Assembly (NCBI RefSeq): GCF_000828085.3
Contig: NZ_JXCA02000016.1
Location: forward strand, 267,659-331,658
DNA length: 64,000 nt
Source of the DNA: Scytonema tolypothrichoides VB-61278
GTDB taxonomy: Bacteria; Cyanobacteriota; Cyanobacteriia; Cyanobacteriales; Nostocaceae
Direction: 5' to 3'
Below the pieces are notes generated by a model. The model was given only the letters and a program-made list of their open reading frames with translations, was not told the DNA's origin and made no database searches. Both the position numbers and the translations under genes were made by a program. Below, one piece after another: positions 1-64,000 of this stretch; the first letter of the stretch is position 1; the number at the start of each line of letters is the position of its first letter.

Positions 1-85
1 GTATAACAACGTTTGCTCTACTAACACTGTAAGTCTATTTGTCATCAAAAAAGTTTTGGCATGCAAATTTATCTTCCAATTAAAG

Positions 86-156
86 GATAATCTCACACCC
101 AGCCACAAAGACACCGAGATTGGCTCTACGCCCTTGCAGTTTGGTGTGAGATTATC
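86..156. repeat. Long hairpin (14-bp perfect inverted repeat)
   Basis: GATAATCTCACACC at 86-99 is repeated as its exact reverse complement at 143-156, leaving a 43-base loop. It lies just downstream of the 3' end of hemB and has no U-tract, so it could be a processed 3' stem, a terminator for a gene to the left of the window, or a small palindromic element. Confidence 0.6.
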
Positions 157-208
157 AAGCAAAGTTATTAAAACTTCACGTTCTAGCACTTGAGGCAAAA
201 GTCACTAC

Positions 209-1189
209 CTATCGCAACCACCGCGCTGCATCTTTGGCATGGTAGGTTAAAATCAAGTCTGCTCCAGCGCGCTTAAAGCCAATGAGAGTTTCCATCACCA
301 CACGCTGTTCATCAATCCAGCCATTTAAAGCTGCAGCTTTCACCATAGAATACTCACCAGAGACGTTATAAGCCGCAACAGGCAGGTTGCAAGCTTCCTT
401 AACGCGCCAGATAACATCCATGTATGCCAAAGCTGGCTTCACCATGAGCATATCGGCACCTTCGGCAATATCCAGCTCAATTTCTTTTAAAGCTTCGCGA
501 GAGTTACCGGGATCCATTTGGTATGTGCGGCGATCGCCAAACTGTGGGGCAGAATCTGCTGCATCCCGAAAAGGACCATAGTAAGCCGAAGCATATTTAG
601 CAGCATACGACAAAATCGGGGTATCATGAAATCCCGCTTCATCCAACGCGCTACGAATTGCCTGTACAAATCCATCCATCATCCCGGAAGGAGCAATGAT
701 ATCTGCCCCAGCTTGTGCTTGAGAAACTGCTGTTTTCCCAAGTAAATCCAGTGTTGGATCATTCAAAACTCGTCCGGTTAAATCACCCACTTGTAGATAA
801 CCGCAGTGTCCGTGACTTGTGTACTCACACAAACAAGTATCAGCAATCACAATCAAATCTGGTACTGCTTCTTTAACAGCAGTCGCTGCTTTTTGAACAA
901 TACCGCAATCATGCCATGCGCCAGTGGCATCAACATCTTTATCTGTAGGAATACCAAACAAAATAATTGCAGGAATTCCTAAGTCATAAACTTCCTTTGC
1001 CTCTTCGACTATTTTGTCTATCGAAAGTTGATAGACTCCAGGCATCGATCTGACTTCATTCGCTATTCCCTTACCTGGTACAGCAAACAGAGGGTAAATT
1101 AAATCATTCGTGGTTAAAACAGTTTCGCGTACCATGCGGCGTAGTTGTGGATGGGTACGCAGACGACGAGGGCGATGGGTAGGAAACAT
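209..1189 (-). CDS. hemB: Delta-aminolevulinic acid dehydratase (porphobilinogen synthase)
   Basis: This cytosolic enzyme condenses two 5-aminolevulinate molecules to porphobilinogen, feeding heme, chlorophyll and phycobilin synthesis. The protein opens with the family N-terminus [10 protein letters not shown] and carries the metal-site segment [14 protein letters not shown]. The Schiff-base lysine regions [18 protein letters not shown] and [12 protein letters not shown] follow. I place the start at the ATG at 1189 (326 aa, the normal family length). The reading frame runs 21 codons further upstream but that extension is not HemB-like. The gene stands alone, with a long hairpin beyond its 3' end. 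The family assignment is secure; only the exact start is inferred. Confidence 0.96.
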
Positions 1190-1540
1190 AAATTTTTGTG
1201 AACTTACTAATACAAAATGGACACAAAACAAAGCGTCACAAATAATGTACACAAACGCTCTGTAGTCAAATATACAAAAAGCGTCTAAATGTCACGACAT
1301 TTGCACCAAGTCGGGGCAAACCTCCGGTGGCTCCTCTGCCCTACGGCTTGTAACGCTGTGGGTAATTTTGTATTTTACAGCTATATCGTCAAACAAAAAT
1401 CTTAAAAATTCCCTCTATTTCTTCCTCTGGACGTAATTAAAAATTAATGGTGATGTGCGCGTAATTAGTCCAAAATGAAAGACTCACTCGTCTACAGTTT
1501 TTTGCTCAATGACTAACGGGGAATCGGTGATGAAAAATAA
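1190..1540. other. Intergenic region
   Basis: About 350 bases upstream of hemB. It holds GC-rich imperfect palindromic sequence around 1296-1365, like the short dispersed elements seen elsewhere in this window, and AT-rich sequence. I see no gene in it. Confidence 0.4.
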
Positions 1541-1882
1541 CTAAAAAACCCTGATAATGAAGGGATAGCGGAAGGGTTTATCCGGATCGGTAAGAACATG
1601 AAAAACCGCCCAAATTGTTAGTCCCCAATGAATGAGAAACCATAAACCCGCCAGTGGTAACAGTAAACCAAAGGTGATCCAGGTTAATCCTGTCACAATT
1701 GCTCCATAAACCCATACATTAAAATGGAAGTTGATGGATTCTTTCGCATTTTCCCTGACAACTGGGTCTTCAGACACAAAGAGTATAGCAATGGGTAGAC
1801 CTACAGACACTAAGGTAGCGCTCAAGAAGATTGCACCGTGACTCAGTGCTGATAAAATCTTTCGCTTGTCTGGATCGTACAT
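1541..1882 (-). CDS. DUF4870 (Tic20-like) small membrane protein
   Basis: A 113-residue integral membrane protein with three to four hydrophobic segments (about residues 13-36, 54-72 and 74-95). The family hallmarks are visible: a start with a short charged stretch and LSHGAIFLSA, the central motif ENAKESINFHFNVWVYG, and the closing FHVLTDPDKPFRYPFIIRVF. DUF4870 proteins are widespread in bacteria and remotely resemble the chloroplast Tic20 channel, but their role is unknown. A CTCCCTC/GAGGGAG Shine-Dalgarno-like stretch precedes the ATG. The gene is divergent from prfC, with a 132-base shared upstream region. Confidence 0.85.
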   Translation of the reverse strand: MYDPDKRKILSALSHGAIFLSATLVSVGLPIAILFVSEDPVVRENAKESINFHFNVWVYGAIVTGLTWITFGLLLPLAGLWFLIHWGLTIWAVFHVLTDPDKPFRYPFIIRVF

Positions 1883-2014
1883 TCTTTTCTCTCCCTCAGA
1901 GATTTAGTAATTCTATAACGACCCTATCATGGGTGTTGTTGTCTTAAGATTAAAAGACTTACTAAAGTTGGAAAAAATTAAGTTAAGTTAAGTTACAAGT
2001 CATAGAATAACATT

Positions 2015-3646
2015 ATGTCTACTGAACTTCAGTCAGAACTGCACCAAGCCGTTGATCGCCGTCGCAACTTTGCAATTATTTCTCACCCAGACGCCGGAAA
2101 AACAACACTGACAGAAAAGTTACTACTGTACGGAGGAGCCATTCATGAAGCTGGCGCAGTCAAGGCAAGACGGGCACAGCGTAAAGCAACTTCTGACTGG
2201 ATGGCAATGGAACAGCAAAGAGGTATTTCGATTACCTCTACAGTATTGCAGTTTGAATATCAGGACTGTCAGATAAATTTGTTAGACACGCCAGGACACC
2301 AAGATTTTAGTGAAGATACCTATCGTACTTTGGCCGCAGCAGATAATGCTGTGATGCTGATTGACGTGGCGAAAGGTTTGGAACCGCAGACACGAAAGTT
2401 GTTTGAAGTGTGTAAGCTGCGCGGTATACCCATCTTCACGTTTGTGAATAAGCTGGATCGCCCAGGAAGAGAACCTTTGGAATTGTTGGACGAAATTGAG
2501 CAGGAATTGGGCCTGGTAACCTATGCTGTGAATTGGCCGATTGGTATGGGCGATCGCTTCAAAGGTGTCTATGATCGCAAAGAACAACAAATACACCTAT
2601 TTGAAAGAAGCGCCCACGGAAGCCGCGAAGCTGTGGATACGGTCGTTGACTTAGGCGATGCGAGAATAGAAGAACTTTTAGAACAAGATCTCTACTACCA
2701 ACTAAAAAACGATATAGAACTTTTAGAAGGAGTCGGACCCGAATTAGATTTGGAATTGGTTCATCAAGGCAAAATGACACCCGTTTTCTTTGGTAGTGCC
2801 ATGACGAACTTCGGGGTTGAGTTATTCTTAAAATACTTTCTTGAGTATGCGCTCAAACCTGGTCCTCATAGTACCACAGTTGGCGAAGTGGATCCGATAT
2901 ATCCAGAATTTTCTGGGTTTGTCTTCAAACTTCAAGCAAACATGGATCCGAAACATCGCGATCGCGTCGCCTTTATTCGTGTTTGTACAGGCAAGTTTGA
3001 AAAAGATATGACAGTCAGTCACGCCCGCACTGGCAAAACGATTCGCTTGTCCCGTCCACAAAAATTATTTGCTCAAGAACGGGAATCAATAGATGTTGCT
3101 TACGCTGGTGATGTGATTGGTTTGAACAATCCTGGTGTCTTTGCGATCGGTGATACCATTTATACCGGACAAAAGCTGGAATATGAGGGTATTCCGTATT
3201 TTTCTCCTGAGTTATTTGCAGTTCTGCGTAACCCCAACCCTTCCAAATTCAAGCAGTTTCAAAAAGGTGTTTCCGAGTTGCGGGAAGAAGGGGCTGTGCA
3301 AATTATGTACTCAGTGGATGAAGCGAAACGCGATCCAATTTTGGCAGCAGTCGGTCAATTGCAATTTGAAGTGGTGCAGTTCCGGTTGCAAAATGAGTAT
3401 GGAGTGGAAACTCTGCTAGAATTGTTGCCTTACAGTGTCGCCCGTTGGGTTGAGGGCGGTTGGGAAGCGTTGAATAAAATCGGACGCGTATTCAATACAA
3501 CAACAGTAAAAGACAGCATGGGGCGTCCAGTGTTATTATTCCGTAATGAATGGAATTGTCACCAATTACAGGAAGACCATCCAGAATTGAAATTGAGTAC
3601 TATTGCTCCTGTGGTTTCTGGACAACCGACAAATTCAAATAGTTAG
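2015..3646 (+). CDS. prfC: Peptide chain release factor 3
   Basis: RF3 is a translational GTPase that removes RF1/RF2 from the ribosome after peptide release. The 543-residue protein has the complete GTPase core: the P-loop SHPDAGKTT (G1), RGISITS (G2), DTPGHQDF (G3) and NKLDRPGR (G4). The RF3-specific middle and C-terminal domains follow, including [12 protein letters not shown] and the closing [16 protein letters not shown] segment. Length and domain order match the family. It is transcribed toward ureC and ends in a shared hairpin. Confidence 0.97.
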
Positions 3647-3675
3647 TGATTAGTGGTTAGTGCTTAACAACTAAA

Positions 3676-3713
3676 CCGACTCTCGTGTTAACGTTGCTCA
3701 ACACGAGAGTCGG
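3676..3713. terminator. Bidirectional hairpin between prfC and ureC
   Basis: CCGACTCTCGTGTT (3676-3689) pairs perfectly with its reverse complement at 3700-3713 around a 10-base loop. It lies between two convergent genes. There is no strong U-tract, so termination is inferred from stem strength and position. Confidence 0.6.
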
Positions 3714-3766
3714 GTAACCCTGTTCAGGGTTCATTGTTCAGAGTTCACTGTTGCTTGTTGCCTGTA

Positions 3767-5503
3767 CTAAAACAAAAAATAACGCTGTGTCATAGGCAAA
3801 GAGGTAGCAGGTTCACAAGTTAACAACTTCCCATCTACTCTCACATCGAAAGTTTCTGGATCGACATCAATTTGTGGGGTAGCGTCGTTGAGTTTCAAAT
3901 CTGCCTTTCTCAACTCACGTGTTTTGGAAACTGCTACCGTCCTAGTTTTTAAACCAAGTTTTTCGGGTACACCCTGTTTCAAGGCTTCATTAGAAACGAA
4001 AGTTATAGAAGTTTCAGCCATTGCGCCGCCAAAGCTACCAAACATTGGGCGCATATGAACTGGTTCCGGAGTGGAGATACTAGCATTAGGATCGCCCATT
4101 TGTGAGTAAGCAATCATTCCTCCTTTGATCACAGTCTCTGGTTTGACGCCAAAAAATGCTGGCTTCCACAAACACAAATCTGCCAGCTTCCCTTCTTCAA
4201 CAGAACCTATATGATCTGCAACGCCGTGAGCGATCGCAGGATTAATAGTGTATTTAGCAATGTAGCGTTTTGCCCTAAAATTATCATGGGTTTGGTGAGG
4301 ATGACCACCAGGATTCGGTAATAATCCCTTCTGTACTTTCATCTTATGGGCAGTTTGCCAAGTCCGAGTAATCACTTCCCCTACCCTTCCCATTGCTTGA
4401 GAATCGGAAGACATAATACTGATAATCCCCATATCATGCAAAATGTCCTCAGCCGCAATCGTTTCCTTGCGAATTCTCGATTCAGCAAATTTCACATCTT
4501 CACGAATGTTTTTATCGAGGTGATGACACACCATCAACATATCGAGATGTTCGTCGAAAGTATTGATGGTGTAGGGACGAGTCGGATTAGTAGAAGCAGG
4601 CAAAACATTTGCTAGACTACAGACTTTCAGAATATCAGGCGCGTGACCACCACCTGCACCTTCTGTATGGAAGGTGTGAATAACACGGTTTTTAAAAGCA
4701 GCTATGGTGTTTTCCACAAATCCCGCTTCATTCAGGGAGTCAGTGTGAATTGCGACTTGTACATCGTACTCATCTGCAACCGAAAGACAAGTATCAATCG
4801 CATTCGCTGTAGTTCCCCAGTCTTCGTGCAGCTTTAAACCCATAACTCCCGCAGCAACTTGCTCTATCAATCCTTCAGGTTTGCTAGTATTACCTTTACC
4901 CAAGAAACCAACATTGACAGGGAAGCCATCAGCCGCTTGTAGCATGCGGTAAATATTCCAAGGACCAGGAGTACAAGTCGTCGCGAGAGTCCCCGTAGCT
5001 GAACCAGTACCACCGCCAATTAAGGTTGTCGTACCAGAGGCGATCGCAGTTTCGATTTGCTGAGGACAGATAAAGTGAATGTGAGTATCAATCGCCCCAG
5101 CAGTCAGAATTTTGCCTTCTCCTGCTATAGCTTCCGTTCCAGGACCAATAATAATATCTATGTTGTCTTGTGTGTAGGGATTACCTGCTTTACCAATTTT
5201 AAAAATTTTCCCGTCTTTAATGCCGACATCTGCTTTAATAATGCCTGACCAATCAAGAATCAAAGCGTTGGTGATCACCACATCTACCGCACCATCAGCA
5301 TTTGAAATGGGGGATTGTCCCATTCCATCTCGAATCACCTTACCACCACCGAATTTAACCTCTTCGCCGTAAAGCGTACCACCATAGGTAGTATAGTCTT
5401 GTTCCACTTCGATGAACAAATCCGTATCAGCAAGACGGATGCGATCGCCAATCGTAGGACCAAAAGTATTGGTATATTCCCGTCGGTTCATAAAATAACT
5501 CAT
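3767..5503 (-). CDS. ureC: Urease subunit alpha (catalytic)
   Basis: Nickel-dependent urease catalytic subunit, which hydrolyses urea to ammonia and carbamate in the cytoplasm. All active-site residues are visible, numbered from the ATG at 5503: H141 and H143 in [10 protein letters not shown], carbamylated K224 and H226 in [10 protein letters not shown]253, H279, the flap C326-H327 in MVCHHLD, and D367 in SSDSQAMGR. There is a 5-residue insertion creating [11 protein letters not shown], where most ureases have a single YGEE/YGDE. The lead-in [17 protein letters not shown] fits the family, so the ATG is preferred to the TTG two codons earlier. It is the last gene of the locus, separated from ureF by 316 bases that hold a MITE, whereas ureA and ureB lie 4-5 kb away. 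Confidence 0.97.
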
Positions 5504-5608
5504 GTTCAATATCTTTCTAGTAAAAAATTACCTTGTATAAAATCACTCGTAGGGTGCGTTATGGCTGTAGCCTAACGAATCGCACTTGCTTTAGGCACTT
5601 TCATCATT

Positions 5609-5739
5609 AGGACTTACGCAAAAACCCTTTTAAACCCTCTTACCTTTGCGTTCTTTGCGTCCTACCCTGCGGGAAGCCGCTCCGCGTCTATGCGGTTTAT
5701 TTTTTGCGGTTTATTTTTTCATTATTTTGCGTAAGTCCT
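5609..5739. mobile_element. MITE-like element with AGGACTTACGC ends
   Basis: A 131-bp stretch bounded by perfect 15-bp terminal inverted repeats (AGGACTTACGCAAAA at 5609-5623 and its complement at 5725-5739). It has no coding capacity and contains a smaller GC-rich palindrome at about 5659-5700. It lies inside the urease cluster between ureF and ureC and may affect read-through into ureC. Confidence 0.75.
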
Positions 5740-5819
5740 GATCATGTTTTTCGTGACAAATCATATCAAAATATGCGCCAAACACATCCTAAAATCTTTA
5801 TTTCAAAAATTAAGAACAA

Positions 5820-6524
5820 CTAACTAGCAAATAATCTCTGACCCAGTTTTTGATGTCGCATTTGAGCAATATCTATAGCCGGAGTACAAGACCACATTTC
5901 CTCCAGACTCATTGATGCAGCAGTTTGGTACACTATCTCAATCTCTGGTGCTAGCTGAAGCAAAACCCGTTGTGCTTGCAGATGTCCCACAACGCTTAAA
6001 CGGATCGCAGCCCCCAACAACCCAGTCACGAAGCTATGCAAAAAACCCAGCACTGTATCCTGTTCACTCAAAAGAGCTGCTCTACCAACTACAGCAAAAA
6101 CAACAGGATGCAAGCAATTAATTTTACCTTTGGCAGCATCTTGATTTAAAATATCTAATTGAGAGTCTTGCCAAGTCGAACTGGCAACCATGAGCAACGC
6201 TCGTCCGCTTTTGCGCTGGGTTTCGCGCGTTTTCTCGACTAGGGTTTGAGCAAATAGTCTAGCATCTGCAGCTCGTACTGCTTCCAAGTCATTAATCGCA
6301 CTTCCCCGGTAAGCATGGATAAGTGCTACTGTATCTGTGACTCCTACCTTGTTATGTAATAGTAGCCGCAGAAAAGTTTGCAAATCTTCTGATCCACGCA
6401 GTTGATTTTCTTGGACTAAAGATTCTAACCCGTGAGATAAAGTAAAAGAGCCAGAGGGGAAGAAAGAATCAGACAACTGCATTAAAGCGAGTTGTTGGGC
6501 GATCGCAGATGCAGGTAAACTCAT
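5820..6524 (-). CDS. ureF: Urease accessory protein UreF
   Basis: UreF acts with UreD and UreG in the GTP-dependent delivery of nickel to apo-urease. The protein (234 aa) has the family N-terminal signature [21 protein letters not shown] and the mid-region GLLGAAIRL, followed by a helical C-terminus ending [13 protein letters not shown]. It starts at an ATG that overlaps the ureE stop in ATGA, so translation is probably coupled. It is part of the ureG-D-E-F run of overlapping genes. Confidence 0.93.
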
Positions 6525-7045
6525 GAGCTGTGATCGTGATGACTGTGTTGAGCAAAGTCGAGATGTTGTTGTGGCGATCGCACCTCAAAGTCAATCTCTA
6601 ACCCAGGAATCTGAAAATCCCGAACCGTTGATTCCATAACTTTTACATCTGCTGCTAGTTGAACGTAGAGCTTACCATCTTGCACGATAATAGGCCAATG
6701 GTGATTACCCAAGACATGACCGAGATGAACCAATTCAATCGGACGCTCAGTCACTGGCTCAGTAAAACTAAGTACCATGACCTTTTGCTCTTGCAGATGA
6801 ATCAGTAATAGCTTACCATCTTCCGTTTCTAAAACATCTCCTTCCCGCAATGCCCAATCTCGACTTTTCACAATTCCTACAGCCACACCAGTAGTCGTGT
6901 GAGCGTGAATTCGACCTTTGCGGCTATCAGTTTGACTGATATGAACTTCCAAGCAAAGTGCTGAGGAACAAGCTTTTTCTATCCGTTCAGATAAGCTGAC
7001 ATTTTCTATTGAATTGCCCAGGTAAATTTCTGCTAATTCAGTCAT
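6521..7045 (-). CDS. ureE: Urease accessory protein UreE
   Basis: Nickel metallochaperone that supplies Ni to the UreDFG complex. The 174-residue protein has the UreE N-terminal peptide-binding domain (with [19 protein letters not shown]) and the metal-binding domain signature [12 protein letters not shown]. It ends in a short histidine-rich tail (HSHHDHSS) typical of UreE nickel binding. Start and stop overlap ureD and ureF by four bases (ATGA) on each side, so the genes form one translationally coupled operon. Confidence 0.93.
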
Positions 7046-7944
7046 AAATCATTGGGTAAAAGAGGTTGAGCAATAGAGCGACGCACGCAGTTTAAAGCGT
7101 ATTTTAAAAACTTTTTGAGTTCATGAGTTCCACTAGCCATAGCTCTAATCAGCAGACCCTTGTTTCTGGGTAAAATTGAGCTTGCGACAGTCAGACATGA
7201 GCAGTTAGCTGCTTCTAAGTCTTCTACATTTTTACTCAATAATTCCAGATTAGTTTCAGGTAAAACTATAATGAAATTACCAAAAACAGGTGAATCAGCA
7301 AATAGGTTAGTCTTAGTGAAAGGATTTCCTTTTCCTTCCAAGCGCATAGCATCAGTAAACCATAGCTCTCCACAAGTAGAACTCACTTGCAAGCGACTAA
7401 AATAGTGGTTAAACTGGAAAAATTCTCCCCTAGCCAGCCTTCCAGGTAGAATCATTTCACTCAAAAATAATCTTCCAGTCGGATGAATCTTAATATTTAT
7501 AGTTTGCTCCAAAGTTGCATCAGCAAACAAAATTAATGGTTCTGGTACAAACTCTAACGTTGCTCCTTCCCCAATCTCAATTTCATAATTAGTTGTTGCT
7601 TTTGAGCCTGCTATGGGCATCGAATGAACCTTAGTTGCAGCCTGTTCCGTAAGATAAAGACTAGTATGAGCTGCTAGTTGCAAAGATATATTCAACTTAT
7701 CTTGTGCCAGTAAACCTGGAGATGTGCTCATAACATAGAGATAAGCACGCTGAAAATCAGCATCATCGAGATAAAATACCCGAGATATCCTCAAAGGATA
7801 AGCTGTGTACTGATGGCTGAGAATAGTTTGACCAAAGCGATTGCCCGTTCGCGCAGCGTGCGCTTTGCGCTCAGGGCAGACTTCTCGCGGCGTAGCGCAC
7901 TTCAGCCCTAACTCCAAGTTATAGCGCTTCTCATCTACGTCCAT
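7042..7944 (-). CDS. ureD: Urease accessory protein UreD (UreH)
   Basis: UreD binds apo-urease directly and forms the tunnel for nickel delivery with UreF and UreG. The 300-residue protein keeps the family's beta-rich layout, with LTEQAATKVHSMP (matching the usual TTAAASKIYR-type region), LEFVPEPLILFADATL and GRLARGEFFQFN. It is more divergent than the usual cyanobacterial UreD. Residues about 16-35 (7840-7899) look foreign: Cys/Arg/Ala-rich, not expected in the family, and encoded by a GC-rich palindromic stretch. That suggests an in-frame insertion of a short repeat element. The gene overlaps ureG by 14 bases and ureE by 4. Confidence 0.88.
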   Translation of the reverse strand: MDVDEKRYNLELGLKCATPREVCPERKAHAARTGNRFGQTILSHQYTAYPLRISRVFYLDDADFQRAYLYVMSTSPGLLAQDKLNISLQLAAHTSLYLTEQAATKVHSMPIAGSKATTNYEIEIGEGATLEFVPEPLILFADATLEQTINIKIHPTGRLFLSEMILPGRLARGEFFQFNHYFSRLQVSSTCGELWFTDAMRLEGKGNPFTKTNLFADSPVFGNFIIVLPETNLELLSKNVEDLEAANCSCLTVASSILPRNKGLLIRAMASGTHELKKFLKYALNCVRRSIAQPLLPNDL

Positions 7945-8608
7945 CTACTTTGGCGTCCATCTGCGGTTCCTCAACTCTTTGATGTGTTGCGGAAGCACTG
8001 CGAAACAGAACTGTTTCCAGAATAAAATTGATCACCTCGTCCAATCCTTCTCCCGTCTTGCAATTAGTATATGCAATAGGTTTACCTCGACGGTATAGCG
8101 GGGCTTCTTTCCGGATTAACTCCAAATCAGCACCAACATAAGGAGCAATATCAATTTTATTCACCACCGCTAAATCAGCTTGTACAAAGCCAGGACCATT
8201 TTTACGAGGGATATCATCTCCCGCACCCACATCAATCACAAAAATATACGAATCCACCAAATCATAACTAAAAGTGGAGGCAAGATTATCACCACCACTT
8301 TCAATCAAGATTAAGTCTAATTCAGGAATCAGTAACTCAAAATCCTTCACTGCTAAAAGATTCATAGTCGGGTCTTCCCGAATTGCTGTGTGTGGACAGC
8401 TACCTGTTTCTACTCCTATAATCCTTTCTGCTGGCAGAAACCCGCGACTTTTGAGTCGGTCTGCATCTTCCGTAGTTAGTAAGTCATTGGTGACAACTGC
8501 TACTTCAATACCTTGATTCATCAATATTGGGACTATAGACTCTATGAGAGCTGTTTTTCCGCTACCTACTGGTCCCCCAATCCCCAGTCGAGCTGCTGAC
8601 TTTAGCAT
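7931..8608 (-). CDS. ureG: Urease accessory GTPase UreG
   Basis: SIMIBI-class GTPase that powers nickel insertion into urease. Visible motifs are the P-loop GGPVGSGKTALIE at residues 11-23, the nickel-site CPH in GSCPHTAIREDPTMN, the Walker-B-like LILIESGGDNLAS, and the base-specificity motif NKIDIAPYVGADL. The C-terminal 20 residues or so (ending MDAKVDGRR) extend past the usual UreG end and overlap the start of ureD. It is the first gene of the G-D-E-F run; about 285 bases separate it from a divergent propeller gene. Confidence 0.95.
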   Translation of the reverse strand: MLKSAARLGIGGPVGSGKTALIESIVPILMNQGIEVAVVTNDLLTTEDADRLKSRGFLPAERIIGVETGSCPHTAIREDPTMNLLAVKDFELLIPELDLILIESGGDNLASTFSYDLVDSYIFVIDVGAGDDIPRKNGPGFVQADLAVVNKIDIAPYVGADLELIRKEAPLYRRGKPIAYTNCKTGEGLDEVINFILETVLFRSASATHQRVEEPQMDAKVDGRR

Positions 8609-8893
8609 GGCTAATCTATCCTGCTTGAACTCTTGGAGACTGCTAGTATAATCAGACTTTAGCTATTTTTATTATTCTACAGTAGTTGTTACATACACAC
8701 GCAGTCAGTTATGTAGCCTAAATCCTTAAGTCGAATCCAGACGAGTGATGACACTTATCCTCATGCTTATGACTGAGTTCAGGCTTGAACGAATTCAGTA
8801 CAGTAGATTCAAAAGCAGGTGCCGAAGGACTGAGCCATTTAGTACGACAGATGCTCATAATGGCAGCACCGATGAGGTTTGGAGGTTCAAACA

Positions 8894-9907
8894 ATGGATA
8901 ATACTCTACAGCAAATAGTCGAGCAGGTTGAGCCGACTTCACACAAGCAAACAGATACAGATTTTGCCAATGCCTCTGCGACGATACACAAACCCGTAAT
9001 AATAGCAGGAACATCTGACGGCTTGCTGTTTCTCGATTCCAGGCAATATGTTGAACTTGAAGGCCATTCTATCACTGCTCTTGCCTCAAGCCCTGATGGG
9101 TTGTGGGTGATAGTTGATCGCAACTCGGTATGGCATCGCAACCCAGAGGGTGAGTGGCATCAAATAACTTCAATTGATGATTTACGGCTAAATTGTATCT
9201 TGCCTTATAATGGGGCAGTTTTAGTTGGGACATCACAAGCTCATCTCATCCGTATTGCAGACGGAAGCACGAATCGTATCAATTGCTTTGAGAAGGCTCA
9301 GGGACGAGATGAATGGTATACGCCGTGGGGTGGTCCTCCAGATGTTCGTTCGATGGCTATAGGTCAATCTGGTGAACTCTACGTGAATGTGCACGTTGGA
9401 GGCATTTTGCGCTCTGATGACCAGGGTAAGTCATGGCAACCCACTATCGACGTTGATGCAGATGTCCATGAAGTACGGACAGTTCCATCTCATCCGGATC
9501 TTGTGTTGGCGGCTACGGCCCAGGGGCTGGCTGTGAGTAAAGATAGAGGGAATTCTTGGAGGTTTTCACATGAAAACCTACATGCTGCTTACGCACGAGC
9601 CATAGCTGTGTGTGAAGAAACCATTTTGATCAGTGCTTCTACCGGTCCAAGTGGTCACAAAGCAGCCATCTATCGACACCCACTCGACAAGCCAGGAGCT
9701 TTCGAGAAATGTGAGCGAGGGCTGCCAGAGTGGTTCAATCACAATATCAACACGGGAACCCTTGCTACTACAGGGAATTTAGCTGCTTTCGGAACTAGTG
9801 AGGGTCAAGTCTTTTTCTCGGACGATGCTGGGATTACGTGGAAGCAAGTTGCAGCAGATTTGTCTCCAATCTGCTGTCTGAATCTTATGGCGACTTCCAA
9901 GAAATAA
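8894..9907 (+). CDS. Asp-box (BNR) beta-propeller protein
   Basis: A 337-residue protein built of repeated beta-propeller blades. Three Asp-box motifs are evident: SDDQGKSW (about residue 174), SKDRGNSW and SDDAGITW near the C-terminus. Each follows a GxLRSDD-type strand, as in sialidase/VPS10/YCF48-like propellers. No signal peptide is seen, so it is probably cytoplasmic. I choose the ATG at 8894 because GGAGG lies 8 bases before it; a TTG at 8879 is also in frame. It runs opposite to the urease genes and sits between ureB and ureG. Its substrate or partner is unknown; a link to urease rests on position only. Confidence 0.8.
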   Translation: MDNTLQQIVEQVEPTSHKQTDTDFANASATIHKPVIIAGTSDGLLFLDSRQYVELEGHSITALASSPDGLWVIVDRNSVWHRNPEGEWHQITSIDDLRLNCILPYNGAVLVGTSQAHLIRIADGSTNRINCFEKAQGRDEWYTPWGGPPDVRSMAIGQSGELYVNVHVGGILRSDDQGKSWQPTIDVDADVHEVRTVPSHPDLVLAATAQGLAVSKDRGNSWRFSHENLHAAYARAIAVCEETILISASTGPSGHKAAIYRHPLDKPGAFEKCERGLPEWFNHNINTGTLATTGNLAAFGTSEGQVFFSDDAGITWKQVAADLSPICCLNLMATSKK

Positions 9908-9957
9908 ATTACAGCACAATCGGGGCGCTCTTGCTTGCGCCCTTACCCATTTTACAA

Positions 9958-10584
9958 TCATTTTTTCTGTTTTTCTAAAGACCCATTCACTAATCCATTA
10001 AAACCATAGATTTCACGGCTACCTCCGAATGGGACTAACTCGACTTCTTTTTCATCTCCTGGTTCAAATCTGATTGCTGTCCCTGCTGGAATATTTAAGC
10101 GCTTACCGTAAGCTTGATTGCGGTCAAATTGCAGACCTTTCTTGTCTTGACTGCCATCATTAACTTCATAAAAGTGGAAATGAGAACCAACTTGAATTGG
10201 GCGATCGCCTTGATTACTCACTCTAATTTTGGTAATCTTTCGCCCAGCATTGAGTTCAATTGGTTCTGATTTAGTAACTATTATTTGTCCTGGAGTCATT
10301 ACTATTTTTTCGACTTTAATCGAGGAAGCCTCGTTGTTAAAGTTTTTGCCTTCAACTTTAACATTTCTCAGGTCGCCGACGTTACTAGTAAAGGTTTTAC
10401 TCCGACCTCGAAATTCTTCGTATTCATATATAGTGACTTTCATGCCTGCTGGCACCGTTAAGGAACTCAGCTTATTGTCACCAATTCCCAAATCGTAAAT
10501 ATTATACTCTCCTTCCGCAAGTTCCTTATGATTTCCTTTGTAGTTAGGAGCTTCATAAAGCACCACTTTGTTAGTTGTATACAT
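9958..10584 (-). CDS. ureB: Beta/gamma-crystallin domain fused to urease subunit beta
   Basis: The C-terminal 113 residues are a complete urease beta subunit, starting M96[19 protein letters not shown] with the signatures [38 protein letters not shown] and GFNGLVNG. The first ~93 residues form a beta/gamma-crystallin domain. It has two Greek-key halves ([11 protein letters not shown] and [11 protein letters not shown]), each with an intact (N/D)(N/D)xx(S/T)S calcium site: D36-N37-K-L-S40-S41 and N83-N84-E-A-S87-S88. UreB normally stands alone at about 100-110 aa. A start at M96 (10299) would give a normal UreB, but the upstream frame is continuous and the ATG at 10584 is preceded by an AAGGGA ribosome site. 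UreA lies 270 bases upstream on the same strand. Confidence 0.93.
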
Positions 10585-10703
10585 TTAAAAATTCCCTTGT
10601 TATCAATTCATTATCTAACTTTCTGCATGTTTTTTAAAAGCAGGCGCACTATAACGACACATCACCCGCTAGGAATGAAAGAAACTGCATCTCTCTTCTT
10701 AAA

Positions 10704-10838
10704 ACAGTTATCAGTTATCAGTTATCAGTTACCAGTTATCAGTTACCAGTTATCAGTTGTCAAGCAGATTTTTTGTTCTTTGTTCACTGGTCACTGTTCA
10801 CTGGTCACTGGTCACTGTTCACTGTTCACTGTTTACTG
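10704..10838. repeat. Heptameric tandem repeats (STRR) between ureA and ureB
   Basis: Two adjoining 7-bp tandem arrays occupy the ureA-ureB gap: CAGTTAT/CAGTTAC units at 10704-10760 and TTCACTG/GTCACTG units at about 10779-10838. Both classes recur throughout the window. Such short tandem repeats are typical of heterocystous cyanobacteria. Confidence 0.85.
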
Positions 10839-10854
10839 TATTTCTTCAGAGATT

Positions 10855-11160
10855 TTAGTCTTGAATTGGATTATGTACTGTTACTAATTTCGTTCCATCA
10901 GGAAAGGTTGCTTCTACTTGCACTTCATGGATCATTTCTGCTATTCCCTCCATCACATCATCCCTTTTCAATAGCTTTCCTCCCTCACTCATTAATTGAC
11001 TCACAGTTTTTCCTTCTCTTGCGCCTTCTAAAATAGCAGCAGAGATATATGCCACTGCTTCGGGATAATTTAGCTTTAAACCTTTGTCTTTACGTCTTTC
11101 TGCTACTAAAGCCGCCGTGAAAATGAGCAGTTTATCTTTTTCTTGAGGTGATAGTTGCAT
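10855..11160 (-). CDS. ureA: Urease subunit gamma
   Basis: Smallest structural subunit of urease, packing against the alpha subunit in the (ABC)3 trimer. The 101-residue protein is full length: [20 protein letters not shown] at the start, then [19 protein letters not shown] and [21 protein letters not shown] at the end. An AAAGGAA ribosome site lies 6-7 bases before the ATG. It heads the minus-strand locus, and the next gene is the crystallin-UreB fusion, separated by a repeat-filled gap. Confidence 0.96.
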
Positions 11161-11837
11161 AAAAATTTTCCTTTAATGGCCAAAACTAAGGGTGTAAGGG
11201 TGTAGGGGTGTAGGGGGAAGAAGGGATTTTCTTTTTAGTACACCTTACCCCCAAAATACCTTGGTGTCAGAGCAAGCACTAAATCAAAGATGAGCATGGT
11301 TCTAACTGAGTCGTGGGTTGATAGTTTGTATTTGCTCAACTCAATTTGATTCTGTCGTCAAAAATTTTATCAGTATTCTTTGCAGTGGTGATTTGATTTT
11401 CAGCTTTTCTAAAAAAGTATTTGAAAAACTTTGAGCTACCGATAACATTCTTTCCTAAACTACTTACACTTTTCTGATTAACCAATTTTACCCCAGTAGG
11501 GGATGCGAGGATAGTTGTCCCATTCGTCACTCGTCACTGGTATGACTTTTGACTTTGGACAAACGGATGAAAAAAACTATTTTCCGTGGAATGAGTTAAG
11601 TGGATGAAAAAACGAAAAAACTGAGTCATCCCTTGGTGCTTCTTCCGCCACTCCCTAGCCCCTAAGGGGGCGCTACGCAAACGCTTCAATTCAAAATGCG
11701 CTCATTCACAATTCCAAAAAAGATTTTTCATTGATAGCCGTGGTCGTTCCCACTAGGCATAGGGCATACTTTGAATTTCCGAAATAATGGGAGACTTACG
11801 CCGAACTTGTTAAACAATATCAGAGTTAGAGGATTTT
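11161..11837. other. Intergenic region upstream of ureA
   Basis: About 680 bases with no convincing gene. It includes G-rich GTAGGGGTGTAGGGGG sequence just upstream of ureA (about 11194-11217), likely ureA promoter DNA, and GC-rich palindromic fragments near 11655-11695 and 11745-11775 of the dispersed type seen elsewhere. Confidence 0.4.
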
Positions 11838-13402
11838 TATGTCTTCACATCCCGAATTATCCTTGGAGGCAGGGTTATCAGCAATTAAGCTGGGAGATTT
11901 CCAAAGTGCGATACGCGGAGCGTAAAGCCTCCGGCTTATCGCCATCCTAGAAGCACTAACCCAAACAGCTGCCAATAGTAACATTTTTTTACAAGCACAA
12001 ATCGGGTTAATTGTAGGTTATGCAAAAAGCGGTAATATCCCAAGGGCGTTAAGCGTAGCTCTCCGAAGGAATCGCTCTATGCGAAACTCTCACTCACAGT
12101 CAAAATTCCGATGTACAACAGTGGGCAAATCGCACTTTAGAGCAATTGACACTTCCCCTATTACAGCGAGCGCCTGGCTGTTGACATCACTGGTAATCCT
12201 AACGGTCTTGTCCGTGCTTTACTCAAAATTGCTATTGGTATTGCTGATGATATCCAAAAACAAGAACACACCAGTTGGCAGTTAGAAAGCTTAAATATAC
12301 TAGCGCCTGTGGGCTACCAGCAAAGTATTTGTTTGGGTTGTATTGCTCATAACACGACTTTTGAATCGTTTTTGATGTATCACATCTTGCACCAATAAAA
12401 ATTGATGTATTTTCATGACTCAGTATTAAACTACAACCCTTAATGAGCGCGAGAAAAACCAATAAAAATCAGGTAGCGACTTCACGCATGTTTTTACGTT
12501 GCCTGGGTTTGTACTTAGAGGTGCAAGATATGAGCCTCTGACTAGCGCTCTTAACCGCTAGTAACATATGAAAGAAACACTCTTTCCCTGTTCCCTGTTA
12601 AGAGTTCCCTGTTCCCTGTGTTTCTTAGGAGATGTGGGACTATCTCAATCCTTATCGCTGGTGGTTGGTGATCAACAACACTCATGCCTTGATAGGCGAT
12701 CGCCTGCAACGTCTGTTATCAATAGCCCGCGATTGGCATTTAGAAACAGAATTGAATTTGGAAAAACAACAATCTTTGAGGGTGAAGCGTCAATCTTTTT
12801 TCATTCAAATTGCTCCTTTTTTAGGAATTCCTATAGGTAGTGTGTTTGCGATTGTGATCTGGCTTGTTTGGCAAAGGGCATATGCACTTAAGTTTTTGAA
12901 CTTAAAGTGGATATACGACAATTGGTCTTTTATAACAGGTTGCTGGCTAATTGGATTTAGCATCGGTACATTAATCCGGATAAATTATTTTTTTCCAGAT
13001 ATTAAATCTAGTACTACCCAAACAGATGATCGATTGCCTAACCTCTTATCCAACCCAGCAGCCCTCCCATCTGATAGTATCAACGTGCGTCTTGTCGGTA
13101 AGTTATTAGGTCGGCGAGGTACAAGTAACTCGTTGGGACAAGATTTCATCCTGCAATCCAGTACAGCTTCGGTGAGATTACATTACCTACAGTGGCTGGG
13201 ACAACAGCAAAATCCTCAAAACTTGATTGGTCGGCAAATTACGGTGACAGGTTGGTTACGGCGAGGAGCAACACCTTGGATTGACCTCCAAACTCTGCAA
13301 ACTCATAGCGGTACAACTATCTACAGTCCTCATCCCGTTTGGTCTACGGTTTTAGCCGTTGTCACGGAGGCGGTTGGAGCATACATTTTGTTAAAAGGTT
13401 AG
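11838..13402 (+). pseudogene. Broken TPR/M48-type metallopeptidase gene
   Basis: Pieces of one cyanobacterial protein lie in order but in different frames. 11838-11924 encodes an N-terminal TPR start (LEAGLSAIKLGDFQSAI, then a stop). 11940-12055 continues it (ALTQTAANSNIFLQAQIGL). About 12085-12180 gives THSQNSDVQQWANRTLEQLT in another frame. From about 12172 an M48-like part follows (RLAVDITGNPNGLVRALLK). After an inserted 156-bp MITE, 12632-13402 is an open frame (MWDYLNPYRWWLVINNTHAL... GWLRRGATPWIDLQTL) with two membrane segments, matching the usual C-terminal half. The segment that should hold the TM and HExxH zinc motif is deleted. The family assignment comes from memory of these proteins; the breaks are seen directly. 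The 256-aa open part might still be translated, but its ATG has an upstream in-frame stop and GGAG directly abutting it. Confidence 0.75.
12379..12534 (+). mobile_element. 156-bp MITE, copy 1
   Basis: Bounded by inverted ends ATCACATCTTGCACC (12379-12393) and GGTGCAAGATATGAG (12520-12534). It shares its whole length and internal blocks (for example AAACCAATAAAAA near 12456) with the element at 53161-53316 in the opposite orientation. It interrupts the M48-type pseudogene between the codons for ...TFESFLM and WDYLNPYR. There is no coding capacity, so mobilisation would need a transposase in trans. Confidence 0.75.
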
Positions 13403-14141
13403 TCATTTGGGGAGACCCCAAGACCTCAGCGACTATCCGCATTGGCTCCAAAGTGGGGATCCGTGAGTCCCTTATGAGCGACTGGCGTTAGACCGCAGGG
13501 CGTGCGCAAAGCCCATACCCGTAAGGGTGACTTGACTTTGTACTGTACATTCAATAAGTTCGCACAGCGATTTGTAAACAAAAATTGCACATTTCTCAAC
13601 AAAATGTTATTATTATTAATAGTAACAGTAAAAACTGATATACCGTGGCTTTCAAGCTTGGTAATCGGTGCTGCTGATCGCGCCAAGACATACCCTTTTT
13701 CTGCCCAACACAGCAGTTAATCAGCCAGTAACTGGCTGGTTTTTGTTTCTCTGACATGAAACTGTGGGAAAAGTGTATTTTATGCTACTATGCAATTATG
13801 GTATTGCTAGAAATGTCTAATATGAACTGGTTGCGTGTAAAATAGCGTGATAATCTAGGGAAGAGTGTTTAATTGTTTGGAAAAATAAAGTGTAGAAGAA
13901 CTTTCAAGTTGTAAGCAGTACGCAGTAAAATTCAAAATTCTTAGAATAAAGGTGTTACCAAAGTTGTGTGCTTTTGTATTAAGCAAGCTTTATCCTGGTA
14001 AAAAACTGTATTGTATAGGTTAACAGTTCGGAGAAAAAAATTGGTTTGTGGCAGAATTGGTCAACAGTATCTATTGAAAGCCAGAGCCAAGCAACTGTTT
14101 TTTGCCTGCTCTTTTTCACTTAACCTGTGGAGGTGTAGTTC
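13403..14141. other. Intergenic region upstream of the RRM gene
   Basis: 13410-13530 is GC-rich dispersed-repeat sequence resembling parts of 15265-15330 and 25490-25590. 13540-13720 is AT-rich and ends in a terminator-like hairpin. 13750-14141 is probably the promoter and long 5' leader of the RNA-binding protein gene. I see no convincing protein gene. Confidence 0.4.
13722..13746 (+). terminator. Rho-independent terminator, gene unassigned
   Basis: CAGCCAG, a TAA loop, then CTGGCTG, followed by GTTTTTGTTT. It is a classic plus-strand terminator, but no good coding region precedes it. It may end a small RNA starting near 13540 or the M48 pseudogene transcript. Confidence 0.65.
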
Positions 14142-14645
14142 ATGTCCATTCGCCTATACATAGGCAATTTGCCCAAAGAAGAAATAGATCGTCAAGAACT
14201 GCAAGCAGTTTTTGCAGCAGAAGGCGATGCTGTTACTACTAAACTGATTAAAGACCGAAAAACCGGCAAGTGTCGTGGTTTTGGTTTTCTCACAGTCAAC
14301 AATGACGAACAAGCAGACCAAATTATTGAAAAGTACAATGGTCAGTTGTTCAAAGACACTCCTATCAAACTCGAGAAAGCATTACCTCGTACGAAAACAG
14401 AGGAAAATAACGAGGAGCAACCAACTAAAGTTATTAGTCATCCTACAACTAGTAACTCTAGTCCGACTCCTGCAAAAGAAAACAACCGTAGGGAGAAAAA
14501 CTCCAAGAAGTCTCGTCGTGGTGGCGGATCAAAGGAACACACACCAGCAGCTGCCAGCACGGATGATGCAATTCGTCCAGACCCCAGATGGGCTAACGAG
14601 TTGGAAAAACTCAAGCAAATGCTTGCCGCACAAACGACGACTTAA
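14142..14645 (+). CDS. RRM-type RNA-binding protein (cyanobacterial Rbp family)
   Basis: Single RNA-recognition-motif protein of 167 aa. RNP2 is LYIGNL (residues 5-10) and RNP1 is CRGFGFLTV (about residues 44-52), in the correct beta-alpha-beta spacing. Unlike the short glycine-rich cyanobacterial Rbps, the tail (residues 85-167) is low-complexity and charged, with a basic RREKNSKKSRRGGG patch. It ends in a helical DPRWANELEKLKQMLAAQ segment. A strong GGAGGTG ribosome site precedes the ATG. The family acts in mRNA binding and cold adaptation; the specific target here is unknown. The gene has a long, otherwise empty 5' region. Confidence 0.9.
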   Translation: MSIRLYIGNLPKEEIDRQELQAVFAAEGDAVTTKLIKDRKTGKCRGFGFLTVNNDEQADQIIEKYNGQLFKDTPIKLEKALPRTKTEENNEEQPTKVISHPTTSNSSPTPAKENNRREKNSKKSRRGGGSKEHTPAAASTDDAIRPDPRWANELEKLKQMLAAQTTT

Positions 14646-14716
14646 ACTTCAACAAGCAGAGATTAAAAATTAAAAATCAAGTTAGTTTGATTTTTAATTT
14701 TTAGTCTATATATCCC

Positions 14717-15154
14717 TTAGGTATTAATGGGAAGCTGTAACCATAGTTGTAAGTGCGATCGCAACTGTTGGGCGAAATGTGATCGCTGGCTATACTTTTC
14801 AGTACGAATAGGCTTGCGTTGTTGGTCTAGCGTCCATCCATAGTCGCTACTCAGGCGCAGCTTATCTTGCCAATCTGAAATGGAAACGATAAGTCCAGAT
14901 GCAGGGCTATTGTCTACACCTTGTACACGAAATACATAGTTGAAAGTATTTTGTTTCCCAGGAGCGACAGTAGAGGGTTGTCCACATTCTACCAACAGTC
15001 GCGATCGCACTTGTTCGACAAGATCTGGTTTTGTTAATTCTTCCAGAGTCCGAACCGCTAAAGTTAGGACAAAGTAAAATTCTTCAACAGGAATAAATTC
15101 TAATTGCATAGAGTATCTTTCTGAGTGTGCTAGAGACTGAATATCTCGAATCAT
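14717..15154 (-). CDS. Hypothetical protein (145 aa)
   Basis: I do not recognise this protein. It is soluble, with no signal peptide or membrane segment. It has an alternating hydrophobic pattern after MQLEFIPVEEFYFVLTLAVRTLEEL, which may be the true start 15 residues in. It contains a NYVFRVQGVDNSPASGLIVSISDW strand-rich middle and a C-terminal helix rich in Gln/Leu. Coding is supported by its length, its codon pattern like neighbouring genes, and the absence of a competing frame. It is convergent with the RRM gene, with a short AT-rich repeat between them. Confidence 0.6.
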   Translation of the reverse strand: MIRDIQSLAHSERYSMQLEFIPVEEFYFVLTLAVRTLEELTKPDLVEQVRSRLLVECGQPSTVAPGKQNTFNYVFRVQGVDNSPASGLIVSISDWQDKLRLSSDYGWTLDQQRKPIRTEKYSQRSHFAQQLRSHLQLWLQLPINT

Positions 15155-15875
15155 TTTGTCAGATTGCTTGTGTCGTCAATTAACTTACCATTTGTTGAGA
15201 TAAGTAGGTCGGTACTAATAAAATTCACTCGTTAAGGCAGTCATTAGTCATTAATCGTTAGTCATTGGTCATTAGGAGGCAGTGCGGTCTTGGGGACCCA
15301 CTGTTCGGCTAGGGTTTCCCGACAGTCCCGCAAGTGGCGTGATTTCCTCCATTACCACCTGCTGTTCATTGGTAAGGGTTTGAGGCGTTTTTACAAATTT
15401 TTACATAGCTTGATTTATTTCCGGCTGTCTACTCACTCTCTTTCAGGCTTGTTCTTGTTATTTCACGTCTTGCCATTCAAACAGTTATCAGTTATCAGTT
15501 ATCAGTTACAGCGCTTTGCATCTAAATGGAGTACACCCCTCCCCAACCCTCCCCGAGTTCACGGGGAGGGTGCTTGAGGTGCGCGGGTGGGGTCTGTTTG
15601 TACTTCACCAACTTGCAATCTGCTGTATCAGGTAGGAAACGGACTCGTCCACACCTTGTTCACAGTTTACTGTTCACTGGTAACTGGTTGATTAACTCAT
15701 CCCCCGGTTATTAAAACACGGCATTAGCTTGTTTTGATTGAAAGCCGGGGGAAATTGAAGTTATTAGTCGTTAGTCGTTAGTCCTTAGTGTGTAAAAGAA
15801 CGAATATCGTGTAAAGTGCAGTGCCGTAGGCATAAAACAGACCATTAACTATTGACCAATGACTAAAATATCGAA

Positions 15876-15924
15876 GGGGAGGCGGGTATCGTAGCCATCC
15901 CTAGAAGGAATGGGATGCCTCCCC
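15876..15924. repeat. Two-tier hairpin
   Basis: GGGGAGGC (15876-15883) pairs with GCCTCCCC (15917-15924). Inside it CATCCC (15896-15901) pairs with GGGATG (15912-15917). A T-rich stretch follows (GTCTTTGTTTG). It could end a small RNA or be a folded dispersed repeat. Confidence 0.5.
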
Positions 15925-15993
15925 GTCTTTGTTTGAGAATTTCATCTGCGCGAAAAAAACTCAAATTTTTTTTAATATCTCGTTAAATTTACT

Positions 15994-16045
15994 AAAAACG
16001 ACGGGTAAACTCATTTTTTTATGGAGAAGATTAACCGTCGTTTTT
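15994..16045 (+). terminator. Terminator-like hairpin with U-rich 3' arm
   Basis: AAAAACGACGG at 15994-16004 pairs perfectly with CCGTCGTTTTT at 16035-16045 around a 30-base loop. The 3' arm ends in five Ts. No coding gene precedes it closely, so with the hairpin at 15876 it may mark the end of a small RNA. Confidence 0.45.
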
Positions 16046-16746
16046 CGTCATGGTTATTAGCTATCAATCACTGCTACTCATGACCATTACGGGTATGCCT
16101 ACGCCACGCCTAAGGGAAGAGTGCCAGTCGCCAAGGGAGGGAGACAAGGATTGCAGCGCTGGTGAACTAATGACTCCAAATTCCTAGCCATAAATTAACA
16201 AATGATTGAATTTTAACTTTTCCTATTGGTTTACAACGTAAAAAATCTCACAAGAATAGATGCTCGCTGAAAATTTCGTATAATCTATAACTTTCAATTA
16301 TGTTCAAGGGGTTTTTACAAATCATCTTTGTTCAATCAGATTCTTCCCTTGGGAAGTTGTACTTAGAAATTTAGTCGTCTACTAGATAGATCTTCTGAAT
16401 CATCTCAAGCAACTTACTTGTGATCAAAAATCTCAGATTATACTTTTTATCACAAAAAAAAACACAAAATAGTCGGGTGAGCTACATACAGAAAACTCTA
16501 TATATGTAATAAGAATGACAATAATTAGCTTTTTTGATTAAGAAGATAAGATAAAAATATAGCAAAAGAAGCATAAAAAATTTAAATATAAATACTTATA
16601 TAAAAACATTACCTCTAGTAGCAGATGTATAAAAATGTTGTTGTAATTAAATTAAAATAAAGATTAATTAAAATCCCAGAGAGATAAAAGTCTAGTTGCA
16701 TATGCAACCTGCACCAAACCTCTCAACGAGAACACACCAACAAACT

Positions 16747-18048
16747 ATGAACTCTAAAACTGAACAACGCATCGCCCTAATTTCCGTACACGGCGATCCG
16801 GCGGTTGAGATTGGGAAAGAAGAAGCTGGAGGACAAAACGTTTACGTGCGCCAAGTTGGAGAAGCACTCGCCAACCTTGGGTGGCAAGTTGATATGTTTA
16901 CCCGCAAAGTCAGTGCGGAACAACAAACAATAGTTCAACATAGCCCAAACTGTCGAACGATTCGGTTAGAAGCTGGTGCTGTTGAATTTGTGCCGCGAGA
17001 CAACTTGTTCGGAAACTTGCCAGAATTTGTAGATAATTTTCTCGAATTCCAGCAAAAAAATGGCTTCGTATACCCTTTGGTTCATACAAACTACTGGCTT
17101 TCCAGTTGGGTAGGAATGCAGTTGAAGGAAATGCAAGGGAGCAAGCAGGTTCACACATACCACTCCTTAGGAGCAGTTAAGTACAACACGGTTGATACAA
17201 TTCCTTTGATTGCTAGTACCAGGCTAGCAGTAGAAAAACAGGTGTTAGAGACAGCCGAACGAATCGTCGCTACAAGTCCGCAGGAAAAAGAACATATGCG
17301 ATCACTTGTTTCCACAAAAGGAAACATCGACATTATCCCCTGCGGGACAAACATTACACAGTTTGGTCGTATAGATCGACAAGCAGCAAGAACTGAATTG
17401 GGAATCGATCCAGAAGCGAAACTTGTATTGTATGTGGGACGCTTTGATCCACGTAAAGGCATAGAAACACTCGTGCGTGCTGTCGGAGAGTCTCAGTTGC
17501 GAGGATCTCAAAACCTACACTTAATGATTGGTGGTGGTAGCCGTCCAGGTCAAAGCGATGGAATCGAACGCGATCGCATTGAAAATATTGTCGCCGAATT
17601 AGGCATGAGCGACATGACAACTTTCCCCGGTCGTATCAGTCAAGATGTGCTGCCATATTACTATGCAGCAGCTGATGTTTGTGTTGTTCCCAGCCACTAC
17701 GAACCATTTGGATTAGTGGCGATTGAAGCTATGGCAAGTAGAACACCAGTCGTAGCTAGTGATGTTGGCGGACTTCAGTTTACAGTTGTCTCTGAGGAAA
17801 CTGGTTTACTTGCACCACCACAAGATGTCGCAGCTTTCTCTGGTGCAATTGACCGAATTCTCAGCAGTTCCCAATGGCGAGACAAGTTGGGTGAAGCTGC
17901 CAGAAAGCGCGTTGAAACAAAGTTCAGTTGGGAAGGAGTTGCATGTGAGCTTTCTCAACTTTACATTCAATTGTTAAACGAGAAAGCTGAAAAAACACAA
18001 TCGGAAATTTCCGAACAGATGCAAAAAGAAGTGATGTTAGCGAGTTAA
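16747..18048 (+). CDS. Sucrose-phosphate-synthase-like GT4 glycosyltransferase
   Basis: A retaining GT-B glycosyltransferase of family GT4, most like the single-domain sucrose-phosphate synthases (SpsA type) of heterocystous cyanobacteria, which make sucrose-6-phosphate from NDP-glucose and fructose-6-phosphate. Visible are the N-terminal EEAGGQNVYVRQVG loop, HTYHSLGAVKYNT, the nucleotide-sugar site LYVGRFDPRKGIETL, and the E-x7-E region PSHYEPFGLVAIEAM. I prefer the ATG at 16747 because MNSKTEQRIALISVHGDPA aligns with known family starts; an ATG at 16702 is also in frame. No sucrose phosphatase gene is adjacent. Sucrose is both an osmolyte and a carbon carrier to heterocysts, but this gene's role is inferred by family. 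Confidence 0.88.
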   Translation: MNSKTEQRIALISVHGDPAVEIGKEEAGGQNVYVRQVGEALANLGWQVDMFTRKVSAEQQTIVQHSPNCRTIRLEAGAVEFVPRDNLFGNLPEFVDNFLEFQQKNGFVYPLVHTNYWLSSWVGMQLKEMQGSKQVHTYHSLGAVKYNTVDTIPLIASTRLAVEKQVLETAERIVATSPQEKEHMRSLVSTKGNIDIIPCGTNITQFGRIDRQAARTELGIDPEAKLVLYVGRFDPRKGIETLVRAVGESQLRGSQNLHLMIGGGSRPGQSDGIERDRIENIVAELGMSDMTTFPGRISQDVLPYYYAAADVCVVPSHYEPFGLVAIEAMASRTPVVASDVGGLQFTVVSEETGLLAPPQDVAAFSGAIDRILSSSQWRDKLGEAARKRVETKFSWEGVACELSQLYIQLLNEKAEKTQSEISEQMQKEVMLAS

Positions 18049-18205
18049 TATCAAATGTAAGAAGTTAACATTGTAAGGCTAAACTTTCTGTTGTTAACTT
18101 CTTACACTTCGACGAATATTGATTATCTCTCGCCGAAACACAAGTTGCGATCGTACATTTAAAATTTTTAACAATATCTGTTTCGGATAACAATACAGTT
18201 GCGTT

Positions 18206-18353
18206 CAAACAGTGAACAGTGAACAGTGAACAGTGACCAGTGAACAAAGAACAGTGACCAGTGAACAAAGAACAGTGACCAGTGAACAAAGAACAAAAAA
18301 TCTGCTTGACAACTGATAACTGATAACTGATAACTGGTAACTGATAACTGTAT
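18206..18353. repeat. Heptameric tandem repeat array
   Basis: Runs of AGTGAAC/AGTGACC units (about 18206-18295) are followed by TAACTGA/TAACTGG units (about 18305-18353). The two classes are next to each other, as at 10704-10838 and 25600-25748. Confidence 0.85.
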
Positions 18354-18504
18354 TGTTTCGGAGTAGACTTCTTTACGAAGTCTTTTTATTTTTTATGCAT
18401 TTTTATGCATTTCCAGTTCTTCAATCATCTTCTATTGGGACTTAAGCACCATCTGCCAGAAACCTGGTTTATCTCAAGTCCGCTCAATTACCCGTAATAA
18501 ATTG

Positions 18505-18594
18505 ACCCCACCCGTCTATCGGCACCCTCCCCGCGATCTCGTGGAGGGTTGGGGAGGGGTAATGCGAGAATTATGGTTGATTATCCGGACATGA
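18505..18594 (+). repeat. C-rich/G-rich palindromic dispersed element, copy
   Basis: ACCCCACCC... CCTCCCCGCGATCTCGTGGAGG... GGGGAGGGGTAATGCGAGAAT, ending near GGACATGAT. It shares its layout and its GCGAGAATT...GGACATGAT tail with the element at 19735-19860. Confidence 0.6.
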
Positions 18595-18953
18595 TATTAT
18601 TCGTTCGTCTTTGGTTGCGAAACAGACAATTTTTGGTAGAAACCGGGTTTCTTTGCGTAATATTTGTATATAATAAAAACTTATAGATTATATTGTTTTC
18701 CGAGTATTTCCCTAGTTTGAAAAAGTGAAAATTTCATATTCAGTAAAATTTTCTGTAAAGTCCGACTCTTTTTATCGCTATTTCAGGAACCCATGTTCTA
18801 ACGTGTGGAGATAGAAATAACTAACAAAGAACTCAGCAGTTAGCTCAGGAATTCTTTCTTCACGCTGTTCAAGGTTTGAAAGTTATGGCTCAGGGTTTGG
18901 TCAAAATTACACAAAAAATTTCGTCAATTGAAGAATAAAACTAAGGAGATACC

Positions 18954-19715
18954 ATGCTTTCTATACGCAAATCTATCAATAACAGCAAATCACTGATTGT
19001 AGTAGGACTAGCCACCTTGGGTTTATTTTTGTTACCTAACTCTGCCAAAGCCCTGACAATCGTTGATAGAACAGGATTTACTGATACAGATTTTGAGAAT
19101 CTACTCCGTAATGGGCAATTTTCTGAATCATTTGTTACCGAAGGACGAATTGGTAACAACAGTTTAGACACAACAGAACGTGAATTAGGAATAAATACAC
19201 CAATAAGACCTAATGCTAATGGAGAATTAAGCGGTGGAAACCCTGTTGCTGCAGGTGAGTACGTCTGGGGTAATCGTCAAGGGACAAACTTCTCCTTGGA
19301 ATATACAGGAAGCACAATCAATTACACTGTCGGTGGTCAAACACTGACTAGCAATGCGTTTACAGGTCCTGTGACTGATATCTTCCTCCGCACTTTTGCC
19401 AGCAATAATGGTAATGTCGCACTGACTAACCTGGCTTTTGATAACCAAGTATTTGGCGGTTTGTCGTCTTCATCTATCAACAACAGCCAAGACACAGACT
19501 ATATCCAACTCAGCAATATATCTTCTCCTTTCACCCTAACTGGTCAAGCCTTAATAGGTTGGACAGGTATAACACCTGCGCGTTCTCAAGTAGCATATCA
19601 AATTAAAGTTGGCAGTTCCTCAAGCACGAGGAGTGTACCTGAACCAGGAACAGTTGGTGCCATCTTCTTAGCGACAGTGGCAGGTATAGCTTACGGCAGA
19701 AGAAAAAAAGTGTAG
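18954..19715 (+). CDS. PEP-CTERM sorting domain protein
   Basis: A 253-residue exported protein. It has an N-terminal signal peptide (hydrophobic core LIVVGLATLGLFLLP, then SAKALT at residues 30-35) and a C-terminal PEP-CTERM tripartite signal: SVPEPGT, a hydrophobic helix, and the basic end YGRRKKV. The mature part is Asn/Thr/Gly-rich with predicted beta strands. PEP-CTERM proteins are processed by an exosortase and delivered to the cell surface or the exopolysaccharide layer. A TAAGGAG ribosome site sits 6 bases before the ATG. The specific function is unknown. It is followed by a palindromic element and then by another surface-protein gene. Confidence 0.88.
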   Translation: MLSIRKSINNSKSLIVVGLATLGLFLLPNSAKALTIVDRTGFTDTDFENLLRNGQFSESFVTEGRIGNNSLDTTERELGINTPIRPNANGELSGGNPVAAGEYVWGNRQGTNFSLEYTGSTINYTVGGQTLTSNAFTGPVTDIFLRTFASNNGNVALTNLAFDNQVFGGLSSSSINNSQDTDYIQLSNISSPFTLTGQALIGWTGITPARSQVAYQIKVGSSSSTRSVPEPGTVGAIFLATVAGIAYGRRKKV

Positions 19716-19734
19716 GACGTAGTAATTTACACTT

Positions 19735-19860
19735 TTTTTCCACGCTGATTTACCCCACCCCTTAATCCCCTCCCCGCGAATTCGGGGAGGGGCGGTTTTG
19801 GCGTCAGACAAAACTGGGGTGGGGTAAGCGCGAGAATTGTGGGCAAATATAAGGACATGA
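19735..19860 (+). repeat. Dispersed palindromic element left of the TpsA-like gene
   Basis: It contains TTCCACGCTGATTTACCCC, a CCCCTCCCCGCGAATTCGGGG palindrome and TTTTGGCGTCAGACAAAAC. An inverted homologue lies at about 23118-23229, so the two copies bracket the 3-kb gene between them. Confidence 0.7.
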
Positions 19861-20112
19861 TGCAACACCTCCAAATCCAATCTGCTCAAGAATTGCAAAA
19901 GCTACACAATTGAATCTGTAAACATTACAACGTTTTGTCAAAAAATCTTACAAACAAGTTTTAGTATCGTACAAACCTGTTATTTATACTCAAGAGCTAC
20001 AATTTTACTCCTTCGAGATTATTTTTCATTGGCATAAACTGCAAACCAGATCGTAGGGCCACTGCAATGGTGTGCCCCCCCAGAGCCAATCCCATTATCC
20101 TAAAGTTGTAAA

Positions 20113-23100
20113 ATGCTGAGAATCAAACAGGTGCATCGTACCCTCAAATTCCTCACCTTAGGCGTAGCAACGATAGTAACTCTTGCGCCTATTACCTCCG
20201 CAGTTGCCCAACAAGTTTCTACAGATGGAACTGTATCCACCACCGTTACCACTCCTGATGGTAAAAATTTTACTATCAATGATGGTACAACAAGAGGAGG
20301 AAACCTTTTTCACAGCTTCAAAGAGTTTTCTGTTCCGAATGGTGGTTCGGCTAACTTTAACAATGCAGCCAATATACAAAACATTATCAACCGGGTGACG
20401 GGTGGTTCTGTTTCTAGTATTGATGGTTTGATTAAAGCCAATGGCGCAGCAAACGTGTTTTTACTCAATCCTGCAGGGATTATTTTTGGACCAAATGCCA
20501 GCTTAAATATTGGTGGTTCATTTTTGGGGAGTACGGCGAATAGTTTTCTATTTGACAATGGATTTGAGTTTAGTGCGACTGATCCACAAGCACCGCCGTT
20601 GTTAACGATAAATGTTCCAATTGGGTTGAGGTATCGGGATAATCCTCAACCGATTCAGGTAATTGGACCTGAACACGGACGCAATTTTAGTGATTTTACT
20701 GATAGAATTCGTCAAAATATTGACTCTAACGTTATAGGATTAAAAGTCGAACCCGGAAAAACCTTAGCACTCGTAGGAGGGAATGTCTCCCTTGAGGGTG
20801 GTGTACTCAGGTCACCGGGAGGACGTATTGAAATCGGCAGTTTTGACAGCAACCAGGTTGTGAATCTCGTCCCGGCAGAACAAGGTTTTTCACTTGCGTA
20901 TCAAGGCACCCCCAGTTTTAGAAATATCGAGTTTTCTAAAAAATCGTTAGCGAATGTCACAGGAGAAGGCAGTGGTTCTATTGCAATTAAGGGTAGGACT
21001 ATTAATTTCAACTCTGAATCAGTTCTATTAGCTAATACCCTTGGTGATAAAAATGGAGGAGAAATTAGCATTGTTGGTGACTCTATAAATTTCAATCGGT
21101 CTGGCGTCTTCTCTAACACCTTCAGTTCCGGGGACAGTGGACGAATAAAACTGGATGCCACCAACAACATCGAGTTTAAGGATAGCAGCACTCTAACCAT
21201 TCAGACATGGGACAAGGGTAAAGCCGGAGACATCAACATCAATGCAAATTCTTTTGGGCTTGAAGGAGTTATTAAAAGCGAGGTGCAGGAAGGTAGTACA
21301 GGTCAGGGTGGAAATATCAACATTACCGCAAACTCTCTGGAAGTACTACAAAATTTACAAAATCCACAAGATAAAGCAACAGTTATATCTACAGCCACTT
21401 TTGGTAAAGGTGACGCTGGAAACATCAACATTGATGTTAAAGGTCCATTTACTCTAGTCGGTTCAATAGTTACCAATTCCTCTGGCGCGGGTAACGCTGG
21501 CAAAGTCAACATCAGTGCAAATTCTTTGGGAATGGAAAGGTCGTTTCTCGCTAGCCGTGCGACAAACACAGGTCAAGCCGGAAAAATCGACCTTAATGTC
21601 GCAAACTCTCTTGCAATCAAGGATTCAACAATAATTACCAGCACCTTTGATGGCACGGGTGAGGCTGGCACAATCAACATCAATGCAAATTCTTTTCGGT
21701 TTGTTGGTGAAGCAGACATTAGAAGCGAGGCGCAGGGAAATAGCACAGGTCGGGGTGGAAAAATCAACATTACCGCAAACTCTCTGGAAGTACTACAAAA
21801 TCCACAACAAGTTAAACCAACACTTATAACTACAGCCACTTTTGGTAAAGGTGACGCTGGAGACATCAACATTAATGTTAAAGGTCCATTCACTCTAACC
21901 GGTCCTATAAGTACTGAATCCAGGGGTGCGGGTAACGCTGGCAAAATCAAGATAAATGCAAATTCTTTGCAGATTGACGGCACGAGTGTCTCTAGCAGTG
22001 CGAAAAACACAGGTCAAGGCGGAGAAATCAGCTTTAATGTCGCAGACTCTCTTGCCATCAAGAATTCAACTATAAGTACCAACACCTCTGGCACGGGTGA
22101 CGCGGGAAAAATCAACATCAGTGCAAATTCTTTTCGGCTTGGAGGAGAAATTAAAAGCGAGACGGAGAAAGGTAGCACAGGTAAGGCTGGAGTAATCAAC
22201 ATTAACGCAAACTCTCTGGAAGTCCTACAAAATCCACCAGATACAGCAGTTATATCTACAACCACTAAAGGTAAAGGTGATGCTGGAGACATCAACATTA
22301 CTGTTACAGGTTCATTGACTGTAGCCGGTGGTGCAAATATAAAAACTGATTCCTCTGATACTAGTAATAGTAATGCTGGTAATTTAAGGATTAAGGCTGA
22401 CACCATTAAGCTTGATAACAGTTCGCTTAACGCCGACACGAATGGGGGAGAAGGCAACATTAGCGTGAATTCTCGCGATTTAATCTTGCGCAACAACGGC
22501 AAAATCACGACTAATGCTACAGGCACGGCTAATGGAGGCAACATTGAGATTAATAACACTGGGAACTTGGTAGTTTTTGAAGGTAGCAAGATTACCGCCA
22601 ATGCAGAAAAAGGTTATGGAGGGAGGGTCAACATCACAGCCCGAGGTATCTTTCGCTCCCCAGACAGCGATATTACCGCCACTTCTGAAGCTGGTCCACA
22701 ATTCAATGGCATTGTGCAATTTAACACCCCAGATGTTGACCCCAGCCGTGGGTTGTTTGAATTATCAGAAACTGTCATCGACCCTGCACAGCAGATAGCT
22801 CAAAATGTTTGTACAAAAGGGTTTGGTAGCAGTTTCACCATCACCGGACGTGGGGGATTCTCATCTGATCCAACGAAAATCCTCAGTAGTGATAATGTGC
22901 GCGTTGATTTAGTTAAACCTGTTCCCAGTACGGTGAGTTCAACAAGTACAACACAAAAGCAGCCATCTCAAAAGCCACCTGTCAAAGAGATAATACCAGC
23001 CCGAGGATGGATATATAACGAAAAAGGTGAGGTGTTGCTGGTAGCTTATGATCCTACCAAAACTGGTCCACAACGTAAGCAGCCAGCACCTGCTAGTAGT

Positions 23101-23118
23101 TGTGCAGCAACGAGATAA
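20113..23118 (+). CDS. Filamentous-haemagglutinin-type exoprotein (TpsA-like)
   Basis: Large (1001 aa) secreted beta-helix protein of the two-partner secretion type. A signal peptide (about residues 1-32, ending SAVAQQ) is followed by the haemagglutination-activity/TPS domain with the classic NFNNAANIQNIINRVTGG, the NPAGIIFGP motif and FLGSTANSFLF. The rest is right-handed beta-helix repeats (GDAGNINI, GKINISANSF). Three long tandem copies start near 21226, 21668 and 22108 (about 440-bp period), each with NITANSLEVLQN or NINANSLEVLQN. The end holds a single-Cys region (AQNVCTKGFGSSF) and RGWIYNEKGEVLLVAYDP, typical of cyanobacterial members. No TpsB transporter gene is in the window. Confidence 0.92.
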   Translation: MLRIKQVHRTLKFLTLGVATIVTLAPITSAVAQQVSTDGTVSTTVTTPDGKNFTINDGTTRGGNLFHSFKEFSVPNGGSANFNNAANIQNIINRVTGGSVSSIDGLIKANGAANVFLLNPAGIIFGPNASLNIGGSFLGSTANSFLFDNGFEFSATDPQAPPLLTINVPIGLRYRDNPQPIQVIGPEHGRNFSDFTDRIRQNIDSNVIGLKVEPGKTLALVGGNVSLEGGVLRSPGGRIEIGSFDSNQVVNLVPAEQGFSLAYQGTPSFRNIEFSKKSLANVTGEGSGSIAIKGRTINFNSESVLLANTLGDKNGGEISIVGDSINFNRSGVFSNTFSSGDSGRIKLDATNNIEFKDSSTLTIQTWDKGKAGDININANSFGLEGVIKSEVQEGSTGQGGNINITANSLEVLQNLQNPQDKATVISTATFGKGDAGNINIDVKGPFTLVGSIVTNSSGAGNAGKVNISANSLGMERSFLASRATNTGQAGKIDLNVANSLAIKDSTIITSTFDGTGEAGTININANSFRFVGEADIRSEAQGNSTGRGGKINITANSLEVLQNPQQVKPTLITTATFGKGDAGDININVKGPFTLTGPISTESRGAGNAGKIKINANSLQIDGTSVSSSAKNTGQGGEISFNVADSLAIKNSTISTNTSGTGDAGKINISANSFRLGGEIKSETEKGSTGKAGVININANSLEVLQNPPDTAVISTTTKGKGDAGDINITVTGSLTVAGGANIKTDSSDTSNSNAGNLRIKADTIKLDNSSLNADTNGGEGNISVNSRDLILRNNGKITTNATGTANGGNIEINNTGNLVVFEGSKITANAEKGYGGRVNITARGIFRSPDSDITATSEAGPQFNGIVQFNTPDVDPSRGLFELSETVIDPAQQIAQNVCTKGFGSSFTITGRGGFSSDPTKILSSDNVRVDLVKPVPSTVSSTSTTQKQPSQKPPVKEIIPARGWIYNEKGEVLLVAYDPTKTGPQRKQPAPASSCAATR

Positions 23119-23229
23119 TGATGTCACCCACAATTTTCGTATAACCTCACCCCGGTTTTGTCTGACGCCAAAACCTCCCCTCCCCTTAATAAGGGGAGGG
23201 GTTAGGGGAGGGGTTAAATCAACGTGGAA
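23119..23229 (-). repeat. Dispersed palindromic element right of the TpsA-like gene (inverted copy)
   Basis: Read on the minus strand, it matches the element at 19735-19860: TTCCACGTTGATTTAACCCC, the CCCCTCCCC...GGGGAGGGG palindrome, TTTTGGCGTCAGACAAAAC, and an AAAATTGTGGG tail. Confidence 0.7.
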
Positions 23230-23375
23230 TAAACGTTTGAACGTTAAGACAGACCCGTCCACGGCACTGTCCTCCCCAACCTACCCCCTGTTCCCTGTTC
23301 CCTATCTTGTTGTTCACGAATGATTTAAAATTGCTATACTGAGAATCAGTACCTAAATAACAGCGACTAACCGTT

Positions 23376-25112
23376 GTGCAAACATTTGACTTTACAACTC
23401 TTACCGCTGTTTGTAGTGACATCCGCGCTCACTGGCTACCATCGCGGATAGAGCAAGTTTATCAACGCAACAGCTATACTATTGCCGTAGCACTCCGCAC
23501 CCTCAAGCAGCGGGGTTGGCTGGAAATTTCTTGGCATCCCCAAGCAGCACGCCTTCACATCGGTGAACCACCACCAAGAACACCAGATACTTTTACCTTT
23601 AGCCAACAACTACTCCACCAGTTGGGCGGTTTGGCGTTGGTGGGGCTTGAGGCGATCGCCCCTTGGGAACGTGTCGTTGATTTGCAATTTGCCCGTCGTC
23701 CAGGAGAAAGCGCCCTGTATCACCTGTACGTGGAAATCATGGGCAAGTACAGCAACGTCATTCTCACCGATGCCAATAACAGCATTATCACGGTTGCCCA
23801 TCAAGTAAAACAACAACAATCTAGTGTCCGTCCAATTCTGACAGGACAGCCTTATGAAACACCACCTACTCTCACCGCTGCAACACCCAGCTTGAGTGAA
23901 TCTCAAGAACGTTGGCAAGAACGAGTTAGCTTAGTACCAGGATCTATCAAGCGTCAGTTGCTCAAAACCCATCGCGGTGTTTCTCCTTCCCTGATACAAT
24001 CAATGCTGTTGGAATCAGACATAGATCCAGAGAGTTCCACAGACACTTTAAAACTCGATGATTGGCAACGGTTGTTTCAGCGTTGGCAAGAATGGCTGCA
24101 AAAAGTCGAAAGCGAAAAGTTTGAACCTGGTTGGACACAAGAAGGTTATACCGTAGTTGGTTGGGGTGTTCACAAGAGGGCGAAAAATATCCAAGAGTTA
24201 CTCAACCGATATTACACCGACCAAGGAAATCAACAAACATTTTCCCAACTGCGGCATCAATTGAGTCAAAAGCTAAGTAATCTTTTGGAAAAATTACGAG
24301 TCAAAGCTGCTACTTTTGAGCAACGCTTGCAGCAGTCAGAAAAAGCAGATGAATATCGACAAAAAGCTGATTTGTTGATGGCACATCTCCATGAATGGCA
24401 AGTGGGAATGACAGAAATTGTTATCCCTGATTTTGAAACTAGCGAACCAGTAAAAATCGCTTTACAGCCAGATAAAAATGCTGTCCAAAATGCCCAAAAT
24501 CTCTACAAGCAGCATCAAAAACTCAAACGCGCTCGTATTGCTGTAGAACCATTATTGGCAGAAGTCAATGCTGAAATTGAGTATTTGGAGCAAGTGGAAG
24601 CAGCCATTTCTCAGATAGAGAATTATAACACACCAGACGATTTACAAGCCCTTGAAGAAATTCGTGAAGAACTTATTCAACAGCGGTATTTAGAAGACTC
24701 AGAATATCGCCGTCGCATTCCAACCGAAGCTGCTAGCATTAACTTTTATAATTACCGCACTCCCAGCGGTTTTGAAGTTTTAATTGGTCGTAATAACCGC
24801 CAGAATGACCAATTAACTTTTCGTGTGGCAAACGATTATGATTTATGGTTCCATGCTCAAGAAATTCCAGGCAGCCATGTACTACTGCGTCTAGAACCAG
24901 GTGCTGTTCCAGAGCAAGCTGATTTGCAATATGTTGCTAACTTAACAGCATACCATAGTCGCGGTCGTCAGAGTGACCAGGTGCCAGTTGTTTACACTCA
25001 GCCAAAATATGTTTACAAACCCAAGGGAGCCAAACCGGGAATCGCTATCTACAAGCAGGAACGTATCATTTGGGGACAACCGCAGTCGTTAGTTCTGAGT
25101 GCTAAGTCCTGA
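23376..25112 (+). CDS. rqcH: Rqc2-homologue RqcH / NFACT family protein
   Basis: RqcH-type protein of the ribosome quality-control pathway. In bacteria the family binds stalled 50S subunits carrying peptidyl-tRNA and directs C-terminal Ala tailing. The 578-residue protein starts with the NFACT-N signature MQTFDFTTLTAVCSDIR, followed by RIEQVYQRN and the FARRPGESALYHLYVEIMGKYSN block. A coiled-coil region (about residues 290-430) comes next. The NFACT-R (DUF814) domain has GFEVLIGRNNRQNDQLTFRV, DLWFHAQEIPGSHVLLR and VYKPKGAKPG. The start is a GTG at 23376. It was formerly annotated as fibronectin-binding protein. Confidence 0.93.
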   Translation: MQTFDFTTLTAVCSDIRAHWLPSRIEQVYQRNSYTIAVALRTLKQRGWLEISWHPQAARLHIGEPPPRTPDTFTFSQQLLHQLGGLALVGLEAIAPWERVVDLQFARRPGESALYHLYVEIMGKYSNVILTDANNSIITVAHQVKQQQSSVRPILTGQPYETPPTLTAATPSLSESQERWQERVSLVPGSIKRQLLKTHRGVSPSLIQSMLLESDIDPESSTDTLKLDDWQRLFQRWQEWLQKVESEKFEPGWTQEGYTVVGWGVHKRAKNIQELLNRYYTDQGNQQTFSQLRHQLSQKLSNLLEKLRVKAATFEQRLQQSEKADEYRQKADLLMAHLHEWQVGMTEIVIPDFETSEPVKIALQPDKNAVQNAQNLYKQHQKLKRARIAVEPLLAEVNAEIEYLEQVEAAISQIENYNTPDDLQALEEIREELIQQRYLEDSEYRRRIPTEAASINFYNYRTPSGFEVLIGRNNRQNDQLTFRVANDYDLWFHAQEIPGSHVLLRLEPGAVPEQADLQYVANLTAYHSRGRQSDQVPVVYTQPKYVYKPKGAKPGIAIYKQERIIWGQPQSLVLSAKS

Positions 25113-25299
25113 GTTGCGAGTATTTTTGTTATTCAAGATACATAATTTTTATTGAACTTTTAATTTTCAATTAAAAATTTAAATATTTTCCGGCTACATA
25201 CCACATTGGGAATTCTTCTTAAAGATAGAGGCTTATTTTCTTCCTGAATATCTTTTTTTGATAAATGTCATAAAAAATTTGTACTGACTGTTACAATAT

Positions 25300-25416
25300 T
25301 GTTAAGAAAAGTATCCCGTTGCGTTTTGGGAACGCGCGATTTGGGCTTAACTCTTTTGAAAAGACAACACAAGTAAGATATTAAAATAGACCAGCTGTGG
25401 TAGGCTGGTCTTTTTG
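25300..25416 (+). ncRNA. Candidate structured small RNA with terminator
   Basis: A TACAAT -10-like box at 25292-25297 precedes a foldable region. GTTAAG (25301-25306) pairs with CTTAAC (25346-25351) around an inner GCGTT-TTGGG-AACGC hairpin (25321-25335). It ends in a textbook terminator: AGACCAGC, 8-base loop, GCTGGTCT (25388-25411) and TTTTT. The transcript would be about 110 nt. No protein gene fits and no known RNA family is recognised. It could alternatively be the rqcH 3' region, but that stop lies 280 bases upstream. Confidence 0.45.
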
Positions 25417-25602
25417 TAGTTTTTAAAAAGTGTCACATTTGGTAAGCGAAAAAACCGAGAACCGTCGAAATTGCCCCATAAATCAACTGTCTGTACTCGC
25501 CGATATCTCCGGACAGGAGCAATTTGACTCCCAACATGGGTTACCCTCGAAACCCAAGGAGTGGCGTAGTTTCGTCGGTTTTTTCCAAGATTCCACCTGC
25601 TG

Positions 25603-25748
25603 AACAGTGAACAGTGAACAGTGAACAGTGAACAGTGACCAGTGAACAGTGAACAGTGAACAAGGGGTAGACGAGTCCGTTTCCTACCTGATAACTGATA
25701 ACTGATACTGCGCTTCCTTGATAACTGATAACTGATAACTGATAACTG
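25603..25748. repeat. Heptameric tandem repeat array
   Basis: AACAGTG units (about 25603-25665) are followed by ATAACTG units (about 25685-25748), ending at the porin stop codon. It is preceded at about 25490-25600 by GC-rich dispersed-repeat sequence. Confidence 0.85.
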
Positions 25749-27383
25749 TTAAAAAGTGAAGGTGGTTCTGAGTGCACCAATCACAACATCATCGTTGTTA
25801 CTGTTATGATCTGGCGCTGTCAGCCAAATGACTCCTGGAGTAATAGTGATATTGTCAGTCAGCTTGTATTGGTAGAACGCCTCTACGTGATAGGAAGTAT
25901 CTCTGTCTTTGGAAATTTCATTAATACTAGAACCTGTCACTTTCGGCTCCATACCAAAGATGATGCCTGCTAAGTTTCCTTTTTTACCAAGGTCAGGAAA
26001 TCCTAAAGTCACAGCCCAGTTCCAAATATCAAGCTCTCCACGGTCAACTGTTCCTCCCTTGGTGGACAAGTTACGAGCGTTGGTGTATCCAACCCAACCA
26101 CCCAGGACAAATTTCTCGCTCAGACCAAGGGATGCTTGTATACCGTAGGAATTGCTGGCAAATGGCACATTCACTGGCTCAGGTTCTCCAGTAACTGCAG
26201 GAGGAGCAGCAAGTTCAGACTGAAGGAAGGATATAGGATTTGCTCGCTGGCTACCAGTACGCAACTCCTGATTATAAGCGTTGATATAGGTCAAGCCAAT
26301 GGTAAAACGTTCACTGGGTTTCAAGGTTAGCTGTGCAAGTGCACCATATGGACCTTTGAACAATCCATTATCAGATGAGGGATCATTAGGCGAATTTGCC
26401 AAATACCCCAAACTAAGTGAGACTGCATCACCAAACTGCTGAGTCACTCCCAATCCCGCACCATCCATTTGGTAATAAATTGAGGCGCGCGTCCCAAAGC
26501 TGGACAAAGCACCAAATGCGCCGTCCCCATCAAAGATATTTACCGTATTAGTAATGTCATCTGCTGCACCCGCATTAGCAAGAGCGATAACTTCTGTACT
26601 TTCGCTAAGGGGAAATTTGTAGTAAAGTGCATCGATAACAGCATCTGTGCTACCATCCTCTTCGGTAAAGAACAGGCTGCCCTCTGGTGTTCCAATATTA
26701 GGATTGAGAATATTATTAGTCTGTATCCTGGTGAAGAGTGTATCTTCGCCTGTGAAGCTTGTCACAAACTCCACACGCGCCCGCACTCCTAAGGTTGTGT
26801 TATTGTTCTTGAGATCTACATCGTTAACTCTACCACCTCCCAAGACATCAGTGATTGCAGCAACCACTTGTCCCTGTAACTTCGTCGTAGTAGAAAATTG
26901 ATTTGCCTCTAATTCAGCAGCTTTTGCTTCCAGAGTATCCACACGACCTCGCAGTGTCGCCAATTCTGCTGCAAACTCTTCTTGTAGTCTTTGTAACGTC
27001 GCTAAATCTTGTTTATTTACCAAATCTGCTGTAGCCGTGGCAATAAGTTCGTTAACTCGTTTGAGACAAGCATTCAAGCCAGCAGCAAATTCATACCGCG
27101 TCATCGCTCGATTTCCGCGATAAGTGCCGTTAGGGTATCCTGCAATACAGCCGTAGCGCTCCACTAAAGATTGCAGTGCTTGAAATGCCCAATCTGTGGG
27201 TTGTACGTCTGATAACTGAGACACCGAAGTCACTTGTGCCGTTGTCTTGTTTTGAGGGGTTTTCTGAACTTCTTTGATTTCCAAATTGGCAGGTGTTTCC
27301 CCTGCAATAGCAGCAGCACTCATCGCTAACATTGCCCCGAAAACTGCTGGAGTAGCCAGCAGAGATTTCCACAAGTTTGTCAT
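25749..27383 (-). CDS. SLH-domain outer-membrane porin (cyanobacterial OprB-like, iron-uptake porin type)
   Basis: Outer-membrane beta-barrel porin anchored to peptidoglycan by an S-layer-homology domain. From the ATG at 27383 (GAGGAAAA ribosome site just upstream) there is a signal peptide (LLATPAVFGAMLAMSAAAIAG). The SLH motif follows (VSQLSDVQPTDWAFQALQSLVERYGCIAGYPNGTYRG...MTRYEFAAGLNACL), then a coiled coil with LEEFAAELATLRGRVDTLE character. A long barrel ends in the terminal aromatic LRTTFTF. The length of 544 aa fits the family. Such porins are abundant cyanobacterial outer-membrane proteins for small solutes and inorganic ions; the exact substrate cannot be read from sequence. The frame extends 12 codons upstream from the chosen start. 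Confidence 0.92.
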   Translation of the reverse strand: MTNLWKSLLATPAVFGAMLAMSAAAIAGETPANLEIKEVQKTPQNKTTAQVTSVSQLSDVQPTDWAFQALQSLVERYGCIAGYPNGTYRGNRAMTRYEFAAGLNACLKRVNELIATATADLVNKQDLATLQRLQEEFAAELATLRGRVDTLEAKAAELEANQFSTTTKLQGQVVAAITDVLGGGRVNDVDLKNNNTTLGVRARVEFVTSFTGEDTLFTRIQTNNILNPNIGTPEGSLFFTEEDGSTDAVIDALYYKFPLSESTEVIALANAGAADDITNTVNIFDGDGAFGALSSFGTRASIYYQMDGAGLGVTQQFGDAVSLSLGYLANSPNDPSSDNGLFKGPYGALAQLTLKPSERFTIGLTYINAYNQELRTGSQRANPISFLQSELAAPPAVTGEPEPVNVPFASNSYGIQASLGLSEKFVLGGWVGYTNARNLSTKGGTVDRGELDIWNWAVTLGFPDLGKKGNLAGIIFGMEPKVTGSSINEISKDRDTSYHVEAFYQYKLTDNITITPGVIWLTAPDHNSNNDDVVIGALRTTFTF

Positions 27384-27602
27384 TTTTTCCTCACACCAAT
27401 TCTCAGTTAGTCGCCACATTCTACTTTTTTAAAACTCATTTTTCATAGAAAGTAGTCTCATTAATTTATCAGTAATTAGCAAATTATTTAACAATCAATT
27501 TCAAAAAAATCTCATGAAATCTGTATACATGTAAAAGTAAAACTCCTACAGAACAAAGCATAAGAGTTCTTTCTCAATAAATCTATACATTTAGTCAGGA
27601 TT

Positions 27603-27820
27603 AACAGTTATCAGTTACCAGTTATCAGTTACCAGTTACCAGTTATCAGTTACCAGTTAATCCCCATGAATAAATTGCTGGGGATTTTGGCAAGGAATAA
27701 CTTTTCTTTTCTTTCCACAAATGAATTTGGGGGCTTGTACCATGCAGTCACCAGTTACCAGTTACCAGTTACCAGTTAGCAGTCCGCTGTTTTGGTCACT
27801 GTTCACTGTTCACTGTTTCG
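27603..27820. repeat. Heptameric tandem repeats upstream of the porin and zinc genes
   Basis: CAGTTAC/CAGTTAT units lie at 27607-27658 and 27748-27780, with TTCACTG units at about 27797-27818. They fill much of the 590-base gap between the divergent porin and znuA genes. Confidence 0.8.
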
Positions 27821-27879
27821 GTCATTTTTAAAAAACTTTTTTTACGATTAACGCTCAGTCATAGGTCTTTTGATGAGAA

Positions 27880-27894
27880 TGAGAATTATTATAA
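27880..27894. promoter_or_regulatory. Putative Zur (FurB) box upstream of znuA
   Basis: TGAGAATTATTATAA differs at two defined positions from the cyanobacterial Zur consensus TGATAATNATTATCA. It lies 81 bases before the znuA start and directly precedes an AT-rich likely -10 region. Zinc-responsive repression is inferred from this match and from the gene function. Confidence 0.6.
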
Positions 27895-27975
27895 TATATG
27901 AGCTAAAATAAATCTCATTATCAACAAAATTTTAAACACAGCAAAGCAAACAGCTTTCAGTAAGGAGACAAAATA

Positions 27976-28992
27976 GTGAACCGGACTGACACCAGACGCA
28001 GAAGAAATAGATACACAAGAGGGATGACACCTGTGATTGCTCTGCTTATGCTATCGTTGAGTGCTGGGTGTACGGAATCTAATACAAATCAACCAACAAC
28101 TGCCCAACAGTCACCACCACAAGAAACTCCATCCACCTCATCACCACAGTCAGGAAAAACCAAAGTGGTGACAACGTTTTTGCCGATGTATATATTTACC
28201 AAGGCGGTGGCTGGGAGTGCAGCAGATGTGGAAATTTTAGTACCACCGGGAACAGAAGTACACGAGTATCAATCTACACCAAATAATGTGAAGGCGATCG
28301 CCACTGCTAATGTCTTAGTAAAAAACGGCTTAGGTTTGGAGGAATTTTTAGACAACACCATAAAAAATGCCCAAAATCCCAAATTGTCTGTGATTAATGC
28401 AAGTAAGGGTATTCAACCCTTAAATGAAATTTCTCCTGTTGAGAAAACGGGTAAAAAAGAGGAAGAACACGACCACGAACACGCCGAAGGTAACCCTCAT
28501 GTTTGGTTAGATCCAGTTTTAGCAAAACAGCAAGTTGCTAATATTCGGGATGGGTTAATTGCTGCTGATTCTGCAAATAAAGCGAGTTATGAGGCAAATG
28601 CAGCAGCTTATATCAAACAATTAGACAGTTTAAATAGTGAATTTCAGCAGACTTTACAAAAAAACCCTAATTGTACTTTTATCACTTTCCATGATGCCTT
28701 TCCATACTTAGCTAAACGTTATAACCTCAAACAAGTTGCAGTCGTGGAAATTCCTGAAGATCAACTAGCCCCAGCGGATATTCAAAATGCAGTCAATGCG
28801 GTGAAAAAATATAAAGTGAAAGCTTTATTTAGCGAACCTGGAGTAGATAACAAATTATTATCAAGTCTTTCTAATGATTTGAAGTTAACTTTACGTTCCT
28901 TAAATTCTTTAGAAACTGGCAATACAGATCCGCAGCATTATTTCAAGGCAATGCGAGATAATTTACAAACTTTAGAAACAGCCTGCAAATAA
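27976..28992 (+). CDS. znuA: Zinc ABC transporter substrate-binding protein ZnuA
   Basis: Periplasmic zinc-binding lipoprotein of the cluster 9 (TroA/ZnuA) family. The N-terminus has a basic region and a lipobox-like LSLSAGC (Cys at about residue 31), then a Pro/Gln/Ser linker. Metal-site histidines are visible: H in GTEVHEYQ, H in EGNPHVWLDP, H in FITFHDAF, and the acidic site in FSEPGVD. A charged His/Glu/Asp loop (EEEHDHEHAEG) typical of zinc-specific members precedes the second ligand. It starts at a GTG with AAGGAG upstream. A Zur-box-like site lies in the promoter and znuC follows 81 bases later. Confidence 0.93.
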   Translation: MNRTDTRRRRNRYTRGMTPVIALLMLSLSAGCTESNTNQPTTAQQSPPQETPSTSSPQSGKTKVVTTFLPMYIFTKAVAGSAADVEILVPPGTEVHEYQSTPNNVKAIATANVLVKNGLGLEEFLDNTIKNAQNPKLSVINASKGIQPLNEISPVEKTGKKEEEHDHEHAEGNPHVWLDPVLAKQQVANIRDGLIAADSANKASYEANAAAYIKQLDSLNSEFQQTLQKNPNCTFITFHDAFPYLAKRYNLKQVAVVEIPEDQLAPADIQNAVNAVKKYKVKALFSEPGVDNKLLSSLSNDLKLTLRSLNSLETGNTDPQHYFKAMRDNLQTLETACK

Positions 28993-29073
28993 ATTTGGTC
29001 ATTTGCTATTTGTCCTTTAGAGAAAGTGCAAATAACAAGTGACTTATGAAGAACGACTCATAACGAATGACGA

Positions 29074-29862
29074 ATGATTAATGACTCTCCTATTTTAAAA
29101 GTAGAGGGACTAACTGTTTATCAAGATAGCTACCTAGCAGTCAGAGATGTTTCTTTTGAATTATTGTCAGGAACAAATACAGCTATAGTTGGTCCCAATG
29201 GTGCGGGTAAAAGTACGCTCGTACAAGCAGTGTTGGATTTGATTCCACGAAGTGCTGGCAAAATTGAAATATTGGGTCGCCCTTTAGCACGTTTAAGGAA
29301 TTTACGTTGTCACTTGGGCTACATGCCACAAAACTTTATTTTTGACCGTAGCTTTCCCATCTGTGTGAGTGAATTGGTGGGGTTGGGATGGGTGAAAGAA
29401 GCGAAAAGAAAACCATCTTTAGCCACTTTAACAACGGGGAGTTTTGGGGAAGCCCGTCGGGAAAAATCAGCAGCAGTTGCTGAAGCTTTGCGGCGAACGG
29501 ATGCTTACCATTTGCGAAATCAAGCAATTGGAACTCTCAGTGGCGGTCAACTTAAGCGGGTGTTGTTGGCATACTGTTTGGTTATGAGTCGAAAGCTTTT
29601 GGTGCTAGATGAGGCGTTTGCTGGGGTAGATGTACAAGGTACAGCGGATTTTTATACACTACTTAATGAACTCAAGCAGGAAGAAAAATGGACGGTGTTA
29701 CAGGTTTCTCATGACATCGATATGGTGAGTCGTTATTGCGATCGCGTCATTTGCCTCAACCAAACCATCGTTTGCACTGGTATTCCAGAAGTCGCCCTTT
29801 CACCCCAAAACCTTTTAACAACCTATGGTCCTGCTTTCAGTCGCTATCAACATCATCACTAA
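29074..29862 (+). CDS. znuC: Zinc/manganese ABC transporter ATP-binding protein ZnuC-like
   Basis: ATPase subunit (262 aa) expected to energise ZnuA-dependent uptake at the inner membrane. It has Walker A GPNGAGKST, Q-loop GYMPQNF, signature LSGGQLKR, Walker B LLVLDEAFAG and H-loop QVSHDID. An insertion of about 25 residues (GWVKEAKRKPSLATLTTGSF) after the Q-loop is common in cyanobacterial members. It ends in a short His tail (YQHHH). It is in an operon with znuA. No permease (znuB) gene follows in the next 600 bases or elsewhere in the window. Confidence 0.9.
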   Translation: MINDSPILKVEGLTVYQDSYLAVRDVSFELLSGTNTAIVGPNGAGKSTLVQAVLDLIPRSAGKIEILGRPLARLRNLRCHLGYMPQNFIFDRSFPICVSELVGLGWVKEAKRKPSLATLTTGSFGEARREKSAAVAEALRRTDAYHLRNQAIGTLSGGQLKRVLLAYCLVMSRKLLVLDEAFAGVDVQGTADFYTLLNELKQEEKWTVLQVSHDIDMVSRYCDRVICLNQTIVCTGIPEVALSPQNLLTTYGPAFSRYQHHH

Positions 29863-30485
29863 TTGACCGAAGAAAGGCAGCGCAAGCAGGGGCAGAAGGC
29901 AGAAGGGATTAAGAATTTCCTTGAAAAAGTTAGTCCTCTGTTTTTTGCCCTTTGGTTTCAAGCCCCTAACTTATGGTATGGGGATTCTTAATTTTGATAG
30001 CGCAGCGTGCCCGTAGGGCATACTTTGAATTTTGAATTTTGAATTGTTTTGACATGGCAGGGTTTCTGAGTCAGCCGACCACTGATGAGTTTCCCCGTCG
30101 CCTTTTGTGATATTGGTATTACAGTAGCTCTATCTCTACCTGAAGTGTTATGGCTTTTGCGGACTCGTCAATTGCCTAGATACCCACAGACTACAGTGTT
30201 CCTGTGGAAAAGGTGTTGTCTATGTGTGACGAACTCCTAATTGCCTACAAAAACCTAAGATCACTTTGGCTGGCTTAGGATGCAAAGGCAATTAGGAGCC
30301 AAATTCTGTTTAAACCACACCCAGAAGGCACTAGCAACACAAGTTATGAAACCGAAGTGACTTGAGTTGGTAAAAGTTCGTGCCTAATAGCAAAGAATAT
30401 TAACTCAGCAATTAGCCATGAGCACGAATGAGATTGAGCATTGTCATTTTAGCTGTGTTGAGCATCAAAATCGTTAAGGGGAAAA
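29863..30485. other. Intergenic region between znuC and psbV
   Basis: About 620 bases with no gene seen. It holds a GC-rich dispersed palindrome with TTTGAATTTTGAATT repeats (about 30000-30045) and a long hairpin at 30234-30298. The psbV promoter must lie in the last 180 bases. Confidence 0.4.
30234..30298. repeat. Two-tier 65-base hairpin upstream of psbV
   Basis: CTCCTAATTGCCT (30234-30246) pairs perfectly with AGGCAATTAGGAG (30286-30298). Inside it, CCTAAG pairs with CTTAGG. No U-tract follows. It may be a small RNA, a leader element or a palindromic repeat. Confidence 0.55.
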
Positions 30486-30977
30486 ATGTTTAGAAAACTG
30501 TTTGGCATTTTTGCGGCTACTATTTTGCTGACCTTTCAATTCGTTGTCGGTAGCGCCTCCGCAGTCCAACTAGACCAAGCGACCCGCACGGTGCCATTAA
30601 ATGAGAGTGGCGAGACTACTGTCGTTAGCCTTGAACAACTCAAAGAAGGCAAACGCTTATTTAACAACACTTGCTCTCAGTGTCATCCTGGAGGTATTAC
30701 CAAGACAAACCAAAACATAGGGCTTGAGCCTGAAACACTCGCCTTAGCCACACCAAACCGTAACAACATTGAAGGTTTAGTGGACTATTTGAAAAATCCT
30801 ACCACCTACGACGGGGAGGAGGAAATTTCTGAATTACACCCTAGCACCAAGAGCGCAGATATTTTCACAGAAATGAGAAATCTGACCGATGGTGACTTGG
30901 AGGCGATCGCTGGTTATATTCTCGTCCAACCGAAGGTTGATCCTATACGATGGGGCGGTGGTAAAATTTATTACTAA
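30486..30977 (+). CDS. psbV: Photosystem II cytochrome c-550 (PsbV)
   Basis: Extrinsic lumenal subunit that stabilises the Mn4CaO5 cluster of PSII and its Ca/Cl requirement. The 163-residue precursor has a signal peptide (residues 1-26, ending SASA) and the heme c site CSQCH (about residues 63-67). The conserved C-terminus GDLEAIAGYILVQPKVDPIRWGGGKIYY supplies the second axial His-free PsbV fold. The mature size of about 137 aa matches the family. GGGGAAAA precedes the ATG. It is followed by other soluble electron-transfer genes (petE, petJ) on the same strand. Confidence 0.97.
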   Translation: MFRKLFGIFAATILLTFQFVVGSASAVQLDQATRTVPLNESGETTVVSLEQLKEGKRLFNNTCSQCHPGGITKTNQNIGLEPETLALATPNRNNIEGLVDYLKNPTTYDGEEEISELHPSTKSADIFTEMRNLTDGDLEAIAGYILVQPKVDPIRWGGGKIYY

Positions 30978-31770
30978 AACTAGCGGCTTGATTTAGTTAT
31001 TAGTTATTAGTGAGCCAGCGCTGCACCGAGGTTTGCCTCGTTTCGGCTCTGGCTCTCCTGTTGAGTCATGATAAATCCTATAAATAGGAACTAATGATTA
31101 GTCACTAGTGACTAATCATTACAAACTATCTTTAACAGTTATAGCAGTCGCGACAATTGTTAGGACATTTCCCTGTTCCCTGTTAAGAGTTCCCTGTTCC
31201 CTCTTAATCAAAGTACGATGTCCTAAACGATATGTCTGTTGCTATACAAAACTTAGAAAAATATAGGATTGCTATCTGATTTTTGCCAAGCTTCGTACAC
31301 CTCAAAGAGCCTTTTTTCTTGTTAAGAGTTCCCTGTTAAGCGTTCCCTGTTCAACGAATTCAGTTCATAAACCAAACCTGATTCCTATAGTTTGAGTCAG
31401 TGAGGTAGATTTGAGGATAAAAAGAGTTTTTTTAAAACTCAGTACTTAAGACTGATGAACCATATATAGAACTCATATTTGATTTTTACGAAGCTAGGTA
31501 CATCTTTATTGCTTCTTAAGAGTTAAGCGTTAAGTAAGAGTTAAGAGTTAAGAGTTCTCTCCCCCTACGAATTAATTCACCAAATCAAACCGGATTCCTA
31601 TACATTTTTGTGTATTAAAGTCAAGTCGTCATTACTGATGACAGCTGGTTTAATTATAGTATGATTCGCCAAGATTAAAAAAACTTTGTATCTACGACAG
31701 ATTGTCATATTTCGGCTGAATTTTATTTAAAATGGATAAGGAACATAAAACCAATGATTAGGAGAAAACC
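30978..31770. other. Intergenic region between psbV and petE
   Basis: About 790 bases with no gene seen. It holds degenerate heptamer-type repeats (TTCCCTG/TTAAGAG at about 31168-31203, 31318-31350 and 31500-31555) and two diverged copies of a CTATC/CATATTTGATTTTT... block (about 31270 and 31465). The petE promoter is likely within the last 100 bases; a TATATT/TTTAAAATGG AT-rich stretch is present but no clear boxes are assigned. Confidence 0.4.
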
Positions 31771-32190
31771 ATGAAAATCGTCGCGTCAAGCTTACGGCGC
31801 TTTAGTCTAGCATTGTTAACAATTTTTTTCGTTGTTAGTAGCTTAGTTGTTTTTGCTCCCAGTGCTTCAGCGGAAACATATACAGTAAAACTGGGTAGTG
31901 ATAAAGGAATGTTAGTGTTTCAGCCGGCGAAGTTGACGATTAAACCAGGCGACACAATTGAATGGGTGAATAACAAAGTTCCTCCTCATAATGTTGTATT
32001 TGATGGTGCCAAGAATCCCACAAAGAGCATTGCTGTAGCCAAAGATTTGTCTCATAAGAAGTTGCTGATGAGTCCTGGTCAAAAAACAACAACAACTTTC
32101 CCAGCAGACGCAGCTGCCGGTGAGTACACTTTCTACTGCGAACCTCACCGTGGCGCAGGTATGGTTGGCAAAGTCACTGTCGAAGGCTAG
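31771..32190 (+). CDS. petE: Plastocyanin
   Basis: Type I copper protein carrying electrons from cytochrome b6f to PSI or cytochrome oxidase in the thylakoid lumen. The precursor (139 aa) has a signal peptide ending SASA at residue 34, then ETYTVKLGSDKGMLVFQP. Copper ligands are visible: His in VPPHNVVFD, and Cys, His and Met in FYCEPHRGAGMVGKVTVEG. AGGAGAAAACC precedes the ATG. It lies 357 bases upstream of petJ, the alternative carrier, so the copper-switched pair is adjacent. Confidence 0.97.
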   Translation: MKIVASSLRRFSLALLTIFFVVSSLVVFAPSASAETYTVKLGSDKGMLVFQPAKLTIKPGDTIEWVNNKVPPHNVVFDGAKNPTKSIAVAKDLSHKKLLMSPGQKTTTTFPADAAAGEYTFYCEPHRGAGMVGKVTVEG

Positions 32191-32289
32191 ATTTAAGCTG
32201 TTGACAGAAAACACCTACTTGTGGTATATAGTGAAAGCTCCTAGATAACAAACCCGAATGTTGGGATATTTACATGAGGGCTTATCAGT

Positions 32290-32350
32290 GGTGACAAGTT
32301 TTATCCTGATCCAAGAGTTGATAGCAACCAAAAGGGATAAACTCGTCACC
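32290..32350. repeat. Imperfect hairpin between petE and petJ
   Basis: GGTGACAAGTTTTATCC (32290-32306) folds onto GGGATAAACTCGTCACC (32334-32350) with one or two mismatches. It lies about 100 bases downstream of the petE stop and may act as a petE terminator or a petJ upstream element. Confidence 0.45.
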
Positions 32351-32359
32351 GCTCATTTT

Positions 32360-32393
32360 GAGATAATTTGTATCTAAACAAACAAATTATCTC
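32360..32393. repeat. Perfect 12-bp hairpin between petE and petJ
   Basis: GAGATAATTTGT (32360-32371) and ACAAATTATCTC (32382-32393) are exact complements around a 10-base loop. Without a U-tract it could equally be an operator palindrome for petJ control. Confidence 0.5.
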
Positions 32394-32547
32394 ATTAGTT
32401 ACAAACAATTTAGAGCATAACGGTGTAATAGCACGAGTAAATGAGCAACTGTATCAAAGATTAGTTCTTTTGAGACTTCTAGTAGCCTTACAATAGTGAC
32501 TGGAGACTGTTTTTGGGTTGCTGGAGGCTAGTTGCAAGGAGAATCTC

Positions 32548-32931
32548 TTGAGAATAGTTTTATTTATAGCTTTATTGGCGATCGCCCTTTGGGCGGCTCC
32601 CTGCTGGAGCATGGCCTTGTTCCAATTTACATTTATTGATTCAGCACTTGCAGCCGAAATGTCCAACGGTGCCAAAATCTTTAACGCTAACTGCTCTTCT
32701 TGTCACATAGGTGGTGGTAACATCCTCATTGGCGAGAAAACTTTGAAAAAGGAAGCTTTATCAAAGTACCTGGAGGATTATGATGCAGACTCAATTCAAG
32801 CGATTATTTACCAGGTGCAAAATGGCAAGAATGCTATGCCCGCATTCAAGAATAAGTTAAGTGAACAGGAGATTATAGAGGTAGCTGCTTACATTTTCCA
32901 AAAAGCAGAACTAGGCTGGCAAGATAGCTAA
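32548..32931 (+). CDS. petJ: Cytochrome c6
   Basis: Soluble c-type cytochrome that replaces plastocyanin between b6f and PSI when copper is scarce. I place the start at a TTG (32548) because AAGGAG lies 6 bases before it; the frame runs 10 codons further. A long signal peptide (VLFIALLAIALWAAPCW...SALAA) leads to EMSNGAKIFNANCSSCHIGGGN, with CxxCH heme attachment and the axial Met in NAMPAFKNKLS. The C-terminal helix EIIEVAAYIFQKAELGW is typical. A strong terminator follows directly. Confidence 0.94.
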   Translation: MRIVLFIALLAIALWAAPCWSMALFQFTFIDSALAAEMSNGAKIFNANCSSCHIGGGNILIGEKTLKKEALSKYLEDYDADSIQAIIYQVQNGKNAMPAFKNKLSEQEIIEVAAYIFQKAELGWQDS

Positions 32932-32943
32932 AAATAGAAAAAG

Positions 32944-32971
32944 AAAACCCTCTGGTGTTCCAGAGGGTTTT
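32944..32971. terminator. Strong bidirectional terminator after petJ
   Basis: AAAACCCTCTGG, a TGTT loop, then CCAGAGGGTTTTTT. It has a 12-bp perfect stem with U-tracts on both strands and lies between convergent petJ and the TonB-like gene. Confidence 0.9.
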
Positions 32972-33020
32972 TTATTGATGACAAGCAAGATAAGCAACTT
33001 TAGTTGAGTGATGACTGTTT

Positions 33021-35066
33021 TTATTTTTCCTGATTGCCGCCTTGTCTTGTATCTCTAATTTGACGCAACTGTTGTAGTAATTTTTGGCTGTTTTGACCAG
33101 AAGCAGAAGATTGATTGCTACTAACTTCTTGTTGAGAAGTTTGTTCAAGATTCGCTTGTTGTGGTGACGTAGTTTGCCTGACAACAACCTGCTGCTGTGA
33201 TGTTTGTTGTTCTTTATCAGTTTGTGAAGAAGATGCAGACTGTCTTATCATCACCCGTTGCTGTGATGTTTGTTGTTCTTTATCAGTTTGTGAAGAAGAT
33301 GCAGACTGCCTGACAACAACCCGTTGCTGTGATGTTTGTTGTTCTTTATCAGTTTGTGAAGAAGATGCAGACTGTTTTATAATGACACGTTGTTGTTCAA
33401 GATTTGCTTGTGGTGCAGGCGTCGTATTCTGCATCACAATCACCCGTCGCCGTCGTGATGTTTGTTGTTCAAGATTTGCTTGTGGTGCAGACTCAGTTTG
33501 GCTTTGGGATTGCTTCATCGATGATGAACCAGAACGCTGAACCAGGTTAACTTTTTGCGGTTCTTTGGATGGTTGTAAATTGACTCTGTCGGGACGCAAA
33601 CCCTGAGTCATCTCAATTTTTTGTGGTTCTTTGGATGGTAGTGAGGTGACTGGAACTGAACGCAAACGTTGAATTAAGCTGCCTTGTGCTATGGTTACTG
33701 GTTGTGTTTGATTGATTCGAGATGAAGTTGACAGTTCTGATGCGGGAGTTTTAGAAATATTGCTGTTAGGCTTGAACGAAATGTTAAATGGGTAAAACTT
33801 TGGCTTGCCATTTGCCTGAACAGGATTTTTTTGGAAATATTCTCTGAAATATTGCCTAACAGATGTTTTCAACTCAGGTGAAACAGCATTATTGTGGAAA
33901 TCTATCGACTCCACTTGACCTTCACGATTAACTACCAAATCACCTTCAACGTTGCCTTGTTGTGCTGTTTTCGCATCGACTGTTTCAGCTATGGGCTGTT
34001 TCGTTTCTAAATTAGGATATTGCTGTTTAACTTCAGTGAAACGTTGTGCAAAAGTTTTAGGTGTTGACGGTGTTGACGGTGTTGACGGTGTTGACGTTAT
34101 TGACGGTGTTGACAACGACCGCCCAGTTGCTAGTGGGGGTAACTCAGGAGGTTGAACATTTGAACCTTGCTGCAATTGCGGCAGGTTTTGCCTTCCTAAA
34201 GCGATGCTATGATCCCCAACTTGTGGAGGTTGTATAACAGGGGTTACAAGCTGTTGGTTATTCGCACCTTGTGATATTTGGCTCCCCTGATCTGTGGTTT
34301 GTGTAGCGGTGCTTACATCACCAGAGGGAGGCATCTGGTCAGGGGAAACAGAAGCAGAGGTGTTAAGAAGTTCCTGTTCTTCAGCTATGTTAGCTGCTTG
34401 TATTGGAGGCACATTGTAGGGAATCCTAGAAGATGCCAGTGGCTTAGCTTCTCCTAATTCTACTTTTTCTGGATAACGAGGCAATGGCCTGACTTTCGCA
34501 CTTAAGGATGGGTCAGCTTCTGGATAACGAGGCAATGGTTTGACTTTCGCACTTAAGGATGGGTCAGCTTCTGGATAACGAGGTAATGGTTTGACTTTCG
34601 CACTCAAGGATGGGTCAGGTTGCAAATCTTTCTTGGAAAGAATTGGCAAAGACTGACTTTTAGGTAAGGAAGCAACGGCTACGTTGTTCGTTTTAGGCAA
34701 CGGGGGTAATATCAGAGCAGTAGAAGACTTTGATGGTGGTAGAGGCGGTAATGATGGAATTGATTGATTAGCAAACTTTGGTGAAGGAACTTGTGGAAGT
34801 AATGCAGGCGCTGGCGGTTGTAAGGGTTGTAAGGGGAGTTGTGGTACGCCAGGTTGTGGCAGACTATTTTTTTCAGATTGACTTAATTCAACAAGTCCAA
34901 CACTACTTTTTAATGATGCTTCTTGCTTAGGTTTATTAGAATTCGTTGGCACTATCGGCAGGAGAAAGGCGATAGCACTGTGAATGCCAAGAGATGCTAG
35001 GACTGCTATCCCAGTGGGCTGGCTTAAGAATTCAGGTATATTTTTCAGGAGGGAGACGTAGGACAT
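33021..35066 (-). CDS. TonB-like energy-transducer protein with internal repeats
   Basis: A 681-residue protein with one N-terminal membrane anchor (GIAVLASLGIHSAIAFLLPIV, residues 19-39), a long Pro/Gln/Ser-rich periplasmic linker, and a TonB-C-like domain around residues 360-445 (GDLVVNREGQVESIDF...FYPFNISFK). A very repetitive Gln/Ser-rich tail follows. Three tandem repeat sets are visible: DPSLSAKVKPLPRYPEA x3, STP triplets, and a 22-residue unit containing SASSSQTDKEQQTSQQ x3. TonB proteins couple the proton-motive force to outer-membrane receptors. This has the cyanobacterial layout; the long C-terminal extension past the TonB domain is unusual. No ExbB/D or receptor gene is nearby. Confidence 0.78.
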   Translation of the reverse strand: MSYVSLLKNIPEFLSQPTGIAVLASLGIHSAIAFLLPIVPTNSNKPKQEASLKSSVGLVELSQSEKNSLPQPGVPQLPLQPLQPPAPALLPQVPSPKFANQSIPSLPPLPPSKSSTALILPPLPKTNNVAVASLPKSQSLPILSKKDLQPDPSLSAKVKPLPRYPEADPSLSAKVKPLPRYPEADPSLSAKVRPLPRYPEKVELGEAKPLASSRIPYNVPPIQAANIAEEQELLNTSASVSPDQMPPSGDVSTATQTTDQGSQISQGANNQQLVTPVIQPPQVGDHSIALGRQNLPQLQQGSNVQPPELPPLATGRSLSTPSITSTPSTPSTPSTPKTFAQRFTEVKQQYPNLETKQPIAETVDAKTAQQGNVEGDLVVNREGQVESIDFHNNAVSPELKTSVRQYFREYFQKNPVQANGKPKFYPFNISFKPNSNISKTPASELSTSSRINQTQPVTIAQGSLIQRLRSVPVTSLPSKEPQKIEMTQGLRPDRVNLQPSKEPQKVNLVQRSGSSSMKQSQSQTESAPQANLEQQTSRRRRVIVMQNTTPAPQANLEQQRVIIKQSASSSQTDKEQQTSQQRVVVRQSASSSQTDKEQQTSQQRVMIRQSASSSQTDKEQQTSQQQVVVRQTTSPQQANLEQTSQQEVSSNQSSASGQNSQKLLQQLRQIRDTRQGGNQEK
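33190..33387. repeat. 66-bp coding tandem repeat (x3) in the TonB-like gene
   Basis: Three near-identical 66-bp units encode a 22-residue Ser/Gln-rich block ending in a V(V/I)(V/I)RQ-type strand. The low divergence suggests recent expansion. Confidence 0.85.
34060..34112. repeat. 9-bp coding tandem repeat in the TonB-like gene
   Basis: GGTGTTGAC is repeated about six times, encoding a run of Ser-Thr-Pro triplets in the periplasmic linker. It is a likely site of slippage-driven length change in multiples of three residues. Confidence 0.8.
34468..34620. repeat. 51-bp coding tandem repeat (x3) in the TonB-like gene
   Basis: Three 51-bp units encode the 17-residue block DPSLSAKVKPLPRYPEA, with only two or three base changes between copies. 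Confidence 0.85.
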
Positions 35067-35374
35067 AGCTGTTATCGTTCACTCGACTCAGTTGCAGTTA
35101 TCTAGCAATCTATCACTTTGCTATTATCGTTCACTTGACTCAGTTGCAATTATCTAGCAGTTTGATTTTTGAGGTAACATATAGTAGTAGAACGGAAGCG
35201 CCCCTCTTCAAATAATAGCTTTCTATTGGGACTTGAAAACACCCAACAGCACCGATTTTTGACTTGTTATTTTTTTCAAAAATGACGGATATACTACTCA
35301 AAAGTTGCACTCGCTGATGTTGGGCTTCCAATTCCGCATGCTTTCTCATCTTTCATCTCTATCGAAAATCAAAA

Positions 35375-36070
35375 ATGCCTTTACCGACAGTTATTTTGCC
35401 AGGATATCTAGAAAGCGGAGCCGCTTACCGCTCACTAGAACAATCTTTGCAGCAATTGGGTTTTCCTGCTGTCACTGTAGCACTGCGACGGCGTGACTGG
35501 ATACCCACTCTTGGCGGAAGATCTGTGACGCCTATTTTGCACCAACTCCATGCTACGGTCAAGCAGATATTACTGCAATACAATACGTCTCAAATTAATT
35601 TAATTGGTCACTCAGCCGGAGGTTGGCTTTCTCGCATCTACTTGGGAGAAAAGCCTTACTCAGGACGTGGTGAAGTCACATCATCTGTATGGCAAGCTCA
35701 TCCTCTGGTTGCAACTCTGATAACATTGGGTACACCTCATGTCAGCCAAGAACGCTGGACACGCTGGAATTTGGATTTTGTGAATCAAAATTATCCCGGA
35801 GCATTTTACAAAAATGTTCGCTACGTTTGTGTTGCTGGAAAAACGATCTTTGGGCAAAGGCGGCGGGGTAGTTGGTTAGCTTACAGTAGCTATCAGTTAA
35901 CTTGCGGAAATGGTAACACGTGGGGTGATGGAATTACACCCATTGAAGCGGCTCATCTTGAGGGGGCCCAAAACATTGTTATAGAAGGAGTCAGGCATTC
36001 CCCCAGAAGCTCTCCAATGTGGTACGGTTCACCAGAACCATTAAAAGCTTGGGTTCAATACTTGGTATAA
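35375..36070 (+). CDS. Alpha/beta hydrolase (lipase/esterase-like)
   Basis: Soluble alpha/beta-hydrolase of 231 aa. The nucleophile elbow GHSAGGW (Ser about residue 75) follows INLI, the oxyanion region VILPGYLESGAAYRSLEQ is at the N-terminus, and GDGITPIEAAH and a C-terminal GVRHSPR provide the expected acid/His region. The layout resembles PGAP1/triacylglycerol-lipase-type cyanobacterial proteins. No signal peptide is seen. The substrate is unknown. It starts at an ATG; the gene precedes a cytochrome b paralogue by 108 bases, so they may share transcription. Confidence 0.85.
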   Translation: MPLPTVILPGYLESGAAYRSLEQSLQQLGFPAVTVALRRRDWIPTLGGRSVTPILHQLHATVKQILLQYNTSQINLIGHSAGGWLSRIYLGEKPYSGRGEVTSSVWQAHPLVATLITLGTPHVSQERWTRWNLDFVNQNYPGAFYKNVRYVCVAGKTIFGQRRRGSWLAYSSYQLTCGNGNTWGDGITPIEAAHLEGAQNIVIEGVRHSPRSSPMWYGSPEPLKAWVQYLV

Positions 36071-36178
36071 AGACTGTGCATTATTTTTAGTTCTTATTAG
36101 AAACTAACTATTCTTAACAATTCTTAGTTACACTCGTAATAAAACTAAGGAATTTTTAAGAAAAAGGAGTGCTTAGCC

Positions 36179-36835
36179 ATGCACAACACACAGTCAGATG
36201 TGGTTCTGCGGCGAATCACAACAATATTATCGGTAGTCATCATCACTCTAACCCTGGTTGGTGCTACGACTGGAATTTTGTTGTCGTTTTACTATGAACC
36301 AGCAGCAGGTCGAGCTTACCAGTCGTTGAAAATCATAGACACAGAAGTTCCATACGGTTGGTTGTTCCACAAAGCGCACCAGATAGCTGGTAACGCGGTT
36401 GTTGTCATTGCTTTGATTCAAATTGTGCTGATGTTTGTCAGCAGACAATTTCGCAAGAGTTGGCTGACTGCTTGGATCAGTGGAATTTTCTTTACCCTGA
36501 GTGCGATTGGATTGGGTTGGACAGCGATGATCCTCTCTTGGGATCAAGAAGGATTTTGGCGTTTTAACATCGAACTGGGAACCATAGAAGCTATTCCTTT
36601 TGTTGGTTCTATATTGCGAGATATTTTGACTGGTGGTGGAGCCATTAGTACCGTTACTGTGCAGCATCTTTACACGATACACAGTTATCTGATCTCGGTT
36701 GCTGCCATAGTTCTATCTGTTGTGCATTTATTGAGCGTTTTATGGCTAGAATTGCAATTGAAAAAAATGTATGCAGAAGGAACGCTCCCACAGACTGATA
36801 AGATACAGCAGCAACCAGCCAATGCTCAAGGATAA
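36179..36835 (+). CDS. Cytochrome b6 (PetB) paralogue with reduced heme ligation
   Basis: Four-helix membrane protein (218 aa) homologous to PetB: FYYEP, EAIPFVGS and SWDQEGFW match PetB's FYYKP, EAIPVVG and PWDQxGYW. PetB's four heme histidines (86/100/187/202) correspond here to H67, Q81, H168 and H183. The H86/H187 pair is therefore kept, but the second pair lacks one His. The position of PetB Cys35 (heme c-n link) is Ile. It cannot be a standard b6f subunit and probably holds one b heme in some other membrane redox protein. An AAGGAG ribosome site precedes the ATG. No other b6f gene is adjacent. Confidence 0.85.
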   Translation: MHNTQSDVVLRRITTILSVVIITLTLVGATTGILLSFYYEPAAGRAYQSLKIIDTEVPYGWLFHKAHQIAGNAVVVIALIQIVLMFVSRQFRKSWLTAWISGIFFTLSAIGLGWTAMILSWDQEGFWRFNIELGTIEAIPFVGSILRDILTGGGAISTVTVQHLYTIHSYLISVAAIVLSVVHLLSVLWLELQLKKMYAEGTLPQTDKIQQQPANAQG

Positions 36836-36841
36836 GAAATT

Positions 36842-38764
36842 TTAAGGTGTGCGAGCATCGCTAGTGGAAAGTTGAGAGAGTTTTGCCAACGGTATTTCTT
36901 CAACCTTCGGTAATTTTTCAAGGGCGAGGCGAGTTGGCTGACTAGCACCCGACAAGCGTTTTAATAATTGTGGTCTGGGATCGTGTAACAGGTAGATGAT
37001 GCGATCGCCAACTTCCCACTCTTGCGCTGCGGGCATAACTTGAAGATGTTCTTCTCGTTCTACCAATAGCGGTATCAACTCGCCAGTTCTAATTAATGCC
37101 TTCAAATGCTCTTGTTGAAGGTCAAAACTAGATTCATTGAGTGTTGTTGTCCCCAACTTGACCTGTCCGTCATTCACATACTCATTCCAGGTCTTGATTG
37201 GCAAATCTGGAATCAAAGCCTGACTAACCGTGTTCTCATTCGTAGAGGTCGTTGCTTGTGGATCGCGAGGGAAAACAGCCAAGACACGCGGCGGGTTAAA
37301 CTCTTCTGCCGCACGTTGTGCTAAGACAAAATTAACCTCACCATTACTAGTCATTGCTAAGAAAGTTCCCATTGAGCCAAGTCCTGCTTCTTCCAATACA
37401 CCAGTATCTAAGGCGCTGCTGGAGATAACTCTCAGATTTTGTGCTTGGGCTTGTTCGCTACGTTGTGCGTCAGTGTCAATCATCACCACTGGTTCTCCCC
37501 GTTCTTGAAACAACCGAGCAATCAATAAACTCAAGGGGTTACAACCAACAATCACCGCCCCTACGGCGTCTTTTGAGGTGATTTCCAGACACTTGGCAAC
37601 CCAACTAGCCGTTAACCCTTGACAGAACACAGTCATGATAATTGTGAGAAACACCAAAGCTTTGATCGCTTCACCACCGTTAATCCCGCGCTGAGTTAGT
37701 AAAATTGCAAACAAAGAAGCTACGGAGGCAGAAACTATTCCGCGTGGGGCAACCCAACTTAAAAACAATTTCTGTCGCCAGTTAAACTCACTGTTCCAGG
37801 TACAAAAGAGAATATTTATCGGACGAACGACAAACATCAAGACCAGCACCGTGAACACACCACCCCAACCCAAAGCAAACACACTCGCAATAGATAAGTC
37901 AGCAGCGAGCAAAATAAACAACACCGAAACGCTAAGAATAGTCAGTTGACCTTTGAAACGCCGTAACAGTCGTTCTTCTGGCACTGAGGAAGCTCCAAAA
38001 ACGACTCCTGCAACGACAACTGTCATTAATCCCGACTCGCTGCGAATCATCTGCGATAGGGCAAATAAGCCCCATAATCCCGCTAGGACAACCAGGTTTT
38101 TCAGCTCAAATGAGAGAAAATTTGCACGTTTGGAAATTAAGGACATCAACCAGCTACCTGCTGCACCAATAACTCCACCAACACCCAAGCGCAGCGTGAG
38201 ACTGCTCATTGCCGTAATGAAGTCAGTATGGTTGCTTAATACCGTGTTGAGCACCACGACGGCGAGGATAGCTCCTACTGGGTCAATAAGAACGCCTTCC
38301 CCTTCCAAAAGCGTTGCAACCTGCCGATCCACATTGATTTGTTTGAGCAGAGGACTGACAACAGTTGGTCCTGTCACCACAACTAAGGAAGCGTAGAGAA
38401 AAGCAATTGGCCAAGGGAATTCACCCAGCCAGTGCACAGCCATACTACCTCCAACTAGCGTGATCATGGTTCCCAAGGTGACAAGCAATTGCAGGCTAGT
38501 CGAAACTTTGCTTAACTCTTCGAGATCCAGACTCAATCCGCCTTCAAACAAAATAATTGCTGTTGCCAAAGCGACGATAACTTCCAGCCCAGTGCCTAGC
38601 ATAGCTGGGTGCAATAGCCCAATACCATCGGAGCCAAGTAGGATGCCAAACACAAGCAAAAAGACGATACTGGGTACCCGAAGGGATGCAGCCAGCACCT
38701 GAGCGCTAATACCTGCAAAGACGGCAATCACAATTTGCAGGGTGATTTCAAAAGATGCTTCCAT
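36842..38764 (-). CDS. Cation:proton antiporter with TrkA-N domain
   Basis: Inner-membrane monovalent cation/H+ exchanger of the CPA family (640 aa). The N-terminal ~390 residues form 11-13 membrane helices with LFEGGLSLDLEEL, GPTVVSPLL and EGVLIDPVGAILAVV (the conserved DPVGA transport motif). A Rossmann-type TrkA-N domain (AVIVGCNPLSLLIARLFQERG...VMIDTD, about residues 397-500) and a TrkA-C-like tail (LIPLLVEREEHLQVMPAAQEWEVGDRIIYLL) follow. This architecture matches NhaP/KefB-related cyanobacterial antiporters in pH and salt homeostasis. It converges on the cytochrome b paralogue with only 6 bases between the stops. Confidence 0.92.
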   Translation of the reverse strand: MEASFEITLQIVIAVFAGISAQVLAASLRVPSIVFLLVFGILLGSDGIGLLHPAMLGTGLEVIVALATAIILFEGGLSLDLEELSKVSTSLQLLVTLGTMITLVGGSMAVHWLGEFPWPIAFLYASLVVVTGPTVVSPLLKQINVDRQVATLLEGEGVLIDPVGAILAVVVLNTVLSNHTDFITAMSSLTLRLGVGGVIGAAGSWLMSLISKRANFLSFELKNLVVLAGLWGLFALSQMIRSESGLMTVVVAGVVFGASSVPEERLLRRFKGQLTILSVSVLFILLAADLSIASVFALGWGGVFTVLVLMFVVRPINILFCTWNSEFNWRQKLFLSWVAPRGIVSASVASLFAILLTQRGINGGEAIKALVFLTIIMTVFCQGLTASWVAKCLEITSKDAVGAVIVGCNPLSLLIARLFQERGEPVVMIDTDAQRSEQAQAQNLRVISSSALDTGVLEEAGLGSMGTFLAMTSNGEVNFVLAQRAAEEFNPPRVLAVFPRDPQATTSTNENTVSQALIPDLPIKTWNEYVNDGQVKLGTTTLNESSFDLQQEHLKALIRTGELIPLLVEREEHLQVMPAAQEWEVGDRIIYLLHDPRPQLLKRLSGASQPTRLALEKLPKVEEIPLAKLSQLSTSDARTP

Positions 38765-39102
38765 GTTGTAGATTTTGACCGAGATATTTCAAAATCTTTT
38801 GTAAAGAATAGTAAATCTTAATTCTACTGCGTGCAACATCACACCCAGAGTTTTTGATCAAATCAAGTTTCTGTTCCATACTTGGTTGCTAATCATACTT
38901 ACGCGTTTCTTTTTTGTGAACTAGGAGTAACGATCACCTGTGATTATCAGGCGAAGCAACCTTGTTCCCAACTTCTACTATAGAGTCTGGAGTTATTCTA
39001 TACTCTGAGTGCTCCATTTATGTTATTATTAAGTATTTTTGCGGATATAGAGGGAAAATGTCCATATTTTTCATTTTCCTAGAAAGTTTTTTTGAAAAGC
39101 TG

Positions 39103-39131
39103 TTGACATCAGTAAGAAAACTAGTTAGACT
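39103..39131 (+). promoter_or_regulatory. Sigma70-type promoter of tRNA-Glu
   Basis: TTGACA (39103-39108), 17-base spacer, TAGACT (39126-39131). The predicted start near 39138 is about 14 bases before the tRNA. Confidence 0.65.
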
Positions 39132-39151
39132 TTAAAAAGTGTTGACCTAGC

Positions 39152-39224
39152 GCCCCCATCGTCTAGAGGCCTAGGACACCTCCCTTTCACGGAGGTAACG
39201 GGGATTCGAATTCCCCTGGGGGTA
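39152..39224 (+). tRNA. tRNA-Glu (anticodon TTC)
   Basis: A 73-base cloverleaf. Acceptor GCCCCCA pairs with TGGGGGT (G-U at the first pair). The anticodon stem CCTCC/GGAGG encloses loop CTTTCAC, giving anticodon TTC. The T arm is GGGG-ATTCGAA-TCCCC-like (GGGGATTCGAATTCCCC). The discriminator is A and CCA is not encoded. In cyanobacteria this tRNA also supplies glutamate for 5-aminolevulinate synthesis, for which hemB is present in this window. Confidence 0.97.
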
Positions 39225-39234
39225 TTAAATAAAC

Positions 39235-39273
39235 AAGAGAGATTGTGCGAACTGTATAATCCTAGTCTCTCTT
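39235..39273. terminator. Hairpin after tRNA-Glu
   Basis: AAGAGAGA (39235-39242) pairs with TCTCTCTT (39266-39273). It lies between the tRNA and the convergent SRPBCC gene and is a likely weak bidirectional terminator. Confidence 0.5.
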
Positions 39274-39286
39274 CGTTATATGTTAC

Positions 39287-39877
39287 CTACATTTGTAACA
39301 CCCGTTGGCGAATTGCAAGAAGATTCAACCGCATATCGTCGCTGATACGACGCTCAATGATTCCGACTGGCATACTACGTTTAGGCCAAATTTTCACGGT
39401 GTAGCAAAGGTATGTTCCCATATGTTCACTAAAGAAGTAAGGCTCTAATAGCCAGCTACCAGAGAAGTCTTTGAAATCTCCTTCTACCATACGGAAATTA
39501 ATTTCCTTGGGGAAATATTCTTCTAAGTCCAGAACAACACGCGCACAAAAGTTAAGGCGTAGAAAGCGCTGAGCGCCTACTTGTTCTAAACGAATACCTC
39601 CTTGAGGATGCTCAAGGAGGCGACTTTTTGTCAGATTGGGGATGAAGTCAGCTAAAGCTTCATAATCTGTGAGTACTTTCCAGACTTGTTGTACTGGTTG
39701 AGAAATTTGAAGCGAAGCCGTGATTTGTCGCTGTCGTTCTGCTATTTTCTCAATTTGGACTTCTACAGCTTGTAAATCATCTGCATCAGCAGATCCATTT
39801 CGTTCTAGATCGGTGTCATCGCCGATAGCAGATAAATCCAGTTCCTCTTGTATGTTGTGTTCTTCAGTCACTTTCAC
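39287..39877 (-). CDS. SRPBCC (START-like/polyketide-cyclase) family protein
   Basis: A 196-residue soluble protein with a helix-grip fold. After a charged N-terminal region, ITASLQISQPVQQVWKVLTDYEALADFIPNLTKSR is the typical opening of the cyclase/dehydrase SRPBCC family, and the end has RRISDDMRLNLLAIRQRV. These domains bind hydrophobic ligands; the ligand here is unknown. The start is a GTG only 3 bases beyond the stop of the upstream histidine-kinase gene, so the two are surely cotranscribed. Confidence 0.85.
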   Translation of the reverse strand: MKVTEEHNIQEELDLSAIGDDTDLERNGSADADDLQAVEVQIEKIAERQRQITASLQISQPVQQVWKVLTDYEALADFIPNLTKSRLLEHPQGGIRLEQVGAQRFLRLNFCARVVLDLEEYFPKEINFRMVEGDFKDFSGSWLLEPYFFSEHMGTYLCYTVKIWPKRSMPVGIIERRISDDMRLNLLAIRQRVLQM

Positions 39878-39880
39878 AAG

Positions 39881-41947
39881 TTATGAGTCGTTTTTATCAG
39901 AAAATTGGGGCAGTGTCAGGGTAAAGCAGATCGTACTGAAGCTGGAATCTTCAATGGGCGTACTTTCCACTGCAATTGTTCCATTTAGATGTTGCACTAA
40001 AGACTTGACCAGAGCAAGTCCCAAGCCAGCCCCAGGAGTCCATCTCCCTTTCCCCCGACGGAACCTGTCAAATATGTAACTCGCTTCCTCTTCTGAGATG
40101 CCACGTCCGATGTTGCTCACTTTAATCATAACTTGGTCAACCTGTTGATTGACTTGATGAGTGACTTGCAAATGGACAACAGTGTCATGTTCTGAGTATT
40201 TGCTAGCATTTGTTAACAACTCCTGCAGAATACGGTCAAAACTCTCTCTTTCGGTTTGCACTGTCAGTGGCGATTCTGGCAAATCTAAGGATAGGCTTAT
40301 GCCCTTATCTGCTAGTTTAGCGTCAAAAGTGGCTGATAAATCACGAATTCTTGCATTTAAATTGGTCGTTTCTAATTGCGGACGTTCATTATGAGTCGCT
40401 AATTCTTGGAGTTTTAATAAGTCATTAATCAAATGAATCTCATCCGTGCAATCTTGCTCGATCATATGGGCGTATTTGGTCTGACGCTCGTTTAATTGCC
40501 CCATTTGACGTAAGTTACGGATAGCCACACTAATCCTTGTCAGTGGATGGCGCAAGCGATCGCTAATATTGCTTAAAAATTCATCCTTCAAATCGTTAAG
40601 CTTTTGTAACTGTTCAGTTTGTTGACGCTTGACTTCGTAAAGTCTTGCTTGGACTTCCAAACTACGTTGCAGTTGTGCTGTACGTTCATCTACCAATGTT
40701 TGTACTTGGCGTAGTGTCTGTGTTTGAATTATGGCGTTGCTGAGTTGAGCACAGACCATTTGTACTATATTTAATTCTGTTGCTTGCCAATCGCGAGCAA
40801 CTGCTTGCTGTAATACTAAAAATCCTAATATTTTACCTTGAATTTCTAATGGCATTAATAGCACTACAGGCAGCGCTTCTATTGCAAATACTGGGTTAAC
40901 TGTTAAAGTATCTTTTAAATCTGTATCGTCATTAATGATTAATGGATTTCCAGAGTTCACAAAGGCACGCTGGCATAGACCACAGTCCTTCAGAGAAAAA
41001 GAAATCTGTGAAATATCTAACTCATTTATTAGGGGAGTTTCTGTTGTTCCATTCCACTGAGCCACAACAGAGGCTTTTGCTTGGGGAATTTGTTGTTGTC
41101 GTCGATTTCTAAACAATGGATCGGTATACTTGAGCAGTATAAGCAGACCACGATCCGCTTCGAGAGCCTCGGCACAAGAAGCAAGCGCCAGCCGAAGCAT
41201 TTGATTTATCTCTAGATTGGTGCGACTTATAATAGTTAGTCGCTTGATTAAGCTTTGATGCTGTACACAAGTTCGCAGGTATTGATTTTGATCAGCAATC
41301 TGCTGTGCTTGTGCGACTTGAGAAAATGCGATCGCGCAACACGACTCAACAGCTTTTAATAGCTGTTTTTCAGATTCCCCCCAAATGTATGGCTGCGATT
41401 TGATGAGACTAATGACGCCGTTATTTTTGCCACCAAATCGAGTGGGTATTGCTAAAACCGCCTTGATTGTCGGTGGCAAAGATTGACGTCCAATAGCCAA
41501 ACATTTTTGAATTGTTGGAATATCCTCAATGGTGAATCTTTCAGACGCACATTCGATCACCGCGACGTCTAAGTGCTGTTCCATTGTCTTGGAAAGGTCG
41601 CAATCGTGACGGAAACCGCCAAGACTGCGACTTTCCGCTGAAAACACTTCATCTGCACCAGACAACTCTAAGTTCTCTTGGGCACACCAGCTAGCAGTTA
41701 TTGCCTCACTCGATACTTCACCTGATACTGTCACTAAGCTACAACCATCGACTTGAAAGGCAACTCCTACGACTTTGGCAATATCTTGCAGCATCCTTGT
41801 CGGAGTTGAGCTGTTGGCGATGATTTTATTTATTTTATTGACTAACTGGTCAACAGGTTCTTTCTGATGCGGCATCAGCTTAACCGAGTATTGTTTGTGT
41901 AGATCTACTTCATCTAAACGCTTGGACGGTGATAAAGGTTTGTTCAT
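39881..41947 (-). CDS. GAF-domain sensor histidine kinase
   Basis: Cytoplasmic hybrid-free sensor kinase (688 aa from the ATG at 41947). Two GAF-like sensor regions (about residues 60-230 and 250-420) are followed by a coiled coil and the kinase core. Visible motifs are the H-box LSNISDRLRHPLTRISVAIRNL, the N-box LQELLTNASKYSE, a G1-type VSNIGRGISEEEA and the G2 loop GAGLGLALVKSLVQHLNG. No transmembrane segment is seen. The GAF regions lack an obvious CH/DCF bilin-attachment motif. No response regulator is nearby, so it is probably an orphan kinase. It is in an operon with the SRPBCC gene. Confidence 0.88.
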   Translation of the reverse strand: MNKPLSPSKRLDEVDLHKQYSVKLMPHQKEPVDQLVNKINKIIANSSTPTRMLQDIAKVVGVAFQVDGCSLVTVSGEVSSEAITASWCAQENLELSGADEVFSAESRSLGGFRHDCDLSKTMEQHLDVAVIECASERFTIEDIPTIQKCLAIGRQSLPPTIKAVLAIPTRFGGKNNGVISLIKSQPYIWGESEKQLLKAVESCCAIAFSQVAQAQQIADQNQYLRTCVQHQSLIKRLTIISRTNLEINQMLRLALASCAEALEADRGLLILLKYTDPLFRNRRQQQIPQAKASVVAQWNGTTETPLINELDISQISFSLKDCGLCQRAFVNSGNPLIINDDTDLKDTLTVNPVFAIEALPVVLLMPLEIQGKILGFLVLQQAVARDWQATELNIVQMVCAQLSNAIIQTQTLRQVQTLVDERTAQLQRSLEVQARLYEVKRQQTEQLQKLNDLKDEFLSNISDRLRHPLTRISVAIRNLRQMGQLNERQTKYAHMIEQDCTDEIHLINDLLKLQELATHNERPQLETTNLNARIRDLSATFDAKLADKGISLSLDLPESPLTVQTERESFDRILQELLTNASKYSEHDTVVHLQVTHQVNQQVDQVMIKVSNIGRGISEEEASYIFDRFRRGKGRWTPGAGLGLALVKSLVQHLNGTIAVESTPIEDSSFSTICFTLTLPQFSDKNDS

Positions 41948-42016
41948 TCTTGCCACACTCTTGAATATTGACCCTATTTTCTTCGTAAACAACCTCTCGG
42001 AACATGATTCACCCAA

Positions 42017-42680
42017 AGCTTGTGCTACCTGTTATAGCCCTTTTCTATTGGAGATGGTCAAATCCTTTGTGAGAAATTTTTCTTTTTGTGTAAAAAATAT
42101 TAAAAAATTTATCCAGACACTGTCGTCAAAGAATTTCGGGTATTTTCGTCTTCAATAACTAGCCAACCTAGACCTAGAATATCCTGCCAGCCTCCATATA
42201 CAAACCGTAATTTCTCTGGTTTTGAGGCGAAATCTCTGTTAATTGTATCCGCGTTAACACTGAAATCAATCTTGGATGATGGTGTTTTATTTATCGTCAC
42301 GCATTTGGTGAATGGGTTGAAACCCCCCTCTTTAGCTAGAAGAAAATCTACTACACCACCAAGTTTCAGAAAAGCTCTGTGGCTTACTTTTACAAATAAC
42401 CAAATACTTTTTAGGTATAATATTTTTACTCATAATTCTTTACAATATTTTATTTTTACTCAGCTAATGGGTTTTTATGTGTCAAGTCGTTGTTGAAACT
42501 CCTGGTGTTCAAACAGCCTCACTCAGTTGCAAGGCATCCAAATCTATTGCGGCTAACAGTCTAATAATTTGATATCTTAAACTATTAAATTTACTAATAA
42601 ATAAAGATAAAGCAAAATTCTGAATGCAGCCCGTTGCAGTATCATATAGAACAACTGAGCTGCATTCACTTGAAAAAAGT
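42017..42680. other. Intergenic region between histidine kinase and RHH gene
   Basis: About 660 AT-rich bases. A 63-codon frame at 42109-42300 (minus) has no recognisable features and I do not support it. Nothing else is seen beyond likely promoter DNA for the kinase. Confidence 0.35.
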
Positions 42681-43016
42681 TTAACCAGCTAAACTCTCGA
42701 CACTTAGAGGAACCATATCGCCATTTCTTGTCAGTCCTAGTAACATTGGTTGTTTTGGTTGAATGAGTTGACCTGTTAGTACACAGCGTTCTTCTTGTTG
42801 TGCTGTTGCGGCTATGCTAGCCCTAATATCAGCTCGCGAAAATCGGGGCTTCCACTCACCAGATTTTTGCTGCACATAATTCCAGAGGATGTCTCGAATC
42901 AAAGCTTGATATCCCTGATTACCAGCTAATTCTTTAAGTTTATCTTTCAATTCCCGTTCTAGACGGATGCTGGTGACTTCCATATCGGTGGTTGGTGTGC
43001 GAGCTATTGTATGCAT
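42681..43016 (-). CDS. Small protein with ribbon-helix-helix-like N-terminus
   Basis: A 111-residue protein. Residues 13-50 (EVTSIRLERELKDKLKELAGNQGYQALIRDILWNYV) read as a ribbon-helix-helix DNA-binding fold: one beta strand with Thr/Ser/Arg, then two helices. The C-terminal part has ERCVLTGQLIQPKQPMLLGLTRNGDMVPLSVESL, a short beta-rich domain of unknown role with one Cys. AAGGAG precedes the ATG. It is probably a transcriptional regulator or a structural relative. It is divergent from a small gene at 43087, whose promoter it may control. Confidence 0.7.
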   Translation of the reverse strand: MHTIARTPTTDMEVTSIRLERELKDKLKELAGNQGYQALIRDILWNYVQQKSGEWKPRFSRADIRASIAATAQQEERCVLTGQLIQPKQPMLLGLTRNGDMVPLSVESLAG

Positions 43017-43086
43017 GAGTTTTTCTCCTTGAAGTATGGACAGGATAGTAATACAAGTGTAGTATGTTTAAAGGAATGTTCAATAG

Positions 43087-43335
43087 GTGAAATTTTCTGT
43101 GAAATCCGTTTACCCCATCTCTACTTCCTTGCGTGTTGTCAACTGCCGATTTAGTTGGGAATCAGCCGCTGTGGGAGTGGAGTATTTATTTATGGGAGAC
43201 GGTGGCTGCAATAAATGGCAAATCACACAGGGCAATTATGATTCTCAATATGCCAGCATTCGTGCACTGAATGCAGTAGCAAAATTAGAACAACAAAGCG
43301 GGAGGTACAAGCAACAAAATGCTGTACCGATATAG
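43087..43335 (+). CDS. Small hypothetical protein (82 aa)
   Basis: I do not recognise it. It starts with GTG and is mixed in composition (SWESAAVGVEYLFMGDGG, KWQITQGNYDSQYASIRALNAVAKLEQQ), with no membrane segment. Coding is supported by a helical C-terminus of protein-like composition and by a strong terminator (43367-43400) just after the stop, which defines a short transcription unit divergent from the RHH gene. Confidence 0.5.
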   Translation: MKFSVKSVYPISTSLRVVNCRFSWESAAVGVEYLFMGDGGCNKWQITQGNYDSQYASIRALNAVAKLEQQSGRYKQQNAVPI

Positions 43336-43366
43336 AAGCACCAAGACTTCAACAAGGTCAAATTCC

Positions 43367-43400
43367 AACCCCCGCTTCCACTCAATAAGAAGCGGGGGTT
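43367..43400 (+). terminator. Rho-independent terminator
   Basis: AACCCCCGCTTC, 10-base loop, GAAGCGGGGGTT, followed by TGTTT. It ends the unit containing the 82-aa gene. Confidence 0.85.
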
Positions 43401-43427
43401 TGTTTATAAGGAGTCAAGCTGTACAAG

Positions 43428-43616
43428 ATGCAAGTTTTAGAACAATCCGTGGTGGTGTTTTTTCAAAATGATTTGCCACTGTGTCGGGTTAATATCGAGC
43501 AAGCGATTGTATTGTTAGTAACAGATAAAGCTGATCCACTATATTTTTATCGCCGAAGCGGATCAGAAGTTCACTCACCCACCTGCAAGCAAACCTGGAA
43601 TAACAGGAGAGCATAA
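43428..43616 (+). pseudogene. N-terminal fragment resembling cyanobacterial HNH endonuclease genes
   Basis: The 62 residues begin QVLEQSVVVFFQNDLPLCRVNIEQAIVLLVTDKADPL. This closely resembles the opening of a common cyanobacterial HNH endonuclease (VVVFSQNYLPL.RVN...AVVLLVTG.AEPLDF), as I remember that family. The HNH part (CxxC...HxxP) is absent and the frame ends soon after EVHSPTC. It lies 3 bases before the next gene, and with that gene's ribosome site overlapping its end it may persist as a coupled small ORF. It could also be a genuine short protein. Confidence 0.5.
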
Positions 43617-43619
43617 GCA

Positions 43620-44036
43620 ATGCTGAAATTAACATACACTGAAACGAGTTTTTGTTTAGAGTGTTTAGTTCAATCGTTAGAAGAATGGGTGCAAGCGCGA
43701 GTGATTTTGGCACTGCGAGTAGGGAGATCTCTGTGTGTTGAACCCAGCACTGCTTCCTTTTTACTTCCTGTTAATTTGCCAGGAGTAGAAATACTTAAAG
43801 CTCTTGTCAATAGAGAGAACAGTGAAATTATCGCTCTGTGCAATTGTGATCACGAGTGTGTGGAAGTGACTTTGCGAGGTTATTGGCTATCAAATGGTTC
43901 TCAGGATGCTGAGGGCGTTTTTATCACCGCAATGAGCGATTCATTTTACGGTGAACACTCTGCTTCACCTACTGAGTTCTTCCTGCACAAACTTTGGCAA
44001 GAAGCTCAACACAGAGCCTCTGTGATGAGCGAATAA
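43620..44036 (+). CDS. Conserved cyanobacterial hypothetical protein (138 aa)
   Basis: A soluble protein with the layout of an alr-type conserved cyanobacterial family whose function is unknown to me. LKLTYTETSFCLECLVQSLEEWVQARVILALRVGRSLCVEPSTASFLLP is followed by a strand-rich middle and FFLHKLWQEAQHRASV at the end. It is cysteine-containing, with no membrane segment. GGAG lies upstream of the ATG. It forms a two-gene unit with the 62-codon fragment before it and is closed by a strong terminator. Confidence 0.75.
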   Translation: MLKLTYTETSFCLECLVQSLEEWVQARVILALRVGRSLCVEPSTASFLLPVNLPGVEILKALVNRENSEIIALCNCDHECVEVTLRGYWLSNGSQDAEGVFITAMSDSFYGEHSASPTEFFLHKLWQEAQHRASVMSE

Positions 44037-44037
44037 T

Positions 44038-44079
44038 CAGTTGTTGGCTTTCAGCCTGGTTGCTGAAAGCTGACAACTG
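44038..44079 (+). terminator. Strong terminator
   Basis: CAGTTGT-TG-GCTTTCAGC, a 6-base loop, then GCTGAAAGC-TG-ACAACTG, followed by TTATTGTTCTTTTTT. It starts two bases after the preceding stop codon. Confidence 0.9.
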
Positions 44080-44315
44080 TTATTGTTCTTTTTTCGCCTA
44101 TAGGCTCACTTATACAAATAAAATCTCATAACTCAGAGCGTGTATTTCATAACAAAAAAATGAAGATAATAGGTTTGAAAGGTGTTAAAAAATATTCCAA
44201 ATTTATGAATTTTTTTATTCTAAATTTGAAAAAAATCTGGAGAAATTGACACCTCCTCATAATTGAATGCGAATTTATGTATAAGCGATTTCGTTGATAG
44301 TAAAGATTTTGTGCC

Positions 44316-44693
44316 ATGAGCAGACGTTTTCTTCCTCCTCTTTCTCCAGATGATTTGCCTCCCACTCGGGTGACACAACTTGATGAGTTATTACTAAGAC
44401 AATTAGAAGAAGCTATCTGCAAACGCTTTTTCAAAGCTTGTAGTTCAATGACTCGGGCTTTATTGTCTAATTGTCACTGGTATTTTCACATAAACGGTGG
44501 CAGTTTAATACTGGTCATTGTTAGCTATGACATGGAAAGTTACTGGCATATAGCAAATGCTATTCCTCAGATAGTTAACAAATTAAAGCTATTTTCCAAT
44601 ACTGCTAAAATCCGTTTTTGTCCTCCGTCTCAAGAAAGCATACCTTGGGAAATTGCGGTAGATGAAATATCGGATGAAAAGGATGTGTCTTAA
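44316..44693 (+). CDS. Hypothetical protein (125 aa)
   Basis: I do not recognise it. The N-terminus SRRFLPPLSPDDLPPTRVTQLDELLLRQLEEAICKRF is Pro-rich then helical. The middle alternates strands (HWYFHINGGSLILVIVSYD) and the end is acidic. There is no signal or membrane segment. It is a plausible real gene by composition and length, with an ATG start in an otherwise empty stretch and a hairpin about 60 bases after the stop. Confidence 0.6.
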   Translation: MSRRFLPPLSPDDLPPTRVTQLDELLLRQLEEAICKRFFKACSSMTRALLSNCHWYFHINGGSLILVIVSYDMESYWHIANAIPQIVNKLKLFSNTAKIRFCPPSQESIPWEIAVDEISDEKDVS

Positions 44694-45236
44694 CACATGG
44701 TTAAGAAGATCATCAGGTGGCACTCTTTTGTAGATTGTAAGTCCAGCACCGCACGAGGGAAACCCTCGTGCTGGTTCTGGCGTCAGCGCTATGCGCTCAG
44801 TCCTGCCGTTCGGCACGGGGCCGTGGCCTCAGCCATAGGTATAAGATATACCCGTAAAAATCAAGGCGTTTTTGAAAGAAACGCCTTCCCTGCTTCTTGG
44901 GAGCAGAATTATTATCATACAGAGTCTGGTTGGGCAAAACACGCTCAGCGATTGTGCAAAGCTCACCCCCCCTGACTGGCAATTGGGCGATCGTTATCTA
45001 AAAATTAGTATTGCTTCCATAGATAAAATGATTTATAAATTGATACATATATAATTTCTATTTTCAACTGGTAGTAGCAAATATAAGTAAGTTAGTGTTA
45101 GATTGTGCTAGAAGTGGGAATAAGTCAAACAATCCTGAGCTAAATATTCACAAGCAAAGTAGTGAATGCTGTGCCAAGAAAAACAAGTTGTCTTCTCATA
45201 GGAAAACAGCGCCATAGAGATTTATTTTTACAAGGA
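44694..45236. other. Intergenic region with palindromic elements
   Basis: About 540 bases. A perfect 9-bp hairpin GCACGAGGG-AAA-CCCTCGTGC lies at 44751-44771, followed by GC-rich dispersed palindromic sequence (about 44778-44850). The rest is AT-rich with no supported gene. Confidence 0.45.
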
Positions 45237-45293
45237 TTGACACTTGGTAGGATCATACCAAGAAAAACTCATAATTACCAACTAAATTGGTAA
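45237..45293 (+). promoter_or_regulatory. Promoter/operator with two TTGGTA palindromes
   Basis: A TTGACA -35-like box (45237-45242) is followed at once by CTTGGTA-GGATCA-TACCAAG (45243-45262). Twelve bases on is TTACCAA-CTAAA-TTGGTAA (45275-45293), 4 bases before the start codon of the RHH-Mop gene. Four copies of the same half-site suggest cooperative binding by dimers, most likely autoregulation by the RHH protein. Confidence 0.6.
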
Positions 45294-45297
45294 AAAT

Positions 45298-45735
45298 ATG
45301 CCAAGAAAAGAACAAGGATGGATTACTTTTCAAACCTCAGAGGAGGAGCGAAAAATTCTAGAAGAGTTTTCAAAGCACTCTCAGCGCACTAAAACAGAAA
45401 TTTTGCGGGAACTGGTACGTAGTCTGAACAAAGAGTCTCAACAGGCGGCATCACTACCAACTCAACAGTATGAAACAGAGGAGGCCTGGACTTCTAAGAT
45501 AGAAGTTTTTGGTCGCAAGAAACCACTCAAAGTCAGCTCCCGGAATATTCTTAAAGGAATCATTAAACGAGTTGTGACTGGGGCTGTTAACACTGAAATC
45601 ACGCTAGAGATTGTTCACAAAGTTGAGCTAACCTCAATTATCACAAGAGTGTCGGCAGACGAGCTAGATTTGTCTGAGGGTACAGAAGCTTACGCAGTGA
45701 TCAAGTCCAACGATATTGTTATTGCTAGGGATTGA
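45298..45735 (+). CDS. Ribbon-helix-helix protein fused to a Mop (TOBE) molybdate-binding domain
   Basis: A 145-residue two-domain protein. Residues 1-50 (WITFQTSEEERKILEEFSKHSQRTKTEILRELVRSL) are a CopG/RHH-type DNA-binding domain. Residues about 78-145 are a Mop/TOBE domain: KVSSRNILKGIIKRVVTGAVNTEITLEI...LTSIITRVSADELDLSEGTEAYAVIKSNDIVIARD. Mop domains bind molybdate or tungstate oxyanions as oligomers. The protein thus looks like a compact analogue of ModE, with an RHH in place of the winged helix. Two palindromes sharing half-site TTGGTA lie immediately upstream, pointing to autoregulation. No molybdenum gene is in the window, so the ligand is inferred from the domain alone. Confidence 0.85.
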   Translation: MPRKEQGWITFQTSEEERKILEEFSKHSQRTKTEILRELVRSLNKESQQAASLPTQQYETEEAWTSKIEVFGRKKPLKVSSRNILKGIIKRVVTGAVNTEITLEIVHKVELTSIITRVSADELDLSEGTEAYAVIKSNDIVIARD

Positions 45736-45862
45736 CATCTTCCCCTACTAAGCTTATAGTTCGTCAGTGACAAAATTATACAAAAGCCCTCACTCCTGAT
45801 TCCTCTTCCAACTTGGAAAAGGATTTAGGGGTGAGGGTAGTTTTAGAAGTATTAATTTTTTA

Positions 45863-46147
45863 CTAAGCTTCGACTTTTACGCCTCTCCAGAAAGCGACAT
45901 AACCTTCAATTTGCTTTGCTTTCTCCTTTGCATCAGGATAATACCAAGCAGCGTCCTTGTTGAGTTGTCCATCAACTTCGATACTGTAGTAACTGGCGAG
46001 ACCTTTCCAAGGACAAGTTGTGTGGGTGTTGCTTTCCTTGAAGTACTGCTTGTTAATTGAGTCAGGGGGAAAGTAATGGTTGTTTTCCACAACTACGGTG
46101 TTATCGCTTTCGGCTAACACAGTACCATTCCAGATTGCTTTGGGCAT
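45863..46147 (-). CDS. DUF427 domain protein
   Basis: A small (94 aa) single-domain DUF427 protein. It begins MPKAIWNGTVLAESDNTVVVENNHYFPPDSI and has the conserved THTTCPWKGLASYYSIEVDG and AAWYYPDAKEKAKQIEGYVAFW. The family's function is not established. The ATG at 46147 gives the usual family start; a TTG three codons upstream is also in frame. It is convergent with the RHH-Mop gene. Confidence 0.92.
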   Translation of the reverse strand: MPKAIWNGTVLAESDNTVVVENNHYFPPDSINKQYFKESNTHTTCPWKGLASYYSIEVDGQLNKDAAWYYPDAKEKAKQIEGYVAFWRGVKVEA

Positions 46148-46414
46148 AGATGACAAGTGCTAATAACGCTACACATTACATTATGATTCTTGTGGTGAGC
46201 ATCTTGCCTACGCATAAAATGGCTACACTGAGCAAATTTTTATCAAGGAAAATTCAAGGCATTTTGGATTGACATTGGAAGATTTTCAGATCACTTGTCA
46301 ATTGCTGTGGATACTGGGAGCAAAAATAATTATCAGTAAAACCAGCCTCACTGCATATTAGCAGCTGAGGTCGCTGATAATTATTAGGAGGTATTTTATT
46401 TATGCGTTATATGG

Positions 46415-46596
46415 CAATACGGTTCAGTTAAAGCTAGAACCCTTAAAATGCGTAGGTTGGGGAGCCACCGCCGTGGACGGGTTTCCCGGCTTGAGGCGCG
46501 TGGCGTTTGACGTAAGGAAACCCAACACAAAACGTTTATTGTTGGGTTGCAGTCCGCTTAACCCAACCTACAATTCTTCTTAACTGAACCGTATTG
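46415..46596. mobile_element. MITE-like element with CAATACGGTTCAGTTAA ends, copy 1
   Basis: 17-bp terminal inverted repeats (CAATACGGTTCAGTTAA and TTAACTGAACCGTATTG) bound about 182 bp. It includes inner GTAGGTTGGG and CCCAACCTAC arms. A shorter relative lies at 60504-60640. No ORF is present. It sits immediately upstream of a decayed winged-helix gene fragment. Confidence 0.75.
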
Positions 46597-46605
46597 CATT
46601 ATACG

Positions 46606-46825
46606 GCAGAACGCAATCAGGCAAATAACAATCAGCCTGTTGTGTGTGAGTATCAAGAGTTGATAACAGCAATTTGGGGAGATTTGTTTGGTCACACAAA
46701 TTAATGATGTCACACGCCTTGTCTGGGTGATCCGCCAAAAAGTAGAGTCAGATCCTGGAGAACCTGAGTTTCTTATAACAGAGAAGGCAAGAGGTTACAG
46801 CCTGAGAGTTAAACTGATTGCGTGA
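46606..46825 (+). pseudogene. Remnant of an OmpR/PhoB-type winged-helix domain
   Basis: One frame reads PVVCEYQELITAIWGDLFG and ends at a stop. After a frameshift, NDVTRLVWVIRQKVESDPGEPEFLITEKARGYSLRVKLI follows to a stop at 46825. Together these form the C-terminal half of a transcriptional-regulator winged helix (recognition helix plus wing). The 5' part of any gene is gone or displaced by the adjacent MITE. Confidence 0.6.
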
Positions 46826-47038
46826 ATCAATAACTCATCTAACATTGAAGCCAAATACCAGGTGTGGCATTTGGCTTCTCACTAATTTCACGACCTTAAA
46901 TGTATCTTAACCACAAAGATCACCCTATCCCCTATAAATAGATTTACCCCCCTCATGTGGTATGAGCGATCGCAAGCGCGAAGCTGCTGGCTAAATATCT
47001 TCAATCAAATCTAGTCAATCAAATCTGGGATAGGCATT
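46826..47038. other. Short intergenic stretch
   Basis: About 210 bases between the winged-helix remnant and the kinase operon. It probably holds the kinase promoter; no clear boxes are assigned. Confidence 0.3.
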
Positions 47039-47149
47039 ATGGTTCGAGAGCATCCTAGCTTCAATAACAATGGTAAGTCAACTGACCCGACAAACCAAAT
47101 TGCACAAGAGGAAATACAACAGAGATTAGAGATACAAGCGCAAGACTAG
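47039..47149 (+). CDS. Possible 36-aa leader peptide of the kinase operon
   Basis: An ATG frame of 36 codons (MVREHPSFNNNGKSTDPTNQ, then a Gln/Glu-rich helix) ends in TAG at 47147-47149. That stop overlaps the AGGAGA ribosome site of the kinase gene 9 bases before its ATG, so ribosomes ending here could re-initiate on the kinase. There is no homology known to me, and it may be chance. Confidence 0.3.
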   Translation: MVREHPSFNNNGKSTDPTNQIAQEEIQQRLEIQAQD

Positions 47150-47158
47150 GAGAAGATA

Positions 47159-48412
47159 ATGAGTTACTGGCAAAAAGATTATCAGTTGAAAAACGGTCGG
47201 TTCATTATTTTAGAAATTTTAGGAGAAGGAGGCTTTGGAGTTACCTATCTTGCCAAAGACGAAGAACTAAAAAGGTATGTTGTTATCAAAACTCTCAACG
47301 AAAAAGCACAACGTGAACCACGCGTTGAGAAATTGAAGAAAGATTTTAAAACAGAAGCAGAACGTTTAAGCCAATGCTATCACCATAATATAGTAAAGAT
47401 TTATGATATCTTCGACCAGGAAGGACTTCCATGTATAGTGATGGAGTACATTCTTGGTGAAACTCTTGCTGATCGGTTAAAACGAGGCGTTAAGCAAGAA
47501 GAAGCTTTGGATTATATTCGTCAAATTGGTGAAGCTTTAAAGACAGTTCATAATCGTAATATGGTACATAGAGATGTTAAGCCTAATAACATCATGATTC
47601 AAGACAATACACAGGAAGCTGTGTTAATTGATTTTGGGATTTCCCGCGAACTTGATTGCACCAGATACACTTTATCTTATTCTCCTGGTTACGCACCACT
47701 TGAACAATATGACGAATTTAAGCCCAAGGATTCTTATACAGACGTGTACTCTCTGGCTGCAACTCTATACACTGTATTAACTAAAGAAACACCTGAATCT
47801 GCTGATGATAGAAAAAAAGAGATCAAAAACCATAACACAGATCCACTTATTCCTCCGCGCCAGATTAATAGAACAATCAGCGTTCAGGTTAATCAAGCAA
47901 TTATGAAGGGTATGGAATTAGAGCCAAGAAATCGTCCTCAAACCATACAAGAATGGTTACATTTACTTCCAAATCCTCAAGAACAAAAAGTAAATAATGG
48001 AAGACAAGCTGAAAACAACACAACTGATTTGACATTATTGGGTAGAACATTCTTCATGGGGGTCGCTATCTGGCTACTCGCGCTCACCGTAAGCAAGTTT
48101 ATCGAAAATCCTGAACTTAGATTTGTGCTCAGCTTCATTTTTTGTGTAGGTTTAATCTTTCTTGCTCAATATCGTCTGCCACCTCATGAACAAAAAAGTT
48201 ATTTATTTCTTAGCTCTGTGATACCCACGTTGTTAATTTTCCTTGTCGTCATGTTTCAAATCATTCCAGGGGTGCAGCTGAATAACCTGACAAAATTACC
48301 AATTTCTTATTGTGCTTTTTTGACTTTGATTACTGGCCTTTTTGCATTAATTTTAATATATATATATATTTTATTTACACGAAATAATGAGAAGAATTCG
48401 TACCGTCAATAA
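47159..48412 (+). CDS. Membrane-anchored serine/threonine protein kinase
   Basis: Hanks-type kinase of 417 aa. Residues 1-270 are the catalytic domain: glycine loop LGEGGFGVTYLAKD, the VAIK-equivalent YVVIKTL, catalytic HRDVKPNNIM, metal site IDFGISRELD (DFG), and the P+1 region SPGYAPLEQY. This is the SPGYAPxEQ type common in cyanobacteria. Four to five membrane helices (about residues 295-410) follow, so the kinase faces the cytoplasm. ATG with AGGAGA. It overlaps the following PstS-like gene by 26 bases, a sign of coupled translation and joint function. Confidence 0.92.
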   Translation: MSYWQKDYQLKNGRFIILEILGEGGFGVTYLAKDEELKRYVVIKTLNEKAQREPRVEKLKKDFKTEAERLSQCYHHNIVKIYDIFDQEGLPCIVMEYILGETLADRLKRGVKQEEALDYIRQIGEALKTVHNRNMVHRDVKPNNIMIQDNTQEAVLIDFGISRELDCTRYTLSYSPGYAPLEQYDEFKPKDSYTDVYSLAATLYTVLTKETPESADDRKKEIKNHNTDPLIPPRQINRTISVQVNQAIMKGMELEPRNRPQTIQEWLHLLPNPQEQKVNNGRQAENNTTDLTLLGRTFFMGVAIWLLALTVSKFIENPELRFVLSFIFCVGLIFLAQYRLPPHEQKSYLFLSSVIPTLLIFLVVMFQIIPGVQLNNLTKLPISYCAFLTLITGLFALILIYIYILFTRNNEKNSYRQ

Positions 48413-49454
48413 GTTTTTGATGTTCTTGTATGGGGTTCTGGCTTTGTGCATTACAGTCTTTATTTTTGGATTATTATTTATTCCGTCTCAATCTCAACAA
48501 TTCGAAAATACTATTAGTAACTGTAGTGGACAGAAAATTCAAGATGTAGCTAATCTTCCACAACTACCAATAGTTTACTTTGGAGGTTCAACAACTTTTG
48601 CTCCACTTAATAAGCCAGTTGATAAGCCGGGAATGATTGCGACTATTCAGAAAGCCCATCCTCAATTTCTACTGGAATACGTTGATCCAGCAAAACATGG
48701 TGAAACTCCTGGATCTGGTACAGGGATAAAATGGCTGATTAAACGTGACCGCAATCTGAGTTTTGCCCAGTCTTCACGACCTCTAAACGATAAGGAAATT
48801 GAAGATGCTAACCGCATCCGTATGAAACTAAAACAACAAGAGATTGCTTACGATATCATTGCAATCTATGTCAATCCTCAATTGATTGAGCAGGGTTTGC
48901 AAGGTTTAAGCTTGGCTCAGGTACGGGATATTTTCACACGAAACATTAAGAACTGGAAAGATGTGGGAGGTCCTGACGTCAAAATTGCTCCTTTTAGACG
49001 TAACTCTGCTGACAGTGGTACAGTGGATTTCTTCAAGAAGAATGTCATGAAGAAGCAAGAATTTGGCTCAAATGTTGCTCCTATTGGACAAAAAAGAGAG
49101 CCAGAAGAGCAAATTACAACACTAGCCATACGTAAAGTTGCCAGCACGCCTGGTGGTATCAGTTTTGCTACAGCCTCAGAAGTTATTAACCAAGAAATGA
49201 TACGCATTCTCCCTATTGCTAAGGAAGATACACCAACAAAATTTGTGTCTCCTTGTGCTGAGAAAAACTGTAAAGCTGTAGATACAAATCTTATTGCCAA
49301 GCAATCCTACCCAACAGAATTTTATAGAAAGTTATATGTCATTATCAAGCAGGATGGTGGACAAGATGAAAAGGCGGGTGAAGCGTACGCCAATATGCTC
49401 AAAAGCTGTGAGGGTAAACAATTGGTAAAACAAGCAGGGTTTGTGCCTCTCTAA
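48387..49454 (+). CDS. PstS-like periplasmic substrate-binding protein, membrane-anchored
   Basis: A 355-residue protein with an N-terminal membrane helix (FLMFLYGVLALCITVFIFGLLFI) and a periplasmic PBP-like (PstS) domain. Visible features are VYFGGSTTFAPL, the anion-loop-like GSGTGIKWLIKRDRNLSFAQSSRPL, LAQVRDIFTRNIKNWKDVGGPD and FRRNSADSGTVDFF. Two Cys pairs (CAEKNC and SC) may form disulfides. It is anchored rather than free, has no pst permease nearby, and overlaps a Ser/Thr kinase gene. It therefore more likely acts as a sensor than as a transporter component; that is inference. Confidence 0.88.
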   Translation: MRRIRTVNKFLMFLYGVLALCITVFIFGLLFIPSQSQQFENTISNCSGQKIQDVANLPQLPIVYFGGSTTFAPLNKPVDKPGMIATIQKAHPQFLLEYVDPAKHGETPGSGTGIKWLIKRDRNLSFAQSSRPLNDKEIEDANRIRMKLKQQEIAYDIIAIYVNPQLIEQGLQGLSLAQVRDIFTRNIKNWKDVGGPDVKIAPFRRNSADSGTVDFFKKNVMKKQEFGSNVAPIGQKREPEEQITTLAIRKVASTPGGISFATASEVINQEMIRILPIAKEDTPTKFVSPCAEKNCKAVDTNLIAKQSYPTEFYRKLYVIIKQDGGQDEKAGEAYANMLKSCEGKQLVKQAGFVPL

Positions 49455-49575
49455 AATGAATCATAGCTGTTTGGCATTAGGACAAAGGTATCCCTGACTA
49501 CTTTTGACCTTTTCTTGCCTGCAATTGACTATCATGTAAAACAGGCACAATGCCTCGTTTGCAACACAGTCTCTT

Positions 49576-51729
49576 ATGTCACAGAATCCCAATTTAGAAC
49601 AAGCGCTGAAATATTACTTCGGTTACGATAATTTTCGCCTCGGACAGCGACAAATCATAGAACAAGCGCTCCAAAATCGGGATTTAATGATTGTCATGCC
49701 GACTGGTGGCGGAAAGTCGCTGTGTTTTCAACTACCAGCACTGCTGAAAAAAGGTTTAACTGTGGTGGTATCACCGCTGATAGCTTTGATGCAAGATCAA
49801 GTGGAAGCACTGCGTGATAATGGAATTGCCGCAACATTTCTTAATAGTAGTTTGAACGCCCATAAAGTGCGATCGCGCGAAGAATACATCCTCACTGGTA
49901 AAGTCAAACTGTTATACGTCGCCCCAGAACGCCTGCTGAGTGAAAGATTTCTCCCCTTTCTCGACTTAGTCCATCATCAAATTGGTATTTCTGCCTTTGC
50001 TATTGACGAAGCACACTGCGTCTCTGAGTGGGGACACGACTTTCGTCCAGAATATCGCCAACTGAAGTCACTACGAAAACGCTACCCAGATATTCCCGTC
50101 CTTGCATTGACTGCGACAGCAACTGAGCGTGTCCGTGCTGATATTATCCAACAACTTGGGTTAAAGCAACCAAGCATCCATATCGCTAGCTTCAACCGCA
50201 CAAACCTTTACTACGAAGTCCGTTCTAAAACGAAGTATGCTTACGCCCAATTGTTGGAACTCATTAGGGAAACAGAAGGTTCAGCAATTATCTATTGCTT
50301 GACACGTAAAAAAGTTGATGAACTGACTTTAAAACTGCAACACGATAAAATTTCAGTTTTACCTTATCATGCCGGTTTAACTGATGAAGAACGCACCAAA
50401 AATCAAACTCGATTTATTCGGGATGATGTGCGTGTTATGGTGGCAACAATTGCCTTTGGTATGGGAATTAACAAACCGGATGTACGGCTAGTTATTCACT
50501 TTGATATATCTCGTAATTTGGAAAGTTACTATCAGGAATCAGGGAGGGCAGGAAGAGATGGAGAACTATCTCGCTGCACTCTTTTCTACAGTTACGGTGA
50601 TGTCAAAACAATTGAATTTCTGATTAACCAAAAACCAGATCCTCAAGAACAGTTGATTGCTAAACATCAACTGCGGCAGATGATAGACTACACTGAAGGA
50701 ACAGATTGCCGACGGACAATTCAGTTAGGATATTTTGGGGAACGTTTTTCAGGTAATTGTGGTAACTGTGACAACTGTCGTTATCCCAAACCAATAGAAG
50801 ATTGGACAATTGAAGCCATGAAGTTTTTATCTTGTGTGGCGAGATGTAAAGAAAGATTTGGCATGGGTCATATTATAGATGTGTTGCGGGGAGGAAAAAC
50901 TCAAAAAATCACCCAATACGAACATGACAAACTTTCCACCTACGGTATTGGTAAAGATAAAACTGTAGATGAGTGGCGAATACTAGGGCGTTCTCTGTTG
51001 CACCAAGGGTTATTAGAACAAACTGCTGATGGTTACGCTGTGTTGAAACTTAACGCCCTGAGTTGGGAAGTCATGCGGCGACAGCGAACAGTTTCCATTG
51101 CAGTTCCTACAGTACAAAAGATAACTTGGGGAGACGACAATGAAAAAGCCGCAGAGATAGAATTGCTGTTACAAAGGTTGCGTGCTTTACGCAAACAAAT
51201 TGCTGACGCCCAGTCTGTTCCACCGTATGTCATCTTCGCCGATTCTACTCTAAAATTAATGGCGCAGGTGAAACCTCAAACCTTAAACGAATTCAGTAAA
51301 CTTTCTGGCGTAGTCAGTCAGAAAGTTTCTAGTTATGGTGAAAAGTTTCTTGCGGAAATTCGCGCCTACCGTCAAGAACAGGGTTTGCTAGAAGAAAATT
51401 CCACACCTTTTTTCGGCTTACCTTCAGAAACTGAATTATTGACTTTACAGTTACATCAACAAGGTTTTAGCGTGACAGAAATTGCTGCAAAACGCAATCT
51501 TCGCCCGACAACAATTATTCGTCACCTATCCGATTTGATAGAGAAGAATCAGTCAGTAGATTTCAATTTGTTAGTTCCTGTAGAAAAGCAGCAAAAAATT
51601 TTGCAAGTCTTAGATATTCTTGGTGATATTTCCCTAACACCAATTAAAGAATATCTTGGTGATAACTATAGCTTTGATGAAATTCGTTTGGTCAGAGGAA
51701 AATGGCGACGGGAAAGTAATAAAGGATAG
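49576..51729 (+). CDS. recQ: ATP-dependent DNA helicase RecQ
   Basis: Superfamily 2, 3'-5' helicase for recombination and fork repair (717 aa). Visible are motif 0 [18 protein letters not shown], Walker [16 protein letters not shown], the DEAH-type box [19 protein letters not shown], motif [12 protein letters not shown], motif [20 protein letters not shown] and [12 protein letters not shown], and the zinc-binding CGNCDNC. The RQC winged helix, an HRDC domain (about residues 540-610) and a C-terminal helix-turn-helix extension follow. The start is the ATG at 49576. A truncated copy of its 5' end lies 3.5 kb downstream. Confidence 0.97.
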
Positions 51730-52125
51730 GAATTCAAATAAGTATCTTGCTAAGTGACTTACAATCACACAAACACAAGGTTTGAAATAGGGACAGCCGT
51801 TAGGACAAACACATCTAAAAATTTACAAAACTAAATAGATAAAAAACAAAGATCTTGGCGCAGCTAAAAGCGAGGATGAGATGAAAAGCGATCTAGTGTG
51901 TACATGGTAGCCTTGCTAAAGAGAGGAAAGCTGGAGGGTGGGTATCATTAACCGAACGTATTGGATGCGGATTTGGTATTAATTTAATGTGGCAAGATTA
52001 ACATATCAACGAGGTATTAACTAGCCATTAAGAAGTTGTTAATTTTGAGATAAATACTTACTAAAACAGGAGATATTGATAAATGTTCCAGAATATTCCA
52101 AACAATAAACAATGGAGATGAATCG
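51730..52125. other. Intergenic region
   Basis: About 395 bases between recQ and the uridine-kinase-like gene. It is AT-rich; I see no gene and no clear repeat. Confidence 0.35.
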
Positions 52126-52794
52126 TTGAAGTCGCAACGAAGAGTATTACCTCTTGAGTACTTGCTAGATGAACTTACTTCATTTCCAAGAAAGCAATCC
52201 ACTCTTATAGTTGGTGTAGATGGGTGTGGAGCTTCCGGAAAAAGTACATTGACTAGAACACTAGCTCAAATTGAGCCTAGTATTTCTGTTGTAGAGATGG
52301 ATGATTTCTACTTACCCTCCGCTTATAGACCATCTAATGATGATGTTTTAACCACTTATGGTGAGCAATACGACTGGAAACGACTTCACCAGCAGGTACT
52401 CAAACCACTAAGCGAGGAATATGAAGGCAGGTATCAGAGGTATGATTGGAATTTAGACACTCTTGCAGAATTTCACACTGTTCCTACTGGCGAAGTAGTT
52501 ATTGTTGAAGGAATTTACTCAACTCGCAGCCAACTATCTAACTTTTACGATTATCGAATTTGGGTGCAATGTCCGTATGAGATTCGCCTTGCACGAGGTG
52601 TTGCCCCTGACGAGGCGATTGCACGCAAGGGAGAAAATCCACGTGAAATGTGGGAGAAGATTTGGATGCCACAAGAACAACGGTATCTTGAGGCTCAAGA
52701 ACCACATAAATCCGCCAACCTCATTATTGATGGTTCGGGGACAATAGAGCATGATCCGAAAAATCAATTTGTCTCCATAACACTGAGCGAGTGA
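52126..52794 (+). CDS. Uridine kinase-like P-loop NTPase
   Basis: A 222-residue member of the uridine kinase/phosphoribulokinase/pantothenate kinase family. Walker A is VDGCGASGKSTLTRTL. DDFYLPSAYRPSNDD is the substrate-binding region, QYDWKRLHQQVLKPL is typical, and VVIVEGIYSTRSQL is the Walker-B-like strand. The LID-type RLARGVAPDEAIARKGENP carries arginines. The phosphate acceptor is unknown. It starts at a TTG with GGAG 8 bases upstream; no ATG fits. The gene sits between recQ and a truncated recQ 5' copy, suggesting it arrived with a local duplication or insertion. Confidence 0.85.
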   Translation: MKSQRRVLPLEYLLDELTSFPRKQSTLIVGVDGCGASGKSTLTRTLAQIEPSISVVEMDDFYLPSAYRPSNDDVLTTYGEQYDWKRLHQQVLKPLSEEYEGRYQRYDWNLDTLAEFHTVPTGEVVIVEGIYSTRSQLSNFYDYRIWVQCPYEIRLARGVAPDEAIARKGENPREMWEKIWMPQEQRYLEAQEPHKSANLIIDGSGTIEHDPKNQFVSITLSE

Positions 52795-53069
52795 AACCAG
52801 GAAATGCAGTACATTGCAAGGTTTATGAAGTACGATACTAAGGTTTAGAAGCCGGACTCTAAGCCCTTTTTACTTCTGAGCACAGCTTTAGAGTCTGGTG
52901 GCTAGGCTTCTGACGACTGACACGTCTATTTTGCTGTATCATGATTTAAGACAGTACACCAGAAGCCGTACTCCTCCCCGCTACTAGCAGAACACTAACT
53001 ATAATCACTGACAATTAGGTTGAGCAAATCACTCAATTATTGCAAAAGTGTTATTTTTGTACTTGCTTA

Positions 53070-53142
53070 AGATTGATTATGATGTAAGGCAGGCAATATA
53101 CCTCATTTGCAACACAGTCTCTTATGTCACAGAATCTCAATT
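53070..53142 (+). pseudogene. Truncated duplicate of the recQ promoter and first codons
   Basis: GTTTGCAACACAGTCTCTTA/ATTTGCAACACAGTCTCTTA and the following ATGTCACAGAATC are nearly identical to 49522-49594, including the recQ ATG and five codons (MSQN). The copy then stops after LNF and loses similarity. It is followed by a MITE at 53161. Confidence 0.7.
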
Positions 53143-53160
53143 TTGATTTTGGTAAGCTAA

Positions 53161-53316
53161 CTCAGATCTTGCACCTGTCCGTATAAGCTTGGGCTTAGTC
53201 AAAAACAGCGCAATAAAGTTACATGCTTTTTATTGGCTTTTCCCAGTAAAATAAGGGCTTTAGAGTTTGTACTGAATGACAAAATACCATCAATTTTTTT
53301 TGGTGCAAGATGTGAG
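53161..53316 (-). mobile_element. 156-bp MITE, copy 2
   Basis: Ends CTCAGATCTTGCACC (53161-53175) and GGTGCAAGATGTGAG (53302-53316) are inverted repeats with one mismatch. A CTAA direct repeat on both flanks (53157-53160 and 53317-53320) looks like a target duplication. The length and inner sequence match the copy at 12379-12534 in reverse orientation. It ends 13 bases from the stop of the oxidase gene. Confidence 0.78.
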
Positions 53317-53328
53317 CTAACGTATTTC

Positions 53329-54459
53329 CTATGCTGAACGGTGGTTTTCACGAAACAACAAACTAGAGTCAATTTTTTCCAAACTCGCACAACCACTCAG
53401 CGCCATAGCCACGTCTAATTCATCTCGCAGAATATTGATGACATGACCAACACCACCTTCTCCTGCTACGGCTAATCCCCACAACACAGGACGCCCGACA
53501 AGCACAGCTTTTGCCCCCAGTGCTAAAGCTTTGAGGATATCAGTCCCTCTACGAATACCGCCATCTAGTAATATTTCAGCGCGATCGCCCACAGCATCGA
53601 CCACTTCAGCTAAAGCGTCAAGAGATGCGATCGCTCCATCTAATTGACGCCCCCCGTGATTAGATACAATAATTGCCCTTACTCCACACTCCACAGCACG
53701 AGCTGCATCATCTCCTCGTAAAATTCCTTTCAGTACCAATGGCAGCGGACATAAAGACTGAAACCATTCCAAATCATCCCACGTAACCGCAGGGTTTAGT
53801 TGCTGTGCAACATAAGTAAACAATCCAGATTCTCCCTCTTGATGGGGAATGTTCAACCCTGATAACTTGGTAAAGTTAGCTAATTCCATACCTGTTGGGA
53901 GAGCAAACTCATTGCGCTTATCTCGTTCTCGCCGTCCCAGGATAGGAGTATCTACAGTGATACAAAGTGCTTTATAGCCTGCAGTATAAGCCCTTTCTAC
54001 CAAACCACGAGTTAGTCCTCGGTCTTTGTGGATGTAAAGCTGGAACCATTGGGGAGTATGAAGATTTGTGTCGTGACGTATTGCTGCTACCTCTTCTATG
54101 CTTTTGGTAGAAAGAGTACTCAACACCATGCCAACACCAGCAGATGCAGCTGCCCTTGCCGTTGCAACTTCTCCTTGTGGATTGGCAAGACATTGAAATG
54201 CCATCGGGGCAATCAACAGAGGTATTTGAAGGGGTTGACCTAAAACTTCAGTTGCTAGGTTGCGCTTGTTGACGTCTACTAGCACTCGCGGACGAAGTTT
54301 AAATCTTTGAAAAGCAGTTCGGTTATCCCGCAATGTGATTTCATCCCACGCACCGCTAGCGTAATAGTCTAAAGCCATTTGAGACAGGCACTCAGTAGCT
54401 AGCTGTTCGTATTCAAATAAGTTAAGCGGTTTCAACGATTTCACTTCTTCCACCACCAC
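53329..54459 (-). CDS. FMN-dependent alpha-hydroxy acid oxidase (lactate/glycolate oxidase type)
   Basis: A 376-residue TIM-barrel flavoenzyme that oxidises L-2-hydroxy acids. Visible are IAPMAFQCLANPQGEVATARAAASAGVGMVLST, WFQLYIHKDR, ITVDTPILGRRERDKRN (FMN/substrate contacts), LVLKGILRGDDA (Lys), and the signature IIVSNHGGRQLDGAIASLDAL with catalytic His. EILLDGGIRRGTDILKALALGAKAVLVGRP is the FMN phosphate site. In N2-fixing Nostocales, close relatives act mainly as L-lactate oxidases; which substrate applies here cannot be read safely. GTG start with a GAGG-like site adjacent. A MITE directly follows its stop. Confidence 0.93.
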   Translation of the reverse strand: MVVEEVKSLKPLNLFEYEQLATECLSQMALDYYASGAWDEITLRDNRTAFQRFKLRPRVLVDVNKRNLATEVLGQPLQIPLLIAPMAFQCLANPQGEVATARAAASAGVGMVLSTLSTKSIEEVAAIRHDTNLHTPQWFQLYIHKDRGLTRGLVERAYTAGYKALCITVDTPILGRRERDKRNEFALPTGMELANFTKLSGLNIPHQEGESGLFTYVAQQLNPAVTWDDLEWFQSLCPLPLVLKGILRGDDAARAVECGVRAIIVSNHGGRQLDGAIASLDALAEVVDAVGDRAEILLDGGIRRGTDILKALALGAKAVLVGRPVLWGLAVAGEGGVGHVINILRDELDVAMALSGCASLEKIDSSLLFRENHRSA

Positions 54460-54593
54460 CTCACCAAGTCATTCAAAATTGCAATTTAAATGCGCGACAT
54501 CTAAATTGTCTCGCACACTAGGCGCAAAGAAGAACGCACATAGTCTAGTAAATAAATGAAAAACCGCTGTGATAAAGAATGACAGATAAACAC

Positions 54594-54624
54594 AAATGCA
54601 CACAAAACGGTTTTGTGTGCATTT
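54594..54624. repeat. Perfect 15-bp palindromic hairpin
   Basis: AAATGCACACAAAAC, one base, then GTTTTGTGTGCATTT. On the plus strand it is followed within 6 bases by TTTTTTGTTTTTT. It lies just beyond the 3' end of a small membrane-protein gene, so it may terminate transcription from either side. Confidence 0.6.
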
Positions 54625-54663
54625 ACAGTTTTTTGTTTTTTGACGAGCGCACGATTTTGTGCT

Positions 54664-54834
54664 TCAAATTCTGTAAGGAGAACTGACCACCTTCGCATCG
54701 GTTGAGGACAAAGTAACCTGTGATGGTTCAAGACGTTTATTCTTGAGATTCAAAATGACAGATAGTAACTTGGGAAACGCAAGACAGACTACAACGTTTA
54801 TCAAAGTTAGGAACAGACCATCCATCAAACTCAT
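54664..54834 (-). CDS. Small single-pass membrane protein (56 aa), paralogue 1
   Basis: MSLMDGLFLTLINVVVCLAF, then PKLLSVIL, forms one membrane helix, followed by a short polar tail. It aligns without gaps to the N-terminus of the frame at 55112-55357 (18 of 28 residues identical, other changes conservative). The DNA differs mostly at third codon positions, as expected for a conserved coding pair. AAGGGGA lies about 7 bases before the ATG. The function is unknown. Confidence 0.6.
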   Translation of the reverse strand: MSLMDGLFLTLINVVVCLAFPKLLSVILNLKNKRLEPSQVTLSSTDAKVVSSPYRI

Positions 54835-55111
54835 AGATAATCCCCTTTTTTATAAATGGTGCTCTTTATATATTTCTATTTTTAAACAAAATTCGTTGAA
54901 ATAACGAAAAGCAGAATTTGAATTTCTTGTGATGTCTATAAGTAACTTTTACTATAAAAGTTTTTGATTCTAACCATAGAGTGAATAATTATTTTAGAAA
55001 TAAGCAAATTAAGTTATCAGTTAATAGTGAAGATTTATTAAGTTTATATACAATATAGATACAAATCTGACGTGTTGATTTACGCAGAAGTTAACTGATA
55101 ACTTTACCCTA

Positions 55112-55357
55112 TTAACCAGGAGAACACCTGTCACAAAAACTGGGACGGAACTTACAAAACGGTTCTTTTGTCAAGGCGTAACTTGTGCAATACGGAAAGC
55201 TGGTAATTGAAATTACCTCTTTTTGCCTTGTTAAGGTACTCTGCAATAACTGCTTCTGCCTAGTTAAAGTAGCCAGAATGACAGATATGAGTTTAGGAAA
55301 TGCAAGACATGCAACAATATTTATTACCGTCAACAGCAAAATGTCTATCAAAGGCAT
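55112..55357 (-). CDS. Small single-pass membrane protein (81 aa), paralogue 2
   Basis: MPLIDILLLTVINIVACLAF, then PKLISVIL, matches paralogue 1 through its membrane helix. The tail is longer and basic/Thr-rich, with two LTRQK repeats and three late Cys residues. The two genes are about 280 bases apart on the same strand and look like a tandem duplication. A plus-strand frame also exists here, but the paralogy pattern favours the minus strand. The function is unknown. Confidence 0.55.
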   Translation of the reverse strand: MPLIDILLLTVINIVACLAFPKLISVILATLTRQKQLLQSTLTRQKEVISITSFPYCTSYALTKEPFCKFRPSFCDRCSPG

Positions 55358-55620
55358 AGGTCGTCACTTTACTTTTACAAATGAGGTGGTTGTTGCTTTT
55401 ATTCAAAAGCAATATTTCTGTAACAAGTTAAAAGCAAAATTTGGCCTTGCTTCTCTCTCAGATAAGTTCACTATAACATAAACTTTTATTAATAAATAGA
55501 TTCCTCAAATTTTGAGCATTACTATAGACACAATAAAATGTGTCATTTTCAATTTGCTATTTGAACCACAGATCGGAATATGCTGGAGAGATAAGAAATT
55601 TTCTATTTGGGAGATGTGTG

Positions 55621-57615
55621 ATGTCGAAAACATACGATATTTCTTCTATAATATCTAACCTTTCTGAGCTAGAGCGCGAGAATTTAAAGCGTTTGGCAGA
55701 TTACTCCAACTTGAATTCACTGCCAGAAATATGGTCGTTGGTAGCAAAGCGATGTGGTGATACTGTCGCTCTTCGCGATCCTCATGCCAAACCAGAAGTT
55801 GTGATCACATATACGCAACTCTTTCAAAAAATTCAATATTTTGCTGCAGGATTACAAGCTTTGGGGGTGAAAGCAAGAGATCGTGTCTCTTTGATTTCGG
55901 ATAATAGTCCCCGGTGGTTTATTGCAGATCAGGGCATTATGACTGCTGGGGCGGTTGATGCAGTGCGTAGTTCCCAAGCAGAACGAGAAGAACTTGTATT
56001 TATTTTGGGAAATAGTGGTAGTACAGCGCTGGTGGTGGAAGATTTAAAAACTTTCAACAAGCTTAAACAGCGTCTTGGTGATTTGCCAATTCAACTGGTT
56101 ATCTTGCTTAGTGATGAAGTACCACCAACAGACGAAACCATAAAAGTCATAAACTTTAACCAGTTGATGGAAATTGGGGCAAACCATAATTTAACGCCAG
56201 TTAAGCAAAATTATGATACTTTGGCAACCTTAATATACACTTCTGGCACTACAGGGAAACCCAAAGGTGTGATGCTTTCTCACGGTAATTTGATGCATCA
56301 AGTGGTAATCTGTGGAACGGTATTGCAACCAGAACCAGGAGCAGTTGTTCTCAGTATTCTCCCCAGTTGGCACAGCTATGAACGCACTTGTGAATATTTC
56401 TTACTATCTCAAGGTTGTACCCAAATTTACACTAACCTGCGATCTGTAAAAGGAGATTTGAAAGAATTTAAACCCAATTACATGGTGTGTGTGCCCCGGT
56501 TATTGGAGTCAATTTATGAAGGAGTGCAAAAGCAGTTCCGTGAACAACCAGCAAATAAGCAACGCCTGATTAACTACCTTTTGGGCGTTAGCCAGAAGTA
56601 TATCAAAGCGCGGCGAATCGCCCAAGGATTGAGTTTAGAAAATCTAAACCCCTCAATAGTTGAGCGATTAGCAGGTAGCATACAAGCATCAGCTTTGTTC
56701 CCTCTCCACGCTTTGGGAGAACGACTTGTTTATGCCAAGGTACGAGAAGCAACGGGGGGAGAAATTAAACAGATGATTAGCGGTGGCGGTGCACTTGCTA
56801 AGCACATAGATGAGTTTTTTGAAATTATTAATGTAGAGATTTTGCAGGGCTATGGCTTGACGGAAACTTCTCCTATTGTCCATGTGCGTCGTCCTTGGCA
56901 TAATGTACGCGGTTCATCTGGGGAACCAGTACCAGGTACAGAAACGAAAATAGTAGATCCTGAAACTCGCAAATCAATGCCCCTTGGGGAGCGAGGTTTG
57001 GTGATGCTGCGAGGACCACAAGTTATGCAAGGCTATTACCAAAATCCAGAAGCAACGGCGAAAGCAATTGACAAGGAGGGCTGGTTTGATAGCGGTGACT
57101 TGGGTTGGGTGACTCCACAAAATGACTTGGTATTGACCGGACGAGCAAAGGATACGATTGTATTAACCAATGGGGAAAATATCGAGCCGCAGCCGATTGA
57201 AGATGCGTGTTTGCGATCGCCCTACATAGATCAGATAATGCTTGTTGGACAAGACCAACGCAGTCTCGGTGCTTTGATAGTCCCCAATTTGTCAGCCCTG
57301 GAAAAATGGGTGGAAGCTAAAAATCTGCATCTACATTTACCTGATGAAGCTGCGAAACAAATAAGTACTGAAGATGCCCCAAGGAAGACGGAAGTCAGCT
57401 TGGAGAGTAAAATAATTCAGGATTTATTTCGGCAAGAATTGATTCGGTTCGTGCAAGATCGTCCAGGTTATCGACCGGATGACCGCATTGGTCCGTTCAA
57501 GCTCATTCTAGAGCCGTTTTCACCAGAAAATGGCATGATGACACAAACACTGAAAATTAGGCGACAGGTCGTGATGGAGCGCTATCACGATATTATTAAC
57601 CCAATGTTTGCCTGA
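55621..57615 (+). CDS. Long-chain acyl-CoA/acyl-ACP synthetase (AMP-binding)
   Basis: Adenylate-forming enzyme of 664 aa from the ATG at 55621 (GGGAG upstream); the frame opens 27 codons earlier. It carries the AMP-binding signature IYTSGTTGKPKGVMLSHGN, the LPSWHSYERTCEY region, GGGALAKHIDEFFE, QGYGLTETSPIVHVRR, DSGDLGWV, and the C-terminal TGRAKDTIVLTNGENIEPQPIED. Cyanobacterial members (Aas type) activate free fatty acids for recycling into membrane lipids. A 40-base gap leads to ylqD on the same strand, so they are probably cotranscribed. Confidence 0.93.
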   Translation: MSKTYDISSIISNLSELERENLKRLADYSNLNSLPEIWSLVAKRCGDTVALRDPHAKPEVVITYTQLFQKIQYFAAGLQALGVKARDRVSLISDNSPRWFIADQGIMTAGAVDAVRSSQAEREELVFILGNSGSTALVVEDLKTFNKLKQRLGDLPIQLVILLSDEVPPTDETIKVINFNQLMEIGANHNLTPVKQNYDTLATLIYTSGTTGKPKGVMLSHGNLMHQVVICGTVLQPEPGAVVLSILPSWHSYERTCEYFLLSQGCTQIYTNLRSVKGDLKEFKPNYMVCVPRLLESIYEGVQKQFREQPANKQRLINYLLGVSQKYIKARRIAQGLSLENLNPSIVERLAGSIQASALFPLHALGERLVYAKVREATGGEIKQMISGGGALAKHIDEFFEIINVEILQGYGLTETSPIVHVRRPWHNVRGSSGEPVPGTETKIVDPETRKSMPLGERGLVMLRGPQVMQGYYQNPEATAKAIDKEGWFDSGDLGWVTPQNDLVLTGRAKDTIVLTNGENIEPQPIEDACLRSPYIDQIMLVGQDQRSLGALIVPNLSALEKWVEAKNLHLHLPDEAAKQISTEDAPRKTEVSLESKIIQDLFRQELIRFVQDRPGYRPDDRIGPFKLILEPFSPENGMMTQTLKIRRQVVMERYHDIINPMFA

Positions 57616-57655
57616 TTATTCCACCTGCAAACTATAGAGTGAACGTCAAACATTT

Positions 57656-58105
57656 ATGGATGCCTCCAAATCTCAACTGCTGCTAAAACGGGTTGTTAAC
57701 GTCAAAGCGATTGTGACTCCCCTTTGGAAAGAGGAAGTGCAGCAGCAACTGCAAGCACAAATTAATCAAATTGACCAGCAACTGCAACAAATCGACATGG
57801 AAGGACAGCGGGCGATTTCAGCAGTTCAAAAGCAGAGTCTCCAGCCACCAGGTCCCCAAACTCTTCAACAAATTGAGAATATTCAAGGTCAAATTAATCA
57901 AAAGAAAAGTGAACTCTTGGAGCAAAAAAATCAAAGTCTGCAAAATCTCCAGCAAGTCCAGTTTTTAGAGTTGGATCAAGAAGTTAACCAATTTCAAATG
58001 GAAGGCTTTTTCCACGTGGAACCAGGTGATAACTTGATTAGCAAATTGCAAGTAGAAGTTGTGCTACGTGATGGTGTTGTAGAAGAAGTTCGCGGTGATA
58101 TTTAA
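57656..58105 (+). CDS. ylqD: YlqD family protein
   Basis: A 149-residue soluble protein. It opens LLLKRVVNVKAIVTPLWKEE, has a long Gln-rich coiled coil (about residues 25-105) and a C-terminal beta domain, EGFFHVEPGDNLISKLQVEVVLRDGVVEEVRG. This is the YlqD layout known from Bacillus and cyanobacteria. No activity is established. It lies 40 bases after the acyl-CoA synthetase gene. Confidence 0.88.
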   Translation: MDASKSQLLLKRVVNVKAIVTPLWKEEVQQQLQAQINQIDQQLQQIDMEGQRAISAVQKQSLQPPGPQTLQQIENIQGQINQKKSELLEQKNQSLQNLQQVQFLELDQEVNQFQMEGFFHVEPGDNLISKLQVEVVLRDGVVEEVRGDI

Positions 58106-58158
58106 ATTTGTCGTTTGTTCTTGGTTGTTATATAGTGAGTAAGACTCAGAACAAATAA

Positions 58159-58683
58159 CTATTGACAGGTTTGGGTTAACTGTGGTTTTGAAAGGCTACT
58201 TCCAGGTATACATTGTACCTGGGAGCCAGCCCAAACAATTTGCCACACACGAGGGGAACTCACAAAAAGCGATCGCCCAAAAGTTGTGAGTTCAACTCGA
58301 TATTTCATTGCTTTAAGAAAATTCTTTGTTGGCTCTATTTGCGTAATTGTTACTAACGCTTGATTAGGATAGGGATAAAAGACCTCAACCTTGCGATTTT
58401 CTAGGGTTGAATCCATATTATCAAAGGCATTGAGCGCAAGATCTGCTGGATCACTACCTTGGAGAGGAGAGTTAATACTTTCTAGAGGTACAGTGTTATA
58501 ATTTGCCCGCTCCGAGTTGACAACCTCCTCTGTTATGTTAACATCTGAAAACTGAGGTGCTTGCTCATTGCTCATACTATAAACCGCTTCAGATGGCTGG
58601 CGCTGAATGATGTAAACACCAGTAGCAGCGGTGGCAAAGAGACTTATTATCACAATCAAAAACAATTTCAACTTTGCCGACAT
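58159..58683 (-). CDS. Hypothetical membrane-anchored protein (174 aa)
   Basis: From the ATG at 58683 it has one N-terminal membrane helix (LKLFLIVIISLFATAATGVYII) and a periplasmic part with an acidic linker. A folded domain follows (VEVFYPYPNQALVTITQIEPT...YRVELTTFGRSLFVSSPRVWQIVWAG), and the protein ends with two Cys (QCIPGSS, QTC). I do not recognise the family. It is convergent with ylqD. Confidence 0.65.
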   Translation of the reverse strand: MSAKLKLFLIVIISLFATAATGVYIIQRQPSEAVYSMSNEQAPQFSDVNITEEVVNSERANYNTVPLESINSPLQGSDPADLALNAFDNMDSTLENRKVEVFYPYPNQALVTITQIEPTKNFLKAMKYRVELTTFGRSLFVSSPRVWQIVWAGSQVQCIPGSSLSKPQLTQTCQ

Positions 58684-59116
58684 AAAATTTAACACCCAAT
58701 GAAAATCAGGTTAAAAATTAATTTTGAATCTTAGATCGAAGTATTGTCATTCCTCTTCTTACTTATGAGTGGAATTTAGATTTTGACAGTCGTGATGAGA
58801 AATACAAATAAATAGACCTTGTGGTCTTAATATAGTTCCTCACCGCTCTTGAGCAACTAGAGGTATCAGAATTTAAGGGTATCAGGAAAAATAAGCATTT
58901 TATTTATGAGCTGGTCAAATGTTAAAACAGTGAACAGGGAACGCTTAACTGAGAACTGGGAAGAAAACGATAACTGATAACTGTTAATAATGACTGTCCA
59001 ACACCTAAGATCTATGTTTCCCAAAACTCCACCCCGAGGGTAGCGAGGTCAAGATACAATTCGATCTAACACAAACTGTAAAAGTCCATTAATTATCGAT
59101 TCACCAAACCACCTAT
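58684..59116. other. Intergenic region
   Basis: About 430 bases upstream of the E2 gene. It holds short degenerate heptamer repeats (about 58925-58985) and a GC-rich fragment near 59030. The E2 promoter lies in the last 80 bases without clear boxes. Confidence 0.35.
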
Positions 59117-60442
59117 ATGAGCATTTACGAAGTATTTATGCCGGCGCTGAGTTCCACCATGACCGAAGGTAAAATCGTCTCTTGGGTAAAATCTCCTGGA
59201 GATAAAGTGGAAAAAGGCGAAACAGTGGTGGTTGTCGAGTCAGATAAGGCAGATATGGATGTAGAATCCTTCTATGAAGGATATCTTGCTCACATCATCG
59301 TGCAAGCTGGTGAAACAGCCGCCGTTGGAAGTGCGATCGCCTTGTTAACGGAAACCGAAGCTGAAATCGAAACTGCAGTTCAAGCGAATTCTGGGAGTAG
59401 TGCTGCCAAACATGAAGCAACTCCAGCCATTAAGAGCGAAAAAATAGCAGAAACAACCACAGTTGCAACACCCGGTGCTTCTCAAAACGGAACCTCTAGC
59501 CGTACAAATGGTCGGCTGGTAGTTTCACCCCGTGCCCGTAAGTTAGCGAAGGACCTGAAAGTTGATTTAAGTGGCATCTCTGGTAGTGGTCCTCATGGTC
59601 GCATTGTCGCCCAGGATGTAGAAGCAGCAGCTGGAAAATCTAGCAAACAACCTGCTACAGCGACTCCTGTCGCACCTCCACAACCAGCGCCAACCATCAC
59701 CCCGGTTGCACCTACACCCACGAAAGTTGCTTCTGCACCTGCACCCGCGCCGGCGATCGCTGCACTCCCTGGTCAAGTAGTGCCTTTAACTACCCTGCAA
59801 AATGCTGTTGTACGCAACATGGTAGCCAGTCTATCCGTACCAGTCATCCACATAGGTTACACTATTACCACTGATGCACTTGACAAACTTTATAAACAAG
59901 TAAAGTCTAAAGGTGTGACTATGACAACCCTTCTGGCAAAAGCCGTAGCGGTGACATTGCAAAAACACCCATTGCTTAATGCGAGATACTCAGAACAAGG
60001 AATTGTGTACCACTCTAGTATAAATGTTGCCGTAGCGGTGGCAATGGATGATGGGGGATTGATTACACCAGTATTACAAAATGCAGACATGGTGGATATA
60101 TACTCTCTATCCCGCGATTGGAAGTCTTTAGTAGAACGTGCTAGAGCGAAAAAGCTGCAACCAGAGGAGTATAACACCGGTACCTTTACAATATCGAATC
60201 TAGGGATGTTTGGTGTAGATAGATTTGATGCAATCCTACCACCCGGACAAGGTTCTATTTTGGCAATTGGCGCATCTCGTCCGCAAATCGTAGCAACAGA
60301 GTCAGGTCTATTTGGCGTCAAGCAACAGATGCAGGTCAATATTACCTGTGATCACCGCATTATTTACGGTGCCGATGCTGCGGCGTTCTTGCAAGATTTG
60401 GCGAAGTTGATTTCGACAAATCCTGAATCTTTGATGTTGTAG
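59117..60442 (+). CDS. Pyruvate dehydrogenase E2 (dihydrolipoamide acetyltransferase)
   Basis: Core acyltransferase of the pyruvate dehydrogenase complex (441 aa), passing acetyl groups to CoA. The lipoyl domain (residues 1-80) carries the lipoylated Lys in VESDKADMDVE. A flexible Ala/Pro linker, then an E3/E1-binding domain (SPRARKLAKDLKVDLSGISGSGPHGRIVAQDV), then another Ala/Pro linker follow. The catalytic domain ends with the active-site ITCDHRIIYGADAAAFLQDL, where the usual HxxxDG Asp is Tyr, as in plastid-type E2s. A strong terminator follows. No other PDH genes are adjacent, as is usual for cyanobacteria. Confidence 0.95.
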   Translation: MSIYEVFMPALSSTMTEGKIVSWVKSPGDKVEKGETVVVVESDKADMDVESFYEGYLAHIIVQAGETAAVGSAIALLTETEAEIETAVQANSGSSAAKHEATPAIKSEKIAETTTVATPGASQNGTSSRTNGRLVVSPRARKLAKDLKVDLSGISGSGPHGRIVAQDVEAAAGKSSKQPATATPVAPPQPAPTITPVAPTPTKVASAPAPAPAIAALPGQVVPLTTLQNAVVRNMVASLSVPVIHIGYTITTDALDKLYKQVKSKGVTMTTLLAKAVAVTLQKHPLLNARYSEQGIVYHSSINVAVAVAMDDGGLITPVLQNADMVDIYSLSRDWKSLVERARAKKLQPEEYNTGTFTISNLGMFGVDRFDAILPPGQGSILAIGASRPQIVATESGLFGVKQQMQVNITCDHRIIYGADAAAFLQDLAKLISTNPESLML

Positions 60443-60461
60443 TTTGAGTAATACCAGAATC

Positions 60462-60497
60462 AAACCGCCTTGGCTCACAATTGAACCAAGGCGGTTT
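60462..60497 (+). terminator. Hairpin terminator after the E2 gene
   Basis: AAACCGCCTTGG (60462-60473) and CCAAGGCGGTTT (60486-60497) form a perfect 12-bp stem with a 12-base loop. Confidence 0.8.
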
Positions 60498-60503
60498 ATA
60501 GTA

Positions 60504-60640
60504 CAATACGGTTCAGTTAAAGCTAAAAACCTGATTTTGTGTAGGTTGGGTTTCGTTCCTCAACCCAACATTCTCCCAGTTTGGTTGGGTAGAGCGTAAG
60601 CGTTACCCAACCTACAATTATTCTTAACTGAACCGTGTTG
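60504..60640. mobile_element. MITE-like element with CAATACGGTTCAGTTAA ends, copy 2
   Basis: 137 bp with ends CAATACGGTTCAGTTAA and TTAACTGAACCGTGTTG (one mismatch). Inner GTAGGTTGGG/CCCAACCTAC arms are as in the copy at 46415-46596. It sits just beyond the E2 terminator. Confidence 0.75.
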
Positions 60641-61478
60641 GTTTATAGTAGGTAAAATTTTTGAAGATCATTTTTATTTTGGTCTCGTTTTCAGGCACAG
60701 CCTGAAAACGATTTCACTGGATGCAAGCCGAGTCATAAACCGTAATCTAGCACTAGGGTTAGTAGGGTAATTGCAAGAAATAACAACAGCACTAGGGCTA
60801 ATCCTAAAGTTTGACTCAGCGTAGGGACAAGACTAAGCAACATCAAGCGTATTTGACAATAGAGTATCCCAAGTCTTTGCGGCATTCCTGCAAAACTTGT
60901 GAAATACTTGGAGTTTAATAACTCCACAAAACCCAGCCGCGTGTCATTGAATTCATCAAAAAATCGCTGAAACAAAGCCCTAGTGCTGCCGATATTTCTA
61001 TGGCGATACAGAACCTAACCGAGACATTACGATTGTGGCAATGGTAGTCACTCCAAATTGTGCCCACCGCCTAAAGCGGTACCCAATCAGTCGCCACAAC
61101 TCTTACATGTACAATTACCAACGCTAGCACAAGCACCTGCAAGGTCATCGAACCTTCCACTTGGATCAACGGCGACTCCTGCGTATTTTGCCGCCAGAAA
61201 AGACTTGCAGGTAGACACCAATTTCATCCTGGCTTCTAGATCTGTTAGACATCTAAACGAGAAAGCAGTCTATGGGTATATAAATCAAGCAATGATATGG
61301 ACGCCACAGATACAAAACGAGTCGGTAAAACGAAACTCGTAAGTGTCTTCCTCACAACAGCCTTCTGTAGACGCCCTAATGATCGCTTGTGTAAAAATGG
61401 GGTATTTTTCAAAACCAGGACATTCATTTTATATCAATCGCGTTTATCAACGTGGATTGCTAGCGATGGCAAGCTTAT
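60641..61478. other. Intergenic region downstream of patU
   Basis: About 840 bases. It contains a perfect 12-bp hairpin TCGTTTTCAGGC-ACA-GCCTGAAAACGA at 60685-60711. It also holds short frames on both strands (for example a hydrophobic minus-strand frame at 60733-60975 and a 50-codon Cys-rich minus frame near 61078-61230), none supported well enough to call. Confidence 0.35.
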
Positions 61479-62459
61479 TTATAAGGTGGGAACAATCACG
61501 AATACAAGCGGTTGTTGGTCTATTTCTTTTAACTCAACTTCCAAGGTATAAGTCTGGTTTCGTTGCGTGTTGTGTAATTCTACACTTAGGGATCCCGGAC
61601 TCGATGACTCAGCTGTTGCTTGGGCAGCATCTCCTTGGAGCTTTAGAATCGCTTTAGAGGGCAATTCACTTTCAACTCTTAGCTTCGTCACTTGACCTTG
61701 AGTTTGGTATTCTACTTTCAGGGTGAGAACACCTGCACTCGTGAGCCATTGCCTTTCTACTACTGGATTGGTAGCTGAAACTGGCAGAGTCAAATTTTCT
61801 AGTAGCTGCTTTGCCGCCAGCAACGAAAGTGCCATCTGTTGCTGTGGCTGTAAATTTGAGTAATCACTCTCTAGATTCGGCATACTTTCTAGAGCATCTA
61901 CAGAACGAGAGGGAGTTCTTAGCACTATTCCTGCTAAGTCATTCAATGTTTGATATTCTTCAGGGAAGAGGCTCTCGACAGCAGCAACCAGTTTTGCCCC
62001 TAACGGTATAGAAGAGGCAATCATCGCCTGACACTTCTCCAGCAATTGCTGAAAAATTCTTTCCGGCAGCTGAATGGGCAGATTGAGCTTCGATTGCTGT
62101 ACTGCCCAGCCCCAAACCGGAACCAACTCCAGTGCTGGCTGATCTACACATTCGGGATACTCTATAAGTTGAGCTTCCCAAGGGAATAACGGTGGGTGGT
62201 TTTGAATTTGAGTTTGTAACCGACGTTTAAGGACGGCTTGGAAACGTTCTTGCACAGTAGGAATTTCTCCCAGTTGAAAGGTTTGGGGTATACACCTTAA
62301 CTCAAAAGCGCCACCGTTTAAGGCGGCGGCTGTTTCATTAATATGTTTTACCCCTTCATTTTCCTCACAATTGACCAATTTTGGATCGTTGGTTTGGGCA
62401 TTTTTTGCCAACAACCAAGCGATTAAGTGGTTTTGTAAGGATTCTGAGTCACTATTCAT
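61479..62459 (-). CDS. patU: PatU-like protein encoded directly after hetZ
   Basis: A 326-residue soluble protein whose ATG overlaps the hetZ stop (ATGAATAG), so the two are coupled. Visible parts are an N-terminal helix NHLIAWLLAKNAQ, a RCIPQTFQLGEIPTVQERFQAVLKRRLQ block, HPPLFPWEAQLIEYPE, and a DUF1822-like body with PVWGWAVQQSKLNLPIQLPERIFQQLLEKC and LFPEEYQTLNDLAGIVLRTPSRSVD. In Anabaena PCC 7120 the corresponding gene is split (patU5/patU3) after hetZ; here it is one intact frame, as described for Nostoc punctiforme patU. It acts in heterocyst spacing. The name rests on position, size and partial recognition. Confidence 0.72.
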   Translation of the reverse strand: MNSDSESLQNHLIAWLLAKNAQTNDPKLVNCEENEGVKHINETAAALNGGAFELRCIPQTFQLGEIPTVQERFQAVLKRRLQTQIQNHPPLFPWEAQLIEYPECVDQPALELVPVWGWAVQQSKLNLPIQLPERIFQQLLEKCQAMIASSIPLGAKLVAAVESLFPEEYQTLNDLAGIVLRTPSRSVDALESMPNLESDYSNLQPQQQMALSLLAAKQLLENLTLPVSATNPVVERQWLTSAGVLTLKVEYQTQGQVTKLRVESELPSKAILKLQGDAAQATAESSSPGSLSVELHNTQRNQTYTLEVELKEIDQQPLVFVIVPTL

Positions 62460-63645
62460 GGGTAGATGCACCGGATCCGGAAATTAAAGAGTTACGAATT
62501 TCCCAAGCTTGTTCAAGAATTTTAAACCACCGTTTTTGCATTTGTGCCATTGATAATCCTAAAGTTTTGGCAATTTTTTCATCTGGATGACCTTGTTGTT
62601 TCAACTCTAGTAAAGACTGTTGTTTTTCGTCGAGTTGAGCCGTATACACTTCCCATTGCTGAGGAGTTAAGCCCAAATTTGTCTGCAAATCTGCTTCCAG
62701 CCACTCGTGAACCAATTCCCAGCGATGCAATAAGGCAAACCTGATTAAATGGTATTTAAAGCGCTGCTGCAAATAATCCCGCTGGCGAGCAGTTAAGCCT
62801 AATATTGACTCAATTTCCTGCGCTGATAAATCCTGGAGACGCAGAGTAAAGTAATCAGCACAATCTGATTGCTGCCGTTCTTCCAGATAATTCATCAATT
62901 CAGTAATCACGACTGAGCGTAACGTATCTTCTTGAGGTTCTGGCTCGGGTTGTGTCGCCATCGCACTTCGCAGCTGCTGCACTGCTGGATCTTCCCAGGA
63001 GCCATCAGCTTCGTTGCCACTACCTTCGGCGGCTTGTTCTATGTCTACGCAGGTTTCCGGCGGTTGTTGTTGAGAAAAAGTTTGTGCTCGAAGAATAATT
63101 AACTGTTGTTGACGCCCTGGTAAAGGAATCCTGCGCTTGGCATAGCGTTCGGTAAATGCCATGTATTCCGCCAATTCTAAAAGTGTTTGGGGACGATAAC
63201 TAGTCCCCAGTTGGTTCTCCCGTCGGAAGGCATTTAATGCCTCTAGGTAAAAACTCTGCAAGAAATCTTCAATGACAACGAGCCGCCCTTGATAACTCAA
63301 TTGTCTTTGGGGAGGATTGATGTAGCGATAAATAATCGCACTCAAAGTACTGTGTAACTCTACTCTGCCCCGATTGGAACCCAACTCGTAGTACCTCAAA
63401 CACTGTTGTAACCGATGTCGGGCAAGGGTCATTGCAGAATTTTCTACAGTCCCAGCAGCTTGGATGCGCTTGCTTTCACTGCAAATTCTATAAACTTCGG
63501 CAGCAATTCGTGTTGCCACATCGCGGCAATTTTGCTCCGAAGCTTTGGTTGATTGCTGAAGCTCCTTGAAAAGGAGTTGAAATATCGCCTCCACGCCGAT
63601 AGAACTTACTCCCTGAATTGTTGTTATGGTTGCGGCTGAATTCAT
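62452..63645 (-). CDS. hetZ: Heterocyst differentiation protein HetZ
   Basis: Early regulator of heterocyst differentiation, acting with HetR and PatU3. The 397-residue protein matches my memory of Anabaena HetZ almost throughout: MNSAATITTIQGVSSIGVE, FKELQQSTKASEQNCRDVA, SAIIYRYINPPQRQLSYQGR, and the C-terminal helix-turn-helix-like LGLTPQQWEVYTAQLDEKQ and IAKTLGLSMAQMQKRWFKIL. No signal or membrane segment. It is the upstream gene of a two-gene operon with the PatU-like gene. Its presence identifies the organism as heterocyst-forming or closely allied. Confidence 0.95.
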   Translation of the reverse strand: MNSAATITTIQGVSSIGVEAIFQLLFKELQQSTKASEQNCRDVATRIAAEVYRICSESKRIQAAGTVENSAMTLARHRLQQCLRYYELGSNRGRVELHSTLSAIIYRYINPPQRQLSYQGRLVVIEDFLQSFYLEALNAFRRENQLGTSYRPQTLLELAEYMAFTERYAKRRIPLPGRQQQLIILRAQTFSQQQPPETCVDIEQAAEGSGNEADGSWEDPAVQQLRSAMATQPEPEPQEDTLRSVVITELMNYLEERQQSDCADYFTLRLQDLSAQEIESILGLTARQRDYLQQRFKYHLIRFALLHRWELVHEWLEADLQTNLGLTPQQWEVYTAQLDEKQQSLLELKQQGHPDEKIAKTLGLSMAQMQKRWFKILEQAWEIRNSLISGSGASTHE

Positions 63646-63850
63646 AGTCTGGTGTTTAGAAAGACCCTAACATACTTATGTACCACCTGTAAGACTGAGG
63701 GTATTGGGTTGAGGATTTTGCGTACAAGTCAAACGTGCCTCAATTATGTGTTATAGGATTAGGCTGAATTTCATATTGGCAAATCTCGTTTGATTGTTCG
63801 CTTTTCATAGATGTTACTGCCACTACCCATTCATCAGTTTACAGGTCATT

Positions 63851-64000
63851 ATGGACTTAAAAGCACAAATTCAATTGCTAATTGACAATGCACCCCAAGA
63901 TGGTGTTACTCCGCAACTTGTCACAGCAATCGCTCCTGTCCTCAGCGCGCGCGCTCAGAAATTACGCCATTCCCAGTACTATATTCTCCAGAATATGGAA
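63851..64000 (+). CDS. Start of a hypothetical gene, cut by the window edge
   Basis: An ATG frame of 50 complete codons is open to the right edge: MDLKAQIQLLIDNAPQDGVT, then PQLVTAIAPVLSARAQKLRH. It is helical and protein-like, and resembles the N-terminus of a conserved cyanobacterial hypothetical protein. It is divergent from hetZ across 205 bases that should hold both promoters. Confidence 0.6.
   Translation, partial: MDLKAQIQLLIDNAPQDGVTPQLVTAIAPVLSARAQKLRHSQYYILQNME

Follow-up and report, generated by a model that had tools for sequence, protein, structure and literature searches.

Urease is a much-studied enzyme. Two canonical calcium motifs are typical of the microbial beta/gamma-crystallins, a protein family with members such as protein S, clostrillin, flavollin and hahellin. 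It has been described for the urease of Yersinia that an N-terminal extension of the beta subunit (UreB) lies outside the holoenzyme, at the split between the UreA and UreB chains (PMC7547064). Beta/gamma-crystallin domains have been reported to bind calcium with affinities of 4-100 µM, most of them keeping their shape on binding (PMC3551895). The same source describes a Vibrio beta/gamma domain that self-associates and whose melting point is raised by calcium by 10-14 degrees, and states that, for other beta/gamma-crystallins, no effect of calcium on association is known. Lens members of the superfamily have a low affinity for calcium (PMC8639718), and calcium binding is no requirement for membership.

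In the window (the whole stretch of 64,000 nucleotides of Scytonema tolypothrichoides VB-61278 that was analysed), these two families meet in a single gene, cry::ureB (9958..10584, minus strand). The gene is one frame of 208 amino acids, running from an ATG at 10584 to a TGA stop at 9960-9958; the plus strand of the same stretch contains many stops. Residues 1-95 (10300..10584, minus) match PF00030 (Crystall, 1.6e-8, in two stretches) and carry two Greek-key signatures. They are followed from M96 by the urease beta subunit (9958..10299, minus), with Pfam analysis placing PF00699 (Urease_beta) at residues 98-201 (1.2e-42; 144.3 bits against a cut-off of 25). Residues 96-205 also match positions 1-103 of the 104 positions of the NCBIfam profile for urease subunit beta (NF009682; 151.3 bits, cut-off 129), and this near-full-length match above the cut-off indicates that UreB is complete from M96. 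At the V95-M96 junction the last crystallin strand enters UreB without a linker.

A sequence search of the PDB matched residues 1-95 to solved gamma-crystallins, hahellin, protein S and clostrillin. As AF2 gave a poor model of the UreB part when run on the full-length protein (mean pLDDT 56), the domain was modelled alone, from seven sequences. The resulting model has a mean pLDDT of 85.6, and Foldseek comparison with protein S, clostrillin, hahellin and flavollin gave TM values of about 0.7 (1nps, 3so1, 2kp5). With the whole-protein model Foldseek listed both families, the UreB matches having an rmsd of at least 12 Å; assignment of that part therefore rests on sequence. Two Greek-key signatures (Y/FxxxxF/YxG) are present in all ten fused proteins described below, as in members of the beta/gamma-crystallin superfamily. 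The original prediction, which was made from this DNA and gave no strand, had proposed an uninterrupted frame, a complete UreB from M96 and a crystallin fold in the N-terminal part, the last of these to stand or fall with structure prediction. No stop separates the domains, the UreB profiles agree on its completeness and the model matches beta/gamma-crystallins, so that all three proposals hold. A nickel-binding crystallin, an idea taken from the engineered nickel clostrillin 5ht8, was also considered and was rejected, there being no histidine common to the ten aligned fused domains.

The fusion gene lies in a urease cluster encoded on the minus strand. The cluster includes ureA (10855..11160; PF00547, TIGR00193), encoding a gamma subunit of 101 amino acids that lacks a C-terminal tail, and ureC (3767..5509; TIGR01792, PF00449, PF01979), encoding the alpha subunit. 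The accessory genes are ureG (7931..8608; TIGR00101), ureD (7042..7944; PF01774), ureE (6521..7045; PF02814, PF05194) and ureF (5820..6524; PF01730). The full-length profile match, the presence of ureA, ureC and accessory genes nearby and the finding of no other UreB in the genome identify the cry::ureB product as a urease beta subunit, which would be expected to form an active nickel urease with UreA and UreC. The gamma-beta fused UreA of the Helicobacter type is not what is seen here, ureA being a separate gene. The gap between ureA and cry::ureB ranges from 43 to 270 nt across the ten fused genomes; that of the window contains 7-bp tandem repeat arrays (CAGTTAT, TGTTCAC) at 10705-10839. A BNR/sortilin-like gene (8879-9907, plus strand) lies antisense inside the cluster, downstream of cry::ureB. 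This gene was seen in all five fused Brasilonema genomes, before ureG where both share one contig, and is absent from the stretches of G038, G030, G442 and G568.

A search of 217 genomes of the family gave matches in 25, nine of which carry the fusion (G000-G004, G038, G442, G568 and G030), while the remaining 16 hold only other crystallin proteins. The fusion was found in seven of 99 related genomes (G000 to G004, G038 and G030), in two of the 386 genomes of a phylum sample and in three of the 388 of an order sample, the third being a metagenome-assembled genome (MAG) labelled Microcoleus. With this MAG added to the nine family genomes, ten species-level genomes carry the fusion, a small group of filamentous cyanobacteria. 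The genomes concerned include those of Brasilonema bromeliae, B. angustatum, Brasilonema sp. CT11, Anabaena azotica and a Cyanocohniella sp. The fusion contig of the MAG is only 5.7 kb long, so faulty binning may account for its Microcoleus label. A UreB search returned a single match per genome in all ten, namely the fusion itself, two of these genomes being incomplete (G002, 89%; the MAG, G804, 87%). No frameshift or internal stop occurs in any of the ten fusion genes. The fusion is a genuine gene, as had been proposed, and its recurrence with identical architecture in ten genomes rules out a sequencing error or chimera.

Two types of urease cluster were found among the cyanobacteria compared. 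UreD proteins sharing 65% identity or more with that of the window over the aligned part were found in 19 of the 217 family genomes (next best match 28%), of which nine are fused and ten unfused; G005 and G006, of the window's own genus, have the other urease type with an ordinary UreB. Each of the 19 genomes has one UreD match, and within the family either cluster type seems to exclude the other. The gene order ureA-ureB-ureG-ureD-ureE-ureF is common to fused and unfused clusters of the window's type. It is then followed by ureC in seven of the ten fused loci fetched (ureC is absent from the fetched stretch of G003, and in G002 and the MAG the contig is too short to show it) and in only some of the unfused loci. 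By eye, many unfused UreB proteins of this cluster type possess some 15-20 extra residues after HFHFYEVN or its variants (L098-L103, L105-L107 and L110); the loop of fused UreB proteins has none to about 11.

In a tree of the six urease proteins other than UreB (24 rows, outgroup G097, with G369 and G070 left out), the ten fused rows form one clade (92/100, the bootstrap of 92 being just under the 95 mark), which adjoins unfused relatives. The fused clade receives a support of 100/98 from UreB alone and of 100/100 from the crystallin domain, the latter in a tree of the ten fused rows plus 18 drawn from 15 further loci, a subset of the crystallin matches found. One fusion event would most simply account for these trees, and the patchy spread of the cluster suggests lateral transfer or repeated loss. 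An origin from plasmids or phages was rejected: the three plasmid records that match are all distant crystallins (37-39% identity), and none of the six matching phage-collection records covers 80% of the query, the five listed matching the UreB part only.

The nearest relatives found of the domain are modules in other cyanobacterial proteins, about 36-53% identical to it. Their partner proteins are subtilase, astacin, a Vps62-like protein and haem peroxidase, and a free protein of 90 residues was also found. The module is C-terminal in the subtilases and astacins and N-terminal in the haem peroxidase. Compared with the other cyanobacterial copies aligned, the UreB-linked crystallins share a loop before motif 2 that is about six residues longer. 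One locus of another cyanobacterium (L114:1447-3249, plus strand) has the beta/gamma-crystallin joined N-terminally to a haem peroxidase of animal type (PF03098). Two further loci (L115:1399-2022, minus; L116:1240-1863, plus) each contain a frame of 208 residues with a crystallin domain in the middle of the protein, 51-53% identical to the urease-linked domain.

In the gamma/beta fusion profile NF009671, UreA accounts for positions 1-100, and the match to the fusion protein (its residues 93-207) begins at position 107, so the domain occupies the site of a short linker or chain break in other ureases. From this homology and the published Yersinia structure, which places the N-terminal end of UreB outside (PMC7547064), the domain should lie on the exterior of the enzyme, where the chain is split between UreA and UreB. 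The surface position of the original prediction agrees with this. UreA has 101 residues in all ten fused genomes, whereas in 11 of 13 unfused relatives it has a tail and 106-109 residues, a contrast that amounts phylogenetically to about one comparison. The distant G097, with a UreA of 105 residues, stands outside this count and would bring it to 12 of 14. The unfused G049 and G077 are also without the tail, with a UreA of 100 residues. The pattern fits a situation as if UreA tail and crystallin domain competed for one place or a shared surface.

The best explanation, adopted here tentatively as one that is quite possibly correct, would be that the crystallin domain is a rigid structural cap or association module, which gains extra stability with calcium where its motifs are intact. 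As the sequences show, a beta/gamma-crystallin module was added, most simply once, at the front of ureB within one of the two cluster types, and no UreB other than the fused one was found in the genomes concerned. From its place on the outer face at the UreA/UreB split, and judging by the behaviour of the family, the domain may stabilise the packing of UreA and UreB or link trimers. In species with intact motifs the added stability would come as calcium rises, for example under osmotic, light or nitrogen stress. The domain would not be expected to take part in catalysis.

A very different account, in which translation of UreB starts at M96 while the crystallin part belongs to a gene of its own or arises from faulty assembly, can be given hardly any credence. 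Codon 96 is ATG in eight of the ten genes, as that account would have it, but ACT or AAT replaces it in G038 and G442, leaving UreB without a start there, and the two parts have a common frame in ten genomes. By eye, an AGG/GGA-type core precedes M1 in all ten fused genes (in the window AAGGGAA, 10592..10598, minus, the likely ribosome site of the fusion start), whereas no such core lies within 13 nt before codon 96 in any of them; AAGG or AGGA is found at least 14 nt before this codon in three (G030, G568 and the MAG). The ribosome site of its own that the original prediction had given to the ureB ATG is thus not borne out, and an independent start at M96 is ruled out by the two genes without a start codon and the ten without a nearby ribosome site. 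It is also very unlikely that the domain is a neutral passenger, that is, an accidental fusion tolerated since the UreB end is exposed. Restriction of the fusion to one clade would suit such a history, as would the unfused relatives of the cluster, which retain their urease genes without the domain. Set against this, mean pairwise dN/dS over the ten species is 0.13 for the crystallin domain (44 of 45 pairs usable; a rough ratio, mean dS being about 1.0) and 0.15 for UreB (45 of 45). Within Brasilonema the values are 0.14 and 0.10 (10 of 10 pairs each; dS of 0.25 and 0.16, respectively). With ratios close to those of UreB, the crystallin domain is maintained by purifying selection, and neither the loss of a Greek-key signature nor a disrupted frame, which would speak for a passenger, is seen among the ten genes.

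A role for calcium beyond added stability is harder to sustain. The two intact (N/D)(N/D)xx(S/T)S motifs that had been claimed are present in the window, as read from its sequence: DNKLSS at residues 36-41 (10462..10479, minus) and NNEASS at residues 83-88 (10321..10338, minus). Both motifs are canonical in six of the ten fused genomes, window included, and at least one is in nine; one is broken in G001, G030 and G038, and both are altered in G004. Conservation of the eight motif columns is 0.89, compared with 0.85 elsewhere, and a level of 0.89 is also attained by 27% of randomly drawn eight-column sets. A switch, in which calcium binding would change urease activity, assembly or nickel activation and so couple urea use to the calcium signals of nitrogen or osmotic stress, is considered doubtful. 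The motifs are in its favour, as is the cytosolic calcium of Anabaena, reported at about 0.2 µM at rest with transients to 4 µM on stress and a sustained rise after nitrogen step-down (PMC7065334). Mature heterocysts are likewise described as holding about tenfold more free calcium than vegetative cells (PMC4284465). The affinities of 4-100 µM given for the family (PMC3551895) exceed the resting level, however, so that little of the predicted domain should carry calcium in resting cells, except if it binds as tightly as the strongest members of this range or more tightly still. The lack of a canonical motif in G004, the broken motifs elsewhere, the motif columns that are not clearly more conserved than the remaining ones and the unchanged shape of most family members on binding also argue against a switch. 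Of the tie between calcium and urease that had been foreseen, the intact motifs of the window stand and the tie itself is weakened. It is quite unlikely that urease is gated by calcium, with the domain being loaded through calcium signals that arise in nitrogen starvation or osmotic stress, altering trimer association or UreD-driven nickel activation and so coupling the breakdown of urea to cellular calcium or to heterocysts. Of doubtful standing, too, is a localising role, in which the domain would tether urease to a protein, polysaccharide or membrane, or link trimers into larger bodies. The outward-facing end of UreB (PMC7547064), the oligomerisation of at least one beta/gamma domain (PMC3551895) and the similar modules on subtilase, astacin, haem peroxidase and Vps62-like proteins in these cyanobacteria are consistent with it. 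Opposing it, nothing in the gene neighbourhood points to a partner, and no signal peptide is apparent by eye at M1.

Whether as the structural cap or association module preferred here or in another role, a domain of calcium-binding type is fixed in the sole UreB found of ten genomes, for which the unfused relatives of the cluster form a natural control. Should stability, assembly or nickel activation prove to be tuned by the domain, the function of UreB could readily be probed through it, and cyanobacterial nitrogen metabolism might be directly linked to calcium. To our knowledge, no urease subunit with a foreign folded domain has been described. Searches of the open-licence full text of PubMed Central gave no paper on a urease-crystallin combination or on a Brasilonema urease, in keeping with the original prediction, which knew of no urease with this domain.

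Like the bacterial three-subunit ureases of the Klebsiella and Sporosarcina type, the present locus encodes a complete UreB (PF00699), with UreA, C, D, E, F and G encoded nearby; unlike them, its UreB begins with a predicted folded domain of 95 residues. UreB of Yersinia enterocolitica bears extra residues at the same end, outside and at the UreA/UreB split, but these are described as 20-30 disordered residues (PMC7547064), whereas the domain here is predicted to fold as a crystallin. In the Helicobacter-type UreA (NF009671) the start of the beta part also bears a fusion; there it is the gamma subunit that is fused, while here UreA is separate and UreB is joined to a domain that does not belong to urease. 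Protein S, clostrillin, flavollin and hahellin share with the domain their fold, Greek-key signatures and two calcium motifs, which here have become part of a metabolic enzyme. The cyanobacterial crystallins on subtilase, astacin and haem peroxidase are the closest sequence relatives found, with different partner proteins. The crystallin-UreB protein is thus a new domain architecture of a known enzyme, and not a new kind of system.
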